From: Methanosphaerula palustris E1-9c
GTDB taxonomy: Archaea > Halobacteriota > Methanomicrobia > Methanomicrobiales > Methanospirillaceae
Length of the DNA: 64,000 nucleotides
Reading direction: 5' to 3'
NCBI RefSeq assembly: GCF_000021965.1
Contig: NC_011832.1
Span: 2,459,242-2,523,241, forward strand
The position numbers were made by a program, and so were the translations under genes. The notes below the pieces were generated by a model that did not search any database, was not told the DNA's origin, and saw only the letters and a program-made list of their open reading frames with translations. Below, in pieces: positions 1 to 64,000 of this stretch; position 1 is the first letter of the stretch; the number at the start of each line of letters is the position of its first letter.

Positions 1-314
1 AGAAGTTCGGAGCCGGTGTCCCAATATCAGCATCAGGAAACATCGTCCGGTATGCTGAAGCAGGACAGCGGAACTCACTCGACAACGGCTGGTTCTCCTC
101 GAAGCTTGGCGGCCCCGCATCAGGGATCTGCTTCGGCCTGATCGTCTTCCTCGAACTCTGGAGAACGGTCATTTTCGAGAAGGTCGGCGGAGGATGGGGT
201 TCCATCATCGTCGGTGTCATCATGATCCTGATCTTCGCAATCGTTGACCGGTACATCGAGACCTGGGCACGGAAGAACTACGGACCATACACCACAGAGG
301 AGACGTCCGCATGA
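1..314 (+). CDS. mtrE: MtrE, methyl-H4MPT:CoM methyltransferase subunit E (3' part only)
   Basis: Only the last 103 codons are in the window, read from position 3 to the TGA at 312-314. MtrE is an integral membrane subunit of the Na+-translocating MtrA-H complex. The fragment shows a loop rich in Gly/Ser/Asn, then a hydrophobic segment (GICFGLIVFLELW), a short basic/acidic turn and a second hydrophobic segment (SIIVGVIMILIFAIVDRYI), ending in a charged cytosolic tail. The stop overlaps the mtrD start as ATGA, so the two are translationally coupled. The 5' part and the operon promoter lie outside the window. Confidence 0.93.
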   Translation, partial: KFGAGVPISASGNIVRYAEAGQRNSLDNGWFSSKLGGPASGICFGLIVFLELWRTVIFEKVGGGWGSIIVGVIMILIFAIVDRYIETWARKNYGPYTTEETSA

Positions 315-1150
315 CCGCAATTGCAGCAAAAGGCGGTCCAGCAAGCATGGACATGCCCTCAACACTGATCGGGCTCGTCCTCTTCATTATCCTGCTCGGT
401 CTGATGTTTGTTCTCGGACCTATCAGCGCGTTCTACGCACTGATCGGAATCGTGGTCGGCGGTGTGCTGATCGGTTTTGGTGTTCACTTTGTACCTGTCG
501 GTGGAGCACCGGCAGCCATGGGCCAAGCCCCAGGTATTGCAACAGGTGTTGCGATGTTAGCGGCTGGTGCAGGGCTCGCAGGGCTCTTCGGTGGTGCATG
601 GGCAGCAGAACAGGGAACAACCATCGCCGTTATCACTGGTGGAGTCGGTGGTGCCCTGATGATGGCCATCACCTGTCTGATGGTGAACGCAATCTATGTG
701 TACGGAATGGGTATCCCGGCAGCATCCGGAAAGGTGGCAAAAGACCCGCTGACCGGCGATACACAGGCAGCCTACAAATCCCAGGGAACTGAAGGACATG
801 GTCTGCCGTTCATCTCGTATGTCGGCGGTGTCATCGGTGGTTTCTTTGGCGGTGCAGGCGGCACGCTGATCTACCTTGAACTCTTAGGCGTGTACGAGCA
901 GGCTCTTCCTACACTCTTCAACGCAAAGCTCGAGCAGATCATGCCACTCGCAGTCTCTCTTGCAGGGATCTTCGCAGTCGGTATGTTCCTTGTGAACTCT
1001 GTGCTTGCAGCATACAACATCACTGGTACCATCGAAGGACCGCATGACCCCAAGTTCAAGCGGTTCCCACGTGCAATCGTAGCATCGATGATCGCATCAG
1101 CCCTTTGTGGCCTGGTGGCAATCCTGCTCGTGGTGATGGGGAAGTTTTGA
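311..1150 (+). CDS. mtrD: MtrD, methyltransferase complex membrane subunit D
   Basis: A 279-residue, very hydrophobic protein with about six to seven predicted membrane segments and Gly-rich turns, the expected size and position for MtrD. It belongs to the membrane part of the Mtr complex that couples methyl transfer from methyl-tetrahydromethanopterin to coenzyme M to sodium export. The start is fixed by the ATGA overlap with mtrE. It is followed 9 bases later by mtrC, whose ribosome-binding sequence GAGGTG lies in the gap. Assignment rests on hydrophobic profile and operon order; nothing looks broken. Confidence 0.93.
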   Translation: MTAIAAKGGPASMDMPSTLIGLVLFIILLGLMFVLGPISAFYALIGIVVGGVLIGFGVHFVPVGGAPAAMGQAPGIATGVAMLAAGAGLAGLFGGAWAAEQGTTIAVITGGVGGALMMAITCLMVNAIYVYGMGIPAASGKVAKDPLTGDTQAAYKSQGTEGHGLPFISYVGGVIGGFFGGAGGTLIYLELLGVYEQALPTLFNAKLEQIMPLAVSLAGIFAVGMFLVNSVLAAYNITGTIEGPHDPKFKRFPRAIVASMIASALCGLVAILLVVMGKF

Positions 1151-1159
1151 GGTGTTCTC

Positions 1160-2011
1160 ATGACAGCACAAATTACAGTAACTGAGGGAGGAATTCCTCA
1201 CAACAAGGTCATGATCATGGGGCTTGTCGGCTCGCTGATTGCGATCTACCTCACCTATCTGAACACCCTGATGGGTACGCAGGCTTTCTCCTTCTTTGGA
1301 GGATTCGGTGCCATCGCCGCCCTGATCTGGGGAAGCAGCACCATCAAGCGACTCTGCAGTTATGGTATCGGGACTGGTGTCCCATCCGCAGGGATGCTCG
1401 CGTTTGGTTCAGGTGTGATCGGTATGCTGATGGCAACCAAGTTCGGTATGCTGACTCCAGTCCTCGCACTGATCATCGCCGCAATCGTCGGCGCCATCCT
1501 TGGATTCATCTCAAACAACATCTTAAACATGCGCATCCCTGTGATGATTCAGTCCCTCACTGAACTCGCAGCCGTCGGTGCACTGGTCCTGCTCGGATTC
1601 AGCGCTATGGCAACTGGTGGATTCTCGATGGCTACCCTGACCACCGCCACAACGACGGTGCTCGGCACACAGGTTGCATCATACACTGCATCACTGATCG
1701 GGGGAAGCATCCTCGCAGTACTCTTCATGCTCGGTGCAATCGCACTCCAGCACGGATTCAATGCTTGCCTAGGGCCAAACGAGAAGCAGGATCGGACCCT
1801 GATGCTGACCGCAGAGTGCGGGTTCCTCAGCATGATCATGGTCGCCGTCATCTCATTCGCCTTTATCGGCATCGGCGCTGCAGTTCTCTCTTTACTGATC
1901 TCGCTGGTTGGCTGGTATTACACCTACACGCAGTTCTTCGCACTTTCAAAGCGCGATGCAGCATCATGGCTCGATGCAAAGCCGATCCTCGAAGTGGAGA
2001 GTGAGGCATAA
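1160..2011 (+). CDS. mtrC: MtrC, methyltransferase complex membrane subunit C
   Basis: A 283-residue polytopic membrane protein with about seven to eight hydrophobic segments (for example VMIMGLVGSLIAIYL near residue 18). It is third in the conserved mtrEDCBAFGH order. The start is supported by GAGGTG seven bases upstream. The C-terminus is hydrophilic (DAKPILEVESEA) and its TAA stop shares one base with the mtrB ATG at 2011. MtrC with MtrD and MtrE forms the Na+-translocating membrane core; this is family knowledge. Confidence 0.93.
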   Translation: MTAQITVTEGGIPHNKVMIMGLVGSLIAIYLTYLNTLMGTQAFSFFGGFGAIAALIWGSSTIKRLCSYGIGTGVPSAGMLAFGSGVIGMLMATKFGMLTPVLALIIAAIVGAILGFISNNILNMRIPVMIQSLTELAAVGALVLLGFSAMATGGFSMATLTTATTTVLGTQVASYTASLIGGSILAVLFMLGAIALQHGFNACLGPNEKQDRTLMLTAECGFLSMIMVAVISFAFIGIGAAVLSLLISLVGWYYTYTQFFALSKRDAASWLDAKPILEVESEA

Positions 2012-2301
2012 TGTACGTCCAGGTTCTGCCTGAATACGGCCTTGTCCTCGACCCAATGGTCGGGATCGTCACCACCGCAGGGGAATCCTTTGCACCGGTG
2101 CTCGAACAGATCGCCATCCTCGAATCGGCATCAGATGATCTGGTGAACATGCTCTCTGGTGAGGGGATCCTTGCATCCTCGTTCCCAGGAAGAGAACAGA
2201 CTCTGAAGATCGCAGGAGGAATAAGCGCCTTCTGGTATGGTATCGCAGTCGGACTATTCATCGCAGGTATCATCGCCTTCGAACTGGTCAAGGTGAAGTG
2301 A
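2011..2301 (+). CDS. mtrB: MtrB, methyltransferase complex subunit B
   Basis: A 96-residue protein: a soluble N-terminal region with the family-type opening [19 protein letters not shown], a short helix-rich middle, and one C-terminal membrane helix ([20 protein letters not shown]). This matches the known MtrB design of a small anchored subunit. It overlaps mtrC by one base. The sequence beginning at its stop codon (from 2298) is the left end of the 530-bp repeat found again at 3244. Confidence 0.92.
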
Positions 2302-2827
2302 GGTATCGAGAATGGCAGATAAGAAATCACCAGCCAGTGGATGGCCAATTGTCCAGGGCGACTTCCATTCAGGGGATGCAAACAGCCCGGTGGCAGTCAT
2401 TACCATGGGCTCACACCTCGACGAACAGGGAATCTGCGATGCAGGCGCAGCCATATGCGGCTCCTGTAAGACAGAGAACCTCGGGCTTGAGAAGGTCGTT
2501 GCAAACGTCATCTCGAACCCGAACATCCGCTTCGTCCTGCTCTGTGGGACTGAAGTGAAAGGGCACCTTTCAGGACAGTCACTCCGCCAGCTCCACTCAT
2601 CAGGTGTTGACAAGGGGAAGATCGTCGGTTCCGAAGGTGCTATCCCGTTCATCGAGAACCTCGATGACGCGGCGATCAAGCGCTTCCAGGAACAGATCGA
2701 GATCGTCAACATCATGGAGAGCGAAGATCTCGGCACCATTAAGGCAAAGATCAACGAACTGAAGGGCAAAGACCCTGGTGCGTTCGCTGGCGATGCCATG
2801 GTCGTCGAGGTCAAGGAAGCAGGCGGC
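2298..2827 (+). repeat. 530-bp near-identical direct repeat, copy 1 (mtrB stop codon to mtrA codon ~172)
   Basis: Copy 1 of a direct repeat offset by 946 bp from 3244-3773. By eye only three differences are visible (2371 A versus 3317 G, and two adjacent bases within codon 158). The repeat begins at the stop codon of the gene upstream and ends inside the MtrA linker, so it carries the intergenic leader, the ribosome-binding site and the cytosolic domain but not the membrane helix. Confidence 0.95.
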
Positions 2828-3034
2828 GCGGCAGAAGAGTCGACCGGCGAAGTACAGCCGCTATCAGGCGAAGTTGTGCTGGTCCACGCAAGGATGAAAG
2901 TGATCGAAAAGATGATCACTGACATCGGGTACTGGGACCGATATGCAGCAGGCGTCTACTCAGGCAAGGTCGAAGGGCTGATGATCGGCCTGATCGTCTC
3001 ATTCGCACTGATTGGATTCTTGTTGATGGGGTGA
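2312..3034 (+). CDS. mtrA: MtrA, corrinoid-carrying subunit A
   Basis: A 240-residue protein with an N-terminal cytosolic domain (about 1-170) that carries the cobamide prosthetic group and alternates between methyl-H4MPT (via MtrH) and coenzyme M. The family motif [10 protein letters not shown] is at 81-90; His85 corresponds in position to the cobalt-ligating histidine known in other MtrA proteins. A variable linker (175-200) leads to one C-terminal membrane helix ([18 protein letters not shown]). The start is preceded by GAGGTATCGAGA. Bases 2298-2827 recur at 3244-3773. This copy keeps the normal MtrA tail, so it is the canonical subunit. Confidence 0.95.
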
Positions 3035-3040
3035 TCTGAT

Positions 3041-3247
3041 ATGGCAGAAGAAGGCTCAAAGGCTGCTGGACCCATCAGAATGGTCGCCATAAACAATATG
3101 GTCGAAAACATGCGCTACAAGTCGCAGATCCTTGCAAGAACCAACAAACTTGAGTCCGGTATTATGGACTCAGGTCTTGTCGGGTTTGCAGCAGGGATGC
3201 TTGTAGCACTGGTCCTGATTGTGGTACCAGCATTAGTACTGATGTGA
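3041..3247 (+). CDS. mtrF: MtrF, methyltransferase complex subunit F
   Basis: A 68-residue protein with a charged N-terminal half ([20 protein letters not shown]) and one C-terminal membrane helix ([20 protein letters not shown]), as expected for MtrF. It sits directly after mtrA in the conserved order. It begins 6 bases after the mtrA stop. Its own stop codon lies at the left boundary of the second copy of the mtrA repeat. Confidence 0.88.
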
Positions 3248-3773
3248 GGTATCGAGAATGGCAGATAAGAAATCACCAGCCAGTGGATGGCCAATTGTCC
3301 AGGGCGACTTCCATTCGGGGGATGCAAACAGCCCGGTGGCAGTCATTACCATGGGCTCACACCTCGACGAACAGGGAATCTGCGATGCAGGCGCAGCCAT
3401 ATGCGGCTCCTGTAAGACAGAGAACCTCGGGCTTGAGAAGGTCGTTGCAAACGTCATCTCGAACCCGAACATCCGCTTCGTCCTGCTCTGTGGGACTGAA
3501 GTGAAAGGGCACCTTTCAGGACAGTCACTCCGCCAGCTCCACTCATCAGGTGTTGACAAGGGGAAGATCGTCGGTTCCGAAGGTGCTATCCCGTTCATCG
3601 AGAACCTCGATGACGCGGCGATCAAGCGCTTCCAGGAACAGATCGAGATCGTCAACATCATGGAGAGCGAAGATCTCGGCACCATTAAGGCAAAGATCAA
3701 CGAACTGAAGGGCAAAGACCCTGGTGCGTTCGCTGCTGATGCCATGGTCGTCGAGGTCAAGGAAGCAGGCGGC
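3244..3773 (+). repeat. 530-bp near-identical direct repeat, copy 2 (mtrF stop codon to fusion linker)
   Basis: Copy 2 of the repeat at 2298-2827. It places the MtrA domain and its translation signals in front of mtrG and creates the fusion at 3258. Divergence is abrupt at both ends, as expected for a recombination or gene-conversion tract. Confidence 0.95.
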
Positions 3774-3995
3774 TCAACAGAGGTTGCAGCAGCCGGGGCT
3801 AATCCCCAGTTCCTTGAGATGGAGAAGAGGCTCGATGCAATCGAGAAGAAGATCGAGTTCGTGGACGCAGAGATCGCCCAGCGTGCAGGCCGCAAGGTTG
3901 GGAGAGATATTGGTATTTTATACGGACTGGTAGCTGGATTGACAGTATTTATCATACTGCTCGTTCTGCTCTCCAAATTGAATGCGATAGTGTAA
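3258..3995 (+). CDS. MtrA-MtrG fusion: second MtrA corrinoid domain joined to MtrG
   Basis: A 245-residue chimera occupying the place of mtrG. Residues 1-166 match MtrA at 2312 except for one residue (FAADAM instead of FAGDAM), including the His85 motif [10 protein letters not shown]. After a short linker ([12 protein letters not shown]) the rest, about 180-245, is a complete MtrG-like subunit: an amphipathic/coiled-coil stretch ([20 protein letters not shown]), the family-typical [17 protein letters not shown], and a C-terminal membrane helix. No separate mtrG exists between here and mtrH. The gene carries a copy of the mtrA leader and ribosome-binding site. It is open and in frame, so probably expressed. 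Whether this second domain binds corrinoid in the complex is unknown. Confidence 0.88.
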
Positions 3996-4010
3996 GAGAG
4001 GAGTAATACT

Positions 4011-5030
4011 ATGTTCAGATTTGAAAAAGAACAACAAGTCTGGGATTTCAATGGTACCAAGATCGGTGGGCAGCCTGGAGAACACCCCACCGTTCTCGGT
4101 GCATCGATCTTCTATAACAAGCACGAGATTGTGCTCGACGACCACAAGGGTACGATCGACAAGCCGAAGGCTGAAGCACTCTGGAACCGCTGTCAGGAAC
4201 TGACCGACGAGACGGGTGTACACTTCTTCATCCAGATCATCGGTGAATTTGGCGAGGCGCTCGAGTCCTACTTTGACTGGTTCGCATCGATCGACGACAA
4301 GACCGCCTTCCTGATGGACTCCTCGGCACCTGCAGCACGTATGCAGGCAGCCAAGTACGTCACCGAGGTCGGACTCGCCAACCGTGCGATCTACAACTCG
4401 ATCAACGGTTCGATCAGCCAGGAAGAGATCGATGTCCTCGCAAAGAGTGACGTCGACGCAGCCATTGTGCTCGCATTCAACCCGGCTGACCCATCCGTCG
4501 CTGGGCGCCAGAAGGTGCTCGGCGAGGGTGGTGTCGCAGGACAGTCCAAGGGTATGATTCAGATCGCAGAGGAGGCAGGTATCACCAGGCCAATCCTCGA
4601 CACTGCAGCCACACCACTCGGTCTCGGTTCAGGCGGATCGTACCGTGAGATCCTTGCATGCAAGGGGATCTATGGTCTTCCAACCGGTGGTGCATACCAC
4701 AACATGACCGTCTCATGGACCTGGCTCCGCAGATGGAAGAAAAACCTCGGCACCGTCTATGACGGAAAACCAGCCCTCAAAGACCAGATGCTCAAGCACT
4801 ATGCAAAGGACATCGAGGCCCTCAAGCAGGCAGTCTGGTCAGCACCAGATATCGGCTGCAACCTGATCGCAAGCACCCTCGGTGCTGACTTGATCATGTT
4901 CGGTCCGATCGAGAACATGGAGCCGATGCTGACGACCCAGGCATATGCAGATATCACGATCCTCGAGGCAGCTCGCGATCTCGGTATCGACACCCAGGAT
5001 CCGAATCATCCAATCTTCAAACTCATCTAA
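4011..5030 (+). CDS. mtrH: MtrH, methyl-H4MPT:corrinoid methyltransferase subunit H
   Basis: A 339-residue soluble subunit that transfers the methyl group from methyl-tetrahydromethanopterin to the corrinoid of MtrA. The N-terminus (FRFEKEQQVWDFNGTKIGGQ) and the body, with alternating strands and helices of a TIM-barrel type, fit the MtrH/MeTr pterin-binding family; examples are FLMDSSAPAARMQAAKYV and DTAATPLGLGSGGSY. No membrane segment is seen. It is the last gene of the operon, 15 bases after the A/G fusion with GAGGAGTA as ribosome-binding site, and is followed by a T-run. Confidence 0.94.
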   Translation: MFRFEKEQQVWDFNGTKIGGQPGEHPTVLGASIFYNKHEIVLDDHKGTIDKPKAEALWNRCQELTDETGVHFFIQIIGEFGEALESYFDWFASIDDKTAFLMDSSAPAARMQAAKYVTEVGLANRAIYNSINGSISQEEIDVLAKSDVDAAIVLAFNPADPSVAGRQKVLGEGGVAGQSKGMIQIAEEAGITRPILDTAATPLGLGSGGSYREILACKGIYGLPTGGAYHNMTVSWTWLRRWKKNLGTVYDGKPALKDQMLKHYAKDIEALKQAVWSAPDIGCNLIASTLGADLIMFGPIENMEPMLTTQAYADITILEAARDLGIDTQDPNHPIFKLI

Positions 5031-5045
5031 ACCCTTTTTTATTAA
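5031..5045 (+). terminator. T-run after mtrH, probable archaeal terminator
   Basis: Directly behind the mtrH stop is ACCCTTTTTTATT. Runs of T on the coding strand are the usual archaeal termination signal. The remaining 116 bp to carA hold no gene and presumably the carA promoter. Confidence 0.5.
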
Positions 5046-5161
5046 GTACGGTAGGCCTTTCCGATTCTTTCCGGACCTTTCACATCAGGTTAAAAAAAGA
5101 CCACTCCCAGTCACCTGCAGTACCGTTAATAAGGTCTGCGCCTCATGTATTATGGAAATCC

Positions 5162-6217
5162 ATGAAGGCGGTTCTGGGGCTTGAAGACGGGACATATGTG
5201 GTAGGAGAAGGCTTCGGAGCAGAGGGCACCTGCGCCGGCGAACTGGTTTTCTCCACCCAGATGACCGGGTATATGGAGGCGCTGACGGATGCCAGTTATG
5301 CCGGCCAGATCCTGATGTTCACGTTCCCACAGATCGGGAACTACGGGGTCGATGAGAAGAACTTCCAGAGTCCGGCAGTGCAGACGCTCGGCTGTGTAAC
5401 GCAGGAGATCTGCGACAAGCCGGCAACAGGACAGTCTCTGAAGCGATACTACGAAGAGCACGGTCTTTTCGGGATTGAAGGAGTTGACACCAGGGCGCTG
5501 ACGATTATAACCAGACAGCACGGAACACTCAGGGCTGCACTGATCGTCGGAAGTGGAGACCATGAACATGCGATCGCTCTGGCACGGGCCGTACCTCCAA
5601 TCTCAAACCAGGCTCTGATCCCACGGGTCTCCTGCAAAGAGGCATACAGGGTTCCTGGTCCAGGAAGGAAGATTGCGGTGATCGATCTCGGGATCAAACG
5701 GCATATGGTCATCAGCCTGAATAAACGGGGTGCTGATCTCGGGATATTCCCATACAACACAACTGCTGAGGAGATCGAGGCCTTTGAACCCGATGCACTG
5801 CTCATCTCCAACGGACCAGGGGATCCAATGCAGGCCAGGGATGCGATCAAGACCGTCTCATACCTGATCGGGACCATGCCAGTCTTTGGGATCTGCATGG
5901 GAAATCAGGTGACCGCGCTGGCGCTGGGAGCTGAGACCCATAAACTGAAGTTCGGTCATCGTGGCACCAATCAGCCGGTAAGGTACCTGGATGGGAGGAT
6001 TTTTATCACCACCCAGAACCACGGCTTCGTCGTAGACCAGGAGTCCCTCCCTGAGGGGTGTACCTGTAGTTATACCAATTTAAACGACGGAACCCTAGAA
6101 GGGTTTGAATCCTCAGACCTAGAAATCTCCTGCGTTCAATTCCATCCCGAGGCCCATGGCGGTCCCCGGGATACAGAGAGTCACTTTTTTGATATGATTA
6201 TGCGGAGGATAGCCTGA
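5162..6217 (+). CDS. carA: Carbamoyl-phosphate synthase small (glutaminase) subunit
   Basis: A 351-residue protein that hydrolyses glutamine and delivers ammonia to CarB for carbamoyl phosphate, feeding arginine and pyrimidine synthesis. The N-terminal CPSase small-chain domain shows [20 protein letters not shown]. The C-terminal class I glutaminase domain has ISNGPGDP, the nucleophile motif GICMGNQ and the His/Glu pair in [14 protein letters not shown]. The position after the nucleophile is GNQ rather than the commoner GHQ. The stop codon shares one base with the carB start, so the subunits are coupled. Confidence 0.96.
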
Positions 6218-9200
6218 TGCCGAGGCGTACTGATATCAAGAAGGTTCTCTTGATCGGTTCCGGACCAATCCAGATCGGACAGGCCGCTGAGTTCGACTTC
6301 TCAGGTTCACAAGCCTGCAAGTCCCTCCGCGAAGAAGGGATTGAGGTGGTACTGGTCAACTCCAACCCGGCGACGATCCAAACCGATCCCGAAACGGCTG
6401 ACACGATCTATATCGAACCCCTGAGGGCCTCGATCATCGCAAAGATCATCGAAAAAGAGAAACCCGATGGGATTCTTTCGGGGATGGGCGGACAGACCGG
6501 TCTGAACCTGACCGCAGAACTGGCAGAGCTCGGAGCCCTCCGAAATGTCGAAATTCTTGGCACCCCGCTCGAGGCGATCTACCAGGGAGAGGACCGAGAG
6601 AAGTTCAAGGCCCTGATGCAGAAGATAGGAGAACCGGTCCCGAGAAGCATGATCTTAAACCGGCTCGACCAGCTTGGCGAGGTGATCGAAAAGGTCGGAC
6701 TGCCAGTGATCATCAGGCCGGCCTACACCCTCGGGGGCGCCGGTGGCGGTATCGCCCATACCGTCGACGAACTCAAACGGATCGTCGAAATTGGCCTGCA
6801 GCGCTCACGGATCCACCAGGTACTGATCGAAGAGAGCGTGATGGGCTGGAAGGAACTCGAGTTCGAAGTGATGCGCGATGCGAAAGACACCTGTGTGATC
6901 ATCTGCTCGATGGAGAATGTGGACCCTATGGGGGTTCACACAGGGGAGAGCGTGGTCGTCGCCCCGATTCTGACGTTGCGGGACGACGAATACCAGATGA
7001 TGCGGTCGGCTTCGATCAAGATCATAAGGGCGCTCGATGTGCAGGGAGGGTGTAACATTCAGTTCGCCTTTCAGGACGGCGACTACCGTGTGATCGAGGT
7101 AAACCCCCGGGTCTCTCGTTCATCTGCCCTCGCCTCCAAGGCGACCGGGTATCCGATCGCGCGAGTTGCGGCCAAGATCGCCATCGGCATGCACCTCGAT
7201 GAGATCACCAATGCCGTCACCGGATGCACACCGGCTTCGTTCGAGCCGTCGATCGATTATGTGGTCGTCAAGGTCCCGCGCTGGCCGTTCGACAAGTTCA
7301 CGAGGGCCGACCGGACCCTAACGACGGCGATGAAGTCCACCGGCGAGGTGATGGCCATCGGCCGGACCCTCGAGGAAGGATTTAAGAAGGCGCTCCGTTC
7401 GATCGACACCGATATCAACACCCATACCAACCACAACGAGATCAGGATGATCCTGACCAGCCCGACCGATGAACGATTCGGGTGCATCTTTGACGCGTTC
7501 AGGGAGGGGTTCACGGTGGACGAGATCGCATCCCTCACCTCGATCAATCCGTTCTTCCTTCACAAGATGGAGAATATCGTGAAGATCGAGCGAACTCTCG
7601 CGACCGAGCCGACCGATCTCAGGATCCAGGAGGCCGCTGCCGCCGGGTTCTCGATGAAGGAGATCGCAGAACTGACCGGTCGACCGGTCGATGAGGTTCG
7701 AACCGCCGCCGGCGATCCGGTCTACAAGATGGTCGACACCTGTGCAGCCGAGTTCCCGGCCACGACTCCGTACTACTACTCGACCCACGGGGTGACCACC
7801 GATATCATCCAGAACGATAAGAAGAAGGTGCTGATCCTCGGGTCAGGGCCGATCCGGATTGGACAGGGGATCGAATTCGATTACTGTACCGTCCATGCCG
7901 TTAAGGCCCTACGGGAGGAGGGGGTCGAGGTCCATATCGTCAACAACAACCCCGAGACCGTCTCAACTGACTTCGACACCTCGGACCAGCTCTTCTTTGA
8001 ACCGATGCAACTCGAGGATGTCGTGAACATCCTTAAAACGGACGATTACTTTGGAGTGATGGTGCAGTTCGGAGGACAGAACGCTGTCAATCTGGCCCTG
8101 CCGCTGCTGCAGGAGATCAAAAAACTCGGCCTCCCAACCGCGATCCTGGGCTCGTCCCCGGACGCAATGGATATCGCCGAGGACCGGGACCGGTTCAGCG
8201 AACTGCTGGACGCCCTCAAGATTCCATCGCCGCCGAACAGTTCGGCCTACTCTGAGGAGGCCGCACTGGCCATGGCCAATAAGATCGGCTTCCCGGTGCT
8301 GGTCCGCCCCAGTTACGTACTCGGCGGGAGGGCGATGGAGATCGTCCACGACAATTTCGAACTCGAGTCGTACATGAAGGAAGCAATGCGGGTGAGCAAA
8401 AGCCACCCAGTACTGATCGATTCGTTCCTGCAGGAGGCCATCGAGCTGGACGTGGACGCGGTCTGCGACGGCGACGAGGTGCTGATCGGCGGGATCATGG
8501 AGCATATCGAGGAGGCTGGGGTTCATTCGGGCGATTCGGCCTGTGTGATCCCGACCCAGTCCCTCTCCGATTCGGTGCTTGCCCGGGTCAGGGAGTATAC
8601 CAAGAAGATCGCCATGGGGCTCGGCGTTGTGGGGCTCGTAAACATTCAGCTGGCTGTCAAGGACGACATCGTTTATGTGCTTGAGGCCAACCCCCGAGCA
8701 TCCCGTACGGTCCCCTTCGTTTCCAAGGCAACCGGGATCCCGCTGGCCAAGGTGGCCGCGAAGGTGATGATCGGAAAGAAACTGAAGGACCTCGGGTATA
8801 AGGAGCGCACGTTCCGGCATGTGGCGGTGAAGGAGGTGCTTCTCCCATTCAATAAACTCCCCGGGGTTGACACCGTCCTCGGTCCAGAGATGAAATCCAC
8901 CGGCGAGGTGATGGGGATCGACTACGACTTCGGCAGGGCCTACTACAAAGCCTGCATATCAGCGGACAACGAACTCCCGATCGAAGGGAACGTCTTCATC
9001 TCGGTCTCGACTGAGCAGAAGGAGGAGGTCCGAAGGATCGCAGCTCAGCTCCGGGACCTCGGGCTGACCCTCTTTGGAACGAAAGGGACCGTCGAGACGC
9101 TGATGCAGGCTGGGATCGAGGCGAACCTGGTCAGAAAGGTCCAGGAAGGATCCCCGAATGTGATCGATATGGTGCGTAAGGGTGAGATCAGGCTGATCAT

Positions 9201-9387
9201 CAACACCCCGGTGGACAAGCAGTCCCGGCTCGACCATTACCAGATCATGCGAGCGGCCGTCGACTACGGGATCCCGTACATCACGACCCTGCAGGCAGCC
9301 CGGGCAGCTGCGCTGGCCATCGATGCGATCAAGCGGGAGAAGATCACGCTGGAACCAATCAGCCATTATCTTTCAGAGGTTGAATGA
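6217..9387 (+). CDS. carB: Carbamoyl-phosphate synthase large subunit
   Basis: A full-length 1056-residue CarB. Two homologous halves each open with the same motif ([17 protein letters not shown] near 10 and [17 protein letters not shown] near 543) and each contains an ATP-grasp domain ([29 protein letters not shown]). The last ~130 residues form the MGS-like allosteric domain. The two ATP-grasp sites phosphorylate bicarbonate and carbamate. Not split, unlike in some methanogens. It sits between carA and argG with base-level overlaps, an arrangement linking carbamoyl phosphate to arginine. Confidence 0.97.
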
Positions 9388-10574
9388 TGGGAAAAGGAAC
9401 TGTAATTCTGGCATTTTCTGGAGGGCTTGACACCTCCATCTGTGTACCGCTGTTGAAAGAACGCTACGGCTACGACCGGGTCGTAACGGTTGCTGTCGAT
9501 GTAGGGCAGACTGCTGAGGACATCAACACTGCCACCGAGAAGGGGAACCTGATCGCCGATAAACACTTCACGATCGATGTGAAGGACCGGTTCGTCGCCG
9601 AACACCTCTTCCCCTCGATCAAGGCGAACGGGTCGTACGAGGGCTATCCAATGGGCACTTCGCTGGCTAGACCGCTGATCGCCGAGGAGATCGTGAAGAT
9701 CGCACGGGCTGAAGGGGCGACGGCGGTGGCCCATGGTTGCACCGGCAAGGGGAACGACCAGCTTCGGTTCGAGTTCATCTTCCACGGAGCCGGCCTTGAG
9801 GTCGTTGCACCGATCAGGGAGTTGAACCTAACCCGGGAGTGGGAGATCCAGTACGCCCAGGAGAAGCAGATCCCGGTGCCAGTGGTGAAGGAGAAGCCGT
9901 GGTCGGTGGACGAGAACTGCTGGTCCAGGTCGATCGAGGGAGGGAAACTCGAAGACCCTGCCTTCCACCCGCCTGAAGAGATCTTCCACTGGACTGTCTC
10001 CCAGGAGGCAGCCCCGGTCACCCCTGCAGTGATCAGCATCCAGTTCAAGGACGGGGTACCTGTCGCGCTGAACAATGAACCGATGAGCGGCCTCGACCTG
10101 ATCTTGGCCCTGAACACCCTGGCAGGTGCGCACGGTGTCGGCAGAAACGACATGATGGAAGACCGGATCCTCGGCCTCAAGGCACGAGAGAACTACGAGC
10201 ATCCTGCCGCGACGGTGCTGCTGGTAGCCCACCGGGATCTGGAGCACCTGGTCCTCTCCAGGCAGGAACTGGCCTTCAAGGAAACGATCGATGCCAAGTG
10301 GTCAGAACTGGCCTACATGGGACTGATCTACGAACCGCTCTACTGGGCGCTGACATCGTTCATCGACAAGACTCAGGAACGGGTGAATGGGACCGTCGAC
10401 CTGAAATTATACAAGGGCTCGGTCCATGTGCTCGGCAGGTCTTCACCTGATACGCTCTACTCGGACGAGTACGCCTCCTTCGACAGCACCACGGTGGACC
10501 AGTGTGATGCGGTCGGGTTCTCCAAGTATTACGGGCTCCAAGCCCGTCTCCTGATGAACCAGAAGCGGGATTGA
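9384..10574 (+). CDS. argG: Argininosuccinate synthase
   Basis: A 396-residue enzyme joining citrulline and aspartate in arginine synthesis. The N-terminal PP-loop motif AFSGGLDTS and later motifs ([20 protein letters not shown]-like [16 protein letters not shown]) are present. Two in-frame ATGs at 9384 and 9387 overlap the carB stop; either is possible and the second gives the more typical N-terminus [13 protein letters not shown]. Length is normal. Third gene of the carAB-argG unit; argF lies separately at 42.5 kb. Confidence 0.96.
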
Positions 10575-10589
10575 CCCGCCCCCCATTTT

Positions 10590-11546
10590 ATGAAGGTGAT
10601 CTGCCTCCTCTCAGGGGAACATCCGGTCCTCCCGGCCAAAGAACTCGAGGTTGCAGGTATGCTTACCGACCTCTGGCCCCAGGTGGCCGTGATGGACTGT
10701 CCGGATCCAGAAAAGACAGGCCGGCTCGCCCAGACACATCTGGTGCTCAGGTATCTCGATACCTGTGAGCCAACGCTGGAGGCGGTCAGAACGATGCTTG
10801 CCGATCTGGCCCTCTCGCCTGATGGAACCTTTGCGGTCAGGGCGAAGAAGGTCTGTGGTACCCCAATCGAGGCAGAACCGCCGGCGATCGAACGGTTCGC
10901 CGGCGGTCTGATCCAAGGAAAGGTCTCTCTCGCCGCCCCGGATCACGAGTTCCACTTGGTTTTCTCAGGGGACCGGTGCTTCTGCGGCGAGCTCCTCCTC
11001 CGGATCGACCGGAGGACGATGGACCTGCGCAACCCGTACGGGCGGCCGTTCTTTCACCCCGGCGTGATGATGCCGAGGATGGCACGGACGCTGGTGAACC
11101 TCTCGCTCGCCGAGCCGGGAGAGATCCTCTACGACCCGTTCTGCGGCACCGGGGGGACGATGCTCGAGGCTGACCTGATCGGGATCCAGGCGTACGGCTC
11201 AGACACCGATCGGGCGATGCTGATCGGTTCCCGACAGAACCTGCCCAAAGCCGGGGTGCTGGCCGGCGATGCAACCTGCCTGCCGGTGAAATCCGCCGCT
11301 GTCGACGCGGTCGTCTCCGACCTGCCGTACGGGCAGTCGGTGCCAATCATCGCCCCGAGCCTGGAGAAATTATACTCCGGCTCGCTCGAGGAGATCCGGC
11401 GGATCCTCAAGCCGGGCAGGCGGGCCGTGATCGTCACTCACCAACCGATCGGTTTGATCGCGCAGGAGTACCTGACCGTCCTCGGCCAGTACGAACAGCG
11501 GGTGCACAAATCGCTGACCCGCCGGATCCTGGTCTTAGAGAAGTGA
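10590..11546 (+). CDS. tRNA (guanine(10)-N2)-dimethyltransferase, archaeal Trm-G10 type
   Basis: A 318-residue protein with an N-terminal THUMP-like tRNA-binding region (1-125) and a C-terminal Rossmann methyltransferase. The SAM-binding motif is DPFCGTGG at 182-189 and the catalytic motif for amino-group methylation, DLPYG, is at 244-248. This combination is characteristic of the archaeal G10 N2-methyltransferase (COG1041). It starts 15 bases after argG and probably belongs to the same transcript. Confidence 0.88.
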   Translation: MKVICLLSGEHPVLPAKELEVAGMLTDLWPQVAVMDCPDPEKTGRLAQTHLVLRYLDTCEPTLEAVRTMLADLALSPDGTFAVRAKKVCGTPIEAEPPAIERFAGGLIQGKVSLAAPDHEFHLVFSGDRCFCGELLLRIDRRTMDLRNPYGRPFFHPGVMMPRMARTLVNLSLAEPGEILYDPFCGTGGTMLEADLIGIQAYGSDTDRAMLIGSRQNLPKAGVLAGDATCLPVKSAAVDAVVSDLPYGQSVPIIAPSLEKLYSGSLEEIRRILKPGRRAVIVTHQPIGLIAQEYLTVLGQYEQRVHKSLTRRILVLEK

Positions 11547-12108
11547 TGCCCAAGATCCTCTGATGAATACCTGGATCTTCACGATTTTTAGTGACATAAG
11601 GAAGCGATGAGAGACCAGCAGGCAATGTTCATAACTGTCTTCGGAGATATGACAGAATCATCGTCCTCTTCATCCAGTCTTGATCACAACCTAATAAGGG
11701 ATTGTAGATGGAAGCAGGAACGCCAAACCTATTTGAAGAAATATGATGAAGAAAAATTCGAACATTCGGAGTCGCAGCGCCCGTCAATTCCTGCATAGGA
11801 CATATCCAGGAGATCTGATCTGGATAGGTGGGACCCACAAAAAACACAAGATAAAACCAGAAATCTTCTGCCACAGAGTTACGTTGAACTGCCACACACG
11901 CTGAGTCACAGGGAGCAGGCGATTCGTCAGCCTGTCTACCCTCACACCTTTCAACACAATACATAAAAAATCCATAAAATTCTTTTTCAGGACCAATCCG
12001 GATATTTTCACAAACATACAATGAAAAAATCCGTTATCCCTCCTGAATAGATCGCAGTCGAAAAAAATGACGATCTCCTCACTTTAAAAAAATGATTGTC
12101 ACGCCATC
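11547..12108. other. Gene-free stretch between two convergent units
   Basis: About 560 bases, more AT-rich than the surroundings, between the tRNA methyltransferase and the end of the P-type ATPase gene. Short open frames on both strands have no recognisable motif, atypical composition and no good ribosome-binding site. I see no RNA gene and no clear remnant. Confidence 0.5.
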
Positions 12109-14022
12109 TCATCTCACCCTGTATACGATCAGCCGAACGGAGTTCGCGATAACCGGCAGCGACGACAACTCGTGTACCAGTGCCCCAGTCACCGGATTCA
12201 GAATGCCGGGAATGGTGAGCACCACAGCGGCGACCAGCACAACCACCGAGAAGATGAGGTTGTTCCGGATTGTCGAGAGCGCTTTCTTCGAAAGCAGATG
12301 AAGATGGGGCAGCGAGGCGAGATCATCTGATAGCAGGGCAATATCTGCTGTCTCAATAGCGACATCGGTGCCGCTCAGTCCCATGGCAATCCCGACATCT
12401 GCAGCAGCAAGGGCCGGCCCATCATTGACCCCGTCACCGACAAATGCAACACGATGGCCTCCTGACTGCATCTCCCGGACAATCGCGACCTTCTCCTGCG
12501 GCAGCACCTGTGCATAGATCTCCGTAATACCAAGGGCACGTCCCACCGAAGACGCAGAACACTCCTGATCTCCAGTCACCATCACACAGCGGAGACCGGC
12601 CAATTTGAGCCTGGTGACGATCGCGCCGGCATCTTCCCGAAGAGAATCCTCAAACATCAAAACTGCCGCGATTGTGTTATTGATCGCAAGATAGGCGATT
12701 ATCTGTGAGTCCATGGCGCAATGCCGGGTGATATCCGCTGCATAAGGATCCACAACAACTCCATAATCCACCATGAGCAATTCATTTCCCAGAAGAACCG
12801 ATGCTCCTCCAAGGACAGCACACACACCCCGGCCCGGCAAAACCTGGAATGATTCCGGGTCTGGGACGATCAGGTGACGACGCGACGCCTCCACCGTTAT
12901 CGCCCCGGCAAGCGGATGTTCACTGAACTTTTCTATACCTGCCGCCACCAGAACGACGTCATCCTCTGTAAGGTTCCTGAGCGGGTGAACAGCGGTGAGA
13001 GCCGGCTTTCCGACTGTCAATGTCCCGGTCTTATCAAAGATCACCGTATCCACAGCTGCCATCTTCTCAATCGTCTCCCCGGTCTTGACGAGATTTCCGT
13101 ACCGGGCGGCATTGCCGATGGAGGCGACGAGTGCAGTCGGTGTTGCAAGGATGATCACACAGGGGCAGAAGACGATGAACATCGTGATTGCACGCAGGAT
13201 ATCCCCGCTCCACCACCAGATGAGACCACCGAGAAGGAGTGCTGCAGGGGTGTACAGCCGGGAGTACCGGTCGAGCACCCGTTCTATCGGAGGTTTCTGG
13301 TCTTTTGCTTCCACAATCAGGTTCCGGATCCTCCCGAGGAGAGTCTGATCACCTGTTGTACCGGTGCGGATCTCAAGCGCTCCACACTCATTGAAGGTTC
13401 CGGCATAGACCATATCTCCGCTGGTTCTAGAAATTGAAACGCTCTCGCCGGTGATGGTAGCCTGGTTTATGGATGCCGTCCCGGAGATGACTTCTCCATC
13501 AACCGGGATCCGTTCACCAGACCTGACAAGCACGATCTCTCCTTCTCTCACCTCATCGAGAGGTATGAGGATATCACCGCCATCCTGCCGTACCGTGACC
13601 TGATCCGGCAGGAGAGCGGCAAGCGCTTCCATGGCGTTACTCGCCCGAGCAGCCACATACGCTTCCAGCATCCCACCAACAAGAAGAAGCACCGCGACAA
13701 CTGCTGCCGCCGGGTACTGACCGATCGCAATTGCAGCGAATGTCGCAAGCGAGACCGGGATATCGGTCGTAAAATCCCGGTTCCAGATCCCCTGCAGTGC
13801 TGATAACCAGATCGGGATAGAACCGGTGAGTGCTGCAATCAGATAGAAGAGACCGCCCGTGCCGGAGGTGACGGTTTCATGGAGCATCATGTCGGGATCG
13901 ATAAGGATCGCGATGGCGAGCAGAAGACCGCTAGCCAGAGTAAAAATTGTCTCAGGTTCCCATAACAATTCCCGGTAGCCAGTGCGGGCCGGTCTCTTTG
14001 AACAACACGAACAGGAACTCAT
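12109..14022 (-). CDS. Heavy-metal P1B-type ATPase
   Basis: A 637-residue metal-exporting ATPase. It has a short Cys-containing N-terminus (SSCSCC) instead of a full metal-binding domain, an actuator domain with TGES at 191-194, the intramembrane metal site CPC at 286-288, the phosphorylation motif DKTGT at 330-334, the nucleotide-domain motif SEHPLA and the hinge GDGVNDGPA. The last membrane segments carry HELSSLPVIANS, so CPC pairs with a His/Ser-type site rather than the NN/MxxSS of copper pumps. Substrate is uncertain; the feo context suggests iron, manganese or another divalent metal. Last gene of the feo operon. Confidence 0.88.
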   Translation of the reverse strand: MSSCSCCSKRPARTGYRELLWEPETIFTLASGLLLAIAILIDPDMMLHETVTSGTGGLFYLIAALTGSIPIWLSALQGIWNRDFTTDIPVSLATFAAIAIGQYPAAAVVAVLLLVGGMLEAYVAARASNAMEALAALLPDQVTVRQDGGDILIPLDEVREGEIVLVRSGERIPVDGEVISGTASINQATITGESVSISRTSGDMVYAGTFNECGALEIRTGTTGDQTLLGRIRNLIVEAKDQKPPIERVLDRYSRLYTPAALLLGGLIWWWSGDILRAITMFIVFCPCVIILATPTALVASIGNAARYGNLVKTGETIEKMAAVDTVIFDKTGTLTVGKPALTAVHPLRNLTEDDVVLVAAGIEKFSEHPLAGAITVEASRRHLIVPDPESFQVLPGRGVCAVLGGASVLLGNELLMVDYGVVVDPYAADITRHCAMDSQIIAYLAINNTIAAVLMFEDSLREDAGAIVTRLKLAGLRCVMVTGDQECSASSVGRALGITEIYAQVLPQEKVAIVREMQSGGHRVAFVGDGVNDGPALAAADVGIAMGLSGTDVAIETADIALLSDDLASLPHLHLLSKKALSTIRNNLIFSVVVLVAAVVLTIPGILNPVTGALVHELSSLPVIANSVRLIVYRVR

Positions 14023-14068
14023 GATGAATCACCCCAGCAGACAGATCTGCAAAGCCCGGTTACCTGCA

Positions 14069-14353
14069 TCAGATACTCCCAGTTCCTTCTGCCAACCGTT
14101 CCCCTTTCTGCGTAAGGTTATACAGGACCGGGAATGATGCCCCGTTCCGTGCGCAGCACGATGCACAGCAATGCCGGCAACCGCTCTCCGAATCCGCCAT
14201 CTCTTCCTGTCGGGCAAGGTACCCCTGCCGCTCCATCAGGGCGAGCCGATCTGCAAGCTGCTCGCGGGTGATCCCGATATCATCTGCAATCTCTGCATGC
14301 GTTACAGTCCCAGATTGGATCATTCGGGCTATCGATATGATCATTCCCGCCAT
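14069..14353 (-). CDS. FeoC-like winged-helix protein with a cysteine cluster
   Basis: A 94-residue protein. Residues 1-50 form a winged-helix fold (IADDIGITREQLADRLALME followed by a wing). Residues 58-67 hold five cysteines in CRHCCASCC, then a second short region. Bacterial FeoC proteins combine a small wHTH with an Fe-S-binding cysteine wing and act on FeoB, so an iron-sensing role is a reasonable inference. It lies between the membrane protein and the ATPase in the feo operon, 5 bases from its neighbour. It could instead be a small Fe-S transcription factor. Confidence 0.72.
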   Translation of the reverse strand: MAGMIISIARMIQSGTVTHAEIADDIGITREQLADRLALMERQGYLARQEEMADSESGCRHCCASCCARNGASFPVLYNLTQKGERLAEGTGSI

Positions 14354-14358
14354 TGCAG

Positions 14359-14799
14359 TCAGGCCCCCGCGAGATCGTTCAGGAATGCACGACCCCAGGT
14401 GATCAGCCCGATAATCGGCACGAGTGCAAGATAGAGCATCGGGACGACGAGCTGGATCGGGACCCAGCTTTCCTCACCCTCAGAGAAGAGGAGGATGTCG
14501 ATTCCCTGCGCCCCGAGTGAGACAAGGGCGACAGCACCGAATACCAGGGACATAATCATTCCGGTATAAAGGAACGCAGGTCCATCTACCGATCCACGAA
14601 CCAGTTTGTGGCATGCAAACAGAAACACCGTCCCGATAACACAGAGGACAAAACCGCCGGCAGGATCAGCCGGGATGAGATACACGCCGGTTAATTCAGC
14701 GAGTGATGGTATCGCAGCCGATGTGATCATCGCGATGCCGAAGATCAGGTATAGGACGCCAAAGAGTGCAGCAAATATGATCTTTCCATTAATCGCCAT
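14359..14799 (-). CDS. Small four-helix membrane protein of the feo operon
   Basis: A protein of about 146 residues with four predicted membrane helices (starting IIFAALFGVLYLIFGIAMI) and no recognised domain. The start is placed at 14799, where GGGGGG lies eight bases upstream and the ATG follows the feoB TGA directly; an upstream alternative at 14820 would overlap feoB. Its fixed place after feoB suggests an accessory role in iron transport, but the function is unknown. Confidence 0.7.
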   Translation of the reverse strand: MAINGKIIFAALFGVLYLIFGIAMITSAAIPSLAELTGVYLIPADPAGGFVLCVIGTVFLFACHKLVRGSVDGPAFLYTGMIMSLVFGAVALVSLGAQGIDILLFSEGEESWVPIQLVVPMLYLALVPIIGLITWGRAFLNDLAGA

Positions 14800-14800
14800 T

Positions 14801-16801
14801 TCAGTTCCCCCCAATGACAAAGTGCCCGAGGCTGGCTATGATGAATGCAATGATGTACGCGACCGAAAGGCCGTAGAAAACCGAGAAGCCAGTCCATTTC
14901 CATGACCCGGTCTCCTTGCGAATGACGGCAAAGGTGGTGAGACAGGGGAGGTAGAGCAGCACAAACGCCATCAGGGCGAATGCCGTGACTGGTCCGAGGT
15001 GTGGATCTGCCAGCAGTGCACTCTGAAGCGACCCTCCTTCGTCCCCGGTCCCGTACAGGACGCCGAGGGACCCGACCACGACCTCTTTTGCCACAAAGCC
15101 GAAGAGGAGCGCGACTGCGATCTTCCAGTCAAAGCCCAGTGGCGCGACAAGCGGCTCCAGCACGTGGCCGATCAGGCCGACAAAACTTTCCGCGCTGCCG
15201 TACTCAACCCCAAAGGGAAGCGATGCCAGGCCCCAGACGATAATACTTGCAAACAGGATGATACCTCCTGCCTTTCGAAGATACATCGATCCCCGGTCCC
15301 ACATGTGCACGACCGAGGTCGCAAACGTCGGAAGCCGGTACGGCGGCATCTCCATTAAAAACGGCGCAGGTTTCCCGGGCAGAATCGTCTTCCGGAAGAG
15401 CCATGCTGATCCGATCGCAACCGAGATCCCGAGCACATAGAGAACAAAGACCACGGTTCCCCCATTTTCCGGGAAAAATGCGCCGGCGAAGAGGATGTAC
15501 ACCGGCAGGCGTGCCCCGCAGGACATGAACGGGTTGATCAGGATCGTGATCAGCCGGTCTTTCGGATCTTCGATAGTCCTGGTCGCCATGATGGCTGGAA
15601 CATTGCATCCAAAGCCGATCAGCATCGGGATGAACGATTTGCCCGGAAGGCCGATTGAATACATCAGCCGATCCATGACAAAGGCCGCACGGGCAAGGTA
15701 CCCGCTGTCTTCGAGGATCGAAAGGAGGAGGAGGAGGATGAAAATGTTGGGGATGAAGACGAGGATCGCACCCATCCCGCCGATGATGCCATTTCCTAAT
15801 AAGGAACCGAGCCACGCGGGTTCCATACCGGATCCAACGAGATCCGCACAGTAACTCATGAGAGCATTGATTGCGTCTGAGAACGGAGCCCCGGCTGCAA
15901 ACGTCAGCTCGAAGGCTCCCCACATCAGCGCAAGGAAGATCGGGATGCCAAGCCAGCGGTTGGTGATCACCCGGTCGAGGAGGTCCGAAGCGTTCATCGT
16001 CCGTACACAGGTCGCACAGACCTGCGGGAGGAGTGCTGTGATAACCTCGTACCTCCGGTCCGCCATCGCAGCCTCGGTCTCTGCTGGGTCGATCATTGCA
16101 AGCACAGCCTGGGCAGCGTTTCGGGCGGGACTTTCTATGATCTTCTCAAGGGCATTTTCATCTCCTTCAAGGAGCCGGATCGCCAGCCAGCGGGGAGGAT
16201 ACCGGGTGGAAAGCGCCGGATCCTTCCCCAGTGCCGTAACGAGTTCGGCAATCAGACGCTCGGTTTCATCGCCATACCCGATTGCGTGCTCATGATGCGG
16301 GGAGGTTTCGGCTTCATGGATTGCAGTCCGGAGGAGTTCGTCGAGCCCTTCCCCTTTGCTCCCCACAGTTCTGACAGCCGGGATCTCGAAGAATTTTTTC
16401 ATCATAACCTGATCGATGGCAGTACCGTTCTTCTCGGCCATATCTGACATGTTGAGGGCGATCACGAGCGGGACCCCCAACTCCATGAGCTGGGTGGTGA
16501 GGTAGAGGTTGCGCTCGAAGTTGGTTGCATCCACGACATGGACCACAACATCAGGTTTCTCCTCGATGATATAGTCCCGGGCGATCACTTCGTCTTCAGA
16601 ATACGCGGTCAGGCTGTAGGTGCCGGGAAGATCGACAACCTCAATCTCGTACTCCCCAAGACGAGCAAAACCGCTCTTCTTCTCGACCGTGACCCCTGGC
16701 CAGTTACCGACCTGCTGACGAAACCCGGTGAGGGCGTTGAAGATCGTACTCTTACCGACATTCGGATTTCCAGCAAGTGCGATCCGGATGCTCTTCTTCA
16801 T
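14801..16801 (-). CDS. feoB: FeoB ferrous iron permease
   Basis: A 666-residue Fe2+ transporter. The N-terminal G domain has G1 GNPNVGKS (10-17), G3 DLPG, and G4 NMSD. The membrane part contains the two Gate-type cores (for example a segment with PNIFILLLLLSILEDSGYLA and the Cys-containing GFGCNVPAIMATRTI). It overlaps feoA by four bases. As the centre of a six-gene operon it marks the region as the main ferrous iron uptake system seen here. Confidence 0.96.
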   Translation of the reverse strand: MKKSIRIALAGNPNVGKSTIFNALTGFRQQVGNWPGVTVEKKSGFARLGEYEIEVVDLPGTYSLTAYSEDEVIARDYIIEEKPDVVVHVVDATNFERNLYLTTQLMELGVPLVIALNMSDMAEKNGTAIDQVMMKKFFEIPAVRTVGSKGEGLDELLRTAIHEAETSPHHEHAIGYGDETERLIAELVTALGKDPALSTRYPPRWLAIRLLEGDENALEKIIESPARNAAQAVLAMIDPAETEAAMADRRYEVITALLPQVCATCVRTMNASDLLDRVITNRWLGIPIFLALMWGAFELTFAAGAPFSDAINALMSYCADLVGSGMEPAWLGSLLGNGIIGGMGAILVFIPNIFILLLLLSILEDSGYLARAAFVMDRLMYSIGLPGKSFIPMLIGFGCNVPAIMATRTIEDPKDRLITILINPFMSCGARLPVYILFAGAFFPENGGTVVFVLYVLGISVAIGSAWLFRKTILPGKPAPFLMEMPPYRLPTFATSVVHMWDRGSMYLRKAGGIILFASIIVWGLASLPFGVEYGSAESFVGLIGHVLEPLVAPLGFDWKIAVALLFGFVAKEVVVGSLGVLYGTGDEGGSLQSALLADPHLGPVTAFALMAFVLLYLPCLTTFAVIRKETGSWKWTGFSVFYGLSVAYIIAFIIASLGHFVIGGN

Positions 16802-17049
16802 GGTGAACCTGCTGCCACGCTCATGCCCACGAGAATCTTCATGGCCATGCCCCTGGATAGGGCATACCGGGAATCGGCAACTGATATAATCAGGGAGCCC
16901 CTGTCCGCACAGACCACGGTCACCCGGCTGTCAGGATAGATCCCCATAGCAACGAGCCGTCGGAGCGTGCCGCCTGTTGCCCGAATATCAGCTACGACAG
17001 CTTCCGTCCCGGGTGAGAGAAAGGAGAGAGGCATGGTCCCCATCTTCAC
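16798..17049 (-). CDS. feoA: FeoA domain protein (second)
   Basis: An 83-residue SH3-like FeoA protein with the family pattern PGTEAVVADI...RRLVAMGIYPDSRVTVV...LIISVADSRYALSRGMAMKI. FeoA partners FeoB in the membrane complex. It overlaps feoB by four bases downstream and the other feoA by four bases upstream. Confidence 0.9.
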   Translation of the reverse strand: MKMGTMPLSFLSPGTEAVVADIRATGGTLRRLVAMGIYPDSRVTVVCADRGSLIISVADSRYALSRGMAMKILVGMSVAAGSP

Positions 17050-17327
17050 GCACCCTCTGATGTTACCGAGATGAGTCGGGCTTCCTCTTTCCTGAGGGAG
17101 AGAAAATAACCTTTCACCTGGTATTCGACCGGATTGCCAAGCGGGGCTGCACGTACCGCTTCAACGACAGCGCCCTGAACAAAACCGAGGGCGAACAGTC
17201 GTTTGCGGACCGGACCCTGTGCCAGCACCGAAACTACACGACAGGTTCCCGGGGGCAGAATCCGATCGAGCGTGGTGATGCTGTCGCGCACTTCGGATCC
17301 CTTCGGAATCTCTTTTGATAATTCCAT
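17046..17327 (-). CDS. feoA: FeoA domain protein (first gene of the feo operon)
   Basis: A 93-residue SH3-like FeoA protein (PGTCRVVSVLAQGPVRKRLFALGFVQGAVVEAV), different in sequence from the next one, so not a recent duplicate. Two consecutive FeoA proteins before FeoB are common in archaea. It opens the minus-strand operon; the start is about 120 bases from the palindrome at 17447-17468, leaving room for a promoter in between. Confidence 0.88.
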   Translation of the reverse strand: MELSKEIPKGSEVRDSITTLDRILPPGTCRVVSVLAQGPVRKRLFALGFVQGAVVEAVRAAPLGNPVEYQVKGYFLSLRKEEARLISVTSEGA

Positions 17328-17446
17328 GTAAGAATCTCAGATGTTTGGTCTGGATAACAGCGACCCGAAGATCATTCGGATCCAGTAGAACCGGTCGAAC
17401 ACTCTTCGGATTTTTCCCCGGAACTGAAATTTTTGCGCAGATAACC

Positions 17447-17468
17447 ATATTTAGGGCAACCTAAATAT
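17447..17468. promoter_or_regulatory. 22-bp palindrome, probable DtxR/MDR-type operator
   Basis: ATATTTAGG-GCAA-CCTAAATAT is a perfect inverted repeat with 9-bp arms and a 4-bp spacer. TTAGG/CCTAA half-sites are typical of metal-dependent DtxR-family repressors. It lies 28 bases before the dtxR-family gene and in the region divergent to the feo operon, so it could control both, and autoregulation is likely. Confidence 0.75.
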
Positions 17469-17495
17469 TATATTCTCTAATGATCAAGATCGATT

Positions 17496-17978
17496 ATGCA
17501 TTCGCTCAGCAGGAAAGCGGAAGATTATCTCGAAGCTATCCTGAACGCTTCATTTGAGAAGGGGTACGCTCGCACCAAGGATATCGCCCAAGAGCTCTGC
17601 ATCCAGCCGCCGACCGTGGTCGAAATGGTCAAAAAACTCGACCGGATGGGCATGATTACCTACCGAAAGTATGAAGGAGTCACCCTGACGCTGCAGGGAA
17701 AAAAGATTGCAGAGGTGATCCGGGACCGGCACGAAACACTCCAGTCTTTTCTCGAGTTGATGAAAGTGCCCCATGCCATTGCGGTCAAGGATGCCTGCAT
17801 GATGGAGCACGAACTCAGTACAGAGACCATCGAGCAGCTCCGTATGTTCCTGGCCTTTCTCAAAGTGAACCCACAGGTTGGATCGGTCATGAAAAATTTT
17901 GAAGCCTTTTCGATCAGAGTGGCAGATAGGCACCAGGATGATGCCCGTGGGAGTGGTCAGTCCAGTTTCCAGTCATGA
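17496..17978 (+). CDS. DtxR-family metal-dependent transcriptional regulator
   Basis: A 160-residue protein with an N-terminal winged helix (AEDYLEAILNASFEKGYARTKDIAQ, then VVEMVKKLDRMGMITYRKYEGVTL) and a dimerisation/metal-binding domain containing the typical residues in RHETLQSFLEL and EHELSTETIEQL. No C-terminal SH3 domain is present. DtxR/MntR proteins bind Fe2+ or Mn2+ and repress uptake genes. It is divergent from feoAAB across the palindrome and converges with the CDF gene. Confidence 0.9.
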   Translation: MHSLSRKAEDYLEAILNASFEKGYARTKDIAQELCIQPPTVVEMVKKLDRMGMITYRKYEGVTLTLQGKKIAEVIRDRHETLQSFLELMKVPHAIAVKDACMMEHELSTETIEQLRMFLAFLKVNPQVGSVMKNFEAFSIRVADRHQDDARGSGQSSFQS

Positions 17979-17983
17979 TCGAT

Positions 17984-19015
17984 TCAATGTGAATGCTCGG
18001 GCAACCCGTCATGGTGATGGCTCTCGATATGATGAAAACATGGTCCCGATCCCGTGGCCGGGTCAACATGGATGGTGGCATTCGACAGGTACCGGAGATA
18101 GTGGAGGAGTTCGTGTTGAAACTCTTTAGCAATCGCGTGGCCGTTCTCCACAGTCAGAGATGAATCGACCGTGATATTGACCTCCGCATGAAGCCGGTGC
18201 CCCAGCCATCGGACCCTAACATCGGTGATCGCCAACACACTGTCGACATGATCCACAGTATGGCGGATCTCGTCAGTGATCGCTGGATCAACGCCATCGA
18301 GCAGGCGGGTGAGGATTGTTTTTCCTGACTCCCAGACGATCCAGAAGATCGTGATCGTGATGATGAGACCAATAATCGGGTCGACGAGCGGAAATCCACA
18401 ATAGACCCCGACTGCACCAACAAGGACCGCTAGGCTCGTCAGCCCGTCAGTCCGTGCATGCAGGCCGTCGGCAACGAGTGCGGCACTGCCGATCTCTTTT
18501 CCGACCCTGATGCGGAGGCGTGCCACGGCTTCGTTCCCGATAAACCCAACAACTACCGCTACTGCAACCGCCCAGAGATAGGTCACCTCCCGCGGGTGAA
18601 CGAGCCGATCGATCGAAACGTATCCGGCTACAATCGCCGAGGTCAGGATCATCAGCACCACAAAGACGCCAGCAAGGTCCTCGACACGGCCGTACCCGTA
18701 GGTGAACCGTTTCGTCGGACTCCACCGGGCCATCATGAACGCGAACAACAGTGGGATCGCGGTGAGTGCATCACCTAAATTGTGGATCATATCAGCGAAC
18801 AGGGCGATGCTGCCTGAATAATAGACGATGACGACCTGGATGAATGCGGTCAGGAACAGAATAACAAACGACCATTTGACCGCCCAGATCCCCCGTTCGG
18901 TGGTGAGAATAGACGGGTCGACAATACCATGGGTGTGGGTATGGCCATGATGGCCAGCCCCGTGCTCAGGGTCGTGATCTCCGGGGTGTTCATGGTTATC
19001 ATGATTATGAATCAT
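17984..19015 (-). CDS. CDF-family divalent cation efflux protein, coupled to the Co/Ni importer
   Basis: A 343-residue cation diffusion facilitator. The N-terminus is His-rich (about ten His in the first 30 residues), six membrane helices follow, and a cytosolic C-terminal domain ends in another His cluster (HHHDGLPEHSH). Metal-site motifs are DMIHNLGD (Asp75, His78, Asp82) in helix 2 and DGLHARTD in helix 5, the His/Asp type seen in zinc- and also cobalt/nickel-exporting members. The start overlaps the cbiO stop by four bases, so an exporter is made from the same mRNA as the importer. Substrate is therefore plausibly Co2+ or Ni2+, but zinc cannot be excluded. Confidence 0.88.
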   Translation of the reverse strand: MIHNHDNHEHPGDHDPEHGAGHHGHTHTHGIVDPSILTTERGIWAVKWSFVILFLTAFIQVVIVYYSGSIALFADMIHNLGDALTAIPLLFAFMMARWSPTKRFTYGYGRVEDLAGVFVVLMILTSAIVAGYVSIDRLVHPREVTYLWAVAVAVVVGFIGNEAVARLRIRVGKEIGSAALVADGLHARTDGLTSLAVLVGAVGVYCGFPLVDPIIGLIITITIFWIVWESGKTILTRLLDGVDPAITDEIRHTVDHVDSVLAITDVRVRWLGHRLHAEVNITVDSSLTVENGHAIAKEFQHELLHYLRYLSNATIHVDPATGSGPCFHHIESHHHDGLPEHSH

Positions 19016-20223
19016 CCTTCCTTGACCTCCTCATTCGTAAGACCCTCTTTTGGAGCCTGATTCATCATGCTCCAGGGGAGAACGGTGATGGTGGTCCTAC
19101 TCTCCCAACAGTATGCCTCGACCCGGGTCACCACCCGACCGGCCATGCTGCTGGAGGTCAGGATCAGCGAGTCCTGCCCACTGAGCGCGCGAAGGATGCA
19201 TTTGTCGATCACCCCATAGGTGAACTCGAGGGTCAGGTCCTCCAGGGTGGCACATTGTTTCGCACGGGTTCCCATCGCCCCAATTGCGAGGCCAGGGTGA
19301 TCATTCACCCACGCGGCGATCGATGACGTCTCCACCTCATCGACATTGCAGACCGAGATAGTACCCGGCGTCGGATGAACGCAGGCCTCGTGATGGATGT
19401 GCTCGAGGATATAGACCATATCAAGGACACTGCGTGGTTTATGGTCAGGCTGAACGAACCCGCGCCGCCCGAGCTCCTGTGAGAGTTCGAGGAGGGTCGG
19501 CACCGAGAGGTGCGCTCTCCGCACATACTCGGTGTTCCCGAACGCCACGTCCGGCACGTCCTCCTTGAGGATCCTGCCGTCGAGCAGGAGGATCGCCCGG
19601 TCTGCCCACGGATACGCCAGTTCGACATCATGGGTGGAGATGATCACCGTCTTTCCGTCATGGTGCAACTCATCGAGCAATTCCATGAGATCCTCCGAGC
19701 CGGCAGGGTCGAGGCCGCTCGTCGGCTCGTCGAAGACCAGCACGTCAGGGTCCATGGCGAGCACCCCGGCGATCGCCACCCGTTTCTTCTCTCCGCCAGA
19801 GAGCTGGTGAGGCGGGCGGCGCTCGAACCCCTCGAGCCCGACATACTGGAGGGCAAGCGCAACAGCCCGTCGGATAGCCGGCTCATCGAACCCAAGGTTG
19901 GCCGGGCCGAACGCCACGTCCTGGTACACGGTCGGCGCGATGATCTGACGGTCGGAGTTCTGCAGCACGTACCCGACCCGTCGTCGGAGCTGACGGAGGG
20001 ACCGGGTATCGTACCGGATCGGTTCATTATCGAAGAGCATGGTGCCAGCGTCCGGACGGATCATACCATTGAACATCTGCAACAGCGTGGACTTGCCGGC
20101 GCCGTTGGGGCCCACGAGCGCGATCTTCTCACCCGGACGGATATGGAAACTGATCCCCCTGATCGCCTCTCGGCTCCCCGGGTACCGATACCTGATATCC
20201 CGTGCTTCGATGATGATGCTCAT
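19012..20223 (-). CDS. cbiO: CbiO-type ECF transporter ATPase with a C-terminal extension
   Basis: A 403-residue protein. Residues 1-270 are an energy-coupling-factor ATPase with Walker A GPNGAGKST, signature LSGGEKKR and Walker B VLVFDEPTSGLD. Residues about 285-403 are an additional domain not part of a normal CbiO (ISVCNVDEVETSSIAAW, then IGAMGTRAKQCATLEDL). I do not recognise it. It powers uptake of cobalt or nickel with CbiQ, CbiM and CbiN. The gene overlaps cbiQ and the CDF gene by four bases each. Confidence 0.9.
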   Translation of the reverse strand: MSIIIEARDIRYRYPGSREAIRGISFHIRPGEKIALVGPNGAGKSTLLQMFNGMIRPDAGTMLFDNEPIRYDTRSLRQLRRRVGYVLQNSDRQIIAPTVYQDVAFGPANLGFDEPAIRRAVALALQYVGLEGFERRPPHQLSGGEKKRVAIAGVLAMDPDVLVFDEPTSGLDPAGSEDLMELLDELHHDGKTVIISTHDVELAYPWADRAILLLDGRILKEDVPDVAFGNTEYVRRAHLSVPTLLELSQELGRRGFVQPDHKPRSVLDMVYILEHIHHEACVHPTPGTISVCNVDEVETSSIAAWVNDHPGLAIGAMGTRAKQCATLEDLTLEFTYGVIDKCILRALSGQDSLILTSSSMAGRVVTRVEAYCWESRTTITVLPWSMMNQAPKEGLTNEEVKEG

Positions 20224-21020
20224 GGGATCATCCCCCAGGGCCTCATCGCCAGCAGTATACCGGTCAGCCCGGCCAGGTACAGCAGTACCGGGACGAGTGA
20301 CTGTAATTGCATCGGTTCCGCCAGATCCAACGAAGGAAATATACCATCATAGCAGCGGCAGTCCATCGCATGGATCAGGTCCTCTCCTGCACACCAACTG
20401 GAGATGAAGAGCGTCCCGCAGAGCATGGAGAAGGAGCGGACGGCCTCCCCTGGTCGGCTGTAGCCGAGGCGCATCACCTGCGCATGCCAGATCTCGACGG
20501 CCTGGTCATAGATGATGAAGATGTACCGGTAGACGATCATCATCAGGTCGATCAGTTCGATGGGGATCCCGATACGCTTCATACCGTTGAAGAGGTCCGT
20601 CATGGGCGTCGTCAGCGTGATGAAGAAGAGCGAGACCGAAGAGCCGAAGACCCGACAAAGCACCAGCAGACTCTGGCTGACAGCCCCAGTGGTGATGGTG
20701 AGATTGATCCATGGCACCGGGTTGAACCGAAAGATCACATCTCCTCCCCCGAGCATGAAGAGGAGGACGACGACGCTCATGGTGGTGAAGACGATCGGAC
20801 CGAGCAGGAGTTTCCCATACTGGATCGGTGAGACCCGCCCCGGACCGATCAGTACTAGACTGAGGATAATGCCCGAGATCACCGGCACCACCGGGGACGG
20901 GGAGATAAGACAGAGGATCAGAGATCCCAACGCAAAAATGAGTTTTGTTCCGGGGTGGATATGCCGGAATGCACTCTGCTGGGCGATGGAATCCAGATTC
21001 GTTTCAATCATAGAACTCAC
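20220..21020 (-). CDS. cbiQ: CbiQ, ECF transporter transmembrane coupling protein
   Basis: A 266-residue membrane protein with about five to six helices. The cytosolic coupling motifs that contact the ATPase are visible as EIWHAQVMRLGY (AR[GS]-like region) and AMDCRCYDGIFP near the C-terminus. It couples CbiO to the substrate-binding CbiM/CbiN. Overlaps cbiN and cbiO by four bases. Confidence 0.9.
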   Translation of the reverse strand: MSSMIETNLDSIAQQSAFRHIHPGTKLIFALGSLILCLISPSPVVPVISGIILSLVLIGPGRVSPIQYGKLLLGPIVFTTMSVVVLLFMLGGGDVIFRFNPVPWINLTITTGAVSQSLLVLCRVFGSSVSLFFITLTTPMTDLFNGMKRIGIPIELIDLMMIVYRYIFIIYDQAVEIWHAQVMRLGYSRPGEAVRSFSMLCGTLFISSWCAGEDLIHAMDCRCYDGIFPSLDLAEPMQLQSLVPVLLYLAGLTGILLAMRPWGMIP

Positions 21021-21322
21021 AGGGTTGGCGAGGATCGTCGCTGCCCCAGCCAGTACCCGAGGACCAGCCCGACCACTAAGCCACCGAAGGTGGCCTGTAA
21101 GGCAAAGAGCGAGGACTCGATCTCACCACTTGGGGGGACGTACTGGGGGATCAGGGGTTTGAAGGAGTCGACAGAGTGGCCGGTCAGGTTGGCGATCATA
21201 TCAGACCCCACGTCGTCAGACCCGGTAAATTCATGAGTGCCCCCTGAACTGGTGATGATGAAGAGCCCGACAAAGGCGATCAGGGTGATGAGGGTGAACA
21301 CTTCAAGTTTCCTCTTAAACAT
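21017..21322 (-). CDS. cbiN: CbiN, small transmembrane component
   Basis: A 101-residue protein with two membrane helices (residues ~7-24 and ~75-92) joined by a Gly/Asp/Glu-rich loop containing FTGSDDVGSDMIANL. CbiN is required with CbiM for Co2+ uptake. It overlaps cbiM and cbiQ. Confidence 0.87.
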   Translation of the reverse strand: MFKRKLEVFTLITLIAFVGLFIITSSGGTHEFTGSDDVGSDMIANLTGHSVDSFKPLIPQYVPPSGEIESSLFALQATFGGLVVGLVLGYWLGQRRSSPTL

Positions 21323-22029
21323 CAGGCCACCTCTGCATCGCCGGCCAGCCGCGCTTTCGCGATCTGTTCCTCTGAGAAGACATGAAGTTTCAGGATGATC
21401 TCAGGCTTGAGCTGGATGATGTACTTGAAGACCAGGGCGAGCACGACACCCTCCATGATCGAGAGCGGAATCTGAGTGATCGCAAAGATCGAGAAGAACG
21501 CTGAGAATGATGCCAGGAACCCGCCGACCTGGGCCGGGTAGGCCAGGGCCAGCTCGAAAGAGGTGATGATATACGTGACAATATCAGCAACGGCAGATGC
21601 CAGAAAGACGGTCACATAGATGTTGATCGACGTGTCCTTCATGAGTTTGTACACGGCGTACCCGGCTATCGGACCGCCGATGGCCATGGAGACCATGTTG
21701 GCGCCCATCGTGGAGAGGCCGCCATGAGCAAGCAGGAGGGCCTGAAAGAGAAGCACGATCGCACCGACGACTGCAGTGACACAGTACCCGAAACAGATGG
21801 TCGACAAACCAGTCCCAGTCGGATGGGAACAACTCCCAGTGACCGAAGGGAGCTTCAGGGCCGAGAGGATGAAGATGAACGCTCCGCAGACCCCGAGCAA
21901 AGGCAGGTACTCCCGGTCTTCTTTCATCATTCGACGCAGTTGAATAATTCCCATGACAAGGAACGGCAGGGCGATGAGCCACCATACGAGACACCAGCCG
22001 GCCGGTAGAAATCCTTCCATAATATGCAT
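21322..22029 (-). CDS. cbiM: CbiM, cobalt/nickel substrate-binding membrane protein
   Basis: A 235-residue protein starting MHIMEGFLPAGWC; the Met1/His2 N-terminus of CbiM coordinates the metal and must be exposed, which decides this start over longer upstream frames. GGAG lies 7-10 bases before it. Seven hydrophobic segments follow, with the conserved TGSCSHPTGTGLS loop supplying a further His. It begins the cbiMNQO-CDF operon. The imported cobalt would serve cobamide synthesis, which MtrA needs. Confidence 0.93.
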   Translation of the reverse strand: MHIMEGFLPAGWCLVWWLIALPFLVMGIIQLRRMMKEDREYLPLLGVCGAFIFILSALKLPSVTGSCSHPTGTGLSTICFGYCVTAVVGAIVLLFQALLLAHGGLSTMGANMVSMAIGGPIAGYAVYKLMKDTSINIYVTVFLASAVADIVTYIITSFELALAYPAQVGGFLASFSAFFSIFAITQIPLSIMEGVVLALVFKYIIQLKPEIILKLHVFSEEQIAKARLAGDAEVA

Positions 22030-22189
22030 TTTATTTCTCCACTCAAGTGTACCTGTTATAATTAAATAAAATTTGCTTTTTGATTTTATCGTGGAATCCC
22101 CATCCATTCGGTGTTGGTTGGAATTTCTGGATCGGATCTGACACAGGAACCTGGAGATTGATGATACGATCACAGCATACTCCCCTGGG

Positions 22190-22744
22190 TTGCCTCTCTC
22201 AGGGGGTCAGGATGGTTTCAACAGGAAAGCATTCCAAACTGGGCGAACTGATCGGAAAGGGGGTGATCTTGGCCCCCAGACCGCACTGGAACGTCAGACC
22301 GACCCCTCGCCAGCCTCTCAGAGGAACGTCCTCGACCGGCTTGCACGCTTCTCGGTGACTGAGGAGGATCTCTGAGGATGTGCTCAGGATCTGGCAAATG
22401 AGTCCCGGTCGACGGGGCTCTCAAAAGAGGCGTTCATCACCCGGTTGAAGATGCTGGCGCAGGATCCGTCGCTCGTCGTCCTTGTGGCGGCACTGCTTCA
22501 TATCATCGATGAAGCAGCCTGGGGTCTCCTGCCAGAGGCCGAGGCCTGCGAGGTGGCCAGCAGCATAGTGAAGCATACGGCCGGAGTCGAGGTGATACCA
22601 TGGGATAAGAAAAGGACCACGGTGCAGGAGTCGATCCTGCACGATCTGAAGATGACTGTATGTACCTGGGTACTGCAGGATTGTTCGGGTGTGAACACCC
22701 CTCTGGCACCAATGCAAAGGGGAACGGTAAAGCAGAAGTCATGA
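22190..22744 (+). pseudogene. Possible decayed gene of unknown family
   Basis: One plus-strand frame runs from 22190 to 22744 with a single internal stop (22373-22375). The part after the stop looks protein-like: an acidic, helix-rich stretch with TRLKMLAQDPSLVVLVAALL and HIIDEAAWGLLPEAEACEV. No start codon other than TTG at 22445 is available for the second half. I do not recognise the family. It may be a remnant or chance; the AT-rich promoter of cbiM lies at 22030-22090. Confidence 0.3.
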
Positions 22745-22762
22745 GATCTGAAAAGAGAGAAC

Positions 22763-23122
22763 ATGTCAAAAATTATTGGATTCAGTCCTGATTCGTCAAC
22801 GATGCAGGATATAGAGGAGTTTGAGAACAAAGTGATGATCCGGCGGAAGAACCGGGTGCTGCTGGGAACGGTGTATGCCGATATCCAGCAGGATCAGTGG
22901 GCGGTCGCGATGGCATATAACCTATCCCATCATCCGGGACTGTACGGACATGAGCATGGGCTCGAAGTGAGGTACTCCTATTCACCACAAACCGGGGCCG
23001 GCGTGAGGATGTTCCGCTCTGATGTCGACCAGGAGCGTACGCTGGATGTGGCCGGGTTCAAGAGCCCGGATGCGTTTATCAGGTATGCAGTGGACCAAGA
23101 GAAGAGACTGGCGAACGAGTAA
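22763..23122 (+). CDS. Hypothetical 119-residue protein
   Basis: A soluble, charged protein (DIEEFENKVMIRRKNRVLLG, DVDQERTLDVAGFKSPDAF) without signal peptide, membrane helix or known motif. AGAGAG lies seven bases before the ATG. It stands alone between the cbi operon and speB. Codon use and amphipathic pattern look like a real gene, but the function is unknown. Confidence 0.55.
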   Translation: MSKIIGFSPDSSTMQDIEEFENKVMIRRKNRVLLGTVYADIQQDQWAVAMAYNLSHHPGLYGHEHGLEVRYSYSPQTGAGVRMFRSDVDQERTLDVAGFKSPDAFIRYAVDQEKRLANE

Positions 23123-23275
23123 AATTCTGTTGATCCGAGGAGGAGGGAGGGGATGATCAGCCAGACTGAGTTCCATCGCCAGCCTCTTTGGAAGGTCAAA
23201 CGCGATCGGGTGGAAAATGGATAAAGAAAAAGGAGATTGAGATTAAGAGCGATATCTTCTTCACTCAATTAACTC

Positions 23276-24139
23276 TCAATCAGTGCCGGCTCGCCGGGCA
23301 GACCAGTGAGCCGCGATGAAGAGGCGGATCAGTTCGGTGGCCACCGCCGCCGTCTGGCCGTCATCGGTCGGGCAGACCTCGACATAGTCGAAGCCGACAG
23401 CCTGCGGAGCGAGCCGGGTCACCACCTCGCGGAGATCATACGGGGTCAACCCGAACGGCTCCGGGGTGCCGAGACCGGGAGTATAACAACAGTCGATTGC
23501 ATCGGCGTCGATCGAGAGATAGACTCCCTGATCCCCAATCGTCTGCTGCACCTCGTCGAGCACTACGCCGATCCCATCCCTCCGCACCTGGTCTGAGGAG
23601 TAGAGGATCAGTTCCTTCGCAAACTCGTACTGCTCGCGGGTGCCGCTCCGCTGGCCAATCATCACGATGTTGGTCGTCCCCTCATTGTAGACCAGCCGGG
23701 ATGTGCACCCATGGTTATAGACTGCGCCCCGGTACTCCTCGCGGAGGTCCAGATGGGCATCACAGACGACGAACCAGTCGGGCTTCACCGCCCTGACCGC
23801 GCCGACGGTGAGCGTGTGCTCTCCACCAAAAAAAATCGGAATCTTTCGATCCCTGATCAGGTCAGCGATCGCCTCTGCGACCATTGCGACCGCCTCCTCT
23901 GAGACAACCGGCAGGTCGAGATCCCCGAGATCACAGATCGGGACCTGATCCAGGTCCAGATCATAGACTGGGATATAGGGTTCAAAATTATAGGAAACAT
24001 CCCGTATAGCCCGGGGGCCAAAGCGCGTTCCTGGCCGGTACGATGTCGTACCATCAAACGGGCCCCCGAGCATACAATACCGGGCGTCGGCATAGAGTGC
24101 CTCGGCATCAGCAAAGAGATAGTTCAGGACGTTTTGCAT
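23276..24139 (-). CDS. speB: Agmatinase (ureohydrolase family)
   Basis: A 287-residue enzyme that releases urea from agmatine to give putrescine. The binuclear Mn2+ site is seen in GGEHTL, DAHLDLREEY and SIDADAID. The last motif continues CCYTPGLGTPEPFG, with Cys-Cys where many agmatinases have Pro-Ala/Ser. The start at 24139 (MQNVLNYLFADAEALY) is chosen by length; the frame stays open farther upstream. It is 22 bases downstream of the aIF5A gene. Polyamine made here would feed the hypusine-type modification of aIF5A. Confidence 0.88.
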   Translation of the reverse strand: MQNVLNYLFADAEALYADARYCMLGGPFDGTTSYRPGTRFGPRAIRDVSYNFEPYIPVYDLDLDQVPICDLGDLDLPVVSEEAVAMVAEAIADLIRDRKIPIFFGGEHTLTVGAVRAVKPDWFVVCDAHLDLREEYRGAVYNHGCTSRLVYNEGTTNIVMIGQRSGTREQYEFAKELILYSSDQVRRDGIGVVLDEVQQTIGDQGVYLSIDADAIDCCYTPGLGTPEPFGLTPYDLREVVTRLAPQAVGFDYVEVCPTDDGQTAAVATELIRLFIAAHWSARRAGTD

Positions 24140-24161
24140 ACGGTTACTAGAGCCGTACTGA

Positions 24162-24539
24162 TTAATCCAGTTTCCGCATCCCCATCGATTCGATGTAGGT
24201 GACCTCTTTCCCCACCTCGACATCGTTCTTCTTATCATCGGTGATCTTGATCTCGAAGTTCGTGAACTCCTTAAGGTCCATCAACTGAGCCATGTCCCCG
24301 CTGATCGAGAGCACCTGTGCCGCCTTCCGTTCAACGATCGGGACGTATGTCTTGGCTGATACCGGCTGAACAATCGAGCGCTTAACGCCGTCAAAGATTC
24401 CGACCACATCGATACGTGCCTTGGCCGCACCGTGTTTGCCTGGCTTTGATGTGTTGATACCGAGAATCTTGCATGGCTGATCATCGACCACCATGTACCG
24501 TCCGTCCTTGAGCTTTCCAATTTCTGTCTGTTCCTTCAT
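24162..24539 (-). CDS. eif5A: Translation initiation factor aIF5A
   Basis: A 125-residue factor with the N-terminal SH3-like domain carrying the exposed loop TSKPGKHGAAKA. Lys35 in this loop is the site of the deoxyhypusine/hypusine modification derived from spermidine. The C-terminal OB-fold domain follows from about residue 72. It relieves ribosome stalling. First gene of the unit with speB, transcribed from the AT-rich region 24540-24634. Confidence 0.95.
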   Translation of the reverse strand: MKEQTEIGKLKDGRYMVVDDQPCKILGINTSKPGKHGAAKARIDVVGIFDGVKRSIVQPVSAKTYVPIVERKAAQVLSISGDMAQLMDLKEFTNFEIKITDDKKNDVEVGKEVTYIESMGMRKLD

Positions 24540-24634
24540 CTTAATAACACCCGATATATCAGTTGCAGTGATAGTTTATCTTGATTGAATTACATAAATA
24601 CGACGTACGGATACCATAAAAAACCGGAGGTTTC

Positions 24635-25411
24635 ATGGAGTTTCTTGCTGCTTGTGAAGAGATGGCTGAACAGGTCGGGACGGCGATCGCCGATCTCGTC
24701 GATACCGAGGATGGAGATCAGTTCATCAGGATGGGGGCCGATGGCACCCCGACCAAGAAGATCGATCAGATCGCCGAGGATCTGGTCGTCGAGTACCTGA
24801 CCACCCACCGCCTCTGTAAAACTCTGATCAGCGAGGAGTGCGGTAAGATGGATATCGGTGGCGAGAAAGGGACGATCTTTCTCGATCCGGTCGACGGCAC
24901 CTACAACGCCCTATCAGGGATCCCATTCTATGCGATCTCGATCGCCTATGCCGAGGGGGGCGTGGTCAGGAAGGGGTTCGTCCGGGACCTGGCCAATGAC
25001 GAGACCTTCTCTGCAGAACTCGGTAAGGGAGCCTTCCATAACGGCGAACCGGTCACCACCTCGTCGACTTCGTTGCTCGAGGCGAGCGCGATGTCGATCT
25101 ATGGGCGCAAGTTCGATCCGGCCAACGTGATGGATCTCGGCCGAACCGTCCGCCGCTGGCGGCTGCTCGGGGCATCGGCCCTCGAACTCTGTTACACTGG
25201 TTGCGGCCGGCTCGACGGGTTCATCGATCTCCGTGGCACTCTCCGGGTCACCGATGCGGCTGCCGGGATCCTGATCTGCACCGAGGCCGGTGGAACAGTC
25301 ACGGACCGGGACGGGCTCCCACTCCACTTCCCCGACGAGGTGACGATCGGTCGCTGCCTGGTCGCTACCAACGGGGTGCTCCACCCGAAAGTGATCGAGT
25401 ACCTGAGATGA
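24635..25411 (+). CDS. Bifunctional inositol monophosphatase/fructose-1,6-bisphosphatase
   Basis: A 258-residue IMPase-superfamily phosphatase. Metal-binding motifs are [16 protein letters not shown] and the C-terminal [16 protein letters not shown]. Archaeal members usually act on both inositol phosphate and fructose bisphosphate. GGAGG lies five bases before the ATG. It is followed four bases later by nadK; in several archaea these two are adjacent or fused, so both products are supported by context. Confidence 0.9.
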
Positions 25412-25415
25412 TCCC

Positions 25416-26228
25416 ATGAAACTGCTGCTGATGTCCCGTATCGACAGCGAAGAGACGCTGGCATATACCCGGACGCTCGGAATAGACCTTGAAAATGTCG
25501 GTTTTCAGATCATCTATGACACGGCCACAGCTTCAGCCTTGGAAGTGAATGGGGTTCCCCTCTCCTCTGCAGACCCGGACGCGGTCGTGGCGATTGGCGG
25601 GGACGGGACGATCCTGCTCTGCATTCAGCAGATGAACATTCAGCGCCCCATCATCGGGATCAACCGGGGTGAGGTGGGATTCCTCGCGGACCTTGAGCCA
25701 GAGGAGGCGTTCTCGTTTCTGAAGGAACTGAAGCCCGGCTTCCCTGTGGAGCGAAGGATGAGGATCGACCTCTCGGTCGACGGCAAACCACTCGGAACCG
25801 CGCTGAACGAGGCAGTGATCGTGACCAGCCGGCCAGCCAAGATGCTCCGGTTCTCGGTGCTGGTCGATGGGGTCCGCGCCGAGCAGTTTCGGGGGGACGG
25901 CCTCCTGATCAGCACCCCGACCGGCTCGACGGCGTACGCGATGAGTGCCGGGGGGCCGATCATCGACCCCCGGATCGAGGGGTTTCTGCTGGTTCCGCTC
26001 GCACCATACATGCTCTCGTCCCGCCCGCACCTGATCTGTGCGACCAGAACCCTCGCAGTCAGGCTGGAGGCGAGCAAACCGGCGCACCTGGTCTTGGACG
26101 GGCAGCGGACGATCGATCTCGGGGACCAGGCGACGATCGAGATGACCCGCTCGCCAGAGCCAGCACAGTTCATCGATGTGAACCGGAACTTCTTCTCCAA
26201 GGTCGAGCAGAAACTCCGAAATCTCTGA
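25416..26228 (+). CDS. nadK: NAD kinase
   Basis: A 270-residue enzyme making NADP from NAD and ATP or polyphosphate. The phosphate-binding motif GGDGT, the NE-type motif (TALNEAVI) and [20 protein letters not shown] are present. Length is normal. The end of this gene ([19 protein letters not shown]) is repeated in degraded form at 31403-31461, upstream of the DUF169 gene. Confidence 0.94.
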
Positions 26229-26322
26229 TCCTCCCTGAATCCCCCCATATTTTTTGCAGTTCAACGAGTGAACCATGACCAGTATGCCAAAAACCATAGA
26301 TCACACAGCCAGAGCAGTTCCC
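26163..26322 (+). repeat. Old imperfect direct repeat, copy A (nadK 3' end plus DUF169-like 5' end)
   Basis: About 160 bp that align with 31394-31557. The nadK part is about 87% identical over 61 bases by eye with one single-base gap in the other copy; the part after CAACGAGTGAAxCATGA is about 75% identical. In copy A nadK is intact and the DUF169-like start is orphaned. Confidence 0.8.
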
Positions 26323-26613
26323 CGGACCTACCAGCAGAGTCTTGAACAGGAGCAGGCGGTAGTAATTCTTGGTATCTCCCGCAAAACAGTCTGGCGCGAC
26401 ATTCAAGAGGCACACCGTAAGGTCACGGATGTCCTCATGCATGGCCAGCATCACCAGCACCATCCCTTCCCAGAGCACCGAGACCGGTCGCTGGACACGA
26501 TGCGGGTGTTGAATAGACCCTATGCAGCGGAACCACGGAGTATCTTTGACAACACACAAGCACATCTTCGGACCAGTCCTCTCCCGCAGGCTCGGACTAT
26601 CGCTCGGCATTGA
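26275..26613 (+). pseudogene. Chimeric remnant: DUF169-like start fused to a DUF134 3' fragment
   Basis: An open frame of 112 codons that is not a normal gene. Residues 1-16 (MTSMPKTIDHTARAVP) resemble the start of the DUF169 protein at 31508. Residues 24-57 (EQEQAVVILGISRKTVWRDI and on) match the helix-turn-helix of the DUF134 protein at 30572 (EQEEAAARLGVSRKTAWRDL). The DUF134 N-terminus with its cysteines is missing, and the tail runs into the radical SAM gene. It marks a past rearrangement. Confidence 0.72.
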
Positions 26614-27514
26614 TCTGATCCCATTCAAGACCTGCTCGTATAACTGTGTCTATTGTGAATGCGGATCCTCGCCAGATCTGACCATTATACGGCAGGAATT
26701 TTTCCCCGTAGAACAGGTCATCTCCGAGGTCCGTGACGTGCTCGCATCCCGCCCCCACCTCGATTCGATCACGTTTGCCGGTTCCGGTGAACCGACCCTC
26801 TCCCGGTCGCTCGGGCAGGTGATCACGTTCATAAAACGCGAGTACCCGGAGTATACCCTGAGTGTCCTCACCAACGGAAGTCTCATGACCGATCAGGGGG
26901 TTCGGGATGAACTGACCCCTGCCGACCGGGTCATTCCGACCCTGACCACGGCCTCCCAGGAGACTTTCGAGCGCATTCACCATCCCCACTCCTCGCTCAG
27001 CATAGAGGCGATCATCACGGGAATGGTGCAGTTTCGGAAGATGTACGCCGGTGCGCTCTGGCTCGAAGTGTTCGTCATCCCCGGCCTGAATACCTCTGCA
27101 GCGGAGCTGGCCGGCCTGAAATGGGCGATTGAACGGATCGATCCGGATCGTGTCCAGCTGAATACCCTTGACCGGCCTCCTGCCGAGGATTGGGTTCAGG
27201 CGGCTTCGGACGCCGAACTGGAACGGGTCAGTGCAGTGCTTGGACGGTCTGGGGTCGAGATCGTCGGCCGGGACCATCCCGGTTGCCGGGCAGAAAAGAC
27301 GAAGACGAATGTCAGCGACCTGATCCAGGCGACGCTCTATCGCCGGCCGTCAACCCTCGAAGACCTCGTACGGACCACCAGCCTGAGCACCGGCGAGCTG
27401 GCTGACATTCTTGGCGTGCTCGAAGAGAAAGGGACGATTACTTCCCAGAAGGGGACCCGCGGAATTTTTTATTCAATCTGCCAGAAAAATTCCATCAATG
27501 GGATACCTGAATGA
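26522..27514 (+). CDS. Radical SAM protein, COG0731-like, with C-terminal winged helix
   Basis: A 330-residue protein (or 322 from the TTG at 26546, which has GGAG five bases upstream). The N-terminus FGPVLSRRLGLSLGIDLIPF followed by CSYNCVYC (Cys38, 42, 45) is typical of COG0731-type radical SAM enzymes, related to but distinct from the wyosine enzyme Taw1. GSGEPTL and NGSLM are SAM-contact motifs. From about 270 a small winged-helix domain follows (LEDLVRTTSLSTGELADILG). The substrate is unknown. The stop overlaps the start of the truncated gene at 27511 as ATGA. Confidence 0.82.
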   Translation: MQRNHGVSLTTHKHIFGPVLSRRLGLSLGIDLIPFKTCSYNCVYCECGSSPDLTIIRQEFFPVEQVISEVRDVLASRPHLDSITFAGSGEPTLSRSLGQVITFIKREYPEYTLSVLTNGSLMTDQGVRDELTPADRVIPTLTTASQETFERIHHPHSSLSIEAIITGMVQFRKMYAGALWLEVFVIPGLNTSAAELAGLKWAIERIDPDRVQLNTLDRPPAEDWVQAASDAELERVSAVLGRSGVEIVGRDHPGCRAEKTKTNVSDLIQATLYRRPSTLEDLVRTTSLSTGELADILGVLEEKGTITSQKGTRGIFYSICQKNSINGIPE

Positions 27515-27669
27515 AGGTTACCATTCTCGTGGACAATACCGCTCTCTTCGACCGATTCTTCATCGCAGAGCACGGTTTTTCCGTATTTGTTCCTTCCTCC
27601 AGGGAGAAGGTGCTCTGGAAGAGGAGGAGTCCCAGCTGTCATAAACGGGGGATGGGTGATTCCAATTGA
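27511..27669 (+). pseudogene. Truncated metallo-beta-lactamase-fold gene, N-terminal fragment
   Basis: Starts inside the radical SAM stop (ATGA). Residues 1-27 (MKVTILVDNTALFDRFFIAE, then HGFSVFV) match the N-terminus of COG1237-type metallo-beta-lactamase proteins. After that the frame runs into unrelated residues and stops at 27667-27669. None of the metal-binding HxHxDH region is left. The loss is not simply the IS insertion, since nothing recognisable continues beyond 28696. Confidence 0.65.
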
Positions 27670-27679
27670 TTGAAATTCA

Positions 27680-28688
27680 AGATCTGTTGAAATCCTCTAG
27701 TACTATGATCGCACGATAAGGCAAATATCTAATAAGAATCGTTGCTCCTTGAGTCAATGGCAAAACCAACAACAAGGAGCAGAGATAATGTCAACGAACT
27801 GGTATATCAAACTTATCAGATACATCTGTTCAGTACTACGATCCTCCCATTTCCCTCTTTATTCCTGCAAATATTCCAAGAGAACGTATACTCAGCATCA
27901 GCTCATGGCTATTCTTCTCTTTCGTGAAGCCCTTGGTACTGACTATCGGGATGTGGTTGAACTCATCAGTCTGATGGGTCGGATCAAAGACATCCTCCAG
28001 TTGAACCAGGTTCCCCACTACTCGACCATCCATAAGTTCATGGCTCGAACTCCTTCTGCAATATTCTCGATATTCCTGAATAAAACTCTCAAATTGTTTT
28101 ATTCCTGGGGTGAAATTGTTCCAACAACTGCCATCGATTCTACGGGATTCACAAGTCCGTACGCCAGTCATTATTACTCCTGGCGTACGGGAAAAATGCG
28201 AAAAAACATTGTGAAAACGTCGATTGCAGTAGATACACGCAAGCAGGTGATTCTCTTCTCCAAAATCTCGCTGAAACCAGTTCACGACATTAAACACACT
28301 GAACCACTTCTCAGGCAGTGCCAGAAGACCAGAAAAACCGGGTGTTATGTGATGGATAAAGGGTACGATTCCGAGGAACTTCATCGACAGATCAGGGAAG
28401 AGATGGGTGCTGATTCGGTGATACCTGTCAGAACCTGGAAAGGAAAGATCTATTCGGGGAAATACAGACAAGAGATGAATAACAACTTTGATTCAGAACG
28501 ATATCGCGAGAGGAACAAAGTTGAAACAGCGTTTTCAGTCATCAAAAAAAGATTCGGAGAGGACCTCAAGGCACGAAAATATTGGTACCAGGTCAAGGAG
28601 ATCAAGGTCAAAATGATCCTCCATAACCTCACGAAGGTGATTCAATCAGTCGTGATTATCACCATAGTTGAAGCATTTCAACAGAGCC
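27680..28688 (+). mobile_element. Insertion sequence, IS5 family, ISH1-like
   Basis: A 1009-bp element. The 17-bp terminal inverted repeats are at 27680-27696 (AGATCTGTTGAAATCCT) and, as reverse complement, 28672-28688 (GGCTCTGTTGAAATGCT), matching at 14 of 17 positions. Both ends are directly flanked by the 8-bp sequence GAAATTCA (27672-27679 and 28689-28696), the target-site duplication. An 8-bp duplication with an IS5-type transposase points to the ISH1 subgroup. The intact duplication suggests a fairly recent insertion. Confidence 0.88.
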
Positions 28689-28837
28689 GAAATTCAGTCA
28701 TGGTGAACCTCAATCTTCGTTTTGGGTTAAACGTTTGCTTCCCCCGGGTCCAGGAGGTACCACCGCACGATTTCACTCACTCTTCTCATCGTCGGTCATC
28801 TCTCCAAGGATATCCAGAGTCGGTCCGACTTCGATGA
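27788..28837 (+). CDS. IS5-family DDE transposase
   Basis: Starts at the ATG behind AAGGAGCAGAGATA. The DDE residues are seen in AIDSTGF, VMDKGYDSEEL and the Y-(2)-R-(3)-E type motif YRERNKVETAFSVIKKRFGE. About 300 residues lie within the element. No in-frame stop occurs before the right inverted repeat, so the frame runs on through the target duplication and ends at 28837, antisense to the last 65 bases of atwA. The 49 extra residues are not transposase. Probably active or recently active. Confidence 0.85.
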   Translation: MSTNWYIKLIRYICSVLRSSHFPLYSCKYSKRTYTQHQLMAILLFREALGTDYRDVVELISLMGRIKDILQLNQVPHYSTIHKFMARTPSAIFSIFLNKTLKLFYSWGEIVPTTAIDSTGFTSPYASHYYSWRTGKMRKNIVKTSIAVDTRKQVILFSKISLKPVHDIKHTEPLLRQCQKTRKTGCYVMDKGYDSEELHRQIREEMGADSVIPVRTWKGKIYSGKYRQEMNNNFDSERYRERNKVETAFSVIKKRFGEDLKARKYWYQVKEIKVKMILHNLTKVIQSVVIITIVEAFQQSRNSVMVNLNLRFGLNVCFPRVQEVPPHDFTHSSHRRSSLQGYPESVRLR

Positions 28838-30368
28838 TCCTGCCACCCCGCATGAGAGCGAGACGGTCGCAGATATCCCGGACGAAGTCCATGTCATGAG
28901 AGACGACGACAAACGTCTCATCCATCTCATCGCGGGCATGCAGGATCGAATGTTTGACATCCTGTTTTGTGATCGGATCCATCGTTCCCGTCGGCTCATC
29001 AAGGATTACCAGGCGCGGCTCCCGGATCATTACCTGCGCGAGGGCGACCCGGTGCTTCTCCCCCTCGCTGAGGTGACCGGGCAGGCGGTCGAGGATCTCC
29101 CTGCTCTTATCCTCGGTGAACCCAGCCATCTTCAGGGTCACGACCGCCTTGCGCACTGCCAATTCTTTCGGAAACTCCAGTCCGATCGCATCGGTCAGGT
29201 TGTCGATAACCGTTCGGTGCGGGTAAAGGTCGTACTCCTGGTGGAGGAGCCCGATGTAACTCTTCGCCCTGCCACGGAACTCGATCCCCGGTTTGGTCAT
29301 ATCGATCCACTCCTCTCCGACCTTCATATTCAACTCCCCGCCCGTGGGTTCAATAATACCGGCGATGATCCGTGAAAGAGTGGTCTTGCCAGCCCCACTC
29401 TTCCCGATGATGCCGAAAATCTCCCCCCGTGAGACTTCGAACGAGACCCCGTTGACAGCCCTGATCACGCCCCGGTCCACCGAGATGTAGCGCTTCTCGA
29501 CATCGCGGGCCGTCAGGATTTTCTCGCCATGTTTCACAGGCACTGAGGATTCGATCTCATGGTAATCCTCTGCAAACGAATCGATGATCTTCTTCGGGGA
29601 TCCGATCGCGACGATATCTCCATCCACCAGCAGCATCGCACGGTTCGCCAGGTCCTCGATCACCTGGGAGAAGTGCGATGTGACGATCATACCCATTCCG
29701 TTCTGTTGCACTGCTTGCGTGAGCATCCTGTGCACCTGCCGAGCCGTCTCGGGATCGAGCGTTCCCGTTGGTTCATCGGCAAAGAGCATCGCCGGATTCT
29801 TTGCGAGCTGCCGGGCGAGGACCACCCGCTGCTTCTCGCCACCCGAGAGATCACGGGCGATATGCATCATCCGGTGCGAGAGTTTCACCTGTTCGATGAG
29901 GTCGGCCGCTCGACTGACCGCACGCTCCTGAGGGTAACGGATGTCGTCGAGGGCGTGGAGTACGTTCTCAATGACCCGGTCATTACCATAGAGGGCAAAC
30001 GTCCGCTGGAACATGATGGCGGTTCGGTTCATAACCCGGGACTTCATACCGTCGTTCTTCTCATCCCAGAGATCGACGTCGACGGCCACGAGCTTCCCCC
30101 CGCATTCTGGGCATCTCCCGCCGGCCCGGCTCTGGACGTCCATGAATGTACAGCGATCACATCCCACCATGTGGTAGACAATAGAGCCTTGGGTCGGTGG
30201 TTGTTCAACCCCCCGGAGGAGGTGCATCAGCACGCTCTTACCAGCCCCGCTCCTTCCGATGACACCAATAATCTCCCCTTCCTGGATCTCGAACGAGACC
30301 CCATTTAAGACTCGTGTATTCCCGAAGTCCATGCAGAGGTCATGTACACTGATGAATGGTTTTGGCAT
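28773..30368 (-). CDS. atwA: Component A2 of the methyl-CoM reductase system, twin ABC ATPase
   Basis: A 531-residue protein with two ABC ATPase domains. Domain 1 has Walker A GRSGAGKS (38-45) with an inserted zinc-ribbon-like element, Cys70, 73, 86 and 89 (CDRC, CPEC), and signature LSGGEKQR; domain 2 has GKSGAGKTT and LSEGEKHR. This Cys insertion and twin architecture are typical of AtwA, the ATP-dependent factor for reductive activation of methyl-CoM reductase. AAGGAGG lies seven bases before the ATG. A palindrome (30402-30414) sits at TATA-box distance upstream. No membrane subunit is encoded nearby, as expected for a soluble factor. Confidence 0.88.
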   Translation of the reverse strand: MPKPFISVHDLCMDFGNTRVLNGVSFEIQEGEIIGVIGRSGAGKSVLMHLLRGVEQPPTQGSIVYHMVGCDRCTFMDVQSRAGGRCPECGGKLVAVDVDLWDEKNDGMKSRVMNRTAIMFQRTFALYGNDRVIENVLHALDDIRYPQERAVSRAADLIEQVKLSHRMMHIARDLSGGEKQRVVLARQLAKNPAMLFADEPTGTLDPETARQVHRMLTQAVQQNGMGMIVTSHFSQVIEDLANRAMLLVDGDIVAIGSPKKIIDSFAEDYHEIESSVPVKHGEKILTARDVEKRYISVDRGVIRAVNGVSFEVSRGEIFGIIGKSGAGKTTLSRIIAGIIEPTGGELNMKVGEEWIDMTKPGIEFRGRAKSYIGLLHQEYDLYPHRTVIDNLTDAIGLEFPKELAVRKAVVTLKMAGFTEDKSREILDRLPGHLSEGEKHRVALAQVMIREPRLVILDEPTGTMDPITKQDVKHSILHARDEMDETFVVVSHDMDFVRDICDRLALMRGGRIIEVGPTLDILGEMTDDEKSE

Positions 30369-30401
30369 CTCTCATCCTCCTTTGTCTTATTATTATCTAC
30401 A

Positions 30402-30414
30402 CATATGCGCATAA
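30402..30414. promoter_or_regulatory. Palindromic promoter element upstream of atwA
   Basis: CATATGCGCATAA with the perfect 10-bp palindrome TATGCGCATA (30404-30413), 34-46 bases before the atwA ATG, a position expected for a TATA box. The identical 13-mer occurs at 31354-31366 before the Cys-rich gene. A common regulator binding at the TATA element is a fair inference. Confidence 0.6.
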
Positions 30415-30571
30415 GTATCTGATCATAAAAAATTTTAAAAGAGAATGCAGCAGAGATCGGTCCTGCACGCATTGCGGATAAGGTGTAGACCGAGATCTAA
30501 ATGAATCCATTATAATGGTGAGTCCGGGACCACAATCTCTTGATATCTACAAGATTCAACCGTGAGAGGTG

Positions 30572-30931
30572 TCATTTGGGACACTTTGGACACCGGCCCT
30601 CAGCTGCTTTTGTACAGCCAGAGATTTCGATCCCTTTCCCGTGGACCAGCGCGTCAGCGATCTTGCGCCGGGCTTCATGCAGATCCCGCCATGCAGTCTT
30701 GCGTGAGACTCCAAGCCTTGCTGCCGCTTCTTCCTGCTCAAGTCCTTCGAGATCTATAAGTCGTATCAACTCGATTTCATCTGGTTGCAACGAGATGCCC
30801 GGTCCTTCTTCCTCCGGGCAGCAGCAGGGTCTGAAACAGCGTGATTCCTGGTTGCCATTGATTATCCGCCGGAGTCGTGGCCTTCCCCGGCGTGGACACT
30901 CCAGTGCCTCATCAATTTCATCAGATCTCAT
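30572..30931 (-). CDS. DUF134-family predicted DNA-binding protein
   Basis: A 119-residue protein. The N-terminus RRGRPRLRRII is basic, a cysteine cluster follows (CFRPCCCPEEE), then a sigma-70 region 4-like helix-turn-helix (LEGLEQEEAAARLGVSRKTAWRDLHEA) and a C-terminal CPKCPK tail. DUF134 proteins are predicted metal- or redox-responsive regulators, often next to Fe-S/NifX-like genes; no target is established. Start 30931 is chosen because AAGGAG lies eight bases upstream. Situated between atwA and the Cys-rich gene, it is a candidate regulator of both. Confidence 0.82.
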   Translation of the reverse strand: MRSDEIDEALECPRRGRPRLRRIINGNQESRCFRPCCCPEEEGPGISLQPDEIELIRLIDLEGLEQEEAAARLGVSRKTAWRDLHEARRKIADALVHGKGIEISGCTKAAEGRCPKCPK

Positions 30932-31084
30932 GACCAGCTCCTTATCATAGAATATACCCAGAATCGTATAACTTGTTTCCCGGTTCTGCTGCAACCTCAC
31001 GATTCAAAAGGTGCCCGATTTCCAGAACATTAAAAAAAGGTTCCTCTCGGGTCCTGTCGGAGATATTTAAAAAAGGGGATATCC

Positions 31085-31315
31085 TCACTGGCAGTTCGGG
31101 CCTCGATTGCATCGATGTTGATTATCCCCTGGTACACGCCCGGATCCGCAGCAGCAGGTATCACCGGATTTCAGGGCGGACGTGCAGGATTCCCAGTGGT
31201 GGCCGGCGCTTTCCAGATGTTGCTCACCACACGCACAGGTGTGCAGGGTAGTGGATTCAGTCTCGTCGCTGGGATTGATTGTATCCTTGTTAACTGGTTG
31301 CGTGTCTTCTGGCAT
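31085..31315 (-). CDS. Small cysteine-rich protein, unknown
   Basis: A 76-residue protein with nine cysteines and several histidines: HTCACGEQHLESAGHHWESC in the middle, then DTCCCGSGR and a C-terminal CNRGPNC. The pattern suggests metal or Fe-S binding. The N-terminal 25 residues are acidic and Thr/Ser-rich. The ATG has GGTG eight bases upstream, and the 13-bp palindrome shared with atwA lies 39-51 bases before it. I cannot name a family. Confidence 0.5.
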   Translation of the reverse strand: MPEDTQPVNKDTINPSDETESTTLHTCACGEQHLESAGHHWESCTSALKSGDTCCCGSGRVPGDNQHRCNRGPNCQ

Positions 31316-31353
31316 AGGTTCACCAACCGTACGACTGCCGCACGGTAATTACT

Positions 31354-31366
31354 CATATGCGCATAA
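31354..31366. promoter_or_regulatory. Second copy of the palindromic promoter element
   Basis: CATATGCGCATAA, identical to 30402-30414, upstream of the Cys-rich gene and reading in the same direction. On the minus strand it forms TTATGCGCATATG in TATA-box position. It is also near the start of the DUF169 gene on the other strand, but 140 bases away. Confidence 0.6.
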
Positions 31367-31393
31367 ATGACTTAAACCATTGCACCAGAACCC

Positions 31394-31557
31394 AACACAT
31401 CTCATCGACGTGAATCGGCACTTCCTCTCCAAGTCGAGCAGAAATTCTGGAATCTCTGATCCCCATTATCCTCCATCTTTATATTAATGAAGGGCAACGA
31501 GTGAATCATGATCACTCTATCAAAAACTGTGGATTACGCAGCCGGCGCAGCTGCCCT
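31394..31557 (+). repeat. Old imperfect direct repeat, copy B (nadK scar plus DUF169 start)
   Basis: Aligns with 26163-26322. The first part, 31403-31461, is the nadK 3' end with a one-base deletion (AAG-TCGAGCAG) and therefore dead; the second part is the true start of the DUF169 gene. Copies A and B bound the 5-kb accessory segment. Confidence 0.8.
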
Positions 31558-32224
31558 GATCTCTCTGTTGGGACTCTCTGGCTCACCGGTGGCCATCCGG
31601 TTCGCAGCGACAAAGGAGGCGGTTCCTGAAGGGATCGACGAGGTGCCTGAGACAATCCGGCACTGTAGTATGGTAAATCTGGCACGCAAGGAAGGGAAGA
31701 TCTTTTCTGCGACTGCGGAGAAGCACCTCTGCAACGGTGGTGCCTGGTCGCTCGGGCTCAGGCCGATCACCCAGAGTCTTCGGGACGGGGAGTTCTACTA
31801 CAAACTCGGCAAGTTCGAGTCAGACGCTGCCTGCAAGCGGACGATCGATCAGATCCCGCGTCTGGAGACCGGTTCCACCTATGCAACGCTCTACGCCCCG
31901 CTCGAAAAGACTCCGTTCATCCCTCAGGTGATTGTGATCATCGCCAACCCGTTTGCGATGCTGAAACTGGCCCAAGCCTCCCTGTACCACCTCGGCGGCC
32001 GGCTGCACCCCTCATTCGCCGGGATCCAGTCAGTCTGCGCCGATGTGACCGCCAACACCTACCTCACCGGAGCGGTCAACATCTCGCTCGGCTGCGACGG
32101 GTCACGGAAGTTCTCGGGGATCGCCCCTGACGAGATGGTGATGGGTTTTCCAGCAGAACAGCTCGGCGAGATCGTCGACGCATTGAAGATCGTCTGCGCC
32201 GCACCAGGTTCGCAGAAGAAATAA
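31508..32224 (+). CDS. DUF169-family protein
   Basis: A 238-residue protein of the DUF169 (PF02596) type, recognised by SGSPVAIRF, a conserved cysteine in RHCSMVNLAR, a second in EKHLCNGGAWSLGL and the late SLGCDGSRKFSGIAPDEMVMGFP. The conserved cysteines suggest cofactor or metal binding, but no reaction is known. GAGTG precedes the ATG within the duplicated segment. It seems originally to have followed nadK. Confidence 0.85.
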   Translation: MITLSKTVDYAAGAAALISLLGLSGSPVAIRFAATKEAVPEGIDEVPETIRHCSMVNLARKEGKIFSATAEKHLCNGGAWSLGLRPITQSLRDGEFYYKLGKFESDAACKRTIDQIPRLETGSTYATLYAPLEKTPFIPQVIVIIANPFAMLKLAQASLYHLGGRLHPSFAGIQSVCADVTANTYLTGAVNISLGCDGSRKFSGIAPDEMVMGFPAEQLGEIVDALKIVCAAPGSQKK

Positions 32225-32263
32225 AAATAGAGGATAGAGCAAAGCAAAAAAGACTGGGAAGGA

Positions 32264-33406
32264 TCAGAGATCCTTCACCTTATCCATGATGTCCTGGATG
32301 AACCCTTTTTTTTTTTCGGACCTCGGGCCCTTCTTCCCTTCGATCACGAGGATCTGACGGTACAATTCTTTTTCTTCGTCGCTTAACTGCCTCGGAGTGA
32401 TGATTCTGACCCGGACCAGCAGATCCCCGGGTCGGCCCCGCCGTTTGACCCCCTCGCCAGGGATCTTCAGGGCAGTGTTGAACTGGACCCCGGCCGGGAT
32501 CTTCAGTTCGACGGTCCGCTTGTCGATTGTCTGGACCTCGATCGTCGACCCCATGGCCGCCTGAGCAGGCGAGATCTCCACCTGAGACTCCAGATTGTCA
32601 CCGCTTCTGACAAACCGGTTATGCGGTGACACCTGCACCTCGATATAGAGATCGCCGTTCTGGGCCCCATAGTCCCCGGCCTCCCCGTATCCTTCCATCC
32701 GGAGACGCATCCCGGTATCGATACCAGCGGGGATGTGGACGTTCACCTTTCTGCGCACGCGGGAGTGGCCAGAACCCCCACACGCTTTGCAGACCTTATC
32801 AGGAACCTGTCCCTTACCCCCACATTCGGTGCAGGGAGCAGTCCTGACGAACTGACCGAAGATCGTCTGGCTCGTCTGTCGCATCTGCCCTGAACCCCCA
32901 CACCGGGTACAGGTATGCAGTTTCTTACTCTCACTGCCGGTCCCCCCGCAGGCTTCGCAGGGCTCGGTGTGGTAGACCTCGATCTCCCGGTCCACCCCGG
33001 TCACGGCCTCCTCAAGCGGGATCTGCATCCGCATCAGCAGGTCGTCGCCGCGCTGCGGCCCCCGGGGCCCTCCACCCCGGGCACCGCCAAAGAAGGTATC
33101 GAAGATGTCGCCGAAGCCAGAGAAGTCGGCGTTGAATCCGCCGCCATAGGCCCCGCCACCGGCATACGATCCCTTTGAGGCGTTGGTGAAGGTCTCATGT
33201 CCCATCTGGTCGTACTGGGCCCGTTTCTGCTGATCTGAGAGGACACTGTAGGCCTCGTTGATCTGCTTGAACTTCTCCTCAGCACCCGCCTCTTTGCAGA
33301 CATCGGGGTGATACTTCCGTGCTAGGTTGCGGTACGCCTTCTTGATCTCCTTCTCGCCTGCTGTTCGTGGGACCTCCAGGATCTCGTAGTAGTCTCCCGC
33401 ACCCAT
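32264..33406 (-). CDS. dnaJ: DnaJ co-chaperone (Hsp40)
   Basis: A 380-residue type I J protein. The J domain has YHPDVC (HPD motif) near 36, followed by a Gly/Phe-rich region ([20 protein letters not shown]), four CxxCxGxG zinc repeats ([32 protein letters not shown]), and the C-terminal substrate-binding domains. It stimulates DnaK. It lies four bases after dnaK in the grpE-dnaK-dnaJ operon. Confidence 0.96.
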
Positions 33407-33410
33407 CTAC

Positions 33411-35252
33411 TCACTCTTCTTTGACTTTGTAGTCGGCATCGACGACGGTGTCGTCCTGCTTCTGGGAGGTGCCTTCCGATCCTGCGGTTGCCTGCTGTTC
33501 TGCCGCGGCTGCCTGGGCCTTCTGGTAGATCTTGGTCGTGGCTCCATACACCGCTTCGGTCAGTGGCTCCATCTCCTTCTTGATCGCTTCCAGGTCATCA
33601 TCTTCGAGTGCCTTCTTCAGCGCTGCAACGCCGGCCTCAATCTTCTGTTTGTCCTCCGCATCGATCGCATCGGGGTTGTCCTTCAACATCTTCTCTGCCG
33701 TGAAGACAGCAGTGTCTGCACCGTTACGCAGTTCGATCTCCTCCCGATTCTTCTTGTCGTCCTCTTCGAAGGCCTTGGCGTCGTTGACCATCTTGTTGAT
33801 ATCGTCCTCGGAGAGTTTCTTGTCCCCTTTGATCGAGATCGCCTGTTCATGGCCGGTGCCGAGGTCCTTGGCCGAGACATGGATGATCCCGTTGGAGTCA
33901 ATGTCGAAGGTGACCTCGATCTGCGGGATACCCCGGGGTGCCGGCGGGATGCCGGTCAGCTGGAATTTGCCGAGGGTGAAGTTGTCCTTCGCAAGTGCAC
34001 GCTCACCCTGGACCACATGGATCTCAACACTGGTCTGACCATCTGCCGCTGTGCTGAAGATCTGGCTCTTCCGGGTCGGGATCGTGGTGTTCCGCTCGAT
34101 CAGCTTGGTGGAGATGCCGCCGAGGGTCTCAATACCAAGGGTCAGCGGAGTGACGTCCAACAGGACGATATCCTTCGCCTCACCGGTCAGCACTGCGGCC
34201 TGGATCGCGGCACCGAGGCCGACGACCTCGTCGGGATTGACACCCTTGTCGGGCTCCTTGTTGAGCAGTTTCTTGACGGTCTCCTGGACGAACGGGGTCC
34301 GGGTCTGACCGCCGACCAGCAGCACATGGTCGATATCTGCAGCCGTTAACTTGGCGTCCGCGAGGGCCTGCTTGACCGGGCCGATCGTAGACTCGACCAG
34401 GTCACCGACGATCTGCTCAAACTTGGCACGGGTCAGGTCGATGTCCAGGAACTTGGGACCGCTGGCACCGGTAGTGATGTAGGGGAGGTTTATCGTGGTT
34501 TTCTGGACCGTCGAGAGTTCGATCTTCGCGTTCTCTGCAGCATCGCGGAGCCGCTGCAGGGCAATCACATCCTTTTTGAGGTCGACCCCCTCGGTCCGCT
34601 TGAACTCCTCGACCAGGTAGTCAATGATCTTCTTGTCGAAATCATCGCCTCCGAGGTGGTTGTTTCCAGCCGTGGACTTCACCTCGAAGACACCGTCGCC
34701 GAGTGTCAGGATCGAAACATCGAAGGTACCACCGCCAAGGTCGTAGACCAGCACCGTCGCTTCCTGCTCCTTGTCGACCCCGTAAGCCAACGCACTGGCG
34801 GTCGGCTCGTTGATGATCCGAAGGACCTCAAGGCCGGCGATCTGACCGGCATCCTTGGTCGCCTGCCGCTGGGCATCGTTGAAGTACGCCGGAACCGTGA
34901 TGACAGCTTTCGTGATCTTCTCGCCCAGGTAGGCCTCGGCGTCCATCTTTAGTTTCTGCAGGATCATCGCGGAGATCTCCTGTGGAGAGTACTTCTTGTC
35001 GTCGATCTGAACCGTCTCGGAGGTTCCCATCTTCCGCTTGATCGACATGATCGTCCTGCCGGTGTTCGTGATCGCCTGCCGTTTGGCCAGGTTTCCAACG
35101 AGCCGTTCCCCCTCCTTGGTGAACGCGACCACTGAGGCAGTGGTCCGGCCCCCCTCTGCGTTCGGGATCACGACCGGCTTGCCGGCTTCCATGATCGCCA
35201 TACATGAGAAGGTGGTCCCAAGGTCGATTCCGATGACTTTCTCTTTTACCAT
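33411..35252 (-). CDS. dnaK: DnaK chaperone (Hsp70)
   Basis: A 613-residue Hsp70. The ATPase domain starts [25 protein letters not shown] and [13 protein letters not shown] are visible, then the substrate-binding domain ([14 protein letters not shown]) and a helical lid ending in an acidic tail ([14 protein letters not shown]). The start at 35252 ([10 protein letters not shown]) is chosen by homology, with GGGAGG upstream; the longer frame adds an unlikely leader. DnaK entered archaea from bacteria by transfer. Confidence 0.96.
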
Positions 35253-35256
35253 GATT

Positions 35257-35814
35257 TTATGCCTCCCTGTTATTTCCTTTTGAAACTGCGACTTTTGCGC
35301 ATCTGATAATCCTATCATTCATCCGGTACCCACGGGCGACCTGATCTATCACCACGCCATCCGCTGCCTCGGCAGGGACGTACGCAATCGCTTCATGGGC
35401 AGCCGGGTCGAACGGCTCGTTCAGACAATCGATCGACTGGATGCCATGCCGACCGAGGATGGCCATGAAGAGCTTTCTAATCTGGTTAAGCCCTTCGCGA
35501 AGGTGCGCATCATCAGTCTTCTCTGCACGTTCCAGATTGTCCATCACCTCAAGTATCTCAACAGTGAACTGTTCGATGGCTGTGGTGATCCGAAGATTCT
35601 GCTCCTTTGCCATCCGCTTTTTGTAATTGTCAAAATCTGCGGCAAGCCGGAGAAACTGGTCATTCAGTTCTTCATAGGCCTTCTTCAACTCGTCGGTACC
35701 GGGTGATTGGGACGCCGTGTCAGCGGCCATATCTGCGGCCGAGCCGGCTGCCTTATCGGCTGTTGAAGATCCATGCTGATTCTCTGCTGTATCTTCCACT
35801 TTTTCTGTTCCCAT
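35257..35814 (-). CDS. grpE: GrpE nucleotide exchange factor
   Basis: A protein of 185 residues. An Ala/Thr/Asp-rich disordered N-terminus (about 1-45) is followed by a long coiled coil ([26 protein letters not shown]) and the beta domain with [15 protein letters not shown] and the family end [19 protein letters not shown]. It exchanges nucleotide on DnaK. Start at the ATG 35814; a TTG at 35826 is possible. First gene of the operon. Confidence 0.93.
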
Positions 35815-35822
35815 AATCAGAC

Positions 35823-35860
35823 CCAATATCTATTGGATAGTAGTTCTATATAAATATATC
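35823..35860 (-). promoter_or_regulatory. Promoter of the grpE-dnaK-dnaJ operon with a palindrome at the start site
   Basis: On the minus strand a TATA-like element (ATATATTTATATAG, within 35846-35860) is followed by the palindrome CCAATA-GA-TATTGG (35823-35836), where the transcription start should be. A repressor site at this position would suit heat-shock control, but no regulator is identified. Confidence 0.5.
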
Positions 35861-36032
35861 CTTAACCTGAGGCTATCATCACTTTCGGATCAGGTACCTC
35901 CAAAAAATCTGTGAATTGCCCATAGATCATCAGAAAATCGCCAACCATCTGAATCAGAAGCCCCAAGAATTGGGCAATCTTGGAGAAGAGAGGAACCATC
36001 CCGAGAGGATATAAAGGAAGGGTTTCATAGTA

Positions 36033-37523
36033 ATGACCATGAAATGGGCACTGTTGTCTGTCTGGGATAAGACAGGGATCGTAGACCTGGCAAAGGCTCT
36101 CGTAGAGAACGGGATCAACCTCCTCTCCTCTGGTGGCACTGGGGCAGTGCTCAAGGAGGCACACATTCCCTTCACCGAGGTCTCGGCGTACACCGGCTCG
36201 CCTGAGATGATGGGCGGGCGGCTGAAGACTCTCCATCCAAAGATCCATGGCGGGCTGCTCGGCAGGCGGGGGATCGATGATGAGGTGATGGCTGAACACG
36301 GAATCGAGCTGATCGACCTGCTGGTCGTGAACCTGTACCCGTTCGAGATGATGGCAGCCAAGGCTCTGCCCCTTCCCGATCTGATCGAATACATCGACAT
36401 CGGCGGACCTGCGATGATCCGGGCTGCAGCCAAGAACTACCATGATGTCGCGGTCGTGACCGACCCGGCCGGGTATGAAAGAATCAGGGAAGCGGTGAAG
36501 CGTGGAGGTTTCACCGAGGACGAGCGGCTGGAACTGGCCAAACTGGCCTTTGCACGGACCGCAGCCTACGACGTGGCGATCAGTAACCACCTTTATGGCC
36601 TGGAAGGAGGCTTTCCACCGATCTACTCGGTTCAGTTCACGAACGGCCGGACCCTACGCTACGGTGAAAACCCGCACCAACAGGCGGCAGTCTACGGCGA
36701 ATTCGGGATCGCAGACCAGCAGCCCCTGCAGGGCAAGCAGATGTCATACAACAACTATCTTGACCTGAATGCAGCGGTGGGACTCCTCAGAGAGTTCGAC
36801 GGGCCGGCAGCAGTGATCGTCAAGCACAACAACCCGTGCGGGGTCTCGGTCGGCGAGGAGATCAGGACCGCCTACCTCACAGCACGGGAGGTCGACCCGC
36901 AGTCGGCTTATGGCTCTGTGGTCGCCCTGAACCGGGAGGTGGACGCTGCGCTCGCAGAAGATCTTTGTGGAACCTTCGTCGAGGTCGTGGCCGCCCCCTC
37001 ATTCTCACCCGGGTCGCTCGTAATCATGAAGAAGAAGGAGAATATGCGGGTGCTCGTCTTGCCGGCCCCGGCACAGGCCGACGAGGTCAGATCGATCGAT
37101 GGCGGGCTGCTGGTCCAGCGGACGCCGCCGCACTTGGAGAACTGGACGGTCGTCTCAGAGCGGGAGCCGACCGAAGAGGAGATGCAGGCCCTCAGGCTGG
37201 CATGGAAGGTCTGCAAGCATACCAAGTCGAATACGATCATCTTCGCAGACCAGACCAGAACGCTCGGGATCGGGGCTGGGCAAATGTCCAGGGTTGACTC
37301 AGCGAAGATTGCGATCGAGAAGGCCGCAGGACCGCTCAACGGTTCAGCCGTCGCATCTGACGCATTCCTGCCGTTCCCCGACACCCTTGAGGTCGCAGCA
37401 GCTGCCGGGGCGACGGCCCTGATCCAGCCGGGCGGCTCGATCCGGGATCCCCTGGTGATCGAGGCCGCCAACAAACTCAACATTGCGATGGTCTTCACCG
37501 GGACACGCTACTTCAGACATTAA
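36033..37523 (+). CDS. purH: Bifunctional AICAR formyltransferase/IMP cyclohydrolase
   Basis: A 496-residue enzyme for the last two steps of IMP synthesis. The N-terminal MGS-like cyclohydrolase domain opens KWALLSVWDKTGIVDLAKAL and includes GGRLKTLHPKIHGGLL; the formyltransferase domain has KHNNPCGVSV and SAYGSVVALNREVD, and ends in the typical RYFRH. The ATG at 36033 or the one at 36039 may be used. Many archaea use PurP/PurO instead, so this bacterial-type gene reflects lineage choice. purD lies at 43.4 kb. Confidence 0.95.
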   Translation: MTMKWALLSVWDKTGIVDLAKALVENGINLLSSGGTGAVLKEAHIPFTEVSAYTGSPEMMGGRLKTLHPKIHGGLLGRRGIDDEVMAEHGIELIDLLVVNLYPFEMMAAKALPLPDLIEYIDIGGPAMIRAAAKNYHDVAVVTDPAGYERIREAVKRGGFTEDERLELAKLAFARTAAYDVAISNHLYGLEGGFPPIYSVQFTNGRTLRYGENPHQQAAVYGEFGIADQQPLQGKQMSYNNYLDLNAAVGLLREFDGPAAVIVKHNNPCGVSVGEEIRTAYLTAREVDPQSAYGSVVALNREVDAALAEDLCGTFVEVVAAPSFSPGSLVIMKKKENMRVLVLPAPAQADEVRSIDGGLLVQRTPPHLENWTVVSEREPTEEEMQALRLAWKVCKHTKSNTIIFADQTRTLGIGAGQMSRVDSAKIAIEKAAGPLNGSAVASDAFLPFPDTLEVAAAAGATALIQPGGSIRDPLVIEAANKLNIAMVFTGTRYFRH

Positions 37524-37535
37524 AAAGAAGAGTGC

Positions 37536-37634
37536 TCAGGCGATCCTCTTCCTTGCGTCCTTTCCCGAGGCGCAGATGAAGACCTCGGTCACCTTTTTCC
37601 AAGTCTCCTTCATCTCTTCTGTAAGTACATTCAT
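37536..37634 (-). pseudogene. Short remnant resembling the N-terminus of an FMN-binding PNPOx-like protein
   Basis: A 32-codon frame with a strong ribosome-binding site (GGAGGGGG just before the ATG). The sequence LTEEMKETWKKVTEVFICAS resembles the opening of pyridoxamine-phosphate-oxidase-like flavoproteins, then stops early. It could be a real small peptide, but a truncated gene is more likely. The remainder of the gap to 37917 shows nothing recognisable. Confidence 0.35.
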
Positions 37635-37917
37635 TTCCCCCTCCACTATCCAGATCTGTCTGCCTGATGGTGATATCAAAACGCTGATCCCACATAGATG
37701 TTGTGGATGAAACCGGTCCTCCTGTCCGAGAAGGTATTGATCAAAGATGAGTGGATCTTATTACCTTTCTCCGATAATCCGACCTATCATCTTTTTCGTA
37801 AGAGTGAGGGTCATTCAGGTTTTTTCAGGCGATCTGGCAATATTTTCCGGAATAAAATAGATATGCTTAAATTCATCAAGTTCACTACATCTGCATTAAT
37901 CATAGAAGGTGTTTAGT

Positions 37918-38589
37918 ATGGACTATGGAAACATGATTTCAGATGCATTTGAGTATACGCGCGAGGCACTTGTTGGAAAATGGGTGCGATGGGTACTGCT
38001 GACGATCGTCTCGATCATTCCGATTGTGAATTTTATCTTCTTTGGATATGTAATGGAGATCTACCGGGGCACCAAGCCAGCACCTGAACTGGAGAACTGG
38101 GGCACGCTCTTTGTGGACGGCCTAAAACTCTTCATCGTCATGCTGATCTACGCCATTCCGGTGCTCGTGATCCTTGCGATCTTCGGTGGGATTAGTTTCC
38201 TCAGTATGATCGCATCAGGGAATGCGAATGCAGACCCGACCCTGATTGCAGGTGCGATCGCCTCTTTGATGGGCGGCATCCTCCTCGCCCTGATCGTCGG
38301 ATTGATTATCGCGATCATCGCAGTCATCGGTACTATCAGGTTCACCAGGACAGGATCGTTCGGAGAGGCATTCAACTTCAGCGCCATCCTTGAGACGATC
38401 GGTTCGATCGGCTGGGTGGATTACATCATCTCCCTGGTCATCCTCTTCGTCGTCTTGGCGGTCGTGCAGTTTGTACTGGGGCTCCTCATGGTCATTCCGG
38501 TTCTCGGCTGGATCATCAGTTTCTTCATCACCGCAGCAATGGTGATCTTTGAGGCCCGGTACATGACGCTGCTCTACGACAGCGCCTAA
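37918..38589 (+). CDS. DUF4013-type membrane protein, copy 1
   Basis: A 223-residue membrane protein opening MDYGNMISDAFEYTREALVG, with about five to six hydrophobic segments and a short amphipathic N-terminus. This arrangement matches the DUF4013 family of unknown function, frequent in methanogens. GAAGGTG lies seven bases before the ATG. It is about 85% identical to copy 2 by eye, and the 65 bases upstream are also conserved. Stop is followed by a T-run (38611-38617). Confidence 0.8.
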   Translation: MDYGNMISDAFEYTREALVGKWVRWVLLTIVSIIPIVNFIFFGYVMEIYRGTKPAPELENWGTLFVDGLKLFIVMLIYAIPVLVILAIFGGISFLSMIASGNANADPTLIAGAIASLMGGILLALIVGLIIAIIAVIGTIRFTRTGSFGEAFNFSAILETIGSIGWVDYIISLVILFVVLAVVQFVLGLLMVIPVLGWIISFFITAAMVIFEARYMTLLYDSA

Positions 38590-39062
38590 ACCTAAATACT
38601 AATCAATCCCTTTTTTTCAGAGAAAGAGAGAGATCAGTATCACTTTTTTCTGAGTAGTATTTTCAAGATCTGCAACATGGGTTCGCAGGTAATAAAAAGG
38701 GACGATTCATCAGTCGGTTCATCCTCCGATGCCGGTTATCTCCGCCGGGACTGGATGCAGTTCTACAAGATACACCATAAATGGCCTTTCTTCATCGATA
38801 CCTGAACGATATGAGAGGCAGGGGGAGATCAATCCGTCCGTTTGATCAACGACCTGGCGAACAACAGACCGGGTTCCAGGAAGAAGCGATAACCAGTAAA
38901 GAGTTCTGGTTACCCTTACTCGATCACATAGTATATCAGATAATCCACCAAAAATGAGTCAATTCCCATTTTTAGATTATCTGTTGATATTCTTAAAAAA
39001 CAATAGATACGCTTAAATTCATCCGGTTCACTACATCTTCATCAATCACAGAAGGTGTTAAT
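38590..39062. other. Spacer between the DUF4013 copies, with a large hairpin at 38937-38983
   Basis: No gene is seen. A T7 run at 38611-38617 probably terminates copy 1. At 38937-38983 CAGATAATC pairs with GATTATCTG, and inside it AAAAATG pairs with CATTTTT around a 10-base loop, giving a two-part stem of 9 and 7 bp. The last 60 bases (from about 39001) repeat the leader of copy 1 and should contain the promoter of copy 2. Confidence 0.6.
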
Positions 39063-39734
39063 TTGGATTACGGAAACATGATTTCAGATGCATTTGAGTA
39101 TACGCGCGAGGCGCTCGTCGGACGATGGATGCGATGGGTACTGCTGACGATCGTCTCGATCATTCCGATTGTGAACTTTATCTCCTTTGGATACGCAATG
39201 GAGATCTATCGAGGCACCAAACCGGCACCTGAACTGGAGAACTGGGGCACACTCTTCGTGGACGGCCTGAAACTCTTCATCGTCATGCTGATCTACGCCA
39301 TCCCGGTGCTTGTGATCATCGCCATCTTCGGCGGGATTGGTATCCTCAGTCTGATCGCTTCAGGGAATGCGAATGCAGACCCGACCCTGATCGCAGGGGC
39401 TATTGCCTCCCTGATGGGTGGTCTCATGCTCGCTCTGATCGTTGCCCTGATCATCAGTATTTTCGCGGCCATCGGTACAATCAGGTTCACCAGGATCGGA
39501 TCGATCGGCGAGGCCTTTAACTTCAGTGCCATCCTCGAGACGATCAGATCGATCGGCTGGGTGGACTATATCATCGCCCTAGTCATCCTCTTTATCGCTA
39601 TTGCGGTCGTGCAGTTTGTGGTGGGTCTCCTCAGTATCATCCCGATAATCGGCTGGATCATCAGTTTCTTCATTGCATCGGCTCTGGTCATCTTCCAAGC
39701 TCGATACATGACACTGATCTACGACAGCGCCTGA
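39063..39734 (+). CDS. DUF4013-type membrane protein, copy 2
   Basis: A 223-residue paralogue of the gene at 37918, same length and topology. Differences cluster in the membrane segments (for example FGGIGILSLIAS versus FGGISFLSMIAS). The start appears to be TTG (GAAGGTGTTAATTTGGATTA), where copy 1 has ATG at the same place, so translation may be weaker. Both seem functional. Confidence 0.8.
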   Translation: MDYGNMISDAFEYTREALVGRWMRWVLLTIVSIIPIVNFISFGYAMEIYRGTKPAPELENWGTLFVDGLKLFIVMLIYAIPVLVIIAIFGGIGILSLIASGNANADPTLIAGAIASLMGGLMLALIVALIISIFAAIGTIRFTRIGSIGEAFNFSAILETIRSIGWVDYIIALVILFIAIAVVQFVVGLLSIIPIIGWIISFFIASALVIFQARYMTLIYDSA

Positions 39735-39866
39735 ACCGATACCAATCCAACCCATTTTTCCAGGATCCACGATCTGATAGATTCATCCCTCCCCGACATA
39801 TCGCTGAATCCACACCAGAGGTCGAAGAGATTTAAACAGGCAACCTGTCAATCCACCTCACCAGGG

Positions 39867-40322
39867 TCACCGGCAGGAAAACTCCTTCGCAAATGCCACG
39901 GCCCGGTCCACATCCCGTTGGTCGGGTCGGCCGCGATGGATCCCACCGATCACTCCGAAGATCGCATAGGTGTCGTACCTAGCAGAACAGAACTCCCCAC
40001 AGACCGGCACTCCATGATTAGCCAGAGCCACCTTCAGAGCCCTGTGCCACCGCTTCGATAGGAGCGGAAGGCCGGCGGTCGAGAAGATAAATGCCCGCTG
40101 ACCAGATGCCAGCTGCATTCGCTCGGCGAGTTTGATCAGTGACTGGTGGTGTTTCCCGAAATAGATACCCGACCCAAATCCGATCAGATCAGATCCCTCC
40201 AGATCCTGCGGCTTCACCTGCCCGATCTCTCTGCACTCGGCGTACAACTCCGTGGCCAGCGCCTCTGCGATCACCCTGGTGTTGCCATGGTGCATGGACT
40301 GATAGACGATCAGCACCTTCAT
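39867..40322 (-). CDS. Flavodoxin-like protein
   Basis: A 151-residue FMN-binding electron carrier. The phosphate-binding loop is seen at the N-terminus (IVYQSMHHGNTRVIAEALA), followed by GSDLIGFGSGIYFGKHH, and FIFSTAGLPLLSKRWHRAL. The central cysteine in PVCGEFCSARYD is typical of archaeal short flavodoxins. It stands alone, convergent with the DUF4013 gene. Confidence 0.87.
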   Translation of the reverse strand: MKVLIVYQSMHHGNTRVIAEALATELYAECREIGQVKPQDLEGSDLIGFGSGIYFGKHHQSLIKLAERMQLASGQRAFIFSTAGLPLLSKRWHRALKVALANHGVPVCGEFCSARYDTYAIFGVIGGIHRGRPDQRDVDRAVAFAKEFSCR

Positions 40323-40399
40323 GATGATTCCCCGATGCCCTAACGACCTGCAGAGCCACCGCTTCTGATCAGATGGATGGGAAATGCTTTCGGATTATA

Positions 40400-40419
40400 C
40401 TATCTCTTCGAAAAGATAG
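40400..40419. promoter_or_regulatory. Imperfect palindrome between flavodoxin and glycosyltransferase genes
   Basis: CTATCTCTTCGAAAAGATAG is a 20-bp palindrome with one mismatched pair, 29 bases before the glycosyltransferase ATG, next to a TATA-like GGATTATAC. A regulator site or a leader hairpin are both possible. Confidence 0.35.
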
Positions 40420-40447
40420 ATGAGCCTGCAGATGAGATAGTACTGCC

Positions 40448-41488
40448 ATGCGAGATGAACCTGCAGTCTCGATCGTACTGGTAAACTGGAACGGCTGGAA
40501 GGACACCGTGGAGTGTCTGACCTCCCTCTCTCGCCTGCAGTACCACAGGATCCAGATCGTGATCGTAGACAATGGGTCGACCGATGGCTCAGTGGAGAAG
40601 ATCGGTGATTACTGTCAGGGTCGTCTCAACGTCACCTCCCCGTTCTTCCCGGACCAGCCGGCAGTAGTAGCAGTCTCATTCTCTCTACTGACTGCAGAAG
40701 AGGCCAGGTCGACCGGAGCCGTAAACGCCGAAACGGGCACGGTCACCGTCATCACCAACCAGAGGAACCTCGGATTCGCCGAGGCGAACAATCAGGGGAC
40801 CCGGTTCGCTCTTCGGGCGTTCGAGTCCGATTATGTCCTCTTTCTGAACAACGACACCATTGTGGACCCCGGATTCCTCACCGCATTCATTGCGGTCGCC
40901 AAAGAGGATCCGTCGATCGGGTTCCTCGGCCCCAAGACCTGCTACTATGACTACCAGGGGCGACGGGATGTGATCAACTTCGCTGGTGGGGAACTGAGTC
41001 TCCTCACCGGGAACACCGTGCACATCGGCCAGAACCAGCCGGACCAGGGGCAGTTCGACACCCAGAGGACCGTCGACTATGTCGAGGGGTCCTGCCTTCT
41101 GGCCCGTTCCTCGATGCTCCGGCAGATCGGTCTCCTCGACCCCGGCTACTTCGTCTACTATGAGGAGAACGACCTTGTTATGCGGGGGAGAGAAGCAGGA
41201 TTCTCGGCCGTCTATGTCCCGACAGCGGTGATCTGGCACAAGGTCTCGGCCTCCTCCAAGAAGACCCCTATCAAGACCTACTACATGGCCAGGAATCGAT
41301 TTTGGTTCATGAAGCGGCATGCCGGGTGGCATTATCCGCTCTTTCTGATCGTCTTCTTCCTCAGTTCATTCTGGCTCTCGACCGGGATCCATCTCCTCTA
41401 CTACAAGAGCCCAGACGCTTTTCGGGCTTACGCACGAGGAATCAGGGACGGCCTCAGAGGACCGGCCCCTCTCCCGGAGACCCTCTAA
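40448..41488 (+). CDS. Family 2 glycosyltransferase, rhamnosyltransferase-like
   Basis: A 346-residue GT2 enzyme. The nucleotide-sugar site is seen in VSIVLVNWNGWKDT and VDNGSTDGS, the DxD-equivalent in FLNNDT, and the acceptor-side EEND in YYEENDLVMRGREAGF. A C-terminal hydrophobic stretch (HYPLFLIVFFLSSFWLSTGI) probably anchors it to the membrane. An extra 40-residue insertion after GRLNV is unusual. It likely acts in glycan or S-layer glycosylation; no other glycan genes are adjacent. Confidence 0.85.
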   Translation: MRDEPAVSIVLVNWNGWKDTVECLTSLSRLQYHRIQIVIVDNGSTDGSVEKIGDYCQGRLNVTSPFFPDQPAVVAVSFSLLTAEEARSTGAVNAETGTVTVITNQRNLGFAEANNQGTRFALRAFESDYVLFLNNDTIVDPGFLTAFIAVAKEDPSIGFLGPKTCYYDYQGRRDVINFAGGELSLLTGNTVHIGQNQPDQGQFDTQRTVDYVEGSCLLARSSMLRQIGLLDPGYFVYYEENDLVMRGREAGFSAVYVPTAVIWHKVSASSKKTPIKTYYMARNRFWFMKRHAGWHYPLFLIVFFLSSFWLSTGIHLLYYKSPDAFRAYARGIRDGLRGPAPLPETL

Positions 41489-41560
41489 CGAGATCTGAAA
41501 AAGATGACTCCGTCGACAAGGAGAAAGAAGGTCTCCTGACAACACAATGAACCGATCGAG

Positions 41561-42375
41561 TCAGTTACGTCTGATAGCTTCGACCTCCAGGCGCATCATA
41601 CCGATATGGATCGCCCCGTCTTGATCGGGCGGATACATCCGGAGATACTGACCGATGAACGCCTCGATGAAACCCGGTCGCTCATCCTCAGGCAGCCGCA
41701 CCAGCTACGGAAGCCAGGTGGTGCGGATCCAGCCGGCGAACGCCACCCGGTCGGGATAGCCCATGTCCTTCGGGATCAGTTCCACCCGAACCGGCTCAAG
41801 TCCGGCTTCTGTCAGCCATTGACGGTACTCTTCTGGATCAAAAAAACCGTAGGAGAAGGAGAACCCATCATAATATCCACACCAAAGAGGGTTCTTCACC
41901 AAGATCGCCAGGACCTCAAAGACCTGGGCTGCATTTCCCTTGCCGCCCATCTGGGCGATCAGCCTGCCGCCCGGACGAAGGCTGCGGGCAATCCCCGCCA
42001 GCACAGAACAGTGATCCGGGATCCTGTGGAGGGCGGCGTTCGAGAAGACCAGGTCGAACTCCTCACAGAATTCAAGAGACCTGGCATCCATCTGAGAAAA
42101 GGTGAGGTTTTGATGGATACCGGGGAGGAAATTATCCGTTGCAAACCGGATCATATCAGGAGAACTGTCGATCCCGGTGACCAAACCCTTCGGCACGCTC
42201 GCTGCAATCGCTGCCGTCACCTTCCCGTCCCCACACCCGATATCGAGCACCAGAACTCCTCGGAGAGCCTGAGCTTTCCGATCAGTTCCTCTGCCCATCA
42301 CTGCTGGGACGGGGAATTCCGATTATAATCGGCCGCATTCCAGGTAAACAATGGCCTCTGATCTAATGGTTCCAT
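41561..42375 (-). pseudogene. Broken class I SAM methyltransferase gene (trans-aconitate methyltransferase-like)
   Basis: Starts at 42375 with MEPLDQRPLFTWNAADYNRN, then an in-frame TGA after SPSQQ, continued similarity (WAEELIGKL), a one-base frameshift, the SAM motif VLVLDIGCGDGKV, the body with LHRIPDHCSVLAGIARSLRP, and finally a TAG after WIRTTWLP followed by 50 more codons of family-like sequence (LVRLPEDERPGFIEAFIGQY) to 41561. Three lesions make it a pseudogene. The middle (41705-42301) is still open. Confidence 0.8.
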
Positions 42376-42516
42376 GATGACACCTTCAGGAATAGATAAG
42401 ACCATGAAGTTGTTACGTGCTTCTCCAACACAGACTCCGATCTATAACAGGAGAGAAGAGAGACTGAACTGATACGAAGAGAAAAAATGAAAAAATGATA
42501 CCCAGATCTGGATCGA

Positions 42517-43428
42517 TCAGGTCCGGAGGAGGTTGACCAGCACTGCCTTCTGGACATGTAGCCGGTTCTCGGCCTCGTCCCAGACGGCGGAATGCGGCCC
42601 GTCCAGCACCTCATCGGTGATCTCCTGACCGCGGTGCGCAGGCAGGCAGTGCATCACGATCGCGTCAGGGTCCGCCTTCTTCAGCAGTGCCTCGTCGACC
42701 GTGTAGCCAGCGAAGGCCTTCACCCGCTGGGCCTGTTGGGTCTCATCACCCATAGAGATCCAGGTGTCGGTGAAGATCACCTCGGCGTCCTTCACCGCCT
42801 CCTCGGGCGAGTTGAAGACCGTCACTTTACCGCCGACGGTTCTCCCCCGCTCCACAACCGCAGGATCAGGGCGATAGCCGTCAGGGGTGGCGACCCGGAG
42901 GTCCATCCCGGTCAGTCCGGATGCCAGGATCAGCGAATTGCAGACATTGTTTCCATCCCCGACCCAGGCCACCCGGATATCCTCGGTCGAACCGAAGTAC
43001 TCCCGAATCGTGAAGATGTCGGCCAGCAGCTGACAGGGGTGCTCTTTATCCGAGAGTCCGTTGATCACCGGGATCGTCGAGTGGGCGGCGAATTCCGTGA
43101 TCGTGCTGTGCAGGAACGCCCGGATCATCACGCCTGAGGCATACCGCGATATCACACGAGCCGTGTCCCGGACCTCCTCACCGCGGCCGAGCTGCATATC
43201 CTTGTGATTCAGGTGCAGGGCGTGGCCGCCGAGATCGTTCATACCGACCTCGAACGAGATCCTGGTCCTGGTCGATGGCTTCTCAAAGATCATCGCCAGA
43301 TTCTTCCCGGCCAACACCGGGTGTTCCTTCCCTTCCTTCCGCAACGTCTTCAGTGTCGCTGCATCCTGCATTATCTGCTCAAGGTCCTCTGCCTTGAGAT
43401 CAAGGATTGAGATAAGGTCTCTCTTCAT
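42517..43428 (-). CDS. argF: Ornithine carbamoyltransferase
   Basis: A 303-residue enzyme making citrulline from ornithine and carbamoyl phosphate. The carbamoyl-phosphate motif STRTR is in [14 protein letters not shown], with HPCQLLAD and the ornithine-side HCLPAHRG. The start [11 protein letters not shown] at 43428 overlaps the purD stop as ATGA and replaces a longer open frame. It complements carAB and argG at 5-10 kb. Confidence 0.95.
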
Positions 43429-44711
43429 CGAATATCCCTCATATGGGCGCATCGCCGGGCCAGCAGCCCGTCAGTGCCGATATCTCTTCTGTGATAGACT
43501 GGACCCTTTACTGCAGAAGCAGCCTGCTCTGCGATCCCTTCGGCCTCGGTCAGGGTTTCTCCGACCCCGACGAACGCCAGCGTCCTCGAGGAGGCTGTGC
43601 AGAGGTGCCCGTCCTGCTGATCAACATTCGCGTAGAAGAGCCGGGCATCTCCATACGCTCCGATCGTTAACGGGGCGCCAGCCTTCGGAGCGGCCGGATA
43701 GCCCTCGGGCACCAGGTACTTGCATACCGTCGCCTTCTCCTGGAATGAAACCTGCATCCGGTTCAGTGTACCGTCGGCGATCGCAAAGACGACCTCCGAC
43801 AGGTCTGATTCAAGCAGCGAGAGGACGTTCATCGCCTCAGGATCACCGAATCGGGCATTGAACTCCACAACCATCGGCCCGGTGGCCGTAGCCATGAACT
43901 GCCCGTACAGGATCCCTTTGTACGGAATCCCCTCTCCAGCCATCGCCCCGACCACCTGTTCCATGATTGAAAGGGCCGTGGCAAAGTCCTGTTCGGTGAC
44001 GAATGGGAGTCGGTGATTGGGCATCGAGTATGAACCCATCCCCCCGGTGTTGAGCCCCAGGTCCCCTTCAAGAGCCCGTTTGTGGTCCTGGACCAGCGGC
44101 ATCGGGACCAGGTGGGTCCCATCCACAAACGCCATCAGCGTGAACTCTTCGCCGAGCAGCCGCTCCTCGATGACGACCTCGCCAGCCAACTCCCGGACAT
44201 AGGCGAGCGCACCCTCCTGGTCGACCTGCTCTCCCATCACCCGGACCCCCTTGCCGCCAGTCAACCCGATCGGCTTCACGACAAGATCGCCGGGATAGTC
44301 CCTGACGAACCGGCAAGCCTCTGCGGTGTTGTGAAAGACCCGGTACCCGGGACGGCCAGGGATCCGATGTTCTTCCATCAAATCCCGACAGAAGGCCTTG
44401 TCAGTCTCAATCCGGGCAGCCGTCCGGGTCGGTCCGACCGCAGGGATGCCGGCCTCGTTCAGTTGATCCACGATACCGGCCTCGAGCGGGGCCTCCGGGC
44501 CAATCACAGCCCCATCGATCCCCTGCTCGCGGGCATACCTGACAACAGCCTCAACATCAGTTTCGCGGATCTGCTTCACCGCTGCTGCGAGATCAACAAT
44601 CCCTGGATTCAGCCGCCCCATCACTGCATGGACGGCCACCTGACTGTTGCGGGCGAGTGCCCTGGTGATTGCATGCTCCCTGCCGCCACCACCCACAACC
44701 AGTATCTTCAT
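43425..44711 (-). CDS. purD: Phosphoribosylamine-glycine ligase
   Basis: A 428-residue ATP-grasp enzyme of purine synthesis, opening [15 protein letters not shown], with [13 protein letters not shown] and the ATP-grasp region [13 protein letters not shown] and [15 protein letters not shown]. An upstream ATG at 44717 adds two residues. It is upstream of argF (overlap) and 29 bases downstream of pyrE. Confidence 0.95.
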
Positions 44712-44746
44712 GACCATGTATACGAACCCACGTTAGAAAAAACTGA

Positions 44747-45265
44747 TTACAGGTGGAGGAGCTCGCTGACTCTAACCAGCGGAACCAGCCGTACCCCAAC
44801 AGCAGCCAGGGCTTCGACTGCCCCCTGCTCACGATCCACCACAGTCATCACCGTCGTCACAGTGGCACCAGCTGCCCGGAGCTGCTCGACACCGTACAGG
44901 GCCGATCCTCCGGAGGTGGTCACATCCTCGACCAGCAGCACCTTTCTACCCTTGACATCCCCGATGACCACCCCCGCCTTACCATGATCCCGGGCGGCCG
45001 ATCGAACGATCGCATACTCCTTGCCGGCAGCCAACCCGGTGGCTACGGCCAGTGGAACCCCGCCGACGGCGACCCCGGCGACGACATCAAAGGATCCCCG
45101 CTCTGAGAACTCTGTTCCAACGCGGTTCAGCAGTGCAGGATGTGTCATTGCCGTTTTGATATCGATGTAATATCTGCTGATGGCACCGGACGCGAGGATG
45201 AAATCTCCAAACTCAATGGCCTTGTAATCGATCAGCAGTTCTGTGATTGTCTTTTCATTCACCAT
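44747..45265 (-). CDS. pyrE: Orotate phosphoribosyltransferase
   Basis: A 172-residue enzyme converting orotate and PRPP to OMP. The start MVNEKTITELLIDYKAIEFG at 45265 overlaps the carS stop. The PRPP-binding loop is VLLVEDVTTSGGSA, and FILASGAISRYYIDIK is the family N-terminal substrate region. Second gene of the carS-pyrE-purD-argF series. Confidence 0.94.
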   Translation of the reverse strand: MVNEKTITELLIDYKAIEFGDFILASGAISRYYIDIKTAMTHPALLNRVGTEFSERGSFDVVAGVAVGGVPLAVATGLAAGKEYAIVRSAARDHGKAGVVIGDVKGRKVLLVEDVTTSGGSALYGVEQLRAAGATVTTVMTVVDREQGAVEALAAVGVRLVPLVRVSELLHL

Positions 45266-45780
45266 GGTACATCCTTGACTCCTATTGCATATCCAATCAG
45301 ATTCACAGCCCGGTGAAGGAGTGGGGTCAGGACCAGAATCCAGAAGATCACCGGAATGGTCAGATTGACCGCTGCGAACCCATAATCTCCAATCAGCAGC
45401 AAAAGCAACGACCCTGCGACAAGGTCGTACTGATCTGCCAGCGGCCACGCGGCACCTCGTTCCTTACCGATCCGGCGCTTCACAAAACTCTTGACCATGT
45501 CCCCTGCCAGGGCTCCGACAGCCAGCAACAGCACCGATAGCACAGTATGCCGGGGAAGCCAGACGAACACGCATGCGTCCTGCACAGAGACCTGGATCAG
45601 CCCGAGGAGGACCCCAGAAAGAATACCGAGGACCAAGCCACGCCAGGTCTTGCCGTCGCCGAGCAGCCGCCGGCCGTCAGACCATCGTCGTCCGCCATCG
45701 ATCGGAGTTCCGCCCCCAAAGAGGGCCGCTGCAGGATTCGGAAGATAGGCAGGGAGCATGAGCCAGAGCGCTGAAAGCAC
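45259..45780 (-). CDS. carS: CDP-archaeol synthase
   Basis: A membrane protein of about 170 residues that transfers CMP from CTP to digeranylgeranylglyceryl phosphate. Motifs include GGGTPIDGGR, LLGDGKTWRG and the late DQYDLVAGSLL, which characterise the DUF46/CarS family, and four to five membrane helices. The true start is unclear: GTG at 45780 or the ATG at 45759 are candidates; the frame is open to 46020 but would then overlap tes. Divergent from tes. Confidence 0.88.
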   Translation of the reverse strand: MLSALWLMLPAYLPNPAAALFGGGTPIDGGRRWSDGRRLLGDGKTWRGLVLGILSGVLLGLIQVSVQDACVFVWLPRHTVLSVLLLAVGALAGDMVKSFVKRRIGKERGAAWPLADQYDLVAGSLLLLLIGDYGFAAVNLTIPVIFWILVLTPLLHRAVNLIGYAIGVKDVPW

Positions 45781-45909
45781 TGGTATGATAAGGTAATCAA
45801 TACTAATAATTAAGACTCCCGTGTTCAGTAATAAAGCGCAGATGTAAATATTAAGGTATCGAAACGAAGAGAGTATATACTGATACAGAGAGTGCACCGG
45901 TGGACTGTT

Positions 45910-47448
45910 ATGTTGGTTAAGAAGACAAAGAGCCTCTGTCCGGCATGCAAACGCGTGCTTGATGCCACCATTGTGGAAGAGGACAATAAGATCTGGCTGG
46001 AGAGGACCTGTCCGAACCACGGTTTCATCAAGAGCCTATACTGGTCGGACAGCAGAATGTACCACCGCTTCCAGGAGTATGAAGCAGTGGGAACCGGGAT
46101 AGAGGAACCCGTTCTCCAGGGAGAACCCGACACATGTCCCCAGAACTGCGGGCTCTGCTCAGGCCATCACTCGGCCACCCTGCTCGCGAATATCGACGTG
46201 ACCAATCGCTGCAACCTGAACTGCGACTTTTGCTTTGCCAATGCACGGGCCTGCGGGTTCATCTACGAGCCGGACTTTGACGAGATCGTTGGAATGATGA
46301 AGAACCTCCGGAACGAACGGCCGGTTCCGCCGCCGGCTGTACAGTTCTCTGGTGGGGAACCGACGATGCGGGACGACCTTCCGGACCTGATCCGCGAGGC
46401 GAAAGCCCTTGGATTCTCGCAGGTGCAGATCGCATCAAATGGGATCAGACTCGCACAGGATCTGTCCCAGGTGCAGCAGTTGAAGGACGCCGGTCTTTCG
46501 ACGATATACCTGCACTTCGACGGTATATCAAAGGAGACAAACCCGTTCCTTGCCACCAGCAAAAAAGCGATCAGCAACTGTGCTCAGGTCGGGATGGGCG
46601 TGGTGTTGGTGCCGACGGTGATCCACGGTAGAAACGATCAGGAGGTCGGTGCGATCATCAGGTTCGCCGCAGAGAACATCGGGGTGATCAGGGGTGTGAA
46701 CTTTCAGCCCGTCGCCTTCACCGGAGCTGCCAGCGCAGACGATGTAGCCAAGGAACGGGTCACGATCCCTGACCTGACCGCCAACATCGAAACCCAGACC
46801 GGCGGTGCACTCAGGCAGGATGACTTCTATCCGATCCCCTGCGTGGCCCCGTTCACCCACCTAGTCGAGGAGTACACCGGCAAACCGCAGGTCGCTTTCA
46901 CCGCCCACCAGCACTGCGGGGCGGCGACCTACATCTTCGTCAACGGCAACGAGATCGTGCCAGTGAATCGGATGATCGATGTCGAGAAGTTCCTTCAGTC
47001 TGTGGACCACATGGCCATGACCCTGGCACGGGGCGGTTCGGTCAGCAAGTACAGAGCCCTCCTCGAAGGGGTCAAGGACATTCATACCTCGCTCAAGAGG
47101 GGGGAATCCGGGAAGGCCGGCGAGATCTGGCGACTGATCGCGACCACGCTGATCAAGCAAAACTATGATGCACTCCGCGAGTTCCACTGGAACGCCCTCT
47201 TCATCGGGACCATGCACTTCATGGACGACTACAACTATGACCTGGACCGAGTGCAGCGATGTTGCATCCATTATGCAACCCCAGACGGCAGGATGATCCC
47301 ATTCTGTACTTACAACTCGGGTCCGGTCTATCGCGAGAAGATCTGGAAGCAGTATGCAAAGCCACTCCCCCAAAAAAGTGGAGAAACACCGGGCATTGAG
47401 AGCTCCACCATAGAAACGGCGGTTCTGTCCGATGTTCCCCCGTCCTGA
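45910..47448 (+). CDS. tes: Tetraether lipid synthase Tes, radical SAM
   Basis: A 512-residue protein. The N-terminal zinc-ribbon-like part has CPACKR (10-14) and CPNHGF (34-39), then CPQNCGLC (76-83), and the radical SAM cluster motif CNLNCDFC at 101-108. QFSGGEPTMRDDLPDLI is the SAM-contact GGEP motif. This Cys arrangement matches the MJ0619/MA1486-type enzyme shown to join two archaeol chains into tetraether lipids. GGTGGA lies seven bases before the ATG. It is divergent from carS, which supports a lipid role. The end of the gene overlaps slightly with a pseudogene on the other strand. Confidence 0.87.
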   Translation: MLVKKTKSLCPACKRVLDATIVEEDNKIWLERTCPNHGFIKSLYWSDSRMYHRFQEYEAVGTGIEEPVLQGEPDTCPQNCGLCSGHHSATLLANIDVTNRCNLNCDFCFANARACGFIYEPDFDEIVGMMKNLRNERPVPPPAVQFSGGEPTMRDDLPDLIREAKALGFSQVQIASNGIRLAQDLSQVQQLKDAGLSTIYLHFDGISKETNPFLATSKKAISNCAQVGMGVVLVPTVIHGRNDQEVGAIIRFAAENIGVIRGVNFQPVAFTGAASADDVAKERVTIPDLTANIETQTGGALRQDDFYPIPCVAPFTHLVEEYTGKPQVAFTAHQHCGAATYIFVNGNEIVPVNRMIDVEKFLQSVDHMAMTLARGGSVSKYRALLEGVKDIHTSLKRGESGKAGEIWRLIATTLIKQNYDALREFHWNALFIGTMHFMDDYNYDLDRVQRCCIHYATPDGRMIPFCTYNSGPVYREKIWKQYAKPLPQKSGETPGIESSTIETAVLSDVPPS

Positions 47449-48306
47449 GCGCGACCTCGGCGATGGCCAGGTCCTGGACTGCGAGACCAGTCGAGTCAAA
47501 GACCGTGATCGCCCGATCATCAATCCGCCCTTTTTTACCAAGTACTACCTCGCTGATCATCCCGCTGATCGGCACGTTCACCTCCCCAGAATGAGCGGCC
47601 TGCGCCGGGTCGTCGACATAGACCGCGGCGTGATTCAACTGGGCCGGATCGAGTTCTCCTAGCCCGGTGCATCGGCGCCGAACGCATTGATATGTGTCCC
47701 CGCCTGGATCCATTCCTCCTGAATGATCGGGGTTGTCGACGGAGTCGTGGTCACCAGGATGTCACAGTCACAGACTTCGGCGAGGGGGAGGGGGATCTTT
47801 CATGGTAATGAGGATAGACCACTGCAAAGGTCGTGGCATGCTCAGGCGAGCACGACCAGACCTTCACCTCCTTGATCGTCCTGACACAGGCCAGCCTCGA
47901 ACTGGGCCTTTACCTGCCTGCCGGTCCCGACCATCCCGACAACAGTTGCATCTGCTCTGGCCAGATAACGGGCAGCGACAGCCCCGGCCGCACTGGAACG
48001 GAGAACCGTCAGTTCGGTTGCATTTAACAGGGCCCATGGAAACCCATTAGCTGGATCGGATCAGTATCAGCAGCGCCATCACCGTCGGCAACCCGATGGT
48101 GCGGTTCCCAGGGTGGACATTGACGATCTTCACCCCAGCCAAGTCCAGCAAGGGGATATAAACCGGCATCGTCCGGAGGTCACCCTGCGGGAAGAAGAGA
48201 TGGAGTTCGGGTAGCACCTGCACCTCACCCCGGCCATGAGCAGCGAAGACCCCTCATTTATCGCCGCGAGATCGATCCCCTCCTCTGGATGGTCATAGTA
48301 CTGCAT
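47431..48306 (-). pseudogene. Broken ornithine cyclodeaminase/alanine dehydrogenase gene
   Basis: Pieces in different frames line up in order: QYYDHPEEGIDLAA from 48306; then GEVQVLPELHLFFPQGDLRT and NVHPGNRTIGLPTVMALLIL; then ATELTVLRSSAAGAVAARYL with VGMVGTGRQVKAQ (NAD-binding); then CDILVTTTPSTTP; and ELDPAQLNHAAVYVDDPAQA to VFDSTGLAVQDLAIAEVAL. At least three frameshifts plus a stop separate them. The intact family reduces pyruvate to alanine or cyclises ornithine. The gene is dead. Confidence 0.85.
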
Positions 48307-48398
48307 ATCCCAAACTGAACCTGTATGGTATTGAAGATTCCGGAGAAGTGATAGTCTAGATATTTACGATGAGACCACCCACGCTGAAAGAGGTGCAT

Positions 48399-49202
48399 AT
48401 GAGAGCGGATATCTATATCGTCCATAAACCGACCGACACTGAGGGGGACAACTCCACGGCGATGGTCACCCGAGAACTCGATATGAAGGGGGAATGCTGG
48501 CACCCCCTCTCCCTCGCAGAGATCGATCTGTTCCGGAACAGGATAGAGCAGGCGGTGATCTGGGTCTGTGGGATGGAACAGGAGAACCACCAGTTCGAGG
48601 TGCTGCAGACGTTGGCCGCCAGAAATCGTGTCGTCAACACCCCTGAAGCGATCGCAACCTGTGCAAGCAAAGCCCTGACCACCGCGCTATTGGTCAGAGA
48701 GAATATACGAACACCAGAGACCTTCTTCTCGGCCAGCAGAAGAGACGCTGCGGTGTTCATCAGGTTACAGGGAAAAGTGGTCTATAAACCAGTGTACGGG
48801 TTCGACGGCAACGGCGTCAGGTTGATCACCAGCGAGGACCAGCTCGAAGACGGGCCGTACTATCTGCAGGAGTATGTCCCCAACGACCGCGATTTCCGGG
48901 TCTTCGTCATCGGAGACGAGGCTGTCGGTGCCATCGAACGGCGGTCAGATCACCTGACCCACAACATCCACCAGGGCGGAACAGCCAAGGCTGTGCCAGT
49001 GGATCCGGAGATGGCATCGATCGCCATCGCTGCGACAGAGGCAGTCAATGCTGACTACGCCGGCGTCGACCTGTTGCTGGACCAGGACGGGTATACTGTC
49101 CTCGAGGTGAACGGCACCCCGAACTGGCATGGCATGACAGCCCCGATCCCGGTTCTGATCGCCGATCACCTAGTTTCAGCGGCCCGGCTCACTCGCCGAT
49201 GA
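48399..49202 (+). CDS. RimK-like ATP-grasp glutamate ligase (MptN/CofF-type candidate)
   Basis: A 267-residue ATP-grasp ligase. The ATP-binding part has VVYKPVYGFDGNGVRLI and YYLQEYVPNDRDFRVFVIGD, and the metal-binding end is VLEVNGTPNWHGM. In methanogens this family adds L-glutamate to tetrahydromethanopterin (MptN) or coenzyme F420 (CofF). Which one cannot be decided here. Start 48399 has AGAGGTG five bases upstream. It converges with the small gene next to marker protein 14, overlapping 14 bases, so a methanogenic coenzyme role fits. Confidence 0.75.
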   Translation: MRADIYIVHKPTDTEGDNSTAMVTRELDMKGECWHPLSLAEIDLFRNRIEQAVIWVCGMEQENHQFEVLQTLAARNRVVNTPEAIATCASKALTTALLVRENIRTPETFFSASRRDAAVFIRLQGKVVYKPVYGFDGNGVRLITSEDQLEDGPYYLQEYVPNDRDFRVFVIGDEAVGAIERRSDHLTHNIHQGGTAKAVPVDPEMASIAIAATEAVNADYAGVDLLLDQDGYTVLEVNGTPNWHGMTAPIPVLIADHLVSAARLTRR

Positions 49203-49425
49203 ATTGAATCAACTCGGCGCGGACGTAGGCTTCAACCTCTTCGAGGACCGGCTTTGTCCCGCGGAAGGCCAGTACCTCACGCTCGTCGCCGTCCATATTC
49301 GCAAATGAGATTCGTTCGCGCCGGTCGGCCAGTTCCACATCGAACTTCTTTACGACATCGGTGATGATCGACCGCGGTACTCCTGGGGGAATGATGATAT
49401 CATACAGTTCTGCTTCTTCTACCAT
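49189..49425 (-). CDS. Small conserved-looking protein next to marker protein 14
   Basis: A 78-residue soluble protein (VEEAELYDIIIPPGVPRSII, then FDVELADRRERISFANMDGD and EEVEAYVRAELIQFI). It has no cysteine or membrane helix. The start at 49425 is preceded by AGTAGG and lies just behind the marker 14 stop; a TTG at 49443 would overlap it. It probably is co-transcribed with marker 14. I cannot name the family with certainty; small DUF2102-like proteins are a possibility. Confidence 0.65.
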   Translation of the reverse strand: MVEEAELYDIIIPPGVPRSIITDVVKKFDVELADRRERISFANMDGDEREVLAFRGTKPVLEEVEAYVRAELIQFIGE

Positions 49426-49432
49426 GGGAAAC

Positions 49433-50920
49433 CTACTTTCCAATTTTTATTCTCCGGGGGAGGATACAGGGCCCTCCACGGACCCCGCCGACCGGACACT
49501 TCGGATGGCCGAGGGAGTTCATACACCGACCCATCAGGGCGGCCCCGCGGGCCAGCCCGTCATCGACGAAGACCAGATGATCGTTCGGATCATCCACAAA
49601 GAGATGCCGATCGGTCAAACCCTGCAGGATATAGGCCGGCTTCTGCCCTGAGATCGCTGCCCTGCCCGTAAACCCGATCGAAGTATTTGGGGGAACCAGA
49701 TCCTTCTGCACCGCCACATCGACCAGCCGGAGGGCCATCTCGGCACAGACCCGGTCCACGACATCAGTCAGCATCGGGAGGCCGTGCTCTCTGTATATCT
49801 CGCCGCCAATCTCTTTAAGGACCCCGGTATCAGACCCGTTCTCGCCCAGGTCGCACCCAATCATCGCGATACCCGAAGCCGAGGCCACATCTGCCCTGAC
49901 TGGGACACGGCCGAACCGTGTTCTCTCTGGGGGAACGATCCTGATATCAATATGTTCATGGATCTGTTTCACGTACTCGTCGACCTTTCCCCGCTTTAGT
50001 CGGAGCGATAGGCTGCCGAGGGTCGACCGGTCACTGAAGAGATCGAGGGCTGTCCCCCGTTTCTCCTCTACCAGGCCGGTCCCCCGGACGAGCGCGTCCG
50101 GGATCGCGCCGGCAAGGCCGCAGAAGTTACCCACCGTCTTTGCAAACGGATTCTCGGTATCCGCATCGACATCACTGGTGATCCGGCCGTCAAGGGTGGT
50201 CCCGAAGTCCACCGAGACACAGGGGTTCCGGAAGTCCACCGTGGTCCACTTTGCTCCCTCCTTGATTCCAGCCATCGCGAGCTCCCCTTCCATCTCGTTG
50301 GCGACCATCTCCACTCCTGTGGCCCCGACCGGTGGAAGTACACCGGCCACAGCACCGACAAAGACAACCTTGTCTGCATAGGAGAACGGCTGCAACCGCC
50401 GGGGAAGGTTGCCCTTGCCCATCGGCGGGGTCATCTTCCTCGGTGGGACACCGGCCTCCAGGCAGCCATTGGCCAGCGCGATGACGAAGTCCCCGACCTG
50501 GTCGGGCGAATCCATCGCGGCAACTACTCCGGTCGACCTGACCACAAAATCGAGGTCGTCCTCAATCGAGAGGTTTGCCTCTTTGTGGCACTCGATCAGG
50601 GTCTGTTTAACCAGTTCAGTCACCGACTCTCGGGTCAGTTCAGTCCCATCCAGGGTCGCTCCGAAGATTACCTCACCCGGCCTCGGGGGACGGACATCCC
50701 GACTCATCTTGACCGTCTTATTGATCACATAACTGCGGCCGGTCTCGAGGTTCGTCCCGGTCAGGATGCACTTGGTGGTGGTGTTCCCCATCTCAACCGA
50801 AGCCACAATAAAGTACGGCTTCACCTTGTATTCGGGCATCACGCTACCTGCACCATGCGAGATCGAAGGGGGCGGGGGGCTCTCAACGATATGAGGTACA
50901 GGCCCGAAAAAGCGTTCCAT
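49433..50920 (-). CDS. Methanogenesis marker protein 14
   Basis: A protein of about 495 residues restricted to methanogens, function unknown. The motif VASVEMGNTTTKCILTGTNL resembles the phosphate-1 loop of actin-like ASKHA ATPases, and VSVDFGTTLDGRIT is a possible second phosphate loop, so an ATPase of the reactivase type can be inferred. The end is Gly-rich. Start candidates are 50935, 50920 and 50839; 50920 keeps the part MERFFGPVPHIVESPPPPSI that seems family-like. It opens a two-gene unit. Confidence 0.83.
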   Translation of the reverse strand: MERFFGPVPHIVESPPPPSISHGAGSVMPEYKVKPYFIVASVEMGNTTTKCILTGTNLETGRSYVINKTVKMSRDVRPPRPGEVIFGATLDGTELTRESVTELVKQTLIECHKEANLSIEDDLDFVVRSTGVVAAMDSPDQVGDFVIALANGCLEAGVPPRKMTPPMGKGNLPRRLQPFSYADKVVFVGAVAGVLPPVGATGVEMVANEMEGELAMAGIKEGAKWTTVDFRNPCVSVDFGTTLDGRITSDVDADTENPFAKTVGNFCGLAGAIPDALVRGTGLVEEKRGTALDLFSDRSTLGSLSLRLKRGKVDEYVKQIHEHIDIRIVPPERTRFGRVPVRADVASASGIAMIGCDLGENGSDTGVLKEIGGEIYREHGLPMLTDVVDRVCAEMALRLVDVAVQKDLVPPNTSIGFTGRAAISGQKPAYILQGLTDRHLFVDDPNDHLVFVDDGLARGAALMGRCMNSLGHPKCPVGGVRGGPCILPRRIKIGK

Positions 50921-51015
50921 AAACCGGGCGCACATACTATTCAGTACTTTGTACGCCGGATTATACCTTTCGCTTATACCATTGAAATCAAAAAAAGAGA
51001 ATGAAACTGATCTGT

Positions 51016-51555
51016 TCAGTTCTTGCTGGTTGTGTTCTGGGTCGTGAGGTTACCGATACTGCTGACCGTCTCAAACCCGACCGGGGTCACCACAGTTCCA
51101 GTTGTGGACTGGACAGATGAATTGGTAGTGGAGGTCTTGATCGATGATGATGTGGTGGCCACGGTGCTGATACCAGAGGTGGTGTCAACGGATGGCACAG
51201 TCGTCTGGGTGGTGATAACACCAGACTGGTCGCCAGTGGTGGTCGTGTTCAGTGTCTTTGTGGTACCTGTTGAGGTCGTATTGCTGACAACCGTGGTCCC
51301 GGAGGTAGTCTTGGTGCTGTTACCAGCAGAAGTGGTAGCCGAAGCAACGGGTGAGGTAGTGCTGGACTTCACAGACGAGGTGCTGTTTGCAGCGATTGTG
51401 GTCTGGGCTGCACCTGCTGAGGTGTTCTGTGTGTGCACCGCAGAGTCCACCGAGGTGGTTGTCTTGTTGGTGGAGGTGTTGCTGACGCATCCTGCAACCA
51501 GCAGAACACAGGCGAGCATTGCGATTGTTCCAATGAGTAACAACTTTCTTGACAT
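51016..51555 (-). CDS. Ser/Thr-rich surface lipoprotein
   Basis: A 179-residue protein. The signal peptide ends in the lipobox LLVAGC (Cys22). The remainder is almost only Ser, Thr, Val, Gly, Ala and Asn, with many NxS/T sites (NSTS, NTTS, NATT-like), as in heavily glycosylated mucin-like stalks. No folded domain is seen. It is divergent from the PKD protein, and may work as a cell-envelope spacer or glycan carrier. Confidence 0.75.
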   Translation of the reverse strand: MSRKLLLIGTIAMLACVLLVAGCVSNTSTNKTTTSVDSAVHTQNTSAGAAQTTIAANSTSSVKSSTTSPVASATTSAGNSTKTTSGTTVVSNTTSTGTTKTLNTTTTGDQSGVITTQTTVPSVDTTSGISTVATTSSSIKTSTTNSSVQSTTGTVVTPVGFETVSSIGNLTTQNTTSKN

Positions 51556-51856
51556 AGATGACGTTCCTGTCCTTTTTTGCGGCCCATTTCCCCTGATAGA
51601 GAAAGATGGTTGATCTTGCTGGATCCCGCTTTACAGTCCTCTGCAGGTTGCAGAGTTTGCCTGATAAAATCAGCGTCTGAATATTTAATTATATATCATT
51701 GGCATCTGCAATCCCGGCAGACCTCTGGTTAGATCCGGAACGAGACCGAATAGATCGCAGAGACAGTGAACCCGATCCCGGGTTCATCCAAAGAATAGAT
51801 ATATACACGAATATTATTGCTAAGAGTCTGACAGGAAACCTGTCCACTTTAAGCCT
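51556..51856. other. Divergent promoter region between two surface-protein genes
   Basis: A 300-base AT-richer gap. TATTTAATTATATATCATTGG around 51680-51700 offers TATA-like sequence for either direction. No open frame with gene-like composition is present. Confidence 0.4.
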
Positions 51857-54466
51857 ATGAAACAAATCAGCATAAATCCGGTTAAAAACCATGGAATCCG
51901 GTCAGTCGGGCTTATCCTTATGCTTCTCCTCCTGGTGCAGGGTGCCGCAGCCGCTTCGGTGCTGGTCGCGGCATCAGATAGCAGTGCATCAGCAAGGAGT
52001 GCAGCTGATTATCGCTGTGATGGGAGTAGCGATCAGGTCCAGATCAACCAGGCCCTCGACAGACTCGCCGGCTCCGGCGGGGTCGTAAACCTCGCGGCAG
52101 GGACGTTCCACTGTGATAACTTCATCTATGTACCGGGAGCGATCACCCTGACTGGCCAGGGCGAGGGAGGGACCACCATCGAAATGATCAATTCAGGGGA
52201 GACCGATCTCCCGATCACGGTCAACTCCCCCGAGGTCAGCCTCTCCTCGTTCACCCTTCGTGGCACCGGTTACATCAAGATTACAACCAGCCAAGTAACT
52301 GTGACAGATGTAGCCGCGACCAACATCGGCACCAACGGTCACCGCTACCCTGCCGGCGGCAACGGGATGTTTTTTATCTGGGCCGATGGGACACATAACA
52401 TCGAGGACGTCTCCTTCATCAACTGCAGGGCCGTGGACTGCAACACCCACGGGTTCAACCTGAATGCAAAGGGAACCGCTCCGAAGGAAACCAGGAACAT
52501 TCGGTTCATCAACTGTCAGGCGACCCGCTGTGGGTTTGGGGCAGAGTCACGGGACACCGATATCACCGGCTTTGACCTGCAGGAGGAGAACGATGTCTAT
52601 GATATCCAGCTGATCGGGTGTATCGCCGACGACAACTGGGAATCCGGGTTCCACTTCGAACCGGGCGAGGATGAGACACCCCCGACTGTCAAACAGGGGA
52701 TCGTGATCCGCGACTGCATAAGCAGGAACAATGGGCAGCGGAACACGCTGACCTATCCGTACCACACCTTCATGTCCGGCTTCTTTGTCTCCCGGAACGC
52801 GGTGTTAACAAACTGTAAGGCGATCAACAACCGGAACGCCGGCTTCTTCGTCCAGGGCGGGAGGAACATCATCTTCAACGACTGCACCGACGATGGATCC
52901 TCCTACGGCTGGAAGATCGTCAAATGGAGCTCAGGGGTCACACTGAACGACTGCACGGCCTCGGACAACAAGATATGGGCGCTCTGGTCCGCGTTCGCCG
53001 ACCACATCACCCTGAACCGGTTCGTGCAGGACAATGCAGGGGGACTCTACGGAACCCAGTCGATGCTCGGGTGGTATTATGGCGAGCCCGCCTACGAGCA
53101 GCCGGTGAACGACTCGTACTTCGACATCACCGCCTATGGCAATCATGCACTCCCGATCATAAACTTCAATGGAACCGGGAACATCTACTACCTCCGATGG
53201 GGCGACTGGCCGGGCCAGAACGGCACTGCCCCGCCGCCGACATCCCCGGCCCAACCGAACGCATCCTTCATCGCCTCACCCTCGACCGGGTTCGCCCCGC
53301 TTGCGGTCCAGTTCACCGATACCACCACCGGGGTTCCAACCGACTGGTACTGGGACTTCGGAGATGGGACCACATCCAGCGAACAGAATCCATCCCATAC
53401 CTATACACAGGACGGACTCTGGACAGTCACCCTCCATGTAGGTAACGCTCTCGGAGATGCGAGTACGCAACAGACCGTGGCCATCGGGACGAATCCCCAT
53501 GCAGGGTTCACGACGACGGATCGGCGGGTGATCGATGCCGGTGGTACGATCCACTTCACTGACACCTCCACTGGCCACCCAAACAGTTGGTTATGGGATT
53601 TCGGAGATCTCACCACTTCAACCGACGAGAATCCGATTCACCGGTTCCTGACCGCAGGGATCTTCATGGTAAAACTTATCGCCACCTATGGGGCTGGAAC
53701 CGACACCGAGGTGAAGAGCAGTTACATCACCGTCTACCCGGTGGCGCAGATGGGCGTCGATGTGAGCGACGGGGCAGCACCAATGACGGTCCACTTCACC
53801 GACCGGTCGTACGGCTCGCCATCGTCACGCCTCTGGGACTTCGGGGACGGATCCACCTCGATCGAGCAGAATCCGGTCCATATCTATCCTTACGGTGGAA
53901 CATATACGGTGACGCTGACGGTGGAGGGGATAAATGGTGGACCGATCGATCGCGCTACCGCCACCCTCTCAGTGACCGGCGCACCATCGGCCAGTTTCAC
54001 GGCGACGCCGGCCGGCACTACCCCACCGGTAACAGTCACGTTCCTGGACCGGTCGATCGGACAGATCGATAGTAGATTCTGGTCGTTCGGCGACGGAACC
54101 ACCTCGACCGAGCAGAGCCCGGTCCATACCTATTCAAATGCCGGAACCTACAATGCGACGCTGACGACGAGCAATCGCTGGGGGAGCAGCAGCACAACGT
54201 TGCAGGTCAATGCAGGCGACCCACCCTATTCTCCAATCCAGGGGGTTATCGCACTTCCAGGACAGAGCGCACTGCCAACGGACCCAAATCGCGAGAGGTT
54301 ATATAAAGATCTGAATGGAGACGGGGCGATCAACTTCAACGACGTGGTGCTTTACTTCAACGAGATGGATTGGATCTCAGATAATGAACCTGTTTCAGCC
54401 TTTGATTTCAATAAAAACGGGAAAATCGACTTTGATGACATCGTCTTCCTCTTCAATCTACTCTGA
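51857..54466 (+). CDS. Secreted beta-helix protein with four PKD domains and a dockerin-like end
   Basis: An 869-residue surface protein. A signal peptide (SVGLILMLLLLVQGAAAAS) is followed by a right-handed parallel beta-helix of about 400 residues (opening DQVQINQALDRLAGSGGVVN), a Pro/Thr linker, and four PKD domains (about 465-805), each with the WDFGDGTT-like motif (third and fourth WDFGDGST, WSFGDGTT). The C-terminus holds two EF-hand-type calcium loops, DLNGDGAINFND and DFNKNGKIDFDD, forming a type I dockerin-like module. The fold fits carbohydrate binding or lysis; the substrate is unknown. Confidence 0.88.
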   Translation: MKQISINPVKNHGIRSVGLILMLLLLVQGAAAASVLVAASDSSASARSAADYRCDGSSDQVQINQALDRLAGSGGVVNLAAGTFHCDNFIYVPGAITLTGQGEGGTTIEMINSGETDLPITVNSPEVSLSSFTLRGTGYIKITTSQVTVTDVAATNIGTNGHRYPAGGNGMFFIWADGTHNIEDVSFINCRAVDCNTHGFNLNAKGTAPKETRNIRFINCQATRCGFGAESRDTDITGFDLQEENDVYDIQLIGCIADDNWESGFHFEPGEDETPPTVKQGIVIRDCISRNNGQRNTLTYPYHTFMSGFFVSRNAVLTNCKAINNRNAGFFVQGGRNIIFNDCTDDGSSYGWKIVKWSSGVTLNDCTASDNKIWALWSAFADHITLNRFVQDNAGGLYGTQSMLGWYYGEPAYEQPVNDSYFDITAYGNHALPIINFNGTGNIYYLRWGDWPGQNGTAPPPTSPAQPNASFIASPSTGFAPLAVQFTDTTTGVPTDWYWDFGDGTTSSEQNPSHTYTQDGLWTVTLHVGNALGDASTQQTVAIGTNPHAGFTTTDRRVIDAGGTIHFTDTSTGHPNSWLWDFGDLTTSTDENPIHRFLTAGIFMVKLIATYGAGTDTEVKSSYITVYPVAQMGVDVSDGAAPMTVHFTDRSYGSPSSRLWDFGDGSTSIEQNPVHIYPYGGTYTVTLTVEGINGGPIDRATATLSVTGAPSASFTATPAGTTPPVTVTFLDRSIGQIDSRFWSFGDGTTSTEQSPVHTYSNAGTYNATLTTSNRWGSSSTTLQVNAGDPPYSPIQGVIALPGQSALPTDPNRERLYKDLNGDGAINFNDVVLYFNEMDWISDNEPVSAFDFNKNGKIDFDDIVFLFNLL

Positions 54467-54576
54467 ACGGTCAGGGCAGATCCCTTTTTATATTCATCTG
54501 GTAAGAATCAAATATCAGCGGATGTTTTGATTACGGCGTATCTACGTATATTCCAGACTACAGGGGTTAACACCTG

Positions 54577-54816
54577 ATGAAAGAACAGACAAAATGCAGG
54601 CGTCTGCAGCGACATATCCTGACTATGATCGCCTCGTCACCGGGGTGCACGTTTCAGGATATCGTCACTGCATACAATGGGATTCACAGGTCAGAGGAGA
54701 TCAGATATTCTCTTCGCTGGCTGGAACGGCGAGGTGCGGTGCAGGTACATCAAAATGCCACATCGATCTGCTGTTACCCTACTGGCAAGATCTGGTCCGG
54801 GATGATCAGTGCCTGA
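54577..54816 (+). CDS. Small winged-helix protein
   Basis: A 79-residue protein reading like an archaeal single-domain wHTH: LQRHILTMIASSPGCTFQDI, then EIRYSLRWLERRGAVQV and a short wing. It may regulate the neighbouring surface genes. No ribosome-binding site stands out (CACCTG). Confidence 0.5.
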   Translation: MKEQTKCRRLQRHILTMIASSPGCTFQDIVTAYNGIHRSEEIRYSLRWLERRGAVQVHQNATSICCYPTGKIWSGMISA

Positions 54817-54854
54817 CCAGCGTCATCTTTTTTAAGTTCAATTCACCACACCCC

Positions 54855-55218
54855 GACACCCGTCACACCGGGTTCTCAGACGAGGCTTATACCCCTTTGC
54901 AGCAGGGAATGTCGATAAACTTCCTCTGACCACCCTGCAAACCACACCAACGGTGACCCCGACGATTCCCTGACAGTGACGACGGTGGCCCCCGGCACAC
55001 CAGTTCCGAACTTCACACATTCCTGTCCGGGCGGAGCCGATTCCCGAACTCTCCAGGTCATCGATAGTTCACAGACCGCCACATCGATCAGGTGTGACTT
55101 GTGCGACGGCACCACCACAGGTCCGACCGGGTTCCAGTACATCGAGTCGACTCATAACCAGGACAACGGGCATCCCCACGACACAGGGTACAACTTCGGC
55201 AACCACTTCTCCGGATGA
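54855..55218 (+). pseudogene. Decayed PKD-domain surface gene
   Basis: The end of a once longer gene. TTPTVTPTIP is a typical Thr/Pro linker (about 54925-54970) followed by a stop; then VPNFTHSCPGGADSRTLQVI and DSSQTATSIRCDLCDGTTTG align with a PKD domain in which the WDFGDGTT core has become CDLCDGTT. No start or signal peptide is left. The rest of 54817-55419 shows no gene. Confidence 0.5.
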
Positions 55219-55419
55219 ACCCAGATCCTGGTCGGGGGAGGTCAGGTCTCCGACTCCCTTTTTAATTATCAACCGGAACTTTCCGACCGGTTCAGACAAT
55301 CTCTCCGGGTTCAGACAATCAGGAGCCGTCATATAAGTTCTCATCAAATTGCTGCTGACCGAGGTTAGGGACAGGGATCTCCGTCGTGTTTATCTTCGAC
55401 CTCTGCATAAGTAGGTTCT

Positions 55420-57159
55420 ATGCACAATCGGTACATGCTGGAAGAGCTTGAAGTGATGCTCGTCCTGTTGCTGTTCGGGTGCAGCGTTCAGGTCGCAACG
55501 GCGGCGGATACGTATCAGTTCGTGGCGCAGTGGGGGACCAGTGGCTCAGGGGACGGGCAATTCAACTCCCCGTATGGAGTCGCGCTCGACGGTGTGGGGA
55601 CCGTTTATGTCACCGACAAGAACCTCGACCGAGTCCAGCAGTTCAACGCCACCGGCGGTTTTATTAGAACATGGGGAACTCCCGGATCTGGAGACGGACT
55701 GCTCTGGAACCCCAAGGGAATCGCAATCAACAGCGCGGGAAACGTCTATATTGTCAACAACTGGAACGATAGAGTTCAGCGGTTCACCTCGACCGGCATC
55801 TTCCTCGCACGGTGGGGGACCGGCGGCACCGGGGACGGGCAGTTCAAATCCCCATCTGGGGTCGCGGTCGACAGCGCAGGAAACGTCTATGTCGCCGACA
55901 TGTACAACTACCGGGTTCAGAAATTCTCCTCAGCCGGCACTCTCCTCGCGAAGTGGGGAACCGAAGGAGGGGGAGACGGGCAGTTCGATTACCCGACCGG
56001 GATCGCGGTTGACAGCGAGAACAACGTCTACGTCGTTGACTCCTATAATAACCGGGTCCAGAAGTTCACCTCGAACGGTACCTTCCTTGCGAAGTGGGGA
56101 GCCAGGGGATCTGGAGACGGAGAGTTTGCGGATTTCCCAGAAGAGATCGCAGTTGACAGCACAGGTAACGTCTTTGTCACCGACACCGGAAACAACAGAA
56201 TTGAGAAATTCACCTCGAACGGCACCTTCCTCGCCAAGTGGGGAGGACGCGGCTCAGGGGACGGGCTGTTCGAATCACCCACCGGGATCGCCGTCGACAG
56301 CGCGGGAAGGATCTATATCGCCGATACCGGCAACCACCGGATCCAGATGTTTGCTTATCCAACACCGACTGAAATTCCAACCGTCGTTGTGCCGACCACT
56401 ATACCAACCGGGATTCCGACTGTCGTTGAGCCAACCGTCACGATCACCGCCACGCCTTCGGCAACGACCACCGTTCCAACCGAAATTCCCTCGGTGATCG
56501 TGCCGACCGTCACAGTCACCCCAAGCATCGAGATACCGGTCTTCCGATTCACCCCGCCTTCGCTCGCCATCCCACGTGGGTCAACAAACACGACCACCCT
56601 CTTCCTCGATGGTTTAAACATTACCTCGGGCTACAACGTGACGCTCGGTCTCACCCTCCTCAATCCGGCAATCAGCGAGATAGTCGGTGTATCCCTCCCT
56701 GGGTGGACGATGGCGAAGAATCTGACCCTCCCCTCTGATACGGTATGGTTGACCACACTCAATACAGCGGGCCTGGGCGAACCCACTGCTTCAGGCGCCA
56801 GGATCGGAACGATCACTATCAGGGGTGACCAGGGTGGAGAGACCGCGCTCTGCGTCATTCAGGCGTATGTCAGCGATGAAAAAGGAAAACCTGTCGCACC
56901 CCAACTGGCAGTCTGCCCGATCGAGGTAACGATCCCCTATCGTCCGCTCCCTGGCACTTCGTCCAATCCAAATGATCTCAACGGGGACGGCCTCTATGAA
57001 GATATCAACGGGGACGGGGTGCTCGACTTCAATGACGTGATTCTCTTCTTCAACCAGATGGACTGGATCGCTGATAATGAGCCTGTCATCGGCTTCGACT
57101 TCAATGAAAACGGGCAGATCGACTTTAATGACGTGGTGCTTCTCTTCAACCAACTCTGA
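55420..57159 (+). CDS. Secreted six-NHL propeller protein with cohesin-like domain and dockerin-like end
   Basis: A 579-residue surface protein. A hydrophobic N-terminus (VMLVLLLFGCSVQVATA) is followed by six NHL repeats (about 37-317; each opens with a WGTxGSGDGxF-type strand and includes GIAVDSAGNVYV-type blades), a Thr/Pro/Val linker (~318-375), a cohesin-like beta domain of about 130 residues (RFTPPSLAIPRGSTNTTTLF and on) and a dockerin-like module (DINGDGVLDFND, DFNENGQIDFND). The dockerin parts of this and the PKD protein share MDWIxDNEPV. Having both cohesin-like and dockerin-like domains is striking. Confidence 0.85.
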   Translation: MHNRYMLEELEVMLVLLLFGCSVQVATAADTYQFVAQWGTSGSGDGQFNSPYGVALDGVGTVYVTDKNLDRVQQFNATGGFIRTWGTPGSGDGLLWNPKGIAINSAGNVYIVNNWNDRVQRFTSTGIFLARWGTGGTGDGQFKSPSGVAVDSAGNVYVADMYNYRVQKFSSAGTLLAKWGTEGGGDGQFDYPTGIAVDSENNVYVVDSYNNRVQKFTSNGTFLAKWGARGSGDGEFADFPEEIAVDSTGNVFVTDTGNNRIEKFTSNGTFLAKWGGRGSGDGLFESPTGIAVDSAGRIYIADTGNHRIQMFAYPTPTEIPTVVVPTTIPTGIPTVVEPTVTITATPSATTTVPTEIPSVIVPTVTVTPSIEIPVFRFTPPSLAIPRGSTNTTTLFLDGLNITSGYNVTLGLTLLNPAISEIVGVSLPGWTMAKNLTLPSDTVWLTTLNTAGLGEPTASGARIGTITIRGDQGGETALCVIQAYVSDEKGKPVAPQLAVCPIEVTIPYRPLPGTSSNPNDLNGDGLYEDINGDGVLDFNDVILFFNQMDWIADNEPVIGFDFNENGQIDFNDVVLLFNQL

Positions 57160-57473
57160 CCTTTTTCCATATCCCTTCCTCTCACTCCAATTAACAGGAG
57201 CACAGGTACAGCGCGAGCTTCCCTGTGGACCCCAAGGTGATGGCCTCAAGAGACCAATTCCAATGACATCCCCCTCTGCCTTTCCACAGTATCGACGTGG
57301 TGATCGAACCATACGGTGGGGAGGGGTACCGCCCACCCAGGAAAAAAGTCAACTGATTAAAATGGTATGAGTTGAAGGGCCCCAAAGCGACGATTGTGCA
57401 ATATATGAAGCCAGTCATATGATCAGGGACAAGGAACCGATATGCCCTATATAGGGCTAATAACCGCCGCAGA

Positions 57474-57824
57474 TCAGCAACCTCCTCCTATTTTCGGAGA
57501 TTCCTTGATGACCATCACGGTCATGTCACTAACTTTCTCACGACTCAGGATCAGGTGGATTTTCCCCACCACACGACTCCTGTCGAACTCGATCAGGTTC
57601 GAGATAAACATCTGGGACCCTCCGGGGTAATGTCATTTACCTGCCTCCCCAGCCATGAGATCTGAAGATCCCAGTACCATATAGGAGGAGCTGACGACTC
57701 CTTCCCCACTGGAGAACATGTGAATCGTCGGTATGCCCGTTCTGTAAGATAGATAGTTGACCCACCAAATTCCCTGGGACCCGGATACAGATCGTCTAGG
57801 CTCTCCCAGATGTTCTTTCCCCAC
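57474..57824 (-). pseudogene. Unrecognised gene remnant with one internal stop
   Basis: From a GTG at 57824 one minus-strand frame gives protein-like sequence (GSQGIWWVNYLSYRTGIPTI and HMFSSGEGVVSSSYMVLGSS), a TGA at 57633-57635, and then continues in the same frame (HYPGGSQMFISNLIEFDRSR and VVGKIHLILS) until 57474. It looks like a once continuous coding region. I do not recognise the family. It may be a broken gene or two fragments. Confidence 0.35.
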
Positions 57825-57919
57825 TTTTCCTAAATTCAGTCTACAAAATCGTTGTTCGTTTTCTTTATTTCAGGTTCTCCTCACAGGTCTCCTCACAGGT
57901 CTCCACAGAGGCCAGGGTA

Positions 57920-58085
57920 TGATGACAGGTGCTATTGTGCGACGAGAACGGCCGTTGAACGGTATTTCTCGTGGTTGAAGGCCTTTCCAAAAACTGGTAC
58001 TCCGATGTGAGCGGCTCGATCAGTCATTCCAGGGATTGATCAAAGATGGCTTACACCCAGATTGTTTAGAGGGTTTTGATACAAC
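57920..58085 (+). pseudogene. Transposase 3' remnant
   Basis: RTAVERYFSWLKAFPK, then after a frameshift CERLDQSFQGLIK, and after another MAYTQIV(stop)RVLI, line up with the C-terminal part of DDE transposases that contain VERxFSWLxxFKKI. It is an old insertion-sequence scar directly downstream of gltX (convergent). The region just before has the tandem repeat CTCCTCACAGGT twice. Between 57160 and 58110 no intact gene is present. Confidence 0.55.
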
Positions 58086-58110
58086 CCTCAGAAAAAGATG
58101 GGGCCAGGCC

Positions 58111-59799
58111 CTACCTGTGCGCAAAGTAGGCCGTGACCCCAGCGGACGTGACCGCGTCGATCCTGACGAAACCGATCCGCTCGAACTGGACAACAGTCCC
58201 CTGTTTCTGCCGAACCCCAGGTTCGCAGAACCCAGATTGATCCCCCTGCTGTTGGTGGAGCAGGCAGGGAACCTTCGCCTCGTTTGGCAGCCACTGAACA
58301 ATCGGAGCTTTTGCCGCCCGGGCTTCGGCCAGACTATCACCGGCGTAGGCGAGGTGCGGGACTCCGTCCTCGAATGAAATCGAGACATTGAAGAGGTCCT
58401 TGAGCCGGAGCATCGTGACCTCCGGCCGGATCTCAGCCGCCGGCAGGATGACCGTACCATTGAAGGCAAGGGAACGGGTACCGCGGGCAGAGTCGTTCGG
58501 GTACAGCGCTGCCTCGGCGACGGTCGCAGGCGCCCCTGATATCGGTAGTGTCACCGGACCTGGGACAAAGAAGTACCGGTCGGCATCGTGATCGATCACG
58601 GCCTTGTTCTCGGCGTACAGATTCTCCCATGAGAACGAGATATCGGTGTCCCCGGTTCCAATAGCCACCATTGCGTTCCTGACCGCTTCGGCGGTGATCC
58701 CTCGCCTAGCCAGGGCACGGAGGGTACCGAGTCGGATATCATCCCAGCCCGAGTAGGTGCCGGCGTCGATCCCGACATGCATCTCCGAGGTGGAGAGGAC
58801 GACCCCCTCGATTCCCATCCTTCCGTAGTGGATGTACTCCGGCACCGTCCAGCCGAAGTAGTCGAAGATATAGCGTTGACGCCCGGTGTTCGCGATATGG
58901 TCCTTGCCCCGGATCACATGCGTAACCCCGAGCAGGTGGTCGTCGACCGCTACCGTGAAGTTCATCAGCGGATAAACTGTCGCCTCAATCCGCGGGTGGA
59001 GGGTCGAGGTGAGCACCCGGAAGATCGGGTAGTCGCGCATCGCCGGGTCGGGGTGTTCCAGATCAGCTCTCACCCGGAGACTCACCTCGCCCTCGGCAAA
59101 GGTACCGTCGAGCATCTGCTCCCAGAGGTTCAGGTTCTCCTCGACAGTATGACCCCGGCACGGACAGGGCTTCTTCGCCCGTCGTAACTCACGGAACCGA
59201 TCGTTATCGCAGGTGCAGACATAGGCGCCGCCGAGTTCGATCAACTTCACGGCGTACTGATAATAAAGATCGAACCGGTCGCTCTGATAGACGATCTCAG
59301 TGATGCCGAGGTTCATCCAGGCGATATCCTCCTGCACCATCCTGTAGGCATCGGGGTCGACCCTCTTCGGATCGGTATCCTCGATCCTGAGGATATACCG
59401 GCCGCCGTACCGCTTCAGGTAGGCATCGTTCAGCATCGCCGCCCGTGCATGCCCAAGGTGGAGAGGTCCGCTCGGGTTCGGTGCAAACCGCATCACGACC
59501 CCGCGCTCTGCATTTTTGAGAGGCGGAAGTTCCCCTTTCCTGGTCGCCTGCTTCTCAGGGACGACCAGCAGTTCCGGGGCGATCGCTTCGAGCATCCTGA
59601 GCCGGTCCTCCGGAGAAAGGGCGGCCACCTCCTCGATCACCTGCCTGACCAGGGCCGATACCTCCTTCGCCCTTGAGCGGAACTCGGGGTGCTTGCCCAT
59701 CACCGCACCGACGATCGCCCCGGCCTTGGGGGCATCGCCATGCCTGACTGCGTTCTGCAGGGCATACGCTCGCAGCACCTGCAGCAGATCCTCAGTCAT
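58111..59799 (-). CDS. gltX: Glutamyl-tRNA synthetase, archaeal type
   Basis: A 562-residue class I synthetase of the archaeal/eukaryotic (GlnRS-like) type. An N-terminal helical part (1-100) is followed by RFAPNPSGPLHLGHARAA (HIGH motif as HLGH), YILRIEDTDPKR, a zinc-binding-like CTC...CPCRGH loop, and the anticodon beta-barrel domains. The KMSKS region reads LSTSEMHVGI, with Glu in place of Lys. In archaea lacking GlnRS this enzyme also charges tRNA-Gln. It follows idsA with a two-base gap. Confidence 0.94.
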   Translation of the reverse strand: MTEDLLQVLRAYALQNAVRHGDAPKAGAIVGAVMGKHPEFRSRAKEVSALVRQVIEEVAALSPEDRLRMLEAIAPELLVVPEKQATRKGELPPLKNAERGVVMRFAPNPSGPLHLGHARAAMLNDAYLKRYGGRYILRIEDTDPKRVDPDAYRMVQEDIAWMNLGITEIVYQSDRFDLYYQYAVKLIELGGAYVCTCDNDRFRELRRAKKPCPCRGHTVEENLNLWEQMLDGTFAEGEVSLRVRADLEHPDPAMRDYPIFRVLTSTLHPRIEATVYPLMNFTVAVDDHLLGVTHVIRGKDHIANTGRQRYIFDYFGWTVPEYIHYGRMGIEGVVLSTSEMHVGIDAGTYSGWDDIRLGTLRALARRGITAEAVRNAMVAIGTGDTDISFSWENLYAENKAVIDHDADRYFFVPGPVTLPISGAPATVAEAALYPNDSARGTRSLAFNGTVILPAAEIRPEVTMLRLKDLFNVSISFEDGVPHLAYAGDSLAEARAAKAPIVQWLPNEAKVPCLLHQQQGDQSGFCEPGVRQKQGTVVQFERIGFVRIDAVTSAGVTAYFAHR

Positions 59800-59801
59800 C
59801 T

Positions 59802-60764
59802 TCAGTAGCCCCGCTCGACAAAGAACGTGCCGATACTGATCAGCAGATCCTTCTCATCCGACGGCTTGAGGATGGCCAGGATCTTTCCTGCCGAGGTGAC
59901 CAGACCCTCTGCAGTGGCCTTCACCTCACCGATCACGCCGTTGTCAGTGAGCTGCTGGATCAGGTCATCGATCTCGGCATCATCCAGCCGGCGACGGTAC
60001 GGTGCCAAGTCGAAACCGTGCTCCCGTGCCTTGATGTTGATCAGAGTCTGTTTCCCCTCCCTGATATCGGAGGCCCGATCCTTACCACTCCTCTCCGGCG
60101 ATGCGAGCAGATCGATCAGGTCGTCCTGGATCTGGAAGGCCACCCCGATGTTCATTCCATAGCGATAGAGCGCATCGACCTGCGGTTGCGACCCACCGGC
60201 CAGCACCCCACCCATTGCGGTTGAAGCAGCGTACAGAGCACCGGTCTTCTTCCCGACCATCTCCAGGTACTCCTCCTCGCTTACGTCATCCCGGTCTTCA
60301 AAGGCCATATCCAGGTGCTGCCCTGCACAGATCTCCTCACAGGTGACCGCGAGCATCGAGACAGCCCGGAGCTTAGCCGCATCCATGGCCAGTGCCTGGC
60401 AGATGAATGCAAATGCACGGGCATAGAGGACATCTCCCGCCAGGATCGCGGTCGGTTCGTCCCACTTCTTGTTGACCGTCGGGACACCCCGGCGGACTTC
60501 ATCCCCGTCCATGATATCATCATGGATCAGCGTGAATGAATGAGTCAGTTCAAGCGCGATGGCGGCTGGCATCAGATCGTCGGACGATCCCTTCCGGACA
60601 GCGTCGGCGGCCAGCATCATCACCGCAGGACGGAGCCGTTTGCCACCTGCAGTCAGCAGGTGCGCACTCGCCTTGTTTAGTTCTCCGACTGGGTCCCCAA
60701 AGTACCGGTCGATCAGCCGATCGACCTGATTTCCGACCTTTTCAAGATACTCGATTAACTCCAT
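59802..60764 (-). CDS. idsA: Geranylgeranyl/farnesyl diphosphate synthase
   Basis: A 320-residue trans-prenyltransferase that extends IPP/DMAPP to C15-C20 for archaeal lipids. First Asp-rich motif LIHDDIMDGDEVRRG, second FQIQDDLIDL, and the KGKRxR-like GGKRLRPAVMML near residue 40 are present. It lies in the mvk-ipk-fni-rnj-idsA-gltX operon. Confidence 0.94.
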   Translation of the reverse strand: MELIEYLEKVGNQVDRLIDRYFGDPVGELNKASAHLLTAGGKRLRPAVMMLAADAVRKGSSDDLMPAAIALELTHSFTLIHDDIMDGDEVRRGVPTVNKKWDEPTAILAGDVLYARAFAFICQALAMDAAKLRAVSMLAVTCEEICAGQHLDMAFEDRDDVSEEEYLEMVGKKTGALYAASTAMGGVLAGGSQPQVDALYRYGMNIGVAFQIQDDLIDLLASPERSGKDRASDIREGKQTLINIKAREHGFDLAPYRRRLDDAEIDDLIQQLTDNGVIGEVKATAEGLVTSAGKILAILKPSDEKDLLISIGTFFVERGY

Positions 60765-60780
60765 AGCACACCGTAATGTT

Positions 60781-62118
60781 TTAGTTCAGTTTCACCCGCT
60801 GCCCGTTCTTGAAGAGGTGCAGATCGTTCTGGAGGGTGTATCCAAGCCCGCCTGCAAAGTCTGCGTAGGCTCCTGTCATCCCAAGACCTCCATGAGCCGG
60901 GATGATATGCTGCGGGTTGAGCAGGTTGACAAACTCGTAGTGGTCCTCGATGTAGGCATGCCCGCTGACATGCAGTTCATCATGAATACGAGCCCCAGCC
61001 ATCCTCAGCCGGGTCTCAAGCAGGTACCGCTGCCCGTAGTTAAGTGGATTAGGGATCACCTTGGCCGAGAAGAGGATCTTATCCCCCTTCTGGATTTGAT
61101 AGGGAGTCTCCCCAGCTCCGATCCTGGAGAGGGTCGCCCCCGGCTCGCCCTGGGCACCGGTGACAATCGGGATGAATTTTTCCGGCCCGGTCTTCATGAT
61201 CCGACGCAACGTCCGGTCGACGGTCCGTCGGTTCCCAAACATCGAGGTATTTGGAGGAAACGAGACCAATTTCATCTGTTCGGCAGCAGAACTATACTTC
61301 TCCATCGAGCGGCCAAGCAGGACTGGCGTTCTGCCGATCTCATGGGCGCACTCGGTGATCGTCTTGATACGGGCGATATGCGAGGAGAATGTCGATACGA
61401 TGATCCCCCCCTTCTCATCCTCGAAACTACTGATCGTATCCCGGACAAGGTCACGTGCGATCTGTTCGCTCGGGCACCGCCCCTTGGAGTGGATGTTCAC
61501 CGCCTCCACGATCAGAGCGAGCACACCCTCCTTTCCGATCTGACGAAGGCGAGCAAAGTCAGGCGGCTCCCCGATCACCGGGGTGCGATCGAGCTTGAAG
61601 TCGCAGGCATAGACCACCGCACCATGGGGGGTGTGAAGGACCGCCGTCACGGTATCGATGATACTGTGCTGGGTTCTGACGAATTCAAGCGTCAGGTGCT
61701 GCGAGATCGTATACTTCTGTCCGGCCTTCAGTGCAAAGAGTTTGTTGTTCACTCCAAACTTCTGTTCGCCGGCGATCTGCTGCCGTATCAGTTCCGTAGT
61801 ATACGGGGTACTGATGATCGGGGCATTGTACCGGTGCGCCAGCTTCGGGATCGCACCGATATGGTCCAGATGCCCGTGAGTGCAGACGATCGCTTTCACC
61901 GTCCCCTCGACTGTGTTCATCATCGTATCATCAGGGATGGCCTTCATCTGGATCAGATCCAGAGAGTGCATATTCTCGACCTCTGCATCCTCGTGGATCA
62001 TCACCTGATCCAGGCGCAGCCCCATGTCGAAGACGACAATCTCTTTGCCGCATCGGACGGCGGTCATATTACGACCAACTTCGTCGTAACCGCCGACGCC
62101 TATCACTTCAATTTCCAT
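60781..62118 (-). CDS. RNase J-type metallo-beta-lactamase ribonuclease
   Basis: A 445-residue beta-CASP ribonuclease. The metal site is HGHLDHIGAIP near 80; YACDFKLD and the late GHAYIEDHYEFVNLLNPQHI with HGG belong to the RNase J pattern. In archaea the enzyme is a 5'-3' exonuclease in RNA decay. Its position within the isoprenoid operon is typical for Euryarchaeota, though no functional link is established. Confidence 0.9.
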   Translation of the reverse strand: MEIEVIGVGGYDEVGRNMTAVRCGKEIVVFDMGLRLDQVMIHEDAEVENMHSLDLIQMKAIPDDTMMNTVEGTVKAIVCTHGHLDHIGAIPKLAHRYNAPIISTPYTTELIRQQIAGEQKFGVNNKLFALKAGQKYTISQHLTLEFVRTQHSIIDTVTAVLHTPHGAVVYACDFKLDRTPVIGEPPDFARLRQIGKEGVLALIVEAVNIHSKGRCPSEQIARDLVRDTISSFEDEKGGIIVSTFSSHIARIKTITECAHEIGRTPVLLGRSMEKYSSAAEQMKLVSFPPNTSMFGNRRTVDRTLRRIMKTGPEKFIPIVTGAQGEPGATLSRIGAGETPYQIQKGDKILFSAKVIPNPLNYGQRYLLETRLRMAGARIHDELHVSGHAYIEDHYEFVNLLNPQHIIPAHGGLGMTGAYADFAGGLGYTLQNDLHLFKNGQRVKLN

Positions 62119-62132
62119 TATATTTCCTCCGT

Positions 62133-63206
62133 TTAGTGTACACCCAGCGCACCATTGGTGCCTGAAATGATCACCCGAGTCCGCTTCAGTGCGGCAATGT
62201 CCGGCGAACCAGTCAAAAACATCGTCACCTTCAGCTGGTGCAGTAATCGCTCAATTGTATTGGAAAGCGATTCTTCACCTTTTAGCGCCGGGTTCAGCAG
62301 TGGGAGTGCCATCCCTGCAAGGTCAGCACCCAGCGCCACTGCCTTGGCCATATCGATCCCAGTCCGAACGCCACCGGTGGCGATCACCGGCAACCCTGCT
62401 GGCACCACCTCGCAGAGGCTGGTCACCGTCGGGATCCCCCATGAGAGAAACTCCTCCCCGAGGGAGACCAGGTGCCGATCCTGGTCCCTGCTACTTTCAT
62501 CGGCACGGATCGCTTCAATGGCGGCCCAGGAAGTCCCTCCTCTGCCACCGGTATCGATCGCCGCTGCCCCTGCCCCGGCGATCCTCCTGGCTGTTTCGCC
62601 GGCAATCCCCGACCCGGTCTCCTTGACGATCACCGGGTAGGACGCCTCCTCACAGAGCGAGGCGAGGGCTGCCATACATCCCCTGGCATCGTGATCCCCT
62701 TCCGGCTGAATCGCCTCCTGCAGGAAGTTCAGGTGGACGGCCAGGGCATCACCCCTGATCATCTCCACAGCCCGATCGGCCCACTCGATCCCGTGGTCCC
62801 TGAGTTGTACGACCCCGATGTTGGCGCAGAGGAACGCTGAGGGAGCCATCTCCCTAACCACCCCAAAGGTTCCTTCCAGGTCAGGATTCTCGAGTGCCGC
62901 CCGCTGCGAGCCAACTCCCATACCGAGGTTGAACCGTTCTGCCGCCCGGGCAAGCTGCTCGTTAATGACAGTCGTCTCCGGATGTCCGCCGGTCATCGCC
63001 GCGATAAAGAGCGGAGAACCGAACAGATGACCGAGGAACCTTACCCCAGTATCGATCTTGCCCATATCACACTCAGGGAGGGCGTTATGGATCAGACTGA
63101 CCCCCTGAAACCCGGGATCCCCCTGTTCGACCTCGTCCTGGCTGCAGATCCTGATATGATCCAGTTTTCGTGACGAGGTCTGATGGATGATCGTCATGGT
63201 CGTCAC
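62133..63206 (-). CDS. fni: Type 2 isopentenyl-diphosphate isomerase
   Basis: A 357-residue FMN enzyme interconverting IPP and DMAPP. TSSRKLDHIRIC near the start, MTGGHPETT, NIGVVQLRD, VKETGSGIAGE, DTGGRGGTSWAAIE and ATGGVRTGIDMAKAVALGAD are the family motifs. It overlaps ipk by four bases and supplies DMAPP for idsA. Confidence 0.94.
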   Translation of the reverse strand: MTTMTIIHQTSSRKLDHIRICSQDEVEQGDPGFQGVSLIHNALPECDMGKIDTGVRFLGHLFGSPLFIAAMTGGHPETTVINEQLARAAERFNLGMGVGSQRAALENPDLEGTFGVVREMAPSAFLCANIGVVQLRDHGIEWADRAVEMIRGDALAVHLNFLQEAIQPEGDHDARGCMAALASLCEEASYPVIVKETGSGIAGETARRIAGAGAAAIDTGGRGGTSWAAIEAIRADESSRDQDRHLVSLGEEFLSWGIPTVTSLCEVVPAGLPVIATGGVRTGIDMAKAVALGADLAGMALPLLNPALKGEESLSNTIERLLHQLKVTMFLTGSPDIAALKRTRVIISGTNGALGVH

Positions 63207-63958
63207 GCCATCCTGACCACAGTCCCGCCATGGTCACGCTGGTGCAGAAAGTCTTGTAACCGGGAGACTGCAAATATGTGCGACTCCACACCTCCTCCAG
63301 CCAGAACCAGCAGTTCCCGGATCTTCCCCTGCATCCCTCCGGTCACGTCGACACTGGAGGAGGTACCGATCGAAAGTCCTTCGATATCAGACGGCGTGAT
63401 CGACCTGACCACCTGACCCTCCGAGGAGAGAACCCCAGGCACATCCGTAGCAAGTCCGACCCTGCCAACCGCCAGTTGAGGTGACAGCGCGCTGATCACC
63501 TGATCGCCCGATACGATACAAGCTCCCCTCCTCCGGTCCAGCACCACATCCCCATGCAGCACCGGTGTGATCCCAAGGGCATTCAGCCGATCGAGCAGTT
63601 CCACCGGGGCAGAGACGAGACGGCCGTCGTCAGCAAGGCAACTATCGAGGAGATGAACGCCGATCGCATCGATCCCTTCGTTCTGCAGGGCTTCGACGAC
63701 CGCCCGATTCAGGGCGGTAACCGCCCGGTGGGTGACCCCAATACCGACAGCGTTCGAGCGGTCCGCACCAAGGTCGAGGTGATATTGGTGGGCCTCAGGA
63801 TGCCCGCAGGAACCGGCGCCATGGACGATATATCCGGAGAATGCGCTCTCTTTCAGAGTTGAGGCTATCGTCGCCAATTGCTGGCGATCTATCACGTCCT
63901 TTCCCGCCTTGTCGGTGATCACACTGCCACCGAGTTTCAGCATCACCTGATTATGCAT
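63203..63958 (-). CDS. Isopentenyl phosphate kinase
   Basis: A 251-residue amino-acid-kinase-fold enzyme phosphorylating isopentenyl phosphate, the last step of the archaeal mevalonate pathway. LKLGGSVITDK at the N-terminus, VHGAGSCGHPEAHQY (catalytic His) and TPVLHGDVVLD are typical. Its ATG overlaps the mvk end. Confidence 0.94.
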   Translation of the reverse strand: MHNQVMLKLGGSVITDKAGKDVIDRQQLATIASTLKESAFSGYIVHGAGSCGHPEAHQYHLDLGADRSNAVGIGVTHRAVTALNRAVVEALQNEGIDAIGVHLLDSCLADDGRLVSAPVELLDRLNALGITPVLHGDVVLDRRRGACIVSGDQVISALSPQLAVGRVGLATDVPGVLSSEGQVVRSITPSDIEGLSIGTSSSVDVTGGMQGKIRELLVLAGGGVESHIFAVSRLQDFLHQRDHGGTVVRMA

Positions 63959-64000
63959 CGTTCTCCTTTCTGGCTCCGACCGTATCGATGGAGGTGATGA
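63951..64000 (-). CDS. mvk: Mevalonate kinase, C-terminal end only
   Basis: The last 15 codons and stop of the gene upstream of ipk (ITSIDTVGARKENDA). Frame and the overlap GATGCATAA with the ipk ATG indicate a coupled gene. The identity as mevalonate kinase is inferred from the conserved mvk-ipk-fni order, since the fragment has no motif. Confidence 0.6.
   Translation of the reverse strand, partial: ITSIDTVGARKENDA

What the first reader, a model, noticed from the sequence alone, without database searches (positions are those of the whole stretch)
3258..3995. Natural MtrA-MtrG fusion replacing mtrG in the methyltransferase operon
The gene at the mtrG position encodes a full MtrA cytosolic corrinoid domain joined in frame to a full MtrG. 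If made, the Mtr complex would carry two corrinoid domains per unit, one tethered through MtrG and one through the normal MtrA helix. That could change stoichiometry or shorten the path between MtrH and the coenzyme M site. All MtrA residues up to 166 but one are retained, including His85, so it looks selected or very young.
Basis: partly seen in the sequence, partly recalled or inferred. Interest (0 to 1): 0.85.

Follow-up and report, generated by a model that had tools for sequence, protein, structure and literature searches.

The report
Known MtrA-MtrG fusion in methanogens
A subunit of the enzyme that makes methyl-coenzyme M in methane-producing archaea is fused to a second copy of the vitamin-B12-carrying domain; this is real and conserved across one whole order (Methanomicrobiales), and it was published in 2015.

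Summary
The 245-aa gene at 3258-3995, in the mtrG position of an mtrEDCBAF(G)H operon, is a complete MtrA cobamide domain (Pfam MtrA, residues 4-172) joined in frame to MtrG (residues 184-236). Its MtrA part matches the upstream mtrA at all but 3 nt over 530 nt, and at all but one of residues 1-172.

It is neither new nor very young. Wang et al. 2015 (PMC4632066) described this gene as mtrA-2b, the mtrA-G fusion of all Methanomicrobiales examined, including 'Mpal' (M. palustris). [quoted passage not shown]

My wider survey agrees. Full-length fusions occur in all six families of the order, and none was among the listed MtrG genes elsewhere in the phylum (frames 73-143 aa). In 38 genomes, paralogues average 95.5% nt identity, orthologues 74.5%. 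In 35 of 38 the copies are sisters; a two-clade tree is rejected (p-AU 1e-49). His85, Glu55 and Ile111 are invariant in all 76 domains. Pairs that have drifted apart (dS 0.65-1.1) show dN/dS of about 0.08-0.10, so the second domain is under purifying selection.

What the extra corrinoid domain does is still unknown.

The parts
2312..3034 (+). mtrA-1: MtrA cobamide domain plus its own C-terminal stalk/transmembrane helix (240 aa)
   Evidence: Pfam MtrA, NCBIfam TIGR01111 338.6 bits over residues 1-238
3041..3247 (+). mtrF (68 aa), lying between the two MtrA copies
   Evidence: Pfam MtrF
3258..3995 (+). mtrA-2b: MtrA-MtrG fusion, 245 aa
   Evidence: Pfam MtrA 4-172 and MtrG 184-236 in one frame
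3258..3773 (+). MtrA domain of the fusion (residues 1-172), homogenised with mtrA-1
   Evidence: 3 nt and 1 aa differ from mtrA-1
3774..3803 (+). junction linker (about residues 173-182), predicted disordered
   Evidence: pLDDT < 50 at residues 170-189; H85-to-MtrG spacing 128-131 aa in 37 loci
3804..3992 (+). MtrG part: single long stalk/membrane helix (residues 183-244); lacks the first ~10 positions of the MtrG profile
2298..2827 (+). mtrA-1 side of the homogenised tract (partner 3244-3773)
   Evidence: ungapped comparison, 3 mismatches in 530 nt, abrupt divergence on both sides
4011..5030 (+). mtrH, methyl-H4MPT:corrinoid methyltransferase
   Evidence: Pfam MtrH

Best explanation
This is mtrA-2b, the ancestral MtrA-MtrG fusion of Methanomicrobiales. 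It most likely puts a second, flexibly tethered cobamide domain on the MtrG stalk helix, so each Mtr protomer has two methyl shuttles between MtrH and the MtrCDE/coenzyme M site. The two copies of the domain are kept nearly identical by ongoing gene conversion. Shown here: the architecture, its order-wide conservation, concerted evolution, invariant cobalt-ligand residues and purifying selection. Inferred: that the domain binds cobamide, that both domains work in the same complex, and that the benefit is shuttle capacity.
For: Architecture. Published identity: Wang et al. 2015, and again detected as concertedly evolving in a 2018 genome-wide screen. Order-wide distribution: and named taxa. Absent among listed matches outside the order. 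Concerted evolution. Constraint and cobalt-ligand residues: with roles of His84, Glu54 and Ile111 from PMC4915002. Topology: the N-termini of the stalk helices, MtrG included, are cytoplasmic, and MtrA's soluble domain hangs on a flexible linker, so a domain added to MtrG's N-terminus would sit in the right compartment. The AlphaFold2 model shows a folded domain, a disordered linker and one long helix.
Against: No protein, cobamide or structural data for a Methanomicrobiales Mtr complex were found in the papers searched. Solved complexes are from Methanothermobacter and Methanosarcina, which have a separate MtrG. Constraint on the sequence does not prove that both domains turn over.
Confidence: 0.9

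Rival explanations
1. The fusion is a very recent duplication specific to this genome.
For: Only 3 differences in 530 nt between the copies.
Against: The same fusion with the same joint is found in every family of the order, and the MtrG half and linker are orthologous across the order. Near identity recurs in most genomes, which would need many independent identical fusions.
Confidence: 0.02
2. Assembly artefact created by the tandem repeat.
For: The repeat does break assemblies: several genomes end a contig or have an N gap inside the second MtrA domain.
Against: Single-contig genomes show the same layout, and more diverged pairs (80-85% nt) could not be mis-joined.
Confidence: 0.01
3. The MtrA domain on MtrG is a backup or structural domain without its own catalytic turnover; conversion alone keeps it intact.
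For: Gene conversion could preserve a redundant copy; the complex works with one MtrA domain in other orders.
Against: Where conversion has lapsed (dS 0.65-1.1), dN/dS stays at about 0.08-0.10 and His85, Glu55 and Ile111 remain invariant. Wang et al. report both mtrA copies essential, citing Sarmiento et al. 2013; I did not read that study, and I believe it concerns Methanococcus, i.e. the mtrA-F fusion.
Confidence: 0.2
4. The two domains are specialised, for example one is docked while the other is loaded, or they serve opposite directions or different MtrH units.
For: They are tethered to different helices of the stalk (MtrA helix and MtrG helix).
Against: Homogenisation of the sequences argues against specialisation of the domains themselves; only the tether differs.
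Confidence: 0.15

Closest known systems
mtrA-2b, mtrA-G fusion of Methanomicrobiales (Wang et al. 2015, G3, PMC4632066)
   Same: Same gene, operon position, architecture and concerted evolution; 'Mpal' (Methanosphaerula palustris E1-9c) is one of their species.
   Different: Nothing essential. I add more genomes, the trimmed MtrG N-terminus and dN/dS in drifted pairs.
mtrA-2a, mtrA-F fusion of Methanococcales and Methanocella arvoryzae (same paper)
   Same: Second MtrA domain fused to a small stalk subunit, homogenised by gene conversion.
   Different: Fused to MtrF instead of MtrG; independent origin according to the authors.
Canonical Mtr complex with separate MtrA and MtrG (Methanothermobacter, 8q3v; Methanosarcina, 9qtq)
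   Same: All eight subunit types and the stalk topology.
   Different: One MtrA domain per protomer; MtrG is a free small subunit.

Membership tests
[quoted passage not shown]
mtrA-2b (MtrA-MtrG fusion) | N-terminal MtrA domain without its own transmembrane helix, fused to MtrG | tested here: met
mtrA-2b (MtrA-MtrG fusion) | MtrA domain closer to the same genome's mtrA-1 than to orthologues (concerted evolution) | tested here: met
   99.4% nt against mtrA-1, at most 79% to any orthologue sampled; sister pair with support 100
mtrA-2b (MtrA-MtrG fusion) | Cobalt-ligand histidine retained | tested here: met
   H85 in all 76 domains
mtrA-2b (MtrA-MtrG fusion) | Made as one protein, binds cobamide, sits in the Mtr complex | not testable with these tools
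   needs proteomics and purification

The most novel reading that the evidence does not exclude
Methanomicrobiales run the Mtr pump with two active corrinoid shuttles per protomer on different tethers (six per trimer), a working arrangement not seen in the solved complexes.
Probability: 0.5. Interest if true: 0.5.

Novelty: already known. Interest (0 to 1): 0.2.

Why it matters
Mtr is the sodium-pumping step of methanogenesis. A natural, order-wide doubling of its corrinoid shuttle on a different tether offers a test of how the soluble MtrA domain moves between MtrH and the coenzyme M site. The gene itself and its evolution are already published; only the function of the second domain is open.

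Tried and rejected
Recent duplication and assembly artefact were both tested and rejected. Apparent exceptions with a short mtrG frame were checked: L014, L016, L020, L022, L023, L028, L033, L054, L055, L056 and L058 abut a contig end; L057 has an N gap inside both copies; L021 has a frameshift near a contig end. The two cryo-EM papers do not mention the fusion. A search for essentiality data on the Methanococcus mtrA-F fusion gave no direct paper.

Full report
Observation. The gene at 3258-3995 (+) encodes 245 aa. Pfam finds MtrA at residues 4-172 and MtrG at 184-236 in the same frame. NCBIfam finds both TIGR01111 (mtrA) and TIGR01149 (mtrG) above cut-off. The operon reads mtrE (partial), D, C, B, A, F, A-G fusion, H. 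Comparing the two MtrA copies without gaps, the identical tract begins at 2298/3244, inside the upstream gene's stop and the ribosome-binding region, and ends at 2827/3773. It holds 3 mismatches in 530 nt: one silent change in codon 20 and two in codon 160 (Gly to Ala). The MtrG part begins at position 11 of the 64-position profile, so it lacks the first ten or so residues of a free MtrG. The listed fusions in the order start at profile positions 5-11.

Not an assembly error. The window's genome is one contig of 2,922,917 bases, and many other single-contig genomes have the same layout. The repeat does harm draft assemblies: the short mtrG frames that I checked abut contig ends, fall in an N gap (L057) or carry a frameshift near a contig end (L021).

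Already described. Wang, Chen, Cao and Lou 2015 (PMC4632066) report that Methanomicrobiales carry mtrA-1 and a second copy fused to mtrG (mtrA-2b), and that Methanococcales carry one fused to mtrF (mtrA-2a). Their list includes Methanosphaerula palustris E1-9c. They give 92.4% mean identity for Methanomicrobiales paralogues against 73.7% for orthologues, and attribute this to recurrent gene conversion. A 2018 genome-wide screen found mtrA again among concertedly evolving genes (PMC6053082).

Independent check on more genomes. Of 199 genomes of the order, 163 have MtrG over the cut-off. Complete open frames are about 240-320 aa, in all six families. A search of genome contigs names the genera: Methanoregula, Methanolinea, Methanoculleus, Methanofollis, Methanogenium, Methanomicrobium, Methanospirillum, Methanocalculus and others. 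Across the phylum, every listed MtrG match outside the order lies in a frame of 73-143 aa, i.e. unfused (the list is cut, so some weaker matches were not seen). In 38 genomes with both copies, paralogues average 95.5% nt (median 97.8) and orthologues 74.5%. In the nucleotide tree 35 of 38 genomes have their two copies as sisters; a tree with one clade per copy is worse by 4870 log units (p-AU 1e-49). The distance from the ligand His to the MtrG motif is 128-131 residues throughout, and the linker motif NPQFLEIE is shared with small variations, so there was most likely one ancestral fusion.

Is the second domain functional? His84, Glu54 and Ile111 form the cobalt-ligand linkage in MtrA (PMC4915002). 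The matching His85, Glu55 and Ile111 are invariant in all 76 domains, and 62 positions are invariant in both copies. Four genomes whose copies have drifted far (dS 0.65-1.1; G001, G013, G042, G047) show dN/dS of about 0.08-0.10 (Nei-Gojobori, computed). That is purifying selection on the protein, not only conversion at the DNA level; some past conversion could still blur the estimate.

How it probably works. In the solved Mtr complexes, single helices of MtrA, B, F and G form a central stalk with cytoplasmic N-termini, and MtrA's cobamide domain is mobile on a flexible linker. An MtrA domain on MtrG's N-terminus would therefore face the cytoplasm. The AlphaFold2 model gives a folded domain, a disordered linker at about 170-189 and one long helix 183-244 (mean pLDDT 77, helix part less certain). 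I infer two cobamide shuttles per protomer. Cobamide loading, stoichiometry and any kinetic benefit are untested. The confidence of 0.9 is for the identification as mtrA-2b and its concerted evolution; for two active shuttles per protomer I would say about 0.5.

Verdict. The sequence reading was correct and the biology is real, but the finding is already in the literature and is ordinary for its order. The remaining open point is the function of the second corrinoid domain.

Passing lead. The same genome has a third, soluble MtrA homologue outside the window, directly after an ACR3-type transporter gene and an arsC-like gene. Of 16 loci examined (this one and 15 relatives from two searches), 12 have ACR3-type and/or ArsP-type transporter matches within about 2 kb, some of them weak. 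This suggests a corrinoid protein tied to arsenic handling; I did not pursue it further.

Noticed in passing
L003:1489-2172 (G000:C1:2700145-2700825, outside the window); relatives L140-L155: A soluble MtrA homologue sits directly downstream of ACR3-type (PF01758) and arsC-like genes; 12 of 16 loci examined have ACR3 and/or ArsP-type transporter matches next to it (some are weak). Possibly a corrinoid methyl carrier in arsenic methylation or resistance.
   Followed up: partly
window 2298-2827 and 3244-3773; L054-L058: The near-identical MtrA tract breaks draft assemblies, so mtrG or the fusion is often truncated or missing in metagenome-derived genomes of this order.
   Followed up: partly
G001, G013, G042, G047 (L040, L041, L048, L053): Genomes in which conversion between the two mtrA copies seems to have lapsed (80-85% nt identity) while protein constraint persists.
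   Followed up: partly

Follow-up and report, generated by a model that had tools for sequence, protein, structure and literature searches.

In methanogenesis, sodium is pumped at the step catalyzed by Mtr, an enzyme that relies on the corrinoid carried by its subunit MtrA. In Methanosarcina, RamA serves as a reductive activase of corrinoid proteins and carries an iron-sulfur domain. The activases of CoA dehydratases and benzoyl-CoA reductases hold a 4Fe-4S cluster with two cysteines per subunit. In this study, we characterized a locus of Methanosphaerula palustris E1-9c within a window of 64,000 nucleotides (the whole stretch of DNA analysed), which encodes methanogenesis marker 14. On balance, we favour marker 14 as the missing activase of MtrA, driven by ATP, similar to RACo and RamA in its action and different in its build. 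The evidence consists of the predicted fold, the conservation of the nucleotide loops, co-occurrence, and operon linkage with mtrA and mtrH. The same family figures in the ProPhylo list (PMC3226654) and in Borrel 2014 (PMC4153887), and the latter, in the part available, reports that it is missing from three Methanomassiliicoccales, none of which has Mtr. The available portions of both papers present marker 14 without a fold, an activase role, Mcr-less MtrA-MtrH operons or the conserved cysteine pair. Moreover, the accessible text of Adam 2022 describes m26, which we infer to be marker 14, as "tied to Mtr" and reports it in Thorarchaeia (PMC9635834). The link between marker 14 and Mtr is already in print, and we found no published assignment of marker 14 as an ASKHA protein or as an activase among open-licence papers.

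A first-pass annotation had described three genes at this locus, all of which are present and were correctly placed:

49433..50920, minus strand: marker 14 (DUF2114), a predicted ASKHA ATPase and proposed MtrA activase, from profiles and predicted structure
50771..50794, minus strand: phosphate-1-like loop EMGNTTTK, residues 16-23 of marker 14 (E16, G18, N19, T21 and K23 identical in 61/61 members)
50186..50209, minus strand: phosphate-2-like loop DFGTTLDG, residues 211-218 (D211, G213, T215 and G218 identical in 61/61)
49646..49675, minus strand: adenosine-motif-like stretch GFTGRAAISG, residues 389-398 (G389, G392 and R393 identical in 61/61)
49466..49525, minus strand: C-terminal stretch between the invariant C439 and C458 (both cysteines in 61/61)
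49189..49425, minus strand: 78-residue protein of b-a-b-b-a fold with weak KH/PII-like matches; its place beside marker 14 is conserved within the order, and outside it the gene occurs near YcaO or other genes
48399..49202, plus strand: RimK-family ATP-grasp ligase (TIGR00768), a neighbour outside the conserved unit

Marker 14 is matched by PF09887 over residues 8-466 (E 4.8e-220, 731.2 bits against a cut-off of 25) and by TIGR03285 (629.1 bits against a cut-off of 274), which assigns it to the methanogenesis marker 14 family. We set its start at 50920 (MERFFGPVPHIVES...) because homologs have an N-terminal GPxPHIxES motif, which reads GPKPHIAES here; residue numbers count from a later methionine, the ATG at 50839. 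The two ASKHA-like loops proposed from the first reading are there, with their key residues invariant in 61 aligned members, as is R219 directly after the second loop (DFGTTLDGR). The stretch GFTGRAAISG resembles the adenosine motif. Judging from sequence, the segment between C439 and C458 is a possible metal, cluster or cobalt-contact site.

The AF2 model of marker 14 (pLDDT 89.0, pTM 0.90) bears out the ASKHA fold and, together with the two conserved phosphate loops, places the protein in the ASKHA superfamily. Foldseek returned 119 PDB matches at E<=0.001, and the 50 listed were all ASKHA proteins, classed by their titles. The top match was a glucokinase (E 1.4e-6); RACo (3zyy) ranked sixth (E 6.2e-6), the complex of RACo with its corrinoid protein (4c1n) ranked 17th, and the chaperone-type Ssz1 and RAC complex were also matched, all with poor superpositions (TM 0.32 and rmsd 17.3 for RACo). 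VIA gave Z scores up to 18.0, its ASKHA matches covering residues 8-451 of the 468 in the model. These comprised a chain of 3-methylbenzoyl-CoA reductase (Z 17.5, rmsd 3.5, 249 residues), the 2-hydroxyisocaproyl-CoA dehydratase activator (Z 16.4) and component A of 2-hydroxyglutaryl-CoA dehydratase (Z 15.9), alongside AnmK (Z 17.9) and MK0840, a putative sugar kinase (Z 17.6); RACo was absent among the 50 VIA matches listed. Since kinases and other ASKHA proteins match equally well or better, the fold does not pick the reaction. A sequence search against solved structures yielded nothing (best E 0.93), and the known activators bear no sequence similarity to marker 14: BcrAD_BadFG (PF01869), the family of the 2-hydroxyacyl-CoA dehydratase and benzoyl-CoA reductase activases, touches only one of 61 members, at E 0.26. 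An hhalign comparison with one archaeal CoA-dehydratase-type activase, from family f30, gave a probability of 0.4%. Among the 25 of 28 Pfam families listed for the 61 members, there was neither a ferredoxin or 2Fe-2S domain nor a diol-dehydratase reactivase domain.

The proposed target is encoded about 45 kb from marker 14 in the window:

2312..3034, plus strand: MtrA copy 1, the proposed target, with corrinoid-ligand His85 (PF04208, 284 bits)
3258..3995, plus strand: MtrA copy 2, encoded in the operon of copy 1 (PF04208, 285 bits)
4011..5030, plus strand: MtrH, methyltransferase partner of MtrA, which as a query retrieves proteins that Pfam calls MtrH

His85 is kept in 13/13 aligned MtrA sequences. 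Among 294 genomes of the window's phylum, marker 14 occurs in 178 and MtrE in 162, with both in 160, and in several methanogen and methanotroph lineages marker 14 adjoins or lies near mtr genes. The linkage with mtrA and mtrH also holds in genomes in which neither Mcr nor MtrE was detected, above all in Asgard archaea. There, canonical MtrA (scored by a 170-bit line placed after inspection of the table) is present in 33 of the 37 marker-14 genomes, and marker 14 in 33 of the 35 genomes with canonical MtrA; none of the 14 genomes with divergent MtrA only, mostly a long ORF, carries marker 14. Fisher tests on the co-occurrence ignore the kinship of the genomes. In 32 of the 37 genomes, marker 14 lies 1194-1226 bp downstream of mtrA on the same strand, a gap of one gene, which is mtrH in L214, L215 (by Pfam) and L219. 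McrA (PF02249) was not found in any of these 37 genomes, nor in the nine marker-14 genomes of families f11, f16 and f19, all of which have MtrA. The locus had been called methanogen-specific, a description that marker 14 does not fit, as it is found in genomes without detectable methyl-CoM reductase. In seven MtrA sequences from Mcr-less lineages the ligand histidine is kept and the C-terminal membrane helix is missing. Some of these archaea encode a core methionine synthase with MtrA-MtrH, and the Asgard archaea two MtrH proteins.

The association has exceptions. Among the matches listed, MtrA or MtrE occurs without marker 14 in seven genomes (G002, G137, G171, G185, G272 and the Asgard G457 and G516), to which the 14 Asgard genomes with divergent MtrA only are to be added. 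In another seven genomes, marker 14 is present and no MtrA was detected (G220, as a fragment, G237, G290 and the Asgard G467, G513, G531 and G548). Three of the four f16 genomes examined carry marker 14 and mtrA on separate contigs, and marker 14 was not beside mtr at the Methanosarcinaceae loci examined. A single-genome absence is weak evidence, because McrA also went undetected in G041, which belongs to the methanogen order, is 99% complete and has MtrE; it was likewise not found in G194, G210 and G237 of f10. Some genomes of the window's order carry a second marker-14 copy, and no second MtrA system lay beside it in the seven stretches inspected (L239-L245), some of them short.

These data lend support to the earlier idea of an ATP-driven reactivase and narrow its probable target to MtrA and Mtr. 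In the proposed mechanism, marker 14 would be an ATPase of ASKHA fold that specifically serves MtrA and its partner MtrH. The working form of the MtrA corrinoid is cob(I)amide, which occasional oxidation turns into inactive Co(II) or Co(III). Marker 14 may then dock on MtrA, and its binding and hydrolysis of ATP could open the MtrA site or lower the barrier. An electron from reduced ferredoxin, or from a cluster on the two invariant C-terminal cysteines, would restore Co(I). More tentatively, and with the odds somewhat against it, marker 14 may be the first of its own class: a compact, ferredoxin-less ASKHA activase of MtrA whose invariant cysteine pair handles a low-potential electron or touches cobalt. 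Its original job would then have been a soluble MtrA-MtrH methyl shuttle rather than methanogenesis, encoded with a core methionine synthase (methyl-H4MPT to methionine) in some Mcr-less archaea and with two MtrH proteins in Asgard.

The main rival is a non-redox factor for MtrA, an ATPase resembling Hsp70 or the diol-dehydratase reactivases that loads cobamide or swaps damaged cobamide. Co-occurrence and operon linkage fit this explanation equally well, the fold is common to the chaperone-type ASKHA proteins noted above, and no redox domain was found. We nonetheless regard it as rather unlikely, because the diol-dehydratase reactivase family is missing from the Pfam families listed for the 61 members, and the two C-terminal cysteines, invariant in all of them, have no obvious use in a pure exchange factor. 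The glucokinase, AnmK and MK0840 matches would suit a small-molecule kinase acting on an Mtr cofactor or precursor, such as a cobamide or pterin precursor. However, activases are level with those VIA matches that score within 1 Z of them, and a cofactor kinase is not expected one gene from mtrA in 32/37 Asgard genomes, nor is it expected to be missing where only divergent MtrA occurs (0/14); we hold this explanation to be improbable. The name of the family suggests a service to methyl-coenzyme M reductase, in activation or assembly, and two arrangements agree with it: marker 17 and a marker 7-like protein follow marker 14 in f10 and lie upstream of mtrE in Archaeoglobi. Marker 14 is also present in two Mcr-bearing genomes without MtrA, G290 and, as a fragment, G220. 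Against this, it was not found among the matches listed for three others of that kind (G167, G249 and G278), and it is absent from the three Methanomassiliicoccales (PMC4153887 in its available part). We rejected Mcr as the target, an option that we now consider very improbable, on the 46 genomes (37 Asgard and nine others) that have marker 14 and no detectable McrA.

The small ORF downstream of marker 14 is a real gene, present in 141 of the 150 genomes of the order and in 35/35 genera; 19 of the sequences that match better share 55-64% identity with the copy in the window. It follows marker 14 directly in 43/43 distinct loci of the order (best-scoring matches rather than a random draw), with 3-85 bp between the matched parts, and all 141 genomes carry both genes; in G020 and G091 these lie on different contigs, near contig starts. 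Such constancy would suit two subunits that always act as one machine, like the reactivases that have a small subunit, and the early proposal of a small partner was right as to conservation and adjacency within the order. A fixed two-protein complex is nevertheless unlikely, for the pair comes apart elsewhere. Outside the order, ycaO or other genes part the two, the small gene often neighbours McrA-thioamidation genes, and among the matches listed it is not adjacent to marker 14 in f7, f8, f12, f22 and f30. It occurs without marker 14 in G249, G272 and G278 (among the matches listed), gave no match at E<=1e-5 in the nine f11, f16 and f19 genomes that retain marker 14 and have no detectable McrA, and was not seen within up to 6 kb on each side at the best 80 of 461 marker-14 loci. 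Family f10 is mixed: the genes are adjacent in at least 8 of 41 genomes, apart in G205, and on different contigs in G162 and G286. The absence from f10 given by our first profile was false, since 4/4 weak matches resemble divergent homologs (three at 26.7-29.1 bits, the fourth matched in two pieces). The likeness of the small protein to KH domains is weak (Foldseek best E 0.059, VIA Z <=5.9, Pfam KH_DEAH11 13.5 against 27 bits), and a sequence search against solved structures reached a best E of 0.3. Two known small Mtr proteins were ruled out as its identity: MtrI, described as exclusive to Methanosarcinales in the available part of PMC12774963, and MtrR, with 49 residues and confined to Methanosarcina according to the accessible text of PMC13370731. 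Most likely, the 78-residue protein is a methyl-CoM-reductase maturation protein that shares the marker 14 operon in this order and is not its obligate partner.

As for the third gene, the convergent ATP-grasp ORF scores 153.9 bits against TIGR00768 (cut-off 143.4), which makes it a RimK-family member. It falls below the cut-offs for MptN (170.2 against 350 bits) and CofF (67.9 against 300), the two identities first suggested for it. The idea of a conserved three-gene cluster also fell, as the ligase adjoins the pair in one of the 43 distinct loci, the window's own. Two of the three suggested genes form the conserved unit in this order, and neither of the findings named at the outset as telling against the idea, a marker 14 without an ASKHA fold and a small protein without conservation, turned up.

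With a named candidate gene, the activase question becomes testable in genetically tractable methanogens, and the soluble MtrA-MtrH-marker 14 sets of Asgard and Met33H-type archaea may express more easily than the membrane complex. In Mcr-less archaea, we suggest that the presence of marker 14 points to a functional MtrA methyl shuttle and not to methanogenesis.

Compared with known systems, marker 14 differs from the diol dehydratase reactivases in that their family domain is not among the Pfam families listed for it and its small neighbour is not co-distributed with it outside the order. Unlike factors for Mcr activation or assembly, it is not restricted to Mcr genomes. With RACo it shares the ASKHA ATPase fold and the tie to a corrinoid methyl-transfer system; however, it has no N-terminal 2Fe-2S domain or RACo family match among the Pfam families listed, its target protein is another one, and its activity is a prediction. 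It would resemble RamA in using ATP to activate a corrinoid protein of methanogens; no equivalent of RamA's iron-sulfur domain was found in marker 14, a distinction drawn from the description of RamA rather than from its sequence. The CoA dehydratase and benzoyl-CoA reductase activases (1hux, 4ehu and 9gai) bear no sequence relation to marker 14, and its proposed target, a corrinoid protein, sets it apart from them. Even so, the compact ASKHA fold is common to both, at Z 15.9-17.5 and rmsd 3.5-3.6. The two invariant cysteines of the aligned marker 14 sequences, C439 and C458, may be a counterpart to the two cysteines per subunit with which these activases hold their cluster.

The three genes at issue lie in a host genome that is a single contig of 2.92 Mb, with a gene content that suggests the order Methanomicrobiales:

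49433-50920, minus strand: methanogenesis marker 14 (PF09887, E 4.8e-220; TIGR03285, 629 bits)
49189-49425, minus strand: 78-codon gene for the small protein, a few bases after marker 14
48399-49202, convergent on the small-protein gene and meeting it: RimK-like ligase gene (RimK-family match)

PF09887 is the sole Pfam family matching the marker 14 protein at E<=1. The small protein matched nothing in NCBIfam and reached no Pfam cut-off. The ligase passed Pfam's RimK and other ATP-grasp domains; among the NCBIfam equivalog and family cut-offs listed, it passed only the general RimK-family one, so that its earlier naming as a possible MptN/CofF was not upheld. A tetraether lipid synthase (Tes) gene lies near the cluster (45892-47448; 727 bits vs a cut-off of 450).

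Within the order of the window, marker 14 was present in 145 of 150 genomes and the small protein in 141, all of which also carry marker 14. Four genomes have marker 14 without the small protein, with matches that are truncated (G041, G044) or weak (G127, E 2.9e-57; G128, E 5.3e-17), and neither was found in five of the 150 (G002, G050, G134, G137, G148). Comparing 50 loci of the order (L001-L050, 43 distinct), we found marker 14 upstream of the small-protein gene on the same strand in 43/43 distinct loci, the matched parts lying 3-85 bp apart. A RimK-like gene lies beside the pair at one of these 43, the window's own. Hence, of the three-gene cluster proposed in the first-pass annotation, the conserved small partner stands and the ligase drops out. 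Seven genomes of the order also hold a second, diverged marker 14 copy, in some cases partial (L239-L245), beside which no small-protein gene, MtrA or MtrH was seen.

The AlphaFold2 model of marker 14, built on a 61-sequence alignment (pLDDT 89.0, pTM 0.90), matched 119 PDB chains at E<=0.001 in Foldseek; the best 50 are hexokinases/glucokinases, Kae1/TsaD/Qri7, Hsp70-like proteins, other sugar kinases and RACo. This corrinoid activator, alone and in complex, ranks 6 and 17, superposes with low TM-scores (0.32 for RACo alone), and is absent among the 50 VIA-align rows listed. Top VIA-align values were Z 18.0 (SO_1313) and 17.9 (AnmK), with 17.5 for a 3-methylbenzoyl-CoA reductase chain (rmsd 3.5 over 249 residues), values differing by 1 or less being ties. 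Thus, the ASKHA fold first guessed for marker 14 agrees with the predicted model in both searches. Against an activase role, sequence comparison with known activases found nothing. Two cysteines, C439 and C458, are kept in 61/61 aligned members (C126 in 58, C240 in 52).

Across the window's phylum, a search of 294 genomes found marker 14 in 178 and MtrE in 162, with 160 carrying both; MtrE occurs without marker 14 in G002 and G185, and marker 14 without MtrE in 18 genomes. Nine of these 18 belong to families f11, f16 and f19; MtrA was found in all nine and McrA was detected in none. The gene order in f11 (L127) and f19 (L130, L135, L147, L157) is mtrA, mtrH, at least one ORF, marker 14, core methionine synthase and thymidylate synthase (at L127, PRK00957 328.6 bits vs a cut-off of 258; TIGR03283 255.9 vs 174.6). 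Among four f16 genomes examined, mtrA-mtrH shares a stretch with marker 14 in one (G195) and lies on a separate contig in G163, G181 and G188. In Mcr-less archaea, the interval from mtrH to marker 14 encodes a protein of 339-345 residues with no Pfam match (L130:8365-9402, L134:8729-9748, L135:7817-8854).

Linkage to mtr genes extends to other lineages. Marker 14 lies 3' of a Pfam-identified mtrH in the Methanocella-like f14 (L069), 1.5 kb past mtrH in Methanobacteriaceae (L175), and ahead of DUF1894 and then mtrE onward in Methanoperedenaceae (L216). In at least eight ANME-1-like f10 genomes it stands head-to-head with mtrE, 256-493 bp apart (G194, G200, G210, G225, G233, G261, G345, G353). 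In Archaeoglobi g46 (L138, L139), mtrEDCBA..H, several genes, a NifB-like protein and marker 14 share one strand, marker 14 being about 4.5 kb past mtrH. The NifB-like radical SAM gene directly precedes marker 14 in five Archaeoglobi loci (also L165, L167, L179), and the two close an extended mtr run in L138/L139. Marker 17 and a marker 7-like protein (MCR_C) sit beside marker 14 or mtrE at L136:4718-6171 and L139:229-1657, regions in which Mcr- and Mtr-related genes are intermixed. Overall, MtrA and/or MtrH was near marker 14, within stretches of up to 6 kb on either side, in 11 of the best 80 of 461 loci; most Methanosarcinaceae and Methanothrix loci among these 80 had neither nearby.

Some genomes run counter to this link. 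MtrA occurs without a marker 14 match in G002 (whose mtrA is cut by the end of a contig), G171, G272 and G137, a single contig with two MtrA. Where McrA is present and MtrA absent, marker 14 was not found in G167, G249 and G278, yet G290 has it and so does G220, there as a fragment where a contig begins. McrA also went unmatched in G041, which belongs to the methanogen order and is nearly complete, so a missing McrA match does not prove loss.

A sample of 148 Asgard genomes, the phylum of a Thorarchaeota record, contained marker 14 in 37 and MtrA in 49. Canonical MtrA (at least 170 bits) occurs in 35 genomes, 33 of them with marker 14 (exceptions G457, G516); among the 14 whose sole MtrA is of the divergent type, usually within an ORF of some 510 residues, marker 14 was found in none. 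It lies 1194-1226 bp downstream of mtrA on the same strand in 32 genomes, and L215 reads mtrH-mtrA-mtrH-marker 14 (Pfam-confirmed). Four genomes have marker 14 without MtrA (G467, G513, G531, G548). McrA was undetected in all 37, as in the nine f11/f16/f19 genomes, and the label "methanogen-specific" therefore no longer fits marker 14.

The His aligned to His85 of the window's MtrA, which in M. mazei serves as lower axial ligand (PMC12774963), is kept in 13/13 sequences, Mcr-less lineages included. MtrA of these lineages is without the hydrophobic C-terminal helix (maximal 19-residue hydropathy 0.82-1.28 in seven sequences vs 1.94-2.87 in six others). Together with the settings of marker 14, this means that their common element is the corrinoid domain with MtrH, neither the sodium pump nor Mcr. 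The window's two MtrA copies (2312-3034, 3258-3995) show no difference over the initial 130 columns of their alignment, which agrees with the duplication and gene conversion of mtrA reported for Methanomicrobiales (PMC4632066). The genome has one more MtrA-like gene outside the window (G000:C1:2700157-2700645), diverged and scoring 120 bits.

Corrinoid methyltransferases whose cycle runs through Co(I) require occasional reductive reactivation. Marker 14 very probably serves MtrA/Mtr. An ASKHA ATPase that tracks MtrA, soluble or membrane-bound, in methanogenic and Mcr-less settings alike, would have the profile expected of a reductive activase, and we somewhat favor reductive activation as its putative service. 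The main rival is that marker 14 loads or exchanges the cobamide on MtrA.

The small protein has a separate distribution. At E<=1e-5 it occurs in 124 of the 294 genomes of the phylum, 121 of them with marker 14; the other three (G249, G272, G278) all have alkyl/methyl-CoM reductase genes. At this threshold the nine f11/f16/f19 genomes, in which McrA went undetected, gave no match; nor was it found in six Archaeoglobi g46 genomes, of which one (G204) was tested for McrA and has it. Outside the order, homologs lie near YcaO (TIGR03266) in f7 and f14, and in f10 adjoin it or are one ORF away in 3/4 loci. TfuA is nearby too, passing its cut-off in f14 and narrowly missing it in f7 (233.8 vs 235.2). 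The YcaO neighbors are at L251-L253, L065 and L069-L071, f14 also having TfuA and DUF2098. Elsewhere, homologs lie by marker 2 and NifB (f8, L059) and by a 2-hydroxyglutaryl-CoA-dehydratase-like pair (f30, L074). The small-protein model (b-a-b-b-a; pLDDT 90.3, pTM 0.76) has only weak KH-, CutA- and PII-like matches. A methyl-CoM reductase maturation protein is a tentative reading; the YcaO neighborhood (McrA thioamidation), with TfuA and DUF2098 in f14, suggests that it acts as a third, small component in forming the thioglycine of McrA.

Part of this picture has been published. In the ProPhylo list, marker 14 is one of the proteins agreeing perfectly with 28/28 methanogen genomes (PMC3226654), and Adam 2022 ties m26 to Mtr and reports it in Thorarchaeia (PMC9635834). 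If m26 is marker 14, its Asgard occurrence is already in print there. New here are the predicted fold, the activase proposal and the cysteine pair of marker 14, the make-up of its operons in Mcr-less archaea (with their link to methionine synthase), the contrast of canonical with divergent MtrA, and a distribution of the small protein that departs from that of marker 14.
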